A DNA stretch of 30,655 nucleotides from the NCBI GenBank assembly GCA_900128585.1, contig LT642215.1, positions 1,909 through 32,563 of the forward strand. Direction: 5' to 3'. This stretch comes from Stramenopiles sp. TOSAG23-3 (Eukaryota > Sar). Below are positions 1 through 30,655 of the stretch, piece by piece. The first letter of the stretch is position 1; each line of letters begins with the position of its first letter. The notes under the pieces were generated by a model, which was given only the letters and a program-made list of their open reading frames with translations, had not been told where the DNA came from and did no database searches. Position numbers and translations under genes: made by a program.

Positions 1-288
1 AAAAGTACAGCAGGTGTCGTCGTGCGTTGATGAAAAAATTGATGATGAATATATATAATATAAATAATATGTGAATATAATAATGGAAGAATGTTTGAAA
101 TTTTCGTTACCCTCATACGTTTTCTATTCCGAAAGATATTTGTTTCTATATAGATAGATACTTATAAAAATACTTATAAAAATCAATTTCTGGAAATGGT
201 TGAAGGAAGGCCTCTTTTGAATGTGCACATCTTCAAAACATTGCACAGGGAGGTGATTAGACCAACGTTTTCTTGATTTTTTTTAACC

Positions 289-1134
289 ATGGACGAGAGA
301 GGTCGTCGGGCGCCGAATAAGCAGCCATTTCTTTTCCCAATCCCGGGCGTTCGATCGGGTGGTATCAGGTATGACAAAATTGTAGAAATAGGAAAAGGCA
401 TCCCGGAAAAAACGAACGATGGGCGATATAGATTGCCGAAAGGGTGGATTGCGATCAAAAGTTTGTTCAAACAAGGGCGGGTCTTTTACTACAATGTAGA
501 GACCCACAGAAGCTCATGGGTGCGGCCCTTGCAAGCGGACTTCGTAGAGGAAGAAGAGTATGAGTTGGCGTCGGTAGACAGTAGGGCCCTGGTCACATGG
601 ACGTCGCACGTGGACGAAGATGCAAAGTATGTACCAGGGACGTCTTCAATAAGAGAGATCCGGCACAGATCTGTCGAGCACGAAGAAAAAGCGATCGACT
701 TTCAAGAAGCAATGATGAAGGTAGGGCCAGGAATTTTGCTGGCCAAAATAATGCTAGTAAACACCGAATATTATTTTGAAAGATGGGAAGAGTACACTAA
801 GAATGAAAGAAAACGAAAAGCGCTGTTAATGCTGTGGATGGCGACTAAACTGCAAGCTTATTATCGTGGGTGGAAATTGCGGAAGGAATTGGAGGCAATT
901 AAAATAGCACGAATCAAAGCAATTAAGGCCAAAGATTTTCCTGACATTAGAGACGAAATTCAGGGAATGTATGATGATTTCAACGACGATGAGAAGGCAT
1001 GGTTTGATAACCTAAAGAAAACGTTGCCCTTCAAAGGAATGAAGAAAAAAGAAAAATCCCCGGAAAAAGCTGAGAAGAAACTAAACTATTTGCAAATGGC
1101 CAGACAGCAGAGAAAAAAGAAACGTTACGAATAA
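289..1134 (+). CDS. WW-domain and IQ-motif protein, 281 aa
   Basis: A WW domain lies at residues 49-80 (LPKGW start, Trp53, the YY pair at 67-68, Trp77 and a final Pro80). WW domains bind proline-rich ligands. A helical stretch follows at about 130-175. An IQ-type calmodulin-binding segment is at 186-206 (LQAYYRGWKLRKE), and the C-terminus is very Lys-rich (250-281). WW plus IQ suggests a scaffold or cytoskeletal/ciliary adaptor, but no specific ortholog is recognised. The start is the first ATG, in the context ccATGg, and the gene ends with TAA. There is no sign of introns. The next gene is convergent, and the space between them holds two short dispersed repeats. Function beyond domain binding is inference. 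Confidence 0.85.
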   Translation: MDERGRRAPNKQPFLFPIPGVRSGGIRYDKIVEIGKGIPEKTNDGRYRLPKGWIAIKSLFKQGRVFYYNVETHRSSWVRPLQADFVEEEEYELASVDSRALVTWTSHVDEDAKYVPGTSSIREIRHRSVEHEEKAIDFQEAMMKVGPGILLAKIMLVNTEYYFERWEEYTKNERKRKALLMLWMATKLQAYYRGWKLRKELEAIKIARIKAIKAKDFPDIRDEIQGMYDDFNDDEKAWFDNLKKTLPFKGMKKKEKSPEKAEKKLNYLQMARQQRKKKRYE

Positions 1135-1222
1135 AAAAATAGAGTGCGCGCGTATTTTTGAGTGATTTTTGTTTTTTTAGAAGGGATAACTGAATTAGGT
1201 TTTTTTTCTTTTGTTTAAAACA

Positions 1223-1240
1223 AGAAAATTGGCTGTTATT
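1223..1240 (+). repeat. Dispersed 18-mer, copy A
   Basis: AGAAAATTGGCTGTTATT occurs here and, exactly, at 11748-11765 (reverse), 20546-20563 and 26784-26801. Here it is preceded by AAAACA and followed by TAGGTAAT; the copy at 26784 has the similar TAAGTAAT. It lies 89 bp past the stop of the WW/IQ gene, so it is probably in its 3' UTR or terminator region. Role unknown. Confidence 0.8.
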
Positions 1241-1302
1241 TAGGTAATATTATGTTTTTCTTCATTTTTAAAAAGAACTCTCTTTTTAAAAACCAAAATA
1301 TA

Positions 1303-1360
1303 TAGTATGTTTTAAGACTCTCATTTTAAATCAAATACTACTTCAAATCCAACCCTAATT
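1303..1360 (+). repeat. AAGACTC...AACCCTAA element, copy A (uninterrupted)
   Basis: The element reads AGTATG, then AAGACTCTCATTTTA at 1314-1328, then an AT-rich stretch, then CCAACCCTAA ending at 1358. Related copies are at 16651-16720 (reverse) and 20511-20603. All three lie between convergent genes. From the AAG to the AACCCTAA is 37 bp here. This is the uninterrupted form against which the copy at 20525 carries a 31-bp insertion. Confidence 0.75.
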
Positions 1361-1411
1361 TTACTTTTTACTTTTTAAAGTTTGTTTTTTTATAAAATGT
1401 GCCGTACAATT

Positions 1412-2488
1412 TCAATAGTCATCGTCGATATAATCTGAATTATACTCTACTCGCTGAGGTGCTTTTTTGCTACCTTTGATAACGCCATTGTTGGCACTAC
1501 CGGACGCTTTTTCTATTTCGCTTGATATCGTTTCCATGATGCCATTCTTTCCATTCCACACACTGCCCCACTTGTGGTGCACTTCATTCACACCGTGAGA
1601 TTCGCTGGTTCTCGGACCCAACTCGGATCCAGGTGGGTGTTCCACGGCTTTTCTGTCGACTTTTTCTGAAAAATTCGTGTGGTCCACGTCCTCGAGAATC
1701 AAGTCAACATCGTGCACTTCGTAAACTTTCTCTTCTTCAACATTGCCCACGCTGTCTTCGTCGTTTGTGTTCATCTCTAATTTCTTGCGGTTGTCTCCGA
1801 TAAGATGCACACTGCTTTCTTCTACCGTTTCCGCATCATCGTCGTCTGTCTTCATCTCCAATTTCTTGCGGTTGTCTCCGATAAGATGCACACTGCTTTC
1901 TTCTACCGTTTCCACATTATCGTCGTCTGTCTTCATCTCCAATTTCTTGCGGTTGTCTCCGAGATGATGCACACTGCTTTCTTCTACCGTTTCCGCATCA
2001 ACGTCGTCTGTTTTCATCTCCAATTTCTTGCGGTTGTCTCCGAGAAGATGCACACTACTTTCTTCTATCGTTTCCACATTATCGTCGTCGAAAGTTACTT
2101 CATACGTAGGAACGGCACGATTTTCAACCAGCTTGGTGATGAATCCTATTTGTCTAGTTTCAAAGGAAGGGGTGGTCGCACTAACACGGTCGCCGACTTT
2201 GTACTGGAAGCCAGTCCTTTCGGTTAACTCTATTCCATCGCCCGTGTCATCTTCGGGAGCGTCGTTCTTTCTTCCTAAATGATAATCCAAAAATTCCATC
2301 TCGTGGGTCAGTTCCCAATGCAAATCCGCTGCTTTTTTCCGGTCTCTGCGCCAATCCCTTGCTGCTTTGTGATAGTATTTATCATCAACATAACGCCATA
2401 ATCGCCCAAAGTTCGTCAGCAGAGCCCAAAAGATAGGGGCAAACAGAATTAGGAACAGCTCTTTTGCAACCCAGGAGTATTTTCCCAT
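1412..2488 (-). CDS. Membrane-anchored Tudor-like protein with 27-aa repeats
   Basis: The protein has 358 residues. One hydrophobic segment at about 9-26 (LFLILFAPIFWALL) acts as a membrane anchor or uncleaved signal. A basic helical part follows (30-70). A small beta-barrel of Tudor/KOW type lies at about 94-150 (YKVGDRVSA...GFITKL...YEVTFDDDNVETIEESSVHLL). Its last strand and tail are then repeated about three more times as a 27-aa unit (V-E-T-V-E-E-S-S-V-H-L-x-G-D-N-R-K-K-L-E-M plus an acidic linker). The C-terminal 110 residues are acidic and look disordered, ending DYIDDDY. ATG start and TGA stop are clear. The protein probably sits on an internal membrane with a charged tail; the specific role is unknown. 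Confidence 0.8.
   Translation of the reverse strand: MGKYSWVAKELFLILFAPIFWALLTNFGRLWRYVDDKYYHKAARDWRRDRKKAADLHWELTHEMEFLDYHLGRKNDAPEDDTGDGIELTERTGFQYKVGDRVSATTPSFETRQIGFITKLVENRAVPTYEVTFDDDNVETIEESSVHLLGDNRKKLEMKTDDVDAETVEESSVHHLGDNRKKLEMKTDDDNVETVEESSVHLIGDNRKKLEMKTDDDDAETVEESSVHLIGDNRKKLEMNTNDEDSVGNVEEEKVYEVHDVDLILEDVDHTNFSEKVDRKAVEHPPGSELGPRTSESHGVNEVHHKWGSVWNGKNGIMETISSEIEKASGSANNGVIKGSKKAPQRVEYNSDYIDDDY
1771..2094 (-). repeat. 81-bp in-frame tandem repeat, four copies
   Basis: The repeat boundary motif TCATCTC starts at 1771, 1852, 1933 and 2014, an exact 81-bp period. Each unit codes for 27 residues and keeps the frame. Copies are nearly identical in DNA (third-position differences plus a few codon changes), so amplification or homogenisation is recent. 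The copy at 2014-2094 is the tail of the Tudor-like domain and is probably the founder unit. Confidence 0.95.
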
Positions 2489-3231
2489 CCTTTCAAAGTC
2501 TAAGCCCCCCCCCCCAAGTCTACTTTAAAATCAAGCGAACCGTTTCGTCGGCGTTTCTTTTTCCGCGCCTGCTTCAAACTTTCTTTCATTTCGACGGAGA
2601 AACTATCACACAAGTGATCCATCGCGTGAACTAAATCGAATAGAATGTACGAAGTACAAGAAAAGAAAGTGTTTTCGTTCTTTTTTTATTGATTCTTGTT
2701 GTTTTTTTTTGCTGCTGTTGTTGGTGTCCTTATTATGTTATCATTCTTGCCTATAATTATATAGACTAATTAATAAGTAGTTACTAATTCGACCAGTACC
2801 GTACAGGAACCCTGTGTTCTTGTTGATCAGAAGGGTTTCTTTTCTTTTTATTATTAATAATTATATTATTTTCATCGTCGAGCCTTCCTTGACGACGACG
2901 GTATTCCTATATAGTCTATATAATAGTAGGTTGCTCAGGTTTTTGCATACTCCCCCGTAACTCTACTTGATTCTGACGAAGAGGTACGGTATTAAACGAT
3001 TTAAAAATTCTTCCATCCAATTCAATAAATTGATTGATGAAGATAGTCCGTTCTATAAGAATATGTTTGATGATGACGACGGTAAAGAACAAAATATTAT
3101 TATATCAAATCATCAAAAGAGATGGATTAATCTTATTGATTTAAAGAAAGAAAATTGAATGAGTCACCGTTAGGTAGATTTAAATACGTATATGTTAGAA
3201 CAGGCAGTCTTTATTGTATACCGAATAAAAA
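2489..3231. other. Divergent spacer; one uncertain AT-rich ORF
   Basis: This spacer separates the start of the minus-strand Tudor-like gene from the start of the plus-strand membrane protein, so it should hold both promoters. Eleven consecutive C (2505-2515) lie 17 bases before the minus-strand ATG. An open stretch at 2961-3158 (+) has coding-like content (KRYGIKRF..., FYKNMFDDDDGKEQN, QKRWINLIDLKKEN, TGA) but begins just after an in-frame stop and has no ATG near its head. It could be a terminal exon, a pseudo-exon, or chance. Confidence 0.4.
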
Positions 3232-4137
3232 ATGTCGGGGCTTGTTCTACAGCAGTACTTAGAGCCACTGCTGCGGCTAGTTAGAGATGCGCCCGGTTCG
3301 CAGAGGAACAGGTACCGTGTGAAACTCGCAGAGGTTGTATCCGTACTCGCTGGAACAGCCGTGCTGTTTTGTGCACTTGAAGAAGACATGAAAACGTTTG
3401 GATATTTTGTGTACGTTGGACTTTTGTATATGATTTGGTCTTGCGAAGATATGGCATTGTCTCTTTTGGCGGGTTTTATCACCGGCAGCGTCGGTGCCTT
3501 CACGGAGTGGTGGGGTTGTAGCAACAAGTTGTGGAACTGGGTCAGTGCCAATGCTGTGTATCCTGGCGATAGACAAACGGCGTCCTTGTTTATGATAGGG
3601 GGCGATCGCTATGGCTTTCCTATAGAAGTAGTCATTGCATATGCTGGTGCTGGCTTTTGGATGGCCAGTATATCTCGGGTCATCTTGGAGAAAGAACACG
3701 CGGAACTGGCCCACGGCAAAGGGAACGTTTCAAGCAATGCCCTGCCCTACCGTGTGGTCTCTGGAATCCTGCTTTTGGTGGCCTATTTTGAACCGGTGTG
3801 CTTGCAATCTTGTGTGCTGCTGTGGGCCGGTATAAATATGACGCTTGGTCTGACTGACCAAGCAAAAATTGCATCGATTTCGTGGGGATGCCTGGTTGGA
3901 GTGAGTGGATTCTTCTTTGAAATTTTTGCGACGGGGGGCATTGCCGACGACTTTGCCGTGTGGCGCTATGATAAACAACGACATCATGAAATGGTCCAAA
4001 GTAGCGGCACGTTCCACCTCCCTGTGTATTTTGTTAGTACGGCGCCTCACACAGCTATACTCGCGTACGTCGGGACCGGGCTGATAATCTTTTCAGGCAC
4101 CTTTCAAATTACCCGTTCGACTGCAAAGACAGCTTAA
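3232..4137 (+). CDS. Multi-pass membrane protein with two-fold internal repeat
   Basis: The protein has 301 residues and about eight hydrophobic segments (approx. 34-50, 56-70, 73-93, 130-150, 174-190, 191-206, 214-232, 271-290). The two halves share a pattern. Half one has G-x-x-x-G-(S)-V-G-A-F-T-E92, then W101/W103, then G-x-x-Y-G-F-P130-I-E. Half two has G-x-L-V-G-V-S-G-F-F-F-E230, then W244-R-Y, then S-G-T-F-H-L-P264-V-Y. A membrane Glu, a loop Trp and a Gly/Pro-started next helix repeated twice suggests gene duplication and fusion, with paired acidic residues possibly lining a site. The pattern loosely recalls the DUF422/CruF carotenoid family, but I cannot confirm it. ATG start follows an A-rich leader; TAA stop. 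Confidence 0.75.
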   Translation: MSGLVLQQYLEPLLRLVRDAPGSQRNRYRVKLAEVVSVLAGTAVLFCALEEDMKTFGYFVYVGLLYMIWSCEDMALSLLAGFITGSVGAFTEWWGCSNKLWNWVSANAVYPGDRQTASLFMIGGDRYGFPIEVVIAYAGAGFWMASISRVILEKEHAELAHGKGNVSSNALPYRVVSGILLLVAYFEPVCLQSCVLLWAGINMTLGLTDQAKIASISWGCLVGVSGFFFEIFATGGIADDFAVWRYDKQRHHEMVQSSGTFHLPVYFVSTAPHTAILAYVGTGLIIFSGTFQITRSTAKTA

Positions 4138-4497
4138 GTTGAAATAGTGTGTGTTGGCACTTTGCTCAGACGAAGGCCAAACCTCTCAGTGCAGGGCCTG
4201 CGGAGAGAAAAAAATAAGTGTGTGCGAGTGAGAAAAGGTGAGTCTTTCGGCACCGTAAATAGTTTTTTTGAAAATCGGACGCCCTGGCAGGGGAAGTACG
4301 ATCGTATGATAGCTGTGATATTTTAATACGATCTCATTAATATTTAAAACTAAGAATTTGTGGTAAAAAATTAATTTAAAAGGCGGTAAGTTGTAACAAA
4401 CACAGTGCTCTCGAACAGAAGAATGTTTCCAAATTTACAGTAATTTCAAAGGGTGGTAACGCCACCATCCAAGTATTCAACAACACGGCGCAATGAT
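4138..4497. other. Convergent 3' spacer, nothing recognised
   Basis: This is the tail-to-tail spacer between the two-fold-repeat membrane protein and the TPR-Hsp70 gene. It is moderately AT-rich and has no ORF, tRNA-like signal or copy of the dispersed repeats. It is the only convergent spacer here lacking the AAGACTC...AACCCTAA element. Confidence 0.6.
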
Positions 4498-6711
4498 TTA
4501 ACTCATTTGCATACCCATGGCTTTCAATTGGTCGATTTCTCTCTTCCTTTGGGCTTCTTGTTGCCTTTCCTGTTCGTTTTGGCGCTCGATTTGCCTTACG
4601 CGTTCGGCATCTTGTTCTTGGAACTTCTCTGCTTCTTCAACCATAGAATCAATTTCCTCTTGGGTCAAACGCCCACGGTCGTTGGTGATAGTTACGTCAG
4701 CGGTAGCACCGGTCACTTGATCCTTGGCCGTAACGTGTAGCAGACCATTGGCATCGATATCGAAGGTAACGTCGACTTGGGGAACGTTCCTCTTGGCGCG
4801 TTCGATACCAGAGATGGTAAACTTTCCGAGCATGTTGTTACCATCGGTGCATTGACGTTCACCTTCATATACACATACGTCAACTTCGGTTTGGTAGTCT
4901 TCCTCGGTGGTGTAGGTCTTCGTCTTGCGGACTGGGATAGGGGTGTTCCTCTTGATCAAGGTCGACATAACCCGGCCGGTGGTCTCGATACCCAAGGACA
5001 ACGGGGTAACGTCTACCAGCAAGAGGGAAGAAGTCGCAGCGTGGCGCTCGCCACTGAGGATGGCACCTTGAATGGCGGCACCATAGGCAACGGCCTCGTC
5101 CGGGTTGATGGTCTTGCACAAATCTTTGCCCTTGAAGAATTCTTGCAAAAGGGCTTGGATCTTCGGGATACGGGTGGACCCACCGACAAGAACAATATCA
5201 TCAATGTTTTCTTGCTTCATTTTGGCGTCCTTCAAAACGTGCTTGACGGTCTCCAAGCAGCGTTGGAAAAGTTCGTCGTTCAAACTGTCGAACTTGGCGC
5301 GGGTAACCGTCGTGGAAAAGTCGATGCCGTCGATAAGAGAATCTATTTCTATTGTCGCGGTGGTACTTGCGGACAATTGACGCTTCGCTTTCTCGCACGC
5401 CTGTCTCAAACGCTTCATGGCGCGGGCGTTCTCGGAGATTGGGGACGCCTTTCTGTTCTTGCGGGTGAAGTCGGACTGAACGTGGTTTTGCAATACGTTG
5501 TCGAAATCTTCCCCTCCCAAGTGGGTGTCACCGGCGGTGGCTTTGACCTCGAAGATACCTTTCTCGATGGCCAAGATGGAGACATCGAACGTACCTCCTC
5601 CAAGGTCGAAGACGAGGATGTTGCGGACCCCTTCATCGGCCTTCTTGTCGTTCAAGCCGTAGGCAAGGGCGGCGGCAGTGGGCTCGTTAATGATGCGCAT
5701 GACTTCAAGCCCGGCGATGGCACCGGCGTCCTTGGTGGCGGCGCGCTGGGAGTCGCTGAAGTAGGCGGGTACGGTAATTACAGCCTTCTTCACCTCGTGG
5801 CCCAAGAAGGTCTCGGCGATGCTCTTCATCTTGGTCAAGACCATGGCACTGACCTGCTCCGGGGCGTACAATTTCTGCTCGCCGTCGTGCTGAACGCTTA
5901 CCATTGGTTTTCCTTCCTTGGATCGCTCTACGGCGTACTGGAACATCTTGATGTCCTTGGCAACTTTCTCGTCGTCGAAACCGGACCCGATCAAACGCTT
6001 GACGTCGTAGACGGTGTTCTTTGGGTTCATGGACGCGTTGCGCTGGGCAGCGGCACCAACGAATCGCTCTCCATCGTCTGGGCTGAAGCCGATTACGGAG
6101 GCAGTGGTTCGGGAACCTTCCTCGTTGGCGATGATCTTAACGCCACCGTCTTTCCACACACCGACGCAGGAGTAGGTGGTACCCAAATCGATACCGATGA
6201 CCGTGCGGTCCTCCGGTGGGATCTCTTTGTTGGCCTCGGCGATTACCTGAAGCTCGTTCTTGGCTTTGGCAAGACCGTCGACAAGGGCTTGGTTGTCTGC
6301 CTCTACCTTCAAGCCGGCCTCGTAGGCGGAGACGGACTCTTCGAACAGTCGGCCTGCGAACTTGGCAGCGCCAAGGCGCAAGAAGCCTTTGGCCCATTCT
6401 GGCTTCATGGCGATGCACTTTTCGGCATCGAGGGCGGCCTTCTTGTGTTCCTTCAACTTCAGGTACGCGGCGGATCGGTTGGAGTAGTACACTTCGTTGG
6501 TGGGGTCCAGATCGATGGCGTCGGTGAAGCACGATACAGCTTCGCGGGTTTTGCCGGAGGCGAAGGCGGTGTTACCCATGTTCTTTGCTTCCACTGCCAT
6601 CTTCTTGCGTTCGTTCAAAGACATGTTTGCAAACTCTCCCGCCAAGGCGGGGTCGGAGGCAACTTTTTTCTTTCCTCCCTTCTTCTTTCTCTTGGTGCGT
6701 TTAGGCGGCAT
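4498..6711 (-). CDS. TPR-Hsp70 fusion chaperone, truncated lid, no EEVD
   Basis: The protein has 737 residues. The N-terminus is strongly basic (1-16). Three TPRs of the Hop/Sti1 TPR1 type lie at 37-142 and keep all five carboxylate-clamp residues (K43, N47, N78, K108, R112), which in the family grip the EEVD tail of Hsp70/Hsp90. A full Hsp70 ATPase domain begins near 169 with [14 protein letters not shown], and the second and third signatures ([29 protein letters not shown]) are intact. The beta substrate-binding domain follows to about residue 675. The helical lid is cut short, ending in a Glu/Gln/Arg helix and LKAMGMQMS rather than EEVD. With no signal peptide, it is probably cytosolic and docks on canonical Hsp70 or Hsp90. 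The Hsp70 assignment is certain; the docking role is inference. Confidence 0.95.
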
Positions 6712-6798
6712 GGTTGATATATATATCTGTGTGTTCTTCGGTATATAGGGTAAGTGTTGAAATGTAACTAACTTGTTTAATTACTAACTGAATTGTTT

Positions 6799-6837
6799 CT
6801 TCCTCTCCGTTATTCTGCAAAGGACTTCCTCTCCGTT
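6799..6837 (-). promoter_or_regulatory. 13-bp direct repeat upstream of TPR-Hsp70
   Basis: CTTCCTCTCCGTT occurs at 6799-6811 and again at 6825-6837, 26 bp apart and about 90-125 bp before the minus-strand ATG. No clear heat-shock element (alternating GAA/TTC triplets) is visible. This pair is a possible cis element or simply part of the promoter's pyrimidine bias. Confidence 0.3.
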
Positions 6838-6978
6838 TGTAACTGTTAACTACTCCACTCGCTCCAAACCAACTACTCTAACTTCCTTGGTATTCACATT
6901 CTACATATTTTATTTTTTTAATTTTAAATTCAACAACTATAATACTTGGCTTGAAAAATTATTTATATTATTCATAAA

Positions 6979-7253
6979 TTAATTAATATAGAAATACCAT
7001 CTAAATTAATACTTTATTTTAACCAAATTCACTTCTTTCTTCTTCTTTCCTTCTTCTTTTTCCGCCTCGTTGGTTCTCCACCACAAAATATTAATAAATA
7101 TTTATTAATATAGACATAGCATAGAGTTCCAAAAAAAACGAAAAGTAAAAGGTAAGTCTATAATAGCATAGCATAGCATTGCAAGCAATCGCAAAATAAT
7201 AAACAATAAAAATCACACAAAAAATCTTTCATTAATTAATATCGAAATAGCAC
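6979..7253 (+). repeat. TTAATTAATATAGA-type dispersed motif, three copies
   Basis: Copies are at 6979-7000, 7101-7122 and 7230-7253. They read TTAATTAATATAGA followed by AATACCAT, CATAGCAT or AATAGCAC with small changes. A fourth copy at 25912-25933 matches the first in 21 of 22 bases. The motif is AT-rich, but the GA(A/C)ATA(C/G)CA part is specific enough to suggest common origin. Confidence 0.5.
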
Positions 7254-7400
7254 AGTAGAATTCATTGATGAAGTCATAAAAGGAATTGAAAAAAGGAATG
7301 GTCCTTAGGCCTGGTCCATCGTATTCTACTGTTCTTTAGAGTAAGAGAAGGTAGAGCTAGAAAGAAAGAGCTATACTAGTAGCGCTACGAGGATATATAA

Positions 7401-7416
7401 AGAAAGAAAGAGTCGA

Positions 7417-7448
<32 letters not shown>

Positions 7449-7449
7449 G
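7401..7449 (+). repeat. (GAAA)n microsatellite
   Basis: AGAAAGAAAG is followed, after an interrupting AGTCG, by an uninterrupted GAAA run to about 7449. It is a simple tetranucleotide repeat in spacer DNA. Confidence 0.9.
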
Positions 7450-7929
7450 CTTTGTAGAAAAGAGAAGCCAAAATTAAAAAAAGTGAAGCATTACGTTGTG
7501 ACATTGTGACATTGTGACGTACTTAAATTATAATTGATCTTTTCTTTTGACCTCTGCTCTCTCTGCTCTCACTCCTCTTTTGTTCTTTTGTTCTTGTTCT
7601 TCCTGTATTTATTTATTAGTCGTTTATGTATTCTAACGAGTATTCTATTCTATTCTATACCTTCTGTAAATTAATCTAAAATAGAAGTGACTGTGATACC
7701 TTAACCTTAAGCTTCAGCTTTCTCTTCTTGTTGAAACTGAAAAATTATGGCTATGGAAGAAGAAGACTATAAGTATGTATTTGTTGTATTGGTTTATTAT
7801 TTACCTATTTGATTATACTTTTGTTTATTTAATAATATTTTGTAACATTATTTAGATGATAATTGTTGCAGTGTATATATTTTTTTAAAATACTATTAAT
7901 TCCTATACAAAAAATCATTTGCCCTATCT

Positions 7930-9792
7930 CTAACAAGATCGGAAGAGCTGACCCGGCTCCCCTTCTTCGGTGGCTCCAGGGTTTGGTAATCCCAGCGCCT
8001 CTAGGCGCGAGAATATTCTGACACCGTCGTACTCCGATGATCGATCCCCGGCCAACGTGTCCTGGTCACTCGTGAACAATCCTGGAGCGAACTGCTCCTT
8101 TCCTGGGTCGTAATGCGACCAATTTTCGTTGGACACGTACGGCATATAAGTGTCCCAGTGGAGAATTCCGGACCCCTCCTCCTCCGGCGACAGAGCTTCC
8201 ACTACCTCCAGGCCTCCGCACTTCATCAGGATGGCGTGGCCGTTGGCGATGGGGTAACACGGCAGTGACGCAGCGTTCGTCTCCTCCCTCAACTTTGTCA
8301 CCTCCACCGGCTCGGTTCTCTCTCCCTCGCGCGTCCCGACGAGCAGTGACGCTTTGTTCTGGGCGAATTGCCCTCTTTCATTCGTGGCGCGGAGGTACGT
8401 CTCGGCGCTCTGCGGGAACGACGCGCGGCGGGGGCGGGCGTCGTAATGAGGGAACGCCATAGCTTCCACGGCACGGTAACCATTCCACGCGCCGTGACGC
8501 GACATGTTCTCGAGCATTTTCGTCCGAGCGGATAAGAGGTCGTTCTTCTCCTTGGCGAAGAAGGTCTCGGGGGTCTCGAGAGGAGGCAGTCGCATGAATG
8601 GAGCGTTGTACGGTTGCGTTACAACGGAAAACGCATCGATCCCCTTGAAGGTGGCAGGGAGGATGTTTCGACAACACATTATAAGGCCGGCCGAGTGTCC
8701 CATGTAGAAAAGCGTGCCCTCCTTCAACTGGTCTCGCAAAAGCTGCATGTGGCCAACCTCTGAACCGTTCTCCAATCCCTGGCGATCCCACATGTTGTGG
8801 AACAGCGACATGGTGTATGTGTTCCCTCCCACGAGGTAATACCCCGAGACGCCCTCCAACGTCTCCGCAAGGTTGGCGGGACTCACTGGCCGGCTGCAGC
8901 CGTAGATCGCCTCCCTGAACTCCTCCGCCTCTACGGAGGAAGGGAATTGCATGTCGTCGTCCTCCTTCCCGTCTGGGTTCACGAACTTCATCGCCGGGAA
9001 GCCGTCGTTGCCTTTCTCCCCTCCCTGGTCGCGAACTGCTTCCCATATTCCCCAGCTTAAGTCCCAGCATACGATTCTATCCAGGTTGTAGAACCGCATC
9101 ATACTCCGCATGCTATTCCATACCAGCTTCGCCCGCCACTCCTGAAGGTGCAATTTCCCCACAACCTCCTGCTCCCAGTGCTCGAGCCTATCGTCATTGG
9201 GATCAACGGGGGCCTCGAAGACGAACTCTGTCTTGCCGTTTTCTTGTTCGTTGGCCTCCCTCAGCACGGCGCCCTTGGGCATCCACACCTTTTCTCCAGA
9301 CGGCTGTGGCAGCAATAACCCCTCTCCGGCGGTCTTGCCGTCCGCTTTCAGCGGAAGGTGCTTCCTCAGCTCGTCCTCATCCGAGAAAGTGACGGCCACG
9401 GGCGACGGCTTCCCTCCGACGATAGCATACGTGTCCCAGTTCCAAGTCGTGGCCGACACGTCCACGATCATGGAGCGCTCACCATCTCCCCGCCTGGCGC
9501 GGGTTTCCTCGAGCAGGCTGAGGACCCTGGCCCTTGTGGAGTGAGCGGTGATCGCCTTTCCTCGCACTGGCATCAGGTAAGCCGCCGAGAGGAGGACGTT
9601 GGCGCGTCGCGTTTCCGCGGCAGAGGAGGAGGGGGAGGTTTCCGCCGAAGGAGACGCCATGGCAAAATAATTTTTTAAACGTTTGAAACGCTCAGCAGTT
9701 TGATCGAACACACTGGCTTGATTTGTGGGTATGCGTAAAGAATTGAATATGCAGCGCCGACGCAGGCCTCCTTTCCACCAAATTATTTGCAT
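7930..9792 (-). CDS. Peptidase S51 (dipeptidase E-like) protein with large extensions
   Basis: The open frame has 620 codons. The S51 core is recognised by YYLVGGNTYTMSLF (319-331), the nucleophile elbow FYMGHSAGL with Ser367, and a His in AMAFPHYDARP (His449), as in the dipeptidase E/cyanophycinase family. Family members have about 230-300 residues; here the core is preceded by about 310 residues and carries insertions. The segment expected to hold the family's acidic residue reads YPIANGHAILM, with Asn where I expect Glu, so catalysis is uncertain. Two starts are possible: the first ATG gives an Arg-rich, acid-poor leader (1-29) like an organelle targeting peptide; the second (Met45, 9660) sits where GC content jumps up. 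The body is clearly more GC-rich than its flanks. The last codons contain an adapter-like 13-mer. Confidence 0.8.
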   Translation of the reverse strand: MQIIWWKGGLRRRCIFNSLRIPTNQASVFDQTAERFKRLKNYFAMASPSAETSPSSSAAETRRANVLLSAAYLMPVRGKAITAHSTRARVLSLLEETRARRGDGERSMIVDVSATTWNWDTYAIVGGKPSPVAVTFSDEDELRKHLPLKADGKTAGEGLLLPQPSGEKVWMPKGAVLREANEQENGKTEFVFEAPVDPNDDRLEHWEQEVVGKLHLQEWRAKLVWNSMRSMMRFYNLDRIVCWDLSWGIWEAVRDQGGEKGNDGFPAMKFVNPDGKEDDDMQFPSSVEAEEFREAIYGCSRPVSPANLAETLEGVSGYYLVGGNTYTMSLFHNMWDRQGLENGSEVGHMQLLRDQLKEGTLFYMGHSAGLIMCCRNILPATFKGIDAFSVVTQPYNAPFMRLPPLETPETFFAKEKNDLLSARTKMLENMSRHGAWNGYRAVEAMAFPHYDARPRRASFPQSAETYLRATNERGQFAQNKASLLVGTREGERTEPVEVTKLREETNAASLPCYPIANGHAILMKCGGLEVVEALSPEEEGSGILHWDTYMPYVSNENWSHYDPGKEQFAPGLFTSDQDTLAGDRSSEYDGVRIFSRLEALGLPNPGATEEGEPGQLFRSC

Positions 9793-10243
9793 TCGATGGA
9801 TTTTTTGTTCCTATTATTACCGATAATATAATAATAATACGGTATCTTTACCGTACTCCCCTGCTACGTACGGACATGTTCTTTTTTTCGGTTTCTTCTT
9901 CTTCTTCTTCTTCGTGTTGTTGTTGTTGTTAGTCCTATTATATTAGACTATTATTAATATTTTAATCTTCTTAGTCTCTATTATTTCCATGTTACACGAA
10001 GTAAGTGTCTAAATATTTTTTTTTTATTATTATTATTATTTTTTTGAATTTGGATTCTTGATTTTTTGTTGTTTGTTTCTTTGCTTTCTTTAAAAATTGT
10101 GTATCGTCTTTACCTTTTTTTTTTTGTCATTGGATTTAGTAAATTTTGCAAATAAATAAAACATTTGTACTATTGACATTTTTTGTTTACGAAACAACAT
10201 AAGAAGGTTTCATTGGCCGACCCACAAAGTCGGTGAATTTTCA
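9793..10243. other. Divergent promoter spacer
   Basis: This spacer lies between the S51 gene (-) and the glycosyltransferase (+). It is dominated by TTC, TTG and ATT triplet runs (for example TTCTTCTTCTTC near 9900 and TTATTATTATTATT near 10025). No ORF or RNA gene is seen. It should hold both promoters. Confidence 0.6.
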
Positions 10244-11608
10244 ATGAACCAAGTTGAAATGCCCGACGAAAACCGACGTCGAAGTTTTTTCCTTTTCTGC
10301 GGCTTATGGGGTGCATTTATCGTGTACAGCGTGGCCTCTAGCCCGGGGGGTGGCATCAAAGCGAATTACCGCACCGACACACTTCCCGTTATTTGGTACG
10401 CGCCTTTTTTTTCCGGTGGCGGGTACTGCTCAGAAGCTATTTCGTTCGCGTTGGCCCTGCGGAAGGCCGGGGTCAGGGTCCAGATTGTCCAGCACGGGGA
10501 CGGTGTGAACCGGGATTTTGTCCACGGGCTCCCTCGGGGCGAAAGGGAATTGCTGGTTGATATGTCTCAAGAGCACATTGATCCGAGGCATGCTGTCGTG
10601 GTGTGCCACAGCGAACCAGGGGCGTGGCACCCGTCAAGGTGGCCGACGGCCATGTGCCCTCCTCCAAGGTCAAAGTACACGGTCGGCAGGACCATGTTCG
10701 AAACGGACCGGTTGCCCGACGGCTGGGACGAACGTTTGAACAAAATGGACGAACTCTGGGTTCCGGCAGACTTTCACGTGAAAACCTTTCGCGAAGGTGG
10801 GGCAAAGGCAAGCAAGTTGGTGGTGTTGGGAGAACCCGTCGACATAGATTTTTTCAACCCAGACGACGCAAGGGAGCTCACCGTTCCCCGTGGCGACGAA
10901 CGGGAGACCCGTTTTCTGAGTATTTTCAAATGGGAAACCAGGAAGGGCTGGGACGTCTTGCTGAAGGCGTACTTCCACGAGTTCAAGGAGGCCGACAACG
11001 TCTGCCTTTACCTGCTGACCAACCCGTTCCACAGCACGTCCGATTTCGACGCGGAGATCCGAAAGTACACCGTCGAAACCCTGAAAATGTCGCCGGACGC
11101 TTTGCCCAAGGTGGTGGTGCTGCGGCCGGGGCTTCCACAGAGCAAAATGCCCGGGCTGTTCCAAAGCGTGGACGCGCTCGTGCAACCGTCCCGGGGAGAA
11201 GGCTGGGGCAGACCGCACGTGGAGGCAATGTCCATGGGGATCCCAGTGGTAGCGACGAACTGGAGCGGGACGACTGAGTTTTTGACGGAGGAAAACTCGT
11301 ATCCGTTAAGGTACGACGGGATGTCAGAAATACAAGACGGGGCATTCAAAGGCCACCATTGGGCAGAGCCGTCCTCGACTCACCTTCAAGAGATACTAAG
11401 GGATATCCATGAGCACAAGGATCGTGCTCAGTCGAAAGGCAAGCAGGGGAGGAAAGATATGATGAAATTCTATTCCCCCTCCGTCATGGCAGAGCAAGTC
11501 ATCTCTCGACTCCAGGAAATAGAGAAAAAAATCAAAAAACAACGACCGCCACCAATTGGAATAGAACAGGAAGGTTTACAAAAACAAGACTCGTCACTTG
11601 AATTATAA
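10244..11608 (+). CDS. Family 4-type glycosyltransferase, type II membrane
   Basis: The protein has 454 residues. It has a short cytosolic N-terminus (NRRRS) and one transmembrane anchor at about 14-31, as in Golgi or ER type II enzymes. A GT-B fold is indicated by the start of the donor-binding half (FLSIFKWETRKGWDVLLKAY) and by the family signature LVQPSRGEGWGRPHVEAMSMGIPVVATNWSG, cut here into its key points: Glu319-x7-Glu327 (retaining GT4 E-x7-E), then the conserved SMGIPVVAT. The likely donor is a nucleotide sugar; acceptor and sugar cannot be told. The C-terminal 30 residues are Lys/Gln-rich. The start is the first in-frame ATG, and the stop is TAA followed by an AT-rich tail. GC content is higher than in the genes at 0.3-4.1 kb. 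Confidence 0.9.
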   Translation: MNQVEMPDENRRRSFFLFCGLWGAFIVYSVASSPGGGIKANYRTDTLPVIWYAPFFSGGGYCSEAISFALALRKAGVRVQIVQHGDGVNRDFVHGLPRGERELLVDMSQEHIDPRHAVVVCHSEPGAWHPSRWPTAMCPPPRSKYTVGRTMFETDRLPDGWDERLNKMDELWVPADFHVKTFREGGAKASKLVVLGEPVDIDFFNPDDARELTVPRGDERETRFLSIFKWETRKGWDVLLKAYFHEFKEADNVCLYLLTNPFHSTSDFDAEIRKYTVETLKMSPDALPKVVVLRPGLPQSKMPGLFQSVDALVQPSRGEGWGRPHVEAMSMGIPVVATNWSGTTEFLTEENSYPLRYDGMSEIQDGAFKGHHWAEPSSTHLQEILRDIHEHKDRAQSKGKQGRKDMMKFYSPSVMAEQVISRLQEIEKKIKKQRPPPIGIEQEGLQKQDSSLEL

Positions 11609-11736
11609 TTTTTTAACTTTTAAAAAAACAGTAAGAACAGCCATTATTTTGTTTCTTTAAAAAACATCTATACTAGACGATTATCTTAGTAAAATAATAC
11701 TGAGGTCAAAAATGGAAAAACACACAGCATAAAAGA

Positions 11737-11783
11737 TAAATACTCGTAATAACAGCCAATTTTCTTGTTTTTAAATACTCGTA
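11737..11783 (-). repeat. Dispersed 18-mer, copy D, between 12-bp direct repeats
   Basis: TAAATACTCGTA at 11737-11748 is repeated exactly at 11772-11783. The 23 bases between them are the reverse complement of the dispersed unit (core 11748-11765). This is the arrangement expected of an insertion that duplicated its target, though the unit is far shorter than any known transposon. Confidence 0.65.
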
Positions 11784-12138
11784 TCATATGATATGATAAA
11801 TATATCTCCATATCTATCTCGAGTCTATGATAGTCTATCATTTTTTTAATAATTTCATTGTGATAAAATATGTAGTTAATATATTAATACACTACAGGTA
11901 CCGAACTATCTATACTAGCTATTAATGTTTTTTTTTATTATTTTTCAACTGTGGTACAGTAATACAAGTATAAATTAATGTAATAATTCTCTCAACTTCA
12001 TTGTGTTTGCTTCCGATACCTCCTGGTACCGTACCTTTACCGTATCTATACTACTGAAAATTTTTAATTTAAAACTCTTATTATTATTTTAGAGAGCTGA
12101 CAACGAACGTTTGCCGAAAACAGCATTTTTGTACATAC

Positions 12139-12175
12139 ACTTATTGGCACTTATTGGACTTATTCCACTTATTGC
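12139..12175 (+). repeat. ACTTATTGG tandem repeat, about four units
   Basis: ACTTATTGGC, ACTTATTGG, ACTTATTCC and ACTTATTGC follow one another without gaps. It is a short 9-10 bp minisatellite in spacer DNA. Confidence 0.8.
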
Positions 12176-12393
12176 GTGTCTTTCATCATTCATTTTATTT
12201 TGACATTTGTTGATTACGTATTATTCCAATAACCATTATATAGACTATTTAATTAGTTATAAAAGTAGTCGTCGATCGATCAACATATTTTAAATACGAG
12301 GAGTCGTCATCTAAATAAATAAAGAGAGCATTGCTTTTTAAATCCAGTAGAGTGTCCCCATCCTCATCCTCGTATTCTCGTATATATTATATG

Positions 12394-12463
12394 CCCTTCC
12401 TTCCCTTCCTCTCTCTCTCCCTTTCCCTCTTCTCCCTTCCCCTCTTCTCTCTTCTCCCTTCCC
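12394..12463 (+). repeat. 70-base pure pyrimidine tract
   Basis: Seventy consecutive C/T bases made of CCTT, CTCT and TCTCC blocks. Such tracts can form triplex DNA or act as promoter elements; this one is about 650 bp upstream of the GAF/Sfi1 gene start. Confidence 0.85.
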
Positions 12464-13111
12464 AGCCTTTGTTTGTTTAACTTATTTTTTTTATTTTATG
12501 AGGTTGAACCTAATCCAAAACGAATGTTTTTTATTTATTACATACTTTGTAGAAAAAGCTTTTAATACTTTTATTTCAATATTATGTCCATTTTAAATAA
12601 GAGTGGTTGGTTTTAACTTGCTATATTATCTTTGAAGATTTATTGTAACAATATATTATTTTAAACTCAAATTTGATTAAAATAACGAATAATTTCGTTT
12701 CGAGGATAATTAGAATATATATCACTTATATTTTTATAAATTATTCTACATAATTACCCTAACGTTTAGGTATATATGGACTATTCGTATTAATAATATA
12801 AATTATGTATTTAACTGTTCTTATAAAAATTACTCTTTGTACAAAATAGCTATGATAAAGTGGTGTGAGATATTTTAAATATTGAACAAAAAAGAAGAAA
12901 TCAATCACCAGAAGAATTACAAATGAAACAAAGGGGTTTTATTCAAAGAATGATTATTTGCATGGGGTTGATCGATTGAAGTTGTTTGTTTGTTTGTTGT
13001 TTTCGGTGTCTGAAAAGTACGCCGTTGTTTTTATTGTGTTGTCAGGGATTGGTTGATATTACGAACATATTTACACGCACGCACAGAAAGAGAGGTCAAC
13101 CGGTTGTAAGC

Positions 13112-15358
13112 ATGTCGTCCAAACTGGTCGCCCAGAGCGAGGATAACTCTGCAAAGGAGAAGAAACCAGATGTGGACGTTAGAATATCTCGCACCGGAAC
13201 GATTAGTATCAAGGGAATAACGGGGTCGCTGGAGGGGGCAAAGCCGAACGCCAAAAAGAAACATTCCATCCGGTCTGCCGTCGCATCCCTTCGGGGACAA
13301 GCCTTGCGACAGTTACGGCAACAGCAAGGCATAGAGGAGAAGGCGCAAGGCAGCAAAAAGAAGGAGCTGCCTAACTTCAGCTTTGCTTCCCCAAATCGGC
13401 TCTCGCAGTACAGCGTGGGCCAGCCTGAGCCAAGCGATATGGAACGAATCGCAAGGCTGACCGCAAAAGCAACTCTGTCGACCCCACCCTCTCCTGCGCG
13501 AAAAGTGAGGTCTCCCATGTCTCCTTCCCGAACGGAGGGAGGGCAAAAGCTGCGGCACGCCGTCGACGTGCTACATGAAACTGTCCTGGACCAGCGCGCG
13601 AGGGCCGAATCTCGAGGCATTACTTTGTCGATGGCCCTGTATCGATTAGAACACAGGGTGCGTGGGGATGGGGTCGGTGCCCACGCCCTGACGAGGGTTC
13701 GTGAGGCACTACGAGAGATGGATCAACAGCGAGAAACGCTTTTGCAGCAGCTCGCCGATGAACGGCTGGCAGGTAAGAGCTACCGCACGAAAACGAGTGT
13801 GAAGAAGCTGATGGTTTCCTGGAGAAACACGCGCACACGAGACGCGTTCAACTTGTGGGAGAACCTAGTCGTTGTGCACAAAGCAAACCAAATGCAAAGT
13901 ATACTGAGCAAGAGCAGGGAATCGCTGATCACGAGGCTCAGGGACCAGTTGCAGGCACACACGTCGCACAGGGTCTTGGTCGCATGGAAATCCTACGTAA
14001 AAACCTCAATAAAAGAGCATGCGTGGGAAGAGAAAATAAGGGAGGACCATCAAAATCACACCGAAATGATAACGCGAAGGGCTATTTTGAGATTCAGGCA
14101 CGGCCAAATATCCCGATGCTTCAATTCATTTGCGACTAACGCCAAAAATGAGAAGGAACGCAGGGTCCGCGTCAAACGAACCCTGGCAAAATGGACCAAG
14201 CGCACCCTGTACAGGTGCTTTTCGGCTATGTCCGGTTATGCGGCTTCGAGAAAACGGAAACGGAATATCTGCCATAGAGTCATCGCAAAGGTTGAAAACC
14301 AAGCGGCGGCTGCTGCAATGGGAAAATGGCGCAGCTTCATCATGGAGGACGCAAAGATGCGAATGAGCAAAGAAAGGTTGATAATCAAACTCTTCAATGG
14401 TCTAACAAACAAGCATGAAATCCAACAAATATTCACGCTCGTGGTCGCGCAGGTAAAACAGCTGATGGAAGCGGAAAATGCCCTCCTCTTTTTGCACAAT
14501 CCCCGCAAAGAAAAGCTCTACACAAAGTTAATGTCCCTTGGCAGTGACGGTGAGGAAATGTTCGAAGAGTTTTTTATCCCGGACGACCTGGGGCTGACTG
14601 GGGAGTGCTTCCAAGAAGGGCAAAATTTCTGTGTCGCCGATGCTTACGAGGATTTGCGGTTTGACAGAAGCATAGACGATCGGTTGAATTCTCGCACAAA
14701 GCAATTGATGGTGCTTCCAGTTCGTACGAAAGCGGGACAGACTCTAGGGGTGCTACGGATTATCAATAAGAAGAATGGCATGGTGTTTAAAACGACCGAC
14801 GCAAACTTGTTGGGCCAATACTGTGACCAGCTAGCAGTTGCAATCCAAAAGGTAGAAAACATCGAGCGCGAAGAAAGGTGGAAAATTGAAAAGGTCCTGG
14901 GGTGGATTCGCAACGGCCTGTTGTCACGATCTTGGACGGCCTGGCGTAATGTATGGGAAGCCGCACGCCTTCGAAAGAAGCAATCAAAGAAATGCCTGCT
15001 CATATGGACCCGAAAATCAATATCAAAATCGTTCCGATCTTGGTCCAGTTTCGTGGAAAGAAGAAAGAAACAAAGAGATACGGTTTGGAGATCACTTCAT
15101 AGAATGGGGAAAACCCTGCTCAGCAGTGGGTTTAAAACGTGGCACTACAACGCAATGCGAATTAAAGCGTTGGCGGAGACAAACCTGCTGTACGACGAAC
15201 TGAAGCAACAGAAAGAGGCGTACACGGAACAGATCATACACCGTGCCTTGATGCGAATGCAACATGCAACGATCGCAAACTGCTTCTTCACTATGGCTGA
15301 GCACGCTCGAGAGGCAAAAGAACAAAAGGTTCGGGTTACGCGCACGTTGGCCCGATAG
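13112..15358 (+). CDS. Sfi1-like Trp-repeat and GAF protein, 5' part (broken)
   Basis: From the ATG at 13112 (MSSKLVAQSED) this part codes for 748 residues. The N-terminal 170 residues are basic and low in structure. Helical Trp units like centrin-binding Sfi1 repeats follow (LMVSWRNTRTRDAFNLWENL, VLVAWKSYV, AKWTKRTLYRCFSAM, AAAMGKWRSF). A GAF domain lies at about 430-590 (QQIFTLVVAQVKQLMEAENALLFLH...; VLPVRTKAGQTLGVLRIINK). More Trp units follow (SWTAWRNVW, SFRSWSSFVE, GFKTWHYNAM). The last stretch, ending KVRVTRTLAR, repeats the stretch before GAF1 (RVRVKRTLAKW), so a second module should continue. It stops instead at a TAG made where an inverted segment begins. A centrosome/basal-body or ciliary scaffold role is inferred from the repeats. 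Confidence 0.85.
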   Translation: MSSKLVAQSEDNSAKEKKPDVDVRISRTGTISIKGITGSLEGAKPNAKKKHSIRSAVASLRGQALRQLRQQQGIEEKAQGSKKKELPNFSFASPNRLSQYSVGQPEPSDMERIARLTAKATLSTPPSPARKVRSPMSPSRTEGGQKLRHAVDVLHETVLDQRARAESRGITLSMALYRLEHRVRGDGVGAHALTRVREALREMDQQRETLLQQLADERLAGKSYRTKTSVKKLMVSWRNTRTRDAFNLWENLVVVHKANQMQSILSKSRESLITRLRDQLQAHTSHRVLVAWKSYVKTSIKEHAWEEKIREDHQNHTEMITRRAILRFRHGQISRCFNSFATNAKNEKERRVRVKRTLAKWTKRTLYRCFSAMSGYAASRKRKRNICHRVIAKVENQAAAAAMGKWRSFIMEDAKMRMSKERLIIKLFNGLTNKHEIQQIFTLVVAQVKQLMEAENALLFLHNPRKEKLYTKLMSLGSDGEEMFEEFFIPDDLGLTGECFQEGQNFCVADAYEDLRFDRSIDDRLNSRTKQLMVLPVRTKAGQTLGVLRIINKKNGMVFKTTDANLLGQYCDQLAVAIQKVENIEREERWKIEKVLGWIRNGLLSRSWTAWRNVWEAARLRKKQSKKCLLIWTRKSISKSFRSWSSFVERRKKQRDTVWRSLHRMGKTLLSSGFKTWHYNAMRIKALAETNLLYDELKQQKEAYTEQIIHRALMRMQHATIANCFFTMAEHAREAKEQKVRVTRTLAR

Positions 15359-15519
15359 GATTTGTTGAATATCTTTCTTACCCGCAAGCCCATTCGACAG
15401 TTTTAAAATAAGTTTTTCTTTCTCGACTCTCATTTTGGATTCTTCCATCATAAAGGAGCGCCATTTCCCCAATGCTGCCGCCACGGCTTGGTGCTCAACT
15501 TTAGCGCATACCCTAACGC
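15356..15519 (-). pseudogene. Inverted fragment of the GAF/Sfi1 gene's second module
   Basis: Read on the minus strand this codes for CAKVEHQAVAAALGKWRSF, MMEESKMRVEKEKLILKLSN and GLAGKKDIQQIL. That is a diverged paralogue of the plus-strand stretch at about 14270-14430 (AKVENQAAAAAMGKWRSF ... IQQIF) which leads into GAF1. The surrounding gene is on the plus strand, so this piece is flipped. It ends at the 59-N gap. The flip is probably an assembly error caused by the repeated modules, but a real inversion breaking the gene cannot be ruled out. Confidence 0.8.
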
Positions 15520-15578
15520 NNNNNNNNNNNNNNNNNNNNNNNNNNNNNNNNNNNNNNNNNNNNNNNNNNNNNNNNNNN
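15520..15578. other. Assembly gap (59 N)
   Basis: Fifty-nine N bases inside the GAF/Sfi1 gene. The true missing length is probably larger: the second GAF domain expected after the inverted linker is absent on both sides of the gap. Confidence 0.95.
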
Positions 15579-16574
15579 TGTGGTCGAATATCTAGGTCAC
15601 AGTTGAGTGCCGGATTCCACACATGGGAGCGCTTCGCTCTGCATGCACAGCTTGAGCAAGCTAATCATAAAGATAAAATTACCCGAGCCGTAGGCGTCTG
15701 TGGGGGCCTTGCAAAAGTTCAAACGCTAACGGATGTCTTTGCGCTTGTAAATGAAAAAATTCCCTTGTTGCTGGAGACTGAACGGTGCACTTTATACGTG
15801 GCAGATCACGGACGTGAGTTGCTGTGGTCGGCAAACCTGCAGTCTGGAGAGGAAGGTGAAACGACCGTCCAAATACCATTCGCTCGGGGCCAAATGGGTC
15901 TGGTGGCCCAAACAGGCCAAAGCACGTATGGCCCAGGGAGGGATGGTGACAACCACCATTACGTGCCCATCAGAAATGTAAGGGATGATGTTCTGGGGGT
16001 CTTGGACGTGGCATGCGGTTCTTCCCAGAGCGCCGAGGCGAACGAAGAGATGCTGGAATTGGCATCGGCCGTTGCAGCTATGGTTGGCGCGGCAATTAAC
16101 CACCAGGGTCTCCTCGACGACATCACGATGATGAACGAGCAAATGCACAGTGCCACATTGACTGAACAGAAAATGGCGTCAATTATTACTTGGCTTTTTG
16201 AAGTTATTGGTAGCGGGGATGGGCAAGAGCACAAAGCAGAGATTCAAGAAATGCGGGATACGTTTATTAGGGCTCATTACGGAATAAACATGAGCAATTC
16301 GCCCCAAGGGGCTGGCAGTCTAAGGGTCGCGAAAGATAGTGGTGTTGCTGCTGAGTTCCGACTGGCTGATATGGACGAGCAATCCATTGAAGGCTCAGGA
16401 TACGCCCAAGGACAATCGTCTGAAAGGGCAGAAGATTCTGGCGCGCCAACGTGGACTGAAGCGTTTGCATCCATCGATACAAATAAAGATGGCAACATAT
16501 CACCAAGTGAGTTTGCAAGGTGGTACAATGATCGACAGGCAAACCGAAGAAGCGATGGCCCTGCGTATGTGTGA
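15579..16574 (+). CDS. GAF and EF-hand C-terminal part of the broken gene
   Basis: From the first base after the gap the plus-strand frame is open for 331 residues. It starts inside a Trp/helical linker (SAGFHTWERFALHAQ, then ITRAVGVCGGLAKVQTLTDV) equivalent to the one before GAF1. A GAF domain follows at about 15720-16110 (VNEKIPLLLETERCTLYVAD...; VPIRNVRDDVLGVLDVACG), then a helix. One canonical EF-hand loop, DTNKDGNISPSE, lies near the end (16474-16509). A single Ca2+ site beside centrin-binding-like repeats fits a calcium-responsive cytoskeletal protein. The open frame extending upstream across the N gap to 15435 is antisense to the inverted fragment and is not coding. Confidence 0.85.
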   Translation, partial: CGRISRSQLSAGFHTWERFALHAQLEQANHKDKITRAVGVCGGLAKVQTLTDVFALVNEKIPLLLETERCTLYVADHGRELLWSANLQSGEEGETTVQIPFARGQMGLVAQTGQSTYGPGRDGDNHHYVPIRNVRDDVLGVLDVACGSSQSAEANEEMLELASAVAAMVGAAINHQGLLDDITMMNEQMHSATLTEQKMASIITWLFEVIGSGDGQEHKAEIQEMRDTFIRAHYGINMSNSPQGAGSLRVAKDSGVAAEFRLADMDEQSIEGSGYAQGQSSERAEDSGAPTWTEAFASIDTNKDGNISPSEFARWYNDRQANRRSDGPAYV

Positions 16575-16650
16575 TAACATGATAACATATCCTATGATAT
16601 TCACAATGTTAAAACACAAATTATATAAATATGTTTTAAAATCAAGTTAG

Positions 16651-16720
16651 GATTAGGGTTGGAACTGAAATTGTATTTGTGATATAAAATGAGAGTCTTA
16701 AATAATAAAGCATACTACAA
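16651..16720 (-). repeat. AAGACTC...AACCCTAA element, copy C
   Basis: On the minus strand this reads GTAGTATGCTTTA, AAGACTCTCATTTTA (16685-16699), an AT-rich stretch, TTTCAGTTCCAACCCTAA. It shares TTTCAGTTCCAACCCTAA exactly with the copy at 20583-20600. It lies in the convergent spacer 16575-16927, otherwise AT-rich with no gene seen. Confidence 0.75.
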
Positions 16721-16927
16721 GCTCTACTATATTTTGTTTTTTATATGTGCATATTTTTACGACGAAGATTTTAATTTTATTACACTACCTATAATATTTC
16801 TGTCTCACTCTTGCTGATTTTAAATCTGTTTACAGTGAAAATGTTTCTTGCATTTTTAAATTCGTGCGTTTGTTTTCTTCTTTCAGATTATCAAATTAAT
16901 TCTTAATACCAATACCACACGGCGGTT

Positions 16928-18079
16928 TCAAAGCCCAAGCCTCTTTTCACACCGAGCCCGAACAAGGCGAGATCCTTCCAGGTCCATAAGTATTCTCCTG
17001 CTTGACTGTAAACGATCACTGTATCCACAAAGAGCCAAGGTCTCTCGCTTGTCCCAATCGATTTGAACAGGCTTGCCTTTAAGCGGTACAAGTAATGGAA
17101 ACCCAACGTTTGTTTTTGCGCCGCTGCCCATGTTATAGTCCATGCGCTGCCAAAATTTGTCGCATTCACTTTGGTTGACAACATACGTTTCCGCAGCGAC
17201 CCCTATCCTATTGAATTTCCCGGTCGCTCCGCTAGTAAAGAGCAAAATGTCGCCAGGGTTGATGTGGGCAAAAATGCGAGAATACAGGCCTTTTGCAAAG
17301 CCCCAAAGATATGTGCCCAGTGACGGGACTTCTTCCTCAAGGGTATGGTCGTTGTAACCCAATACTCCGGTCGGAACCATGAACAGTTGCCGGTCCCCAC
17401 CCGTAGCCTTCAGTTTTTTATCGTTTTTCCACCTTGCGACTAATTCCTTGTACGTTTCTTCCTCCCGCTTCTTTGCTTGCGCTTCAAAATTAACTTGCAG
17501 CTTTCGTCTTGGAGCAGCTTTACCCGATGGGTCTTTTCCTTTCAAACGGCGAGACTGGCGGTACCCAACCCTAGCAGTTCTTGAAACCAATTGCCTTCGG
17601 GGCCGAGAAGAGCCAGACAGCTTCCTCGCTTTGCTCCGCGGGGTGTTGACCATCGTACTCCTCATCGCACCTATGCCCAGACGCTCCAGCTCTGCTTTGT
17701 TTTCTTCGATATTTTTCAGGCGCTCAAGTTCGTACTGCGACAACGTGCTTTCCCCCCCTTCCTTTGTCGTTTTTGTTGCCGGGGCCCTCTGCTCCTTCTT
17801 CCTTACAACTCGCTTCTTTGGGCGTCCTTTGGTCAACAGTGCCCAGTTCCCTTTTTGCCACGAGGCAGGGTTCAAGTTTACTCGAGACTGCGAGCCATCG
17901 TCATCCCAGACAACTGTCCACCAGTACTTCCCTGATGATTTTGAGTCCCTATTAATCAATCTCCCTGTGTACCACTCTTTTTTGTTCCACTTGTAGGAGA
18001 ATTTGGAGTCTTGCCTTAACGATGAAATGACAGAGTGAGCCGCATCAACGACCGTCTGTTTGGGGGCTGTTTTCGGCAT
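16928..18079 (-). CDS. Tudor-like protein with PUA/EVE-like C-terminal domain
   Basis: The protein has 383 residues. A Tudor/chromo-like barrel lies at about 25-82 (FSYKWNKKEWYTGRLINR...YWWTVVWDDDG...GNWALL). A basic linker carries LSQYELERLKNIEENKAELERLGIG (residues 113-137), a motif of the YE-x-x-R-x-x-N-I-x-x-N-LG type known from several chromatin-linked proteins. The linker 140-200 is rich in Arg/Lys, as in nuclear proteins. The C-terminal domain (about 238-365) has W-G-F, F-x-x-I-x-P-G-D-I-L-L-F, GVAAETYV, K-F-W and a late beta/alpha part, which suggests a PUA/EVE-type fold that reads modified bases; this is a pattern-level guess. It is transcribed divergently from a gene sharing its N-terminal half, across 1.1 kb. 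Confidence 0.75.
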   Translation of the reverse strand: MPKTAPKQTVVDAAHSVISSLRQDSKFSYKWNKKEWYTGRLINRDSKSSGKYWWTVVWDDDGSQSRVNLNPASWQKGNWALLTKGRPKKRVVRKKEQRAPATKTTKEGGESTLSQYELERLKNIEENKAELERLGIGAMRSTMVNTPRSKARKLSGSSRPRRQLVSRTARVGYRQSRRLKGKDPSGKAAPRRKLQVNFEAQAKKREEETYKELVARWKNDKKLKATGGDRQLFMVPTGVLGYNDHTLEEEVPSLGTYLWGFAKGLYSRIFAHINPGDILLFTSGATGKFNRIGVAAETYVVNQSECDKFWQRMDYNMGSGAKTNVGFPLLVPLKGKPVQIDWDKRETLALCGYSDRLQSSRRILMDLEGSRLVRARCEKRLGL

Positions 18080-19176
18080 GGTGGTGTGCGTTTTGTTTGT
18101 ATTTTCGTCTTCCCTTCCGTTCTTTCTTGTTTTTGATGATATGTCTTTTGCTTAATTTCTGTTGAATTTCATGCAAAGATAAAACACTGTCCGTTTTCTT
18201 AATGCATAATTTAATAGAGATAGATTGTTTTATTTTAAATAATAATAGTAAATGAATCCAATTAATCATCTTCACGAAGAAGAAGAACTTGGTATTCTCT
18301 ATAATAGTACTACTACTCTAACTAATAATACCTTGGTAATTAAAAAATAATTATAAAAAAAAAAAAATGGAAGAAGAAAAAGAAAAGAAGAATTTCTAAT
18401 AATAATTATTATTAAAAAAAGATAGAAGATTATTTTTTTTATTGTCTTGGTATTTACCTGTTGTAGTATAATAATAATATAAAAAGGACATTTTTATTTT
18501 TTTCTTCTTCATCATCATTTTCTTTTTTTTTGGATTCTTCCGTTGTTCTAGTTGAGTATGTTCGTGGTCCTCCTCCTCCTTATTGAGGAATCGTATTCAA
18601 CCTCTTCTCAACCAACGAAAACAAAAGGATACAAACAAAAACTAATAAATATAATAAAAAATATGGTCAATACTCAATACCACCGACCGAATGATCGATC
18701 GCATTTTTAATGTTCATTAAAAATAATACCTACCTCGTACGGCCTGGTAGATCGTATACGAGTCCTCGTAGATAATAATAATATATTTTAGAATAACTTC
18801 TGCCTAATTATGCCGTCGAGGAGTCCTCCTCGTAGATGATGGAGTTATTTAGATTGTAATAAGTTAGTGATAAGATTAGGGTTATATATCTCTCCGCCGC
18901 GTCTCCCCGTCCCCCGTCCCCGCCCCGCCGCCCGATCGATCTCTCCCCTGCCCCGCCGAGAAGAAGAAGAAGGGGAGGAAGAAGAAGATATTTTAGATAA
19001 TAGAAGAAGAAAGAAGGATAAGTTGAATTGACTATGCAGTGAGAAGAAGAGGAAGGAATTGTTATGTTCTTACGTTTTAGAACTTCAAGAAACGGGAGGT
19101 TACCTTAGTACTTTACACTTTACCCGAGTTTTAAAGAAATACAACGTTGTGGTTTTCTTTGTCTCTCACTGAGAAA
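18080..19176. other. Shared promoter spacer of the divergent Tudor-like pair
   Basis: This is a head-to-head spacer. Most is AT-rich with GAAGAAG and poly(A)/poly(T) runs. A short sharply GC-rich patch at about 18892-18960 (CCGCCGCGTCTCCCC..., CCCGCCCCGCCGCCC) stands out and is followed by AGAAGAAGAAGAAG. TTAGGGTT occurs at 18876-18883. The open frame starts at 19147 with TTG; the ATG at 19177 is taken as the real start. No RNA gene or ORF is convincing. Confidence 0.5.
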
Positions 19177-20388
19177 ATGCCTATCGTCTCGTCGCCCTCT
19201 TGCCCAACCCACTACTTGCGGAACGCGGTCATAACGTTCAAATGGAACGACCCTGATGAGTTTTATACTGGAAAGGTCCTGAACCGGTACCATAGATCCG
19301 GTGCCGATTGGTGGAATATTGTATGGGATGATAAGACGAGCTCTGCCATCTACCTGTCGCTGAAAGGCTACGAAAGGGGCGACTGGAAGTTTAAGAAGAA
19401 AGGAGTTTTGTCCTCCCCCGGCAGCAGCGCAAAGAAATCGTCTGGAAAGCGGAAAGCCGAAAGGGAAAGATCGCCTGGAAAGAAGAAAACGTCGAAGATC
19501 TCGCCTCGTCGCCTTATCGTTTCAGAGAAGGTCCCCGAAGAGGACAACAAACTGAGTGACTATGAAGTGCAGCGCTTGAAGCGCATTGCCGAGAACAAGG
19601 CGAAGATCGAAGAGCTAGGTTTGGGCCAAGCTATGCACTCCATTCATAACGAGGTGGTGAACGAACGAACGAGGGCTTTGAAGGCTCAGAATGCGCGTCG
19701 GAAGAGAAATCGAGACGCAAATCGGCAAAGGAGTAGAAGTAATCAAATAGAACGTGGTCCAAAGCGAAGGAGTTCAAGGCTGAGTGGCGTTGCTCCGGTG
19801 AAGTACACCGAAGATACCTCCAGAATATCTTACGTGGGCGAAGAGGAAATCTCGGTAATGGAAGCGGGAGAATACCTGAAGCTGATTAATGTTGTGCCCA
19901 AGGTAAAGACTGACGGCCATTACAGTGGCTGGTTAAACCCCGAACTTATCAAGAGTCACGGTTTTGCGCAGACGGCAGAAGAGGCATGGGTAAGGGGCGG
20001 CGGAGGAAAATTTAGCTTTAAATCGCCGGGTGGAAAAAACAAGAAAGGCGGGTTAAATTGCAAAGACTTCGCCTACAAGATGAAGTTCAAAAACCCAAAC
20101 GCGTACTTCTATCGGCACACAGCGCCGGGCGTGCCCCACCGGTTCGATGCTGACTTCCCGTGGACGCAGGAGGAAGAAGAAAAATTTTTGGACGTTGCAA
20201 AGAAGTACGGCTGCGGGGACAAGTGGGGGCTCTTTTCTTCCTGGCTTCCTGGGCGAGTGGGGTACCAATGCAGTCAGTACTACCGGAAGCACATGATCAA
20301 AGAAGGTCTGGTTCAAGACCCGAATTTTGCCTTTTCTACAAGCGGGGACCCGGTCTATGTGGGCAGAAAGGGCTCAAAGCGGGGGTAG
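19177..20388 (+). CDS. Tudor-like and SANT/Myb-domain protein
   Basis: From ATG 19177 the protein has 403 residues. A Tudor-like barrel lies at about 16-73 (VITFKWNDPDEFYTGKVLNR...DWWNIVWDD...GDWKFK), matching the divergent neighbour. A Lys/Arg-rich linker leads to LSDYEVQRLKRIAENKAKIEELGLG (126-150), the same YE-R-I-EN-LG motif. The C-terminus (about 295-390) has NPNAYFYRHTAPG, then a SANT/Myb helix bundle, WTQEEEEKFLDVAKKYG, DKWGLFSSWLPGRVGYQCSQ, YYRKHMI. The RVGYQC-x-x-YYR form is one I associate with a group of nuclear SANT-type proteins in protists. The likely role is chromatin or DNA binding. TAG stop; the next gene is convergent. Confidence 0.8.
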   Translation: MPIVSSPSCPTHYLRNAVITFKWNDPDEFYTGKVLNRYHRSGADWWNIVWDDKTSSAIYLSLKGYERGDWKFKKKGVLSSPGSSAKKSSGKRKAERERSPGKKKTSKISPRRLIVSEKVPEEDNKLSDYEVQRLKRIAENKAKIEELGLGQAMHSIHNEVVNERTRALKAQNARRKRNRDANRQRSRSNQIERGPKRRSSRLSGVAPVKYTEDTSRISYVGEEEISVMEAGEYLKLINVVPKVKTDGHYSGWLNPELIKSHGFAQTAEEAWVRGGGGKFSFKSPGGKNKKGGLNCKDFAYKMKFKNPNAYFYRHTAPGVPHRFDADFPWTQEEEEKFLDVAKKYGCGDKWGLFSSWLPGRVGYQCSQYYRKHMIKEGLVQDPNFAFSTSGDPVYVGRKGSKRG

Positions 20389-20510
20389 GTCAAATTCCCG
20401 TGAAGAAAATCGAAGGAGAGAGTACACACCAGCGATTAAAGTCAAAAATAAATGCATCCTTCTTACTAGGACGAAAGATTTTATTTTTAAAAAAACAAAT
20501 TATATAAGTA

Positions 20511-20603
20511 GTAACATATGCTTTAAGACTCTCATTTTAAAAACAAGAAAATTGGCTGTTATTTATTTTAAATCAATTACTATTTCAGTTCCAACCCTAA
20601 ACC
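20511..20603 (+). repeat. AAGACTC element copy B, interrupted by the dispersed 18-mer
   Basis: AAGACTCTCATTTTA at 20525-20539 is followed by the dispersed unit (core 20546-20563), then the rest of the element ending TTTCAGTTCCAACCCTAA at 20600. TTTTAAA occurs at 20535-20541 and 20566-20572, on each side of 24 inserted bases. AAG to AACCCTAA is 68 bp here and 37 bp in copy A, a difference of exactly 31 (24 + 7). It lies in the convergent spacer 20389-20712, which holds nothing else recognisable. Confidence 0.75.
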
Positions 20604-20712
20604 TAGATTTTATTTATATTTACACAATTTGTACAACACAAAAAAACAATTCACCGTGCGGAGTGTGGTTATTATGAAGTTTCTTTTTGAAAGCCCCACG
20701 CCTCTTTGCCGT

Positions 20713-22131
20713 TCATTGGAATTGACTCATTTCCGTCTGTGGTCCATCGGGTGGGCGGCCCCTTGGGGACGCAAACTGGTTCCTCTTTCCGACGAAATCC
20801 ACCGCCCCGCCTCCGCCCCCGTCTGCTTCGTACTGGTTGCTGGCCCTTGCCGACTGCGCTCGGGGTGGCCTGGTGTTGTTGTGGTTGAATTTGGAAGAAA
20901 ATGGAGGGACAGGGGGCTTTTTCCAAGGTCGAGCCGTTTGGGGTGCTTGAGGATGCTGGCGACTAACGAATTGATTCTTGCTCGTTGATGGTAATCGAGC
21001 GGACCGACTACCACTGCGGTTGCTCCTGGCTGACCGTGGCGGCTTTCGCTTTGCCAACTCTAACAGCCTTCCTAATTCTTCCTTTCTACCTTGATCAGAA
21101 AGCATCGACCCAAAACCTTTCTCGTCGCCGTCGCTTTCATCGTTTTCGTCTTTGAACTGCACCGTCTTTTTCCCACTTTTCTTCTTCTTTCCTTGGGCCC
21201 TCCTCGTCTTCTTCCGCTTGTCCTTGCCAACCAAGGCGTTTTCCGCGTCGTCGTCGTCGCTATTGTTCTCTGAACCGCTTTCGTCGTCATCGGAGTAGTA
21301 ATCGTCTTCGCTGCTGGATTCTACCCGCCTGCTCTCCCTGATGCGCTCTTGGGAACGCGCAAGCCATACTTTTTCGGAGCGCCAGTGCCACTGCGATGTC
21401 ACCAGCGCTGCCGACGAAACCACCATGAGGGCCACACCACTCCAAAACATGCCAATGGAGTACGATTGCTTCGCGCATTCAGCCGCATTGGACTGGTGGT
21501 CTACGTATTTGCAAATAGTCGCGTTGCCAGCCCTTTCATGCTCTGGTAAATCTATGTGCATCTTTGCGCTAATGCTACCCTGGTCGCCGTGGCACTTGTC
21601 CGGGAAGCAACAGCAGAAGGACATGACAGCCGGGACAGCAATAAGACTCAGCTGCACGACAGCAGCTGGGACCGCCACAAAAGAGGCCAGGGACGCCAGG
21701 GCCATGCAACACCTGCTGGAGCAGCAAACGCTCAGAACTGTGCACACAATTGATACTCCCAATAGACCCTGGGGCGCCCAGGACATGTATTGGTTTATCC
21801 ACACTCGCCCATGCAAACCAAGTGCTACACTAAGCTCAGGAATACACAGGCAAATCGAAATTACCCCGAGCAGCGACGAACAATATACATGCTGTGGGGA
21901 TGGAGCTCCAAGGACAGGATCAGCGGTTCTCCACACTTCTAAAGCGCCTTCTGGCAACGGCTTGCGTGCACGGCTAGCTTTTCGCTGTCCATCGGATTTG
22001 TTTCTACTCTTCCCCAAAGTTCTGTACTCTACCCTCTGTTGAAATTGTCTGTTTCGAGTGGCCGCTTCTTTTTTACTCCGACCCTTCCACGAGTATGCGC
22101 GTCTCATGACGCTTGGCAAATTTGTGTCCAT
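20713..22131 (-). CDS. Four-TM (tetraspanin-like) protein with charged cytosolic tail
   Basis: The ATG at 22131 gives 472 residues; the frame extends 12 codons further only to a GTG. A basic N-terminus (1-60) is followed by hydrophobic segments at about 83-104, 119-138, 143-172 and 225-247. The loop between the third and fourth (173-224) is Cys-rich (CCCF, C180, C207, C219) with one N-glycosylation site (N203-A-T), as for an extracellular or lumenal loop. The long C-terminal tail has an acidic Ser/Asp stretch (272-298), a Lys-rich block, then a Pro/Arg/Ser-rich end. Topology resembles tetraspanins, but the family CCG motif is not seen, so this is a topology-level call. Function unknown. Confidence 0.7.
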   Translation of the reverse strand: MDTNLPSVMRRAYSWKGRSKKEAATRNRQFQQRVEYRTLGKSRNKSDGQRKASRARKPLPEGALEVWRTADPVLGAPSPQHVYCSSLLGVISICLCIPELSVALGLHGRVWINQYMSWAPQGLLGVSIVCTVLSVCCSSRCCMALASLASFVAVPAAVVQLSLIAVPAVMSFCCCFPDKCHGDQGSISAKMHIDLPEHERAGNATICKYVDHQSNAAECAKQSYSIGMFWSGVALMVVSSAALVTSQWHWRSEKVWLARSQERIRESRRVESSSEDDYYSDDDESGSENNSDDDDAENALVGKDKRKKTRRAQGKKKKSGKKTVQFKDENDESDGDEKGFGSMLSDQGRKEELGRLLELAKRKPPRSARSNRSGSRSARLPSTSKNQFVSRQHPQAPQTARPWKKPPVPPFSSKFNHNNTRPPRAQSARASNQYEADGGGGGAVDFVGKRNQFASPRGRPPDGPQTEMSQFQ

Positions 22132-22778
22132 CTTAGAACACCCCGACCAATCGGTCCCTGTCGTCACTTTTTACGTGCAAAACCTTTGGATTTGGCTGAC
22201 TTTTGTTCTCTTTTTATACGTCTGAATGAACAGCAAACATTTGGTATCCTAGTCGGTGTAAAACTTGTAACGATGGTTCCAATTATTAATTTCAAACAAG
22301 TGATTGAAGGAAATTCTTCTTCTGTTGTTGGTTGTTGTTGTTACGAGGTTCCTTCGTACTTCTTCGTATTTCGTTGTTGTTGTTGTTTGTTGTTGGTGGT
22401 GATTCAATTTTATGTTTTGATTTTATATGAATTCGTATTTTTTATTAGTCCTACTCGTACTTCGTAGTATCAGGTACCTGGTACCCAGGTAATACCTGGT
22501 ACGGGAGGTAATTGGTATCAGGTACCAGGTGTTAAAAAATAGTACTTGGTTATCCCAAAAATCTGAAAAAATCTTACCGAGTCATAAAAAAAAATGCGCA
22601 TCATCATAATTTTGTTGTGAAAATGAAAAAAAAAATTATATAGTATGTGTTGTGAAAATGATACGTTCGACTGATAAAAAAAGGTATGATGATGATGAGA
22701 ATTAAATAATAGTTTGATTTACGGTGTGTTTACTACTTGAACAGAAATTCAACACGTGGTGCGATCTGGTGGCCCACT
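22132..22778. other. Spacer between two minus-strand genes
   Basis: It holds the promoter of the four-TM gene and the 3' flank of the PX/CrtC/prenyl synthase gene. GTTGTTGTT-type triplets lie at about 22325-22400, a GGTACC-rich palindromic cluster at 22467-22530, then poly(A) and GATGATGATG. The open plus-strand frames here are low-complexity and are not called. Confidence 0.6.
22467..22530. repeat. GGTACC-rich palindromic cluster
   Basis: GTATCAGGTACC occurs at 22467-22478 and 22515-22526. Between and after them are CCTGGTACCCAGG and TACCTGGTACGGGAGGTA. The palindromic GGTACC/CCAGG blocks can pair with each other in several ways, giving a possible cruciform. It lies about 340-400 bp upstream of the four-TM gene's ATG. 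Confidence 0.7.
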
Positions 22779-25550
22779 TTATCTTCTGACTACGAACCAG
22801 CCAAAACTACGGAGCATCATTTTGGAAAACGAATCTGGAACGATCGGGTCCAAGGCAGCCCAAGCGTCCTCGACAAGCTTGTTCGCTTGCACTACGCACT
22901 CTTGTACGGCTCCGACATCTTCCAATTCCTTGATGACTTGGTTGACGGTGGCTTGGTCCTGTGGCTTGCTTTCGATGGTTTTCCAAAGCTTTTGGCGCTG
23001 TTGCAAGCCCATGAGGCCCATTGCTTTCGCAACCGGCATAGTGACCTTTCCGCACATGATGTCTTCTCCTAACACTTTCATCGCCTTCTTCTTTTTCCCT
23101 TTTTGTTGCTCCTTAAGCTTCGCTTTTTGATCATCCCGGCCAAAAATTTCGGTAACAACGTTTGCGGTGGCATCCTCCTCGGCGGACTGGTCGATCTTTG
23201 CGTTGAAAAACAACCCACGCAAATTCAACACATCGTCCATGATTTGGAATGCAAGCCCGACGCCTTCAAAGTATTTTCCGACGGCCTCGACCTGCTCTGG
23301 CGTTCCGCCGCCAACTAATGCGCCCATACGGGCGAGGGTTCCCGCTGGAACGGCGGTCTTCAACATGTGGATGGCCAAGGAGCGTTCTTCGAGGACTGCA
23401 CTTTCTCCTTTCTCTATCGCTTCCGGCATCAAATAATCGAGGCCGTAAATGTCGAGCGCTTGGCCGGCGTGACCACCTCGCAAGCAAGAGAAGTAGAGCT
23501 GATAAACTTTATTTAAGGTGTCTGCGCTCAATCCTGGCGCTTTAATTAAGTGCTCGCACATGAAGTATGCGGCGGTACCGGCGTTGATGGAAAGTGGTTC
23601 CCCGTAAATGAGGTGGGCACATTTGCCGCCACGGCGTTCTTCGGACTTGTCTTGGATATCATCTACGATCAAAGACCCAACGTGCATGAACTCAGGCATC
23701 GCAAGCCATTTCACGAACTGGCGCGAATCCCCGCCGACGACGTCGCAGCAGGCAAGAGCACCGTAACTGCGCCAGGACTTTCCGCCCCTATCGGCAATTT
23801 CGCGTACTGGGGCGATCAACGTCTTTTGCAGAACGTCCATCGGGACGCCTTTCAGGTAGTAGTCGGTGTCTTTCGTCGCAATCAAATCACGGGCTTGCTC
23901 GCGGGTGGGCATGTCTGGGTACATGTCTTGTACGCTTTGTCGTACTTGCTTTCCAACGTTCTTGAAAAATGCGCCTAAGTCTGGCATCTTGTCGAAACCG
24001 TTGCGCTCCACGTACGCAATCCCAGTGACCTTTTCGCCACGAAAAGTTCCTGTCACAGTGCACCGTCCCTCCCAGTACGATGGCTTTGCGATCAGAGTAA
24101 CAAACTCTTGGTCTGGAAAATCCGCGACGAGCATCAAGTCGGTCTTGTCGCTGGGGATCTTCAAGTTCCACGCAGTCGGGAACGAGCGGAAGGTTTTTAC
24201 GGACGTCCAAACGTCGGAGCCTAGCAGCTGCATGTCGGTGCTCTTGTAGCGTCGCCCTTTCGGGTCGATGGTCACCGTTCGCGTTTCCATCAACTCGCCG
24301 TTCTCTGGGTTGACAAGGATGGCAGCAGTGATCTCGTACTTGTTGTCCAGCTGAACGGCCGCCCAGTTCCAGGCGTAGTTCATTCGGTCCGCCCCTTCCT
24401 CTGGCATCTTTCCGCCAAACTCGTGGTCGTACCAGCCCTGGCCTTTCGTGATGGTTTGCGTTTCCCCGTTCAATTTTACGGTCCCAGTAACTTCGCACCG
24501 TGGGATAAAGTAGTAGAACATATCGTCGCCGTCGTGGCCGGCAACAACACCATCTTTCCCGTGGCGAACCGCTGGTTTCTGGGGAAGGAACGCCAGAGAG
24601 AACCCACTCTCTTCGCCATCGCTGTGAAGGGCGTTGACAATGTACGCGCCGTCGCTGCGCTTGGTGACGGTGGCATTCTCGTAGTCTAGGTTCAGCTTGC
24701 CGAAGGGGACGTTGGCGTCTTTCTTGAACATGCGGTCTGGGAGGGGCACGTTGCCCTTCTCCAAAACTTCGCGCATCGCTGCGCGTAGTTTCTTGTCCCC
24801 GACTTGCTTCTTGCCTTCCTTGATCTGTTTCAAAACCATTTGTGGGGAGTCCCGGTCAAGAAGAATGTCCGAGGTGTATGTCTTGTTCTTGGTGTCGGAG
24901 ATGGCCCAGTTCAGGGCGTGCGCGTACGACTTCTTGCCAGTCTTCGGGTCGACATGCTTGCAGATTCGGAAAAATGCGGCAAAAATACTCAAATCAACGC
25001 CCGTGTCGGTCGTCACGTGACTGTTGTAGTACCACCACTCGGTCACACTGCTCTTGTGAGGGCCGTCGTGTTCGCCCAGGTTGATCGGACCAATGGAGCT
25101 TGGCCAGTCCGCACGGAGCGCCGGCGTAAGCAGGTTGCGAAGGGGGAACAGCCGTTGGCCATTGGGGCTTCGCAAAACGTCGCACAGGTACGTCTCCAAA
25201 TCTTTGGTTCGCTTTTCGATGAACTTGGCGTCCAAGTTTCCGATCCATTTCTTCTGTGGCAAAGACGGGCGGCTGGCGATAAGGTTATCGCGCTTGATCT
25301 CGGCGTGGAGGGCCTCGAACTCCTTGTAACGCCTCCAGACGTTCCAGGTGTTGCCGTCACTCAGTTCGGTAACAACGTTGTACGTCGTGTACGAACCGCC
25401 TTCGTCGTTGGTGATTTTGCTGCCCAAAACTTTAATCGTGTTGATTTGAACTGCAAGTTCATCGTCGTAGATCGACGGCGAACGAGAGGAACGAACAGAC
25501 TCTTCGTCAGAAGACTCTTGGTTGTTCGAGCGACTTGGTACGGCTTGCAT
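22779..25550 (-). CDS. PX / CrtC-lipocalin-like / polyprenyl synthase triple fusion
   Basis: One open frame of 923 residues. A PX domain (about 31-147) keeps the phosphoinositide-binding features RRYKEF (73-78), the LPQKKW loop and FIEKRTKDLETYL. A CrtC/AttH lipocalin-like domain (about 165-515) has TEWWYYNSHV (170-179), GQGWYDHEFGG (370-380) and NWAAVQLDNKYEIT (395-408), matching carotenoid 1,2-hydratase relatives. A polyprenyl synthase domain (about 580-900) has the first Asp-rich motif D630-D-I-Q-D634 followed by RRGGKCAHLIYG, and the second D772-D-V-L-N776, as in eukaryotic GGPP-type synthases. Small residues (S626, G625) before the first motif favour a C20 or longer product. No frameshift or intron separates the parts. 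PX suggests PI3P-rich endomembranes. Channelling of the prenyl product to the CrtC-like domain is inference. ATG start, TAA stop. Confidence 0.92.
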   Translation of the reverse strand: MQAVPSRSNNQESSDEESVRSSRSPSIYDDELAVQINTIKVLGSKITNDEGGSYTTYNVVTELSDGNTWNVWRRYKEFEALHAEIKRDNLIASRPSLPQKKWIGNLDAKFIEKRTKDLETYLCDVLRSPNGQRLFPLRNLLTPALRADWPSSIGPINLGEHDGPHKSSVTEWWYYNSHVTTDTGVDLSIFAAFFRICKHVDPKTGKKSYAHALNWAISDTKNKTYTSDILLDRDSPQMVLKQIKEGKKQVGDKKLRAAMREVLEKGNVPLPDRMFKKDANVPFGKLNLDYENATVTKRSDGAYIVNALHSDGEESGFSLAFLPQKPAVRHGKDGVVAGHDGDDMFYYFIPRCEVTGTVKLNGETQTITKGQGWYDHEFGGKMPEEGADRMNYAWNWAAVQLDNKYEITAAILVNPENGELMETRTVTIDPKGRRYKSTDMQLLGSDVWTSVKTFRSFPTAWNLKIPSDKTDLMLVADFPDQEFVTLIAKPSYWEGRCTVTGTFRGEKVTGIAYVERNGFDKMPDLGAFFKNVGKQVRQSVQDMYPDMPTREQARDLIATKDTDYYLKGVPMDVLQKTLIAPVREIADRGGKSWRSYGALACCDVVGGDSRQFVKWLAMPEFMHVGSLIVDDIQDKSEERRGGKCAHLIYGEPLSINAGTAAYFMCEHLIKAPGLSADTLNKVYQLYFSCLRGGHAGQALDIYGLDYLMPEAIEKGESAVLEERSLAIHMLKTAVPAGTLARMGALVGGGTPEQVEAVGKYFEGVGLAFQIMDDVLNLRGLFFNAKIDQSAEEDATANVVTEIFGRDDQKAKLKEQQKGKKKKAMKVLGEDIMCGKVTMPVAKAMGLMGLQQRQKLWKTIESKPQDQATVNQVIKELEDVGAVQECVVQANKLVEDAWAALDPIVPDSFSKMMLRSFGWFVVRR

Positions 25551-25911
25551 TTTCTCTCTTTGGTGTTGAAGTAAATATAAGGTTTAAAACGTGGTAGAAA
25601 ATTAAGTTCAGAAGTCGTATCGATTTTGAATTTCTTGTTCTACTGTAACGACAATGTAACTGCTGAAATTGGATTCAACCGAAGGTTTGTACACGTACGT
25701 TTCTCTCTCTCTCTCTTGCCCGCACTCCCCCTCCCTTCGCCCTCGCACCACCGCCCGCCCCGTGATGACCCTCATGCGTACAATGCCATGCCATGCCCGC
25801 CGCCTCCTCTTTTTATTTTTTTCGCATTATTATTTTTTATTTCCTCTACTATTTACCTGTTATAAAAATTATGGCCACAACCTCAAATGTCATTTCATGT
25901 TTCAGCATTTT

Positions 25912-25933
25912 TTTAATTAATATAGACATACCA
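25912..25933 (+). repeat. TTAATTAATATAGA-type motif, fourth copy
   Basis: It differs from 6979-7000 at one of 22 positions. It lies about 360 bp upstream of the triple-fusion gene's start, as the other copies lie upstream of the TPR-Hsp70 gene. Confidence 0.5.
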
Positions 25934-26783
25934 TTAACATAAAAAATTCTCCACTTAGCGTTTAAAGAAATAACCTGAAGCAGTATGGCATACACAGAGG
26001 AGAACCTCAACTTTTTTCACGTGAGCTTCTTCCTTCGTACTGTATACTCTCTATACTTTTCGGTATGATTCACAATATTAGTCGTCTATGTAAATACCAT
26101 TGGTACCAACCTCCTCAGCGTTTCCTTGAATATTTATTATTTCGTTCTTTTTTTAAAACTATAGTATTCCCCTGTTAAATAATTTATGAACCTTGAAGTA
26201 GGAACCTTGAAAAATGTGGTTCTCCTGAGAGCTACTCTAGAGCCCCTCTAAAAAATGTTCGAATAGCTGCTGCTGACGGATCCGCCGTACGGAAGTGTAA
26301 TAATGGTATTTAGACGACTAGTCTAATAAATAGGACTATATAATACGTAGGTTGAGGAGAAGAGAGAGTTCTATCTATTATGGTTTTTATATTTTATTTA
26401 TAATACATTTTAATAATTAAAAAATGACGCTGAACGACTGAACGATGACGAACAAAAAGAAGAAAAGAAAGATGATGCTATCTCTCTGTACACTCTCTTA
26501 GCCTTTTACCTTGGTAGGAGCTGTAGGAGTAATTGCGCTCTGGTGGGGGGGATGGATGGTTTGGTTTTGAAGCAAAAAAAACGTTTTACTATGAACATAT
26601 TGTATAGTTGAAGAAAATAATTACCTATAATATAATTTATCAGTCTTGAATGCTATTCCCTTTTACTTCGCGGCCATCAAATAAATTAGAAGGTGAAGGA
26701 GCATTGACTTCCTTTTTTTTTAATGTTTGGTAATTGTTTATTAGGGATAATTCATATTTAAGGAAATAGTAGGATATAATGTG

Positions 26784-26801
26784 AGAAAATTGGCTGTTAT
26801 T
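26784..26801 (+). repeat. Dispersed 18-mer, fourth copy
   Basis: Exact AGAAAATTGGCTGTTATT. Here it is preceded by TGTG rather than AACA and followed by TAAGTAAT. It lies about 170 bp beyond the stop of the secreted repeat protein gene (-), again at a gene 3' end. Confidence 0.8.
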
Positions 26802-26967
26802 TAAGTAATTAAAATTTATGTACTGCGAACAGAACTCTACTGGAGTGATTTTGGTAATCAATATATCCTTGTTACTTAGTCTTGACTATATCATTTCCAT
26901 ATGTACTCAAGTAACATATACTTTGTTGAATTGTACCTTTATTTCTTTCCTTCCTTTTCAGAGGACA

Positions 26968-27714
26968 TTAGAGTTCAGACCGACCCCGTGTTGCTCTAGC
27001 TTGGTCTGCGGTATGCGAATTCGGGTTGCCTCCCTCGAAGTCGTTCTTGCTCCTGCCTTCCATGGCCTCGATCCAAATGTAGCCTCCGTTGCCCCCAATG
27101 CTCACGTTGTCCTTGTTGTCTTTGACCAGAGTCACTTTGTGCCCTTGCTTGCGATTCAAAAATTCGGCCGCCTCCTGGGAACCAGCACGTCGCTCCGACC
27201 GTCCTGTAATGAATATAACATCCCCGACGGCGTAACCGCATGGGTTTTCAAACCCAACCTGGATCATAGCTTTCCCAGAATCTGGATCAGTCGTAACGAA
27301 TGTGTACTGTATCTTGTTCGGGCGTTCTGGGTTCTTTGCAACCTTGACCTTCTGGGGAGCTTTGCGCTTCGCCTCCTCTTCGGCCTTCTTTTTCCGCTGA
27401 ATTTCATTTTCGTCGAGTACCACCTCTCTGGCAATCTCGGATTCGGGCGCGGCAGGGTCTGGTACAGCTGCGACGGGCTCTGGTACGGCTGCGACGGGCT
27501 CTGGCACGGCTGCGACGGGCTCTGGCACGGCTGCGACGGGCTCGGGTTCGGCTGCGACGGGCTCGGGTACGGCTGCGACGGGCTCGGGTTCGGCTGGAGC
27601 AAAGTCGCCCCCAAGGTCCAAGAATTCGTCCTCTTCAAATTGCATACCATCTTGAGCGACGCAGTGGTGCGACGCTACCAGGACCAAAAGGCATACCCAG
27701 GTCTTTCGAAACAT
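26968..27714 (-). CDS. Secreted PEPVAA-repeat protein
   Basis: The protein has 248 residues. The N-terminus is a clear signal peptide (MFRKTWVCLLVLVASHHCVA, cut about residue 20). An acidic stretch and six PEPVAA(V/E) heptads follow (about 39-87), a rigid, extended Pro/Ala/Glu spacer. A Lys/Glu-rich helix then leads to a compact C-terminal part (about 130-225) with IQYTFVTTDPDSGKAMIQVGF, YAVGDVIFITGR and GYIWIEAMEG, which looks like a small beta domain on a stalk. No family is recognised. The plus strand is also open across this gene because of the repeat composition, but that frame has no sensible protein. AAACCCTAA lies about 35 bp upstream of the ATG on the coding strand (27748-27756). Confidence 0.8.
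   Translation of the reverse strand: MFRKTWVCLLVLVASHHCVAQDGMQFEEDEFLDLGGDFAPAEPEPVAAVPEPVAAEPEPVAAVPEPVAAVPEPVAAVPEPVAAVPDPAAPESEIAREVVLDENEIQRKKKAEEEAKRKAPQKVKVAKNPERPNKIQYTFVTTDPDSGKAMIQVGFENPCGYAVGDVIFITGRSERRAGSQEAAEFLNRKQGHKVTLVKDNKDNVSIGGNGGYIWIEAMEGRSKNDFEGGNPNSHTADQARATRGRSEL
27461..27595 (-). repeat. 21-bp in-frame tandem repeat (PEPVAAV)
   Basis: The 21-bp unit contains GCTGCGACGGGCTC and is repeated about six times with GGTAC/GGCAC/GGTTC variation. Codons are preserved, so the repeat is under frame constraint. Confidence 0.9.
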
Positions 27715-28784
27715 CCTTACAATAGCTGAATAAAATTTTGTTTACGTTTAGGGTTTATCGTTTTTGTTGAGAACACAATTTTTTCAATGTTCATGCGTAC
27801 TGCCATGAAATACTTTGTTCGTTAACTTTATAATGTAATTCAGTTCAAAGTTTGTCTGTTTTACTCTTTGTTCTTCTAATTTAAATAAGAAGTGGAATAG
27901 CTCTATGAGAGAAGTCATCTGTTGATGTTGTGTACCTGTTTACGTAGTTATATAATATTTGATAAAATCGTTATACATTTTTTAAAAAAGAAAAAAGAAA
28001 GATATTTTAAGAAAAGTTGAGATGCTATTACTATGTACAGTAATAATAATCTACCTCGTAATGTCCAGTAGTAGAGATATTCGAATACGTGTCCACCTCT
28101 ATAACCCTAACTATAACCCCATTATTACATATATTACATAAGCCTACAGAACAGAGAAAGACGACTAATCGTCTTTCTATTTCTTCTCCCTTCTTGTGGA
28201 TTCTCCCTTCTTCTTTTCTTCTTCTTCATTTGCTAGACTAGACGACTAATTGCTTCATTTTTATTTGTGACAGGCACTCCTCTTGCTATTTCATCATTGT
28301 TAGTCTGTTTATATACCATTACAACGTATAATAAAGTGATGAGAGACGACGACAACAAACAGGCGACACCGTTCGAAAGAAAAAGACCGATTGCCAAATC
28401 ACACCAGGAGGTAAAAGAAAGCAATAGCTTCAGTAAGAGCAAAGAAGTATACGATTTCTTCTAGTACTACTACGAGGACTAAACTAGTCTATAAAATATA
28501 TAAACAATAAATTATTTTATTTTTTTTTTTTTATTAATAATAATTTTTTTTTTCAATCAACAAAACAATGAATAAAAAATCATCGAATGAAACAACAATA
28601 AAAAATAAAAGATCAAAATAAAAAGACACAAATGAAAATAAAAGGAGAAGTTACATAAATCAATCGATTAATCTTCATAATTTGTAACCATATATTTATT
28701 CTTTCTCAAGTGCCAAACGAATCGGCTGAATACCATCGATTGAAATAGTTTTTGTTGGATCAAGTAGACGACCCAAACTCGCTG
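27715..28784. other. Spacer around the small spliced gene
   Basis: AT-rich DNA with TTC and CTT runs. It holds the promoter of the secreted repeat protein (-) and, outside the small spliced gene above, poly(A)/poly(T) stretches before the Myb-PHD gene. AACCCTAA occurs at 28103-28110, inside the predicted intron. No other gene is seen. Confidence 0.5.
28033..28464 (+). CDS. Probable small spliced single-TM protein
   Basis: The stretch 28274-28464 is open and coding-like: PLAISSLLVCLYTITTYN (one transmembrane helix), then a basic/acidic tail ending SKSKEVYDFF and TAG. It has no ATG, and a strong 3' splice site (CATTTTTATTTGTGACAG, ending 28273) precedes it. Upstream, ATG at 28033 starts MYSNNNLPR, and GTAATG at 28058 is in the right phase, giving a 216-bp intron and a protein of about 72 residues. 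A second donor, GTAATA at 28040, also keeps phase. The size and topology fit small mitochondrial inner-membrane assembly factors, but no family is claimed. The exon join is a prediction. Confidence 0.45.
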
Positions 28785-30347
28785 ATGCCAGAGTTCGAGG
28801 GTGTATATATTGAGGGCGACTGCGGCCACGGGCGGTTGCCGCCGCGTGGGAACGTTTTTATCGAAACTTCACTTCACCGAGACTTTTCAGACCAAAAATT
28901 TTTGCCCAGGTGTAAATGTAGTGATAGAGTAGAACAGGACAACAACGAACAGAAAGGAAAGTCTCCGTCTCTCACCACGGCCCGCGAAGTCGCAAGTGTG
29001 GGACAGAAGCGAAAATCTCCGTCTCTCGCCACAGCCAGCACCATTGCTGAAAGGCCCAGCGCGGTCGCCGGAACATGGGGGGGGTCAGGCACACGGATGC
29101 ATTGGACCGACGTGGAACTGGACAAGTTGCTAGGAGATGTGAAAAGACACGGGGAAAATTGGGAAGTCATTAGTGAATCTCTTCCTGGTCGAACCCCCGA
29201 ATCTTGCAGGAAGAAGTATATTCGTACCGCGCCAGGGCTTCGAGTGTTTTACGATCAAAGGGTAGCAAGTTCCGATAAGCCTGTTGAAAAGGTTAAACGG
29301 GCCAAAACTACCAAGGTGAAAGACAAAAGAAATGGAAACATGGTGGCCGCCATTTATGTTAGTGATAGTGACGATTTGATGTCCGATATAGAAGAAATTG
29401 ATGACCCAGATAGGAAAACACCAGAGCCGAAAATGGAAGAGGATTTCAACGAGGATGAGTGCGCAATTTGTGGTTTGCCCGGGGAGCTTGTGTGCTGCGA
29501 GGGCTGTCCGCGTGCCTTTCACGTGGACTGCCTCGCCGGGGACGACCAGAAGATGAGACAGGATATTGTTGCCGAAGAAGAGTTCTTTTGCGACCAGTGC
29601 GATATTGTAGACGACTCAAATGAAGATGTCGTCGTCGATCAGTACAAACGTTTGTGGGAGGAAGAGGGGGGGGTCATGCGCCATATCGGCAGAGCTAGAA
29701 AGAGTGAAAATTATTTTCACCCCGATGCGATGGAAGCCATGCAAAATTCGCAAGTAATCACTCGTGAGCATGATACCGACACGGTGAAACCCTGTGCTTC
29801 TGCATGGCGAAAGGTAATCGCAAGCGATGCTGAGTATGAAAAAGCAACGAAGGAAATTGAGGAAGACTTGAAGAGTGGCAGGGGAGCGTATACTCTTTGC
29901 CAATCATTAGAAGAATGGAAGAACAACACGCTCAGCAAAAAAGAGGCGAGATTTACGAACGACATGGCTGAACGAGAAAAGGCGAAAAAAGAAGAAAAGA
30001 AGAAGAAAATGAGGATCGAACCCCAGCAATTGCCGGGCAGTACAGGAGAGGGGTCGGGTAATATTCCGTCTTCTAATTCTGAGGTACAGACTGCAACCAA
30101 CACCAGCAGTGTTTGTCCCGAAACCGTAGCAACGCAGGCAAAGGAGTCTTCCAGAGTTCAAACGCGCTGCTTCGTATGCGGGAAAGGATGTGCCAATCCC
30201 GAGCTCATACCATGGTACGATCACCAGGCGATTTCCCGCTCTATATGTTCAGGCTGCTACGAAATTCTTCGCGGGCTTGAAAGCATTCCTCGGGTCCCCG
30301 TTGAGCGAGGCGGCTGGAAGAGGTCGTCAACGATAAGTCATCTGTGA
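28785..30347 (+). CDS. Myb/SANT and PHD-finger chromatin protein
   Basis: From ATG 28785 the protein has 520 residues; the frame begins 11 codons earlier with TTG just after a stop. A Myb/SANT domain (about 105-147: [38 protein letters not shown]) should bind DNA or histone tails. A PHD finger (about 226-275) has the full Cys4-His-Cys3 set: [26 protein letters not shown] Lys/Glu coiled region lies near 380-415. A further zinc-binding-like pair set is near the end (CFVCGKGC ... ICSGCYEIL). PHD fingers of this kind read histone H3 tails. It is probably nuclear and regulatory; target unknown. Two G8 runs (29077-29084, 29666-29673) lie in the coding sequence but the frame is intact. Confidence 0.88.
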
Positions 30348-30655
30348 TTAGCGGGAGTGGAGAATGTTGGAAGCATTGACAGTTTTAAGCATTTTTTTTT
30401 GTGACATCAATACCGCGCACAGTCATCCGCGTTATAGTTAAAACCCCTGGAGGGGTAAAAATGTGAGAGAAGAAGAATTTTAAAATTCTTGGAAAATGAG
30501 TTTTATCTCGAGTGCTACTCTTTAACATTCAAAATATATGGTGTTAAATTTTTAGATATATTTTAAACATACTATAGAGGATCTGCAATAGGAGGAGATA
30601 TTGTTCTTGAACTGACACCTTCTTTTTTCTTTAATTTTAATTACTATAAAATAAA
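30348..30655. other. 3' flank of the Myb-PHD gene
   Basis: AT-rich. It contains the short palindrome ACCCCT-GG-AGGGGT (30443-30456) and ATTTTAAACATACTATA (30557-30573), a weak reverse match to the start of the AAGACTC element. No gene seen to the window's end. Confidence 0.5.

Follow-up and report, generated by a model that had tools for sequence, protein, structure and literature searches.

Carotenoid 1,2-hydratase (CrtC) hydrates carotenoid ends, and alanine mutants of its residues H239, W241, Y266 and D268 were reported in 2015 to inactivate the enzyme (PMC4717167, accessible part). A role in lipid metabolism has been proposed for NE1406, the AttH protein, a member of the AttH / kievitone-hydratase double-lipocalin superfamily (PMC2954199, accessible part). 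PX domains that bind PtdIns3P in the canonical way carry an Arg-Tyr pair, the Lys of the PPK loop and an Arg of helix alpha-2 (PMC6449406, accessible part). The locus described here unites relatives of these proteins with a prenyl diphosphate synthase in one polypeptide. The sequence-only reading that drew attention to it knew of no described enzyme with this order of domains, in line with our literature search, which found no publication describing the fusion or its prokaryotic CrtC-synthase core.

The window, i.e. the whole analysed stretch of 30,655 nucleotides, contains a complete fusion gene on the minus strand (22779..25550), which encodes 923 amino acids comprising a PX domain, a double lipocalin (CrtC/Lipocalin_9) and a trans-prenyl diphosphate synthase. 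Its reading frame is indeed uninterrupted, as first described, with an ATG start, 923 codons and no internal stop; in-frame stops lie close upstream of the ATG, and a simple model of base composition puts the odds of so long a frame arising by chance at about 4e-18. Three domains had been proposed, and their order PX-CrtC-synthase stands, but the domain search suggested at that stage gave four, all above the curated Pfam cut-offs: PX (residues 64-130, E 1.3e-16), CrtC N-terminal lipocalin (170-379, E 2.5e-18), Lipocalin_9 (392-518, E 1.5e-18) and polyprenyl_synt (576-800 and one further stretch, E 1.6e-42). The CrtC and Lipocalin_9 matches together form one double-lipocalin unit of AttH fold (model residues 146-523). 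Every motif quoted earlier was located in the translation: RRYKEF (73-78), TEWWYYN (170-176), GWYDHEFGG (372-380), DDIQD (630-634) and DDVLN (772-776). The AlphaFold2 model of the protein is compact (pLDDT 90, pTM 0.85).

In the lipocalin unit, the CrtC N-terminal domain (24414..25043, minus strand) opens with TEWWYYN and is followed by Lipocalin_9 (23997..24377, minus strand). The presence of both domains and of a double barrel places the unit in the superfamily of AttH and kievitone hydratase, which are also its nearest solved structures, the latter being the nearest functionally characterised fold. Conservation of the putative active site is complete: W373, D375, E377, W394, W396, D480, Q481 and E482 are each found in 93/93 rows of alignment A3 (the fusion protein plus 92 homologues out of the 119 others listed). 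D375, the proposed proton donor, lies in WYDHEFGG (373-380; 24411..24434, minus strand), and W394-N-W396 (24363..24371, minus strand) is the proposed cation-stabilising pair, aligned with Trp283/Trp285 of CrtC. This comparison with CrtC rests on a weak alignment, with hhalign probabilities of only 1.9% and 1.5%, in which D268 of the carotenoid hydratase is kept as D375 and the WWY motif aligns with TEWWY (the exact counterpart of Trp110 not being fixed), whereas H239, W241 and Y266 become D343, F345 and W373, so that three of the four essential residues differ. Moreover, the Pfam CrtC model gave no match at E 0.01 to an authentic carotenoid 1,2-hydratase (one protein scanned, L129). We therefore rejected filing the protein as a carotenoid hydratase, and the link to carotenoid hydration made in the sequence-only reading reduces to a Pfam label. 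The carotenoid-type CrtC used for comparison was drawn from a plasmid record carrying Roseobacter litoralis crtC; a caveat to the missing Pfam match is that the annotated start of L129 looks short, an AWWY motif preceding that point in related genes. A PF07143 search of genomes yielded mostly long full-length matches, which we read as AttH-type. The Foldseek list for the model also includes 25-phosphosteroid lyase chains, to which we give no weight.

The C-terminal part (residues ~524-923; 22782..23981, minus strand) has the trans-prenyl diphosphate synthase fold, according to Pfam and structure matches, and is all-helical in the model. The hallmarks of PF00348 synthases are present, namely DDxxD (DDIQD, 23649..23663, minus strand), DDxx(D/N) (DDVLN, 23223..23237, minus strand), GGK..R and RRG, with K591, R594, R639 and R640 conserved in 93/93 rows. 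Chains of C20 or longer go with small residues at positions 4 and 5 before the first motif and with no insertion inside that motif; G625 and S626, which precede DDIQD in 93/93 rows of A3, are such small residues, as in C20-type enzymes, and DDIQD carries no insertion, so that the expected product would be a prenyl diphosphate with a chain of roughly C20 or more. A Lys-rich insertion (784-822; 23085..23201, minus strand), seen in alignment A1 and in the model, where it is of low confidence in part, is shared with the homologues P0002 and P0003 and is shorter or missing in the other 15 rows of A1. PF00348 occurs in only two genes of the source genome, the fusion and a second synthase that reads as a long-chain type. 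That the fusion might be the cell's only FPP/GGPP synthase is nevertheless weakly founded, since no cis-prenyltransferase was detected in this incomplete genome either, and such absences mean little.

The family to which this protein belongs is large. A single search, with 7999 candidates scored, returned at least 964 homologues above threshold, and the PX-CrtC-Lipocalin_9-synthase order was found in 30 of the 120 homologues among the matches listed (fusion protein included). The architecture is therefore not unique, and a claim of uniqueness was rejected; the CrtC-synthase core without PX is, in addition, widespread in prokaryotes. Of 193 Myxococcota genomes sampled, 12 have the full fusion, and one source gives the core the name 'geranylgeranyl pyrophosphate synthase/predicted secreted hydrolase'. 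Besides bacteria and protists, the family also occurs in archaeal bins; no relative turned up in the viral contigs searched. In the cyanobacterium Tolypothrix the enzyme is fused to a glycosyltransferase and a sulfotransferase, which suggests later steps of the pathway. A larger tree was built on 145 rows (the 120 proteins plus 25 of the 29 loci that matched; L021, L027, L029 and L030, which are fragments, were omitted), and 56 of these entered a careful tree, in which the protist rows form one clade with a support of 100/100. The eukaryotic status of metagenome rows in this clade was assigned from their place in the tree and their N-terminal extension, while P0026, P0028, P0040, P0060 and P0063 have names or a EukProt/MMETSP origin. 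Alignment A4 covered 16 prokaryotic loci, L022 being left out owing to stops in translation at its given coordinates.

The PX domain (25128..25445, minus strand) spans model residues 36-141, with the PX order of three strands followed by helices, and scores 61.3 bits against a Pfam cut-off of 21.6. It keeps all four residues of the canonical PtdIns3P site: the R74-Y75 pair in RRYKEF (25317..25334, minus strand), K100 in the PPK loop PxxPxK (residues 95-100; 25251..25268, minus strand) and R114 (25209..25211, minus strand), which we assign to the Arg position of helix alpha-2. It is a fair guess from these residues that the domain would bind PtdIns3P and that the enzyme would sit on an endosome-type PI3P membrane. 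The earlier proposal of a membrane-recruited enzyme that makes and processes a prenyl chain is thus plausible as regards endosomes. Its other location, a plastid-surrounding membrane, has nothing seen in its favour, and the named relatives among the matches listed, Hondaea, Mucochytrium and Cafeteria, are heterotrophs. PI3P binding is probably not constant across the family, as the key residues are complete in 13 of 30 PX members under a strict rule (17 of 30 under a looser one) and the Cafeteria clade has a divergent PX lacking both the Arg-Tyr pair and a hydrophobic helix. When 22 junction columns were removed, the PX match kept a probability of 91-99% in the Cafeteria clade, P0061/65, P0020/26/31/50 and P0030/37/41/62, dropped to 20% in P0055/56/66/72 and to 5% in five labyrinthulid-type rows, and vanished in P0014; shuffled columns gave at most 2.6, vs 17.4 for the labyrinthulid-type rows. 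The N-terminus of the Hondaea model consists of two strands (the first PX strand not being formed), a helix, two short, two long and two further helices, with a pair of hydrophobic helices at the place of the PX loop. We read this block, which is modelled at moderate confidence (block pLDDT 53 to 93), as a PX order with an insertion; a search with the Hondaea N-terminus alone matched only itself. The PX domain was added in the protist clade and degraded later in some lineages.

From a mechanistic point of view, the protein may be a prenyl-lipid enzyme with two functions, prokaryotic in type and tied to the membrane in protists. The C-terminal domain would condense IPP with an allylic starter, yielding a prenyl diphosphate whose chain has some C20 or more, and the double-lipocalin cavity would take up the hydrophobic tail of this diphosphate or of the derived alcohol. 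D375 may then protonate the terminal isoprene double bond, the tertiary cation being stabilised by W394 and W396, with probable help from a Trp in TEWWY, and water would quench the cation (an internal double bond being less likely), to give an omega-hydroxylated prenyl lipid, a tertiary alcohol, as the likely product. Some prokaryotes would glycosylate and export this product; in the protist, PX would dock the enzyme on a PI3P-bearing membrane, where the product would enter or leave the bilayer. We give a probability of about one half to this reading, in which the lipocalin unit protonates, and probably hydrates, the far double bond of a chain of about C20 made by the synthase at a PI3P membrane. 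It is favoured by the invariance of D375, W394 and W396, by kievitone hydratase being the nearest characterised fold and by the Tolypothrix fusion; it is weakened by the differences at three of the four essential CrtC residues, by the weak CrtC alignment and by the lack of a conserved operon partner. AttH, too, carries the WxD/WxW pattern, which by itself is hence no proof of hydration.

Such a partner was sought in bacteria by clustering genes around 29 loci and by profiles at 32 loci, and none was found. Clustering gave two neighbour families with 5 loci each, and none more frequent: a membrane protein without Pfam match and what looks like a protein kinase. Compared with 39 controls, taken for their longer flanks from 47 loci matching the synthase part only (L037-L083) and differing in taxonomy from the fusion loci, a membrane-protein profile was found near 6/32 fusion loci vs 0/39 (three of the six being search seeds), a glycosyltransferase near or fused at 3/32 vs 0/39 (all three seeds) and a LolA-like protein at 2/32 vs 0/39 (both seeds), while ABC genes showed no enrichment (5/32, four of them seeds, vs 7/39). 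These neighbours are leads only.

A second reading, which we consider rather unlikely, makes the lipocalin unit a proton-initiated cyclase or isomerase, in which D375 would protonate the chain end and another double bond or proton loss would quench the cation, giving a cyclic or rearranged terpenoid and no alcohol. Fused prenyltransferase-cyclase logic is known from fungal chimeric diterpene synthases, and a Trp-rich site fits cation chemistry. The CrtC superfamily, too, includes the epoxide-rearranging fungal enzymes PenF and AsqC (PMC6013536, accessible part). However, the closest fold with a characterised function belongs to a hydratase, and the Pfam matches of the protein include no known terpene cyclase domain. 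The unit could also be a non-catalytic carrier that receives the prenyl chain from the synthase and passes it to the membrane, the whole protein being a GGPP synthase that contains its own shuttle. Lipocalins indeed bind hydrophobic molecules, the proposed role of NE1406 (AttH) in lipid metabolism would agree (PMC2954199, accessible part), and PX or hydrophobic helices place the unit at a membrane; yet eight residues invariant in 93/93 rows seem more than a generic carrier would need, and we regard this reading as unlikely.

A carotenoid-pathway enzyme, fusing CrtE (GGPP synthase) with CrtC, appears improbable. The adjoining crtC, crtD and polyprenyl synthetase genes of Roseobacter litoralis are in line with it, as are the hydration of carotenoid ends by CrtC (PMC4717167, accessible part) and the squalene/phytoene synthase (PF00494) of 18 of 25 prokaryotic host genomes, a majority that leaves some probability for a link to carotenoids or squalene. 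None was detected, however, in the other 7, which are drafts where genes may be missing, the only PF00494 match of the incomplete source genome is a NUDIX-squalene synthase type fusion, and three of the four catalytic residues of 2015 differ in the weak alignment. A PF00432 search gave no match even in control genomes and is hence uninformative. Chance or misassembly was rejected: although the source genome is a draft of 660 contigs, an artefactual join is hardly credible given the intact frame, the compact model, P0002 and P0003 with the same Pfam architecture at 79% and 75% identity, and 30/120 listed homologues sharing it, 29 of them in clusters other than the fusion protein's own.

More broadly, and with the odds somewhat against the proposal as a whole, the family may make an undescribed class of prenyl lipids, one polypeptide making the prenyl diphosphate and hydrating its far end, with sulfation or glycosylation and export in some bacteria. 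Heterotrophic protists would have acquired the enzyme once from prokaryotes and captured PX for PI3P membranes, some later turning to a transmembrane hairpin anchor. If so, a large unstudied enzyme family makes these lipids in bacteria, archaeal bins and protists, and a transferred bacterial metabolic enzyme gained a eukaryotic membrane address through two successive solutions, a PX domain and then a hydrophobic hairpin in the PX loop. To our knowledge, nobody has looked for such lipids.

Known systems resemble the fusion protein in part. GGPP synthases (1wy0, 3qqv and others) share the fold and catalytic motifs of its synthase domain but are unfused. Kievitone hydratase (7a0q, 7a0t) and AttH (2ich), at 18-22% identity, stand alone, with neither synthase nor PX; AttH shares the WxD and WxW pattern, its own function being unknown. 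Carotenoid 1,2-hydratase has in common, in the weak alignment, the acid Asp and the WxW pair, but not H239, W241 and Y266. The PX domains of nischarin (the nearest solved one by sequence, E 1.8e-9), SNX16 and SGK3 are similar in sequence (E 1.8e-9 to 1.2e-5), and we know of no fusion of these to an isoprenoid enzyme. The prokaryotic 'polyprenyl synthetase family protein' of ~740 aa lacks PX, with mostly 0 to some 50 residues ahead of the core, and has the same CrtC-Lipocalin_9-synthase order, with ~50% identity over ~84% of the fusion protein.

The PX-CrtC-Lipocalin_9-synthase gene lies at 22779-25550 on the minus strand as a single frame of 923 codons, from ATG to stop, and PX, CrtC, Lipocalin_9 and polyprenyl_synt all exceeded their curated cut-offs in a Pfam scan of its product; the sequence-only reading, which had noticed one uninterrupted frame with a PX domain, a CrtC-lipocalin fold and a prenyl synthase, is thus fully confirmed. 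Of 7999 candidates scored in a search of 5.8 billion proteins, 964 were homologues with E no higher than 1e-3. The domain and architecture searches which that reading had proposed indeed found the same four Pfam domains in 30 of the 120 homologues listed, the window protein counted, and the closest same-architecture relatives among these 120 were 79% and 75% identical to it. The AlphaFold2 model (93 aligned sequences) reached a mean pLDDT of 90.3 and a pTM of 0.85, with segments below 50 confined to residues 1-24 and 784-794, so that the units are predicted to pack into one body. An artefactual gene join was ruled out by the recurrent architecture and the compact model. This is a real, conserved, three-unit protein.

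The window is a portion of contig C475, in a 12.9 Mb draft genome of 660 contigs with eukaryotic gene content. HMG-CoA reductase is present, together with one further prenyl synthase and an 816-aa fusion of NUDIX and squalene/phytoene synthase (L084:349-2799), read as an IPP isomerase-squalene synthase. No cis-prenyltransferase was detectable in this draft, so the genome is probably incomplete and absences were not used as evidence. Elsewhere in the window, a single 737-aa frame (4498-6711, minus strand) encodes an HSP70 with an N-terminal TPR stretch, and two adjacent ORFs (12986-16574, plus strand) both contain a GAF domain, joined in the second by an EF hand; they may be a single interrupted gene or a pair of exons.

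Sequence comparison indicates that the core, i.e., CrtC, Lipocalin_9 and synthase without PX, is prokaryotic in type and belongs to a prokaryotic family, on which no paper was found in the literature. Among the 120 matches listed, PX-less rows of about 740 aa shared about 50% identity with the window protein across about 84% of its length. At least 29 family loci (L004-L032), a lower bound, were found in 84,980 genomes scanned at one per species; 25 of them span nearly the entire query, and L021, L027, L029 and L030 are partial. Hosts among the matches listed include Myxococcales, other Proteobacteria-labelled bins, Bacteroidetes (including one Spirosoma), a cyanobacterium (Cyanosarcina), a Caldiserica bin and a Thermoplasmata bin, with far more divergent members in Methanoculleus bins. 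The full fusion was present in 12 of 193 sampled Myxococcota genomes (11 whole, 1 split across two contigs), and most of the query in 3 of 72,556 plasmid records, two from Tolypothrix and one from Streptomyces canus. Several individual loci may be mentioned. The gene upstream of the very divergent Methanoculleus fusions (L030, L031) encodes a PEP-utiliser domain, accompanied in L031 by PPDK_N. Neither the WxW pair nor the TEWWY motif is present in a Polyangium copy (L026), whose lipocalin site is perhaps changed or dead. A Nitrosomonas stercoris plasmid typed as conjugative carries a 649-aa synthase (L132:7362-9311) adjoining ferredoxin-NADP reductase, with no Pfam match at 1e-5 in its N-terminal half.

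The trees indicate that the protist rows, with Hondaea, Mucochytrium and Cafeteria as named members, form one clade, that PX was gained there and that the PX-fused form belongs to it. A tree of 145 rows placed every one of the 30 PX rows inside one 71-row clade (SH-aLRT 100), and a careful tree of 56 rows, built under a mixture model, separated 28 eukaryote-type from 28 prokaryote-type rows by a 100/100 branch. In bacterial members, the core is mostly preceded by 0 to about 50 residues; of the rows in the 71-row clade, 30 have PX, 23 others have 110 residues or more in this position, and the remaining 18, which are shorter, are probably cut sequences. Both branches of the first protist split (support 95/90 and 89/57 in the 56-row tree) include rows with an intact PX, so the common ancestor of the clade probably already had it. 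Judging from its wider prokaryotic spread, the core would have passed from prokaryote to protist.

Canonical PtdIns3P binding needs four residues, namely a sequential Arg-Tyr, the PxxPxK Lys and an Arg of helix alpha-2, as described in PMC6449406, and the window PX has all four (R74, Y75, K100, R114). They are complete in 13 of the 30 PX members under a strict rule and in 17 under a looser one that accepts Phe in place of Tyr and, at position 100 or 101, either Lys or Arg, so this property has been lost in part. With the junction (22 alignment columns) left out, several lineages with no Pfam PX match still fit the PX profile at 91-99% probability, and labyrinthulid-type rows matched it weakly, at 5%. 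Hydropathy gave two strongly hydrophobic segments in four of five labyrinthulid-type rows and one in the fifth. In the predicted model of the Hondaea protein (P0060), residues 36-158 form, in order, two strands and a helix, then an insertion that contains a pair of long, hydrophobic helices, and then a further two helices. This order of elements is PX-like, as if a hairpin occupied the position of the PPK loop of other PX domains. We infer that the labyrinthulid-type N-terminus is a PX domain converted into a membrane hairpin.

No conserved operon around the fusion loci was found by neighbour clustering and profiles. The informative example is Tolypothrix PCC 7601, in which one 1509-aa plasmid-encoded frame (L130:7646-12172) joins a sulfotransferase, a GT28/EryCIII-type glycosyltransferase, CrtC, Lipocalin_9 and synthase, near genes for a DevC-type exporter (DevC permease, ABC ATPase, membrane fusion protein). 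A related glycosyltransferase gene is separated from the upstream core by no more than a few bases in L009 and by 0.9 kb in L017, and LolA-like, ABC and methyltransferase genes adjoin the core in L008 and L028. These neighbours, few in number and with glycosyltransferase, LolA-like and ABC profiles seeded from the same genes, fit a hydroxylated lipid that would then be decorated and exported. ABC genes were equally common near fusions and near control synthases. A gene for a membrane protein was a neighbour of the fusion in 6 of 32 loci (L006:10787-12556; L007, L009, L010, L022, L023) against 0 of 39 controls, three of the six being seeds; the three copies scanned (L006, L009, L010) had no Pfam match. 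As for a role of the core in carotenoid metabolism, squalene/phytoene synthase was seen in 18 of 25 host genomes and none was seen in the other 7, so such a role is possible though not required.

Our main reading, to which we give roughly an even chance, is that the synthase would build a prenyl chain, the end of which would then be protonated, and probably hydrated, at a membrane. For comparison, an authentic carotenoid 1,2-hydratase was taken from the Roseobacter litoralis photosynthesis cluster (crtC, L129:10801-11673), and seven crtC-type plasmid genes (five annotated as carotenoid 1,2-hydratase, one as hydroxyneurosporene dehydrogenase, one unannotated) were aligned. H118xW120, Y145xD147 and W162xW164 were invariant in all seven, and adding 121 to these positions gives exactly the published Rubrivivax numbers. 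A long but weakly scoring profile alignment (probability 1.5%) places D343/F345, W373/D375 and W394/W396 of the window protein there, so that by this alignment the acid and cation-stabilising Trp pair described for CrtC (PMC12402844) are kept, whereas His239, Trp241 and Tyr266 of carotenoid hydratase (PMC4717167) are replaced. The kept residues, and a review in which a strongly acidic Asp is presented as the feature that these hydratases probably share with epoxide-rearranging relatives (PMC6013536), support a proton-initiated chemistry on a prenyl end, with hydration most likely.

Filing the protein as a carotenoid hydratase is unsupported, given these three replacements and the failure of the Pfam CrtC model to match the L129 product at E 0.01, this being the sole authentic protein scanned, with an annotated start that looks short. 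The same Pfam model matches one protein, read as AttH-type, at 4.9e-59, and its highest scores go to proteins with this reading, whose genes in L094 and L095 adjoin permease-like ORFs. In the predicted structure, the best structural matches of the lipocalin unit include AttH and kievitone hydratase, an enzyme reported to hydrate a prenyl double bond (PMC5805349). By sequence, the PX domains of nischarin, SNX16 and SGK3 are among the best solved matches to the window PX.
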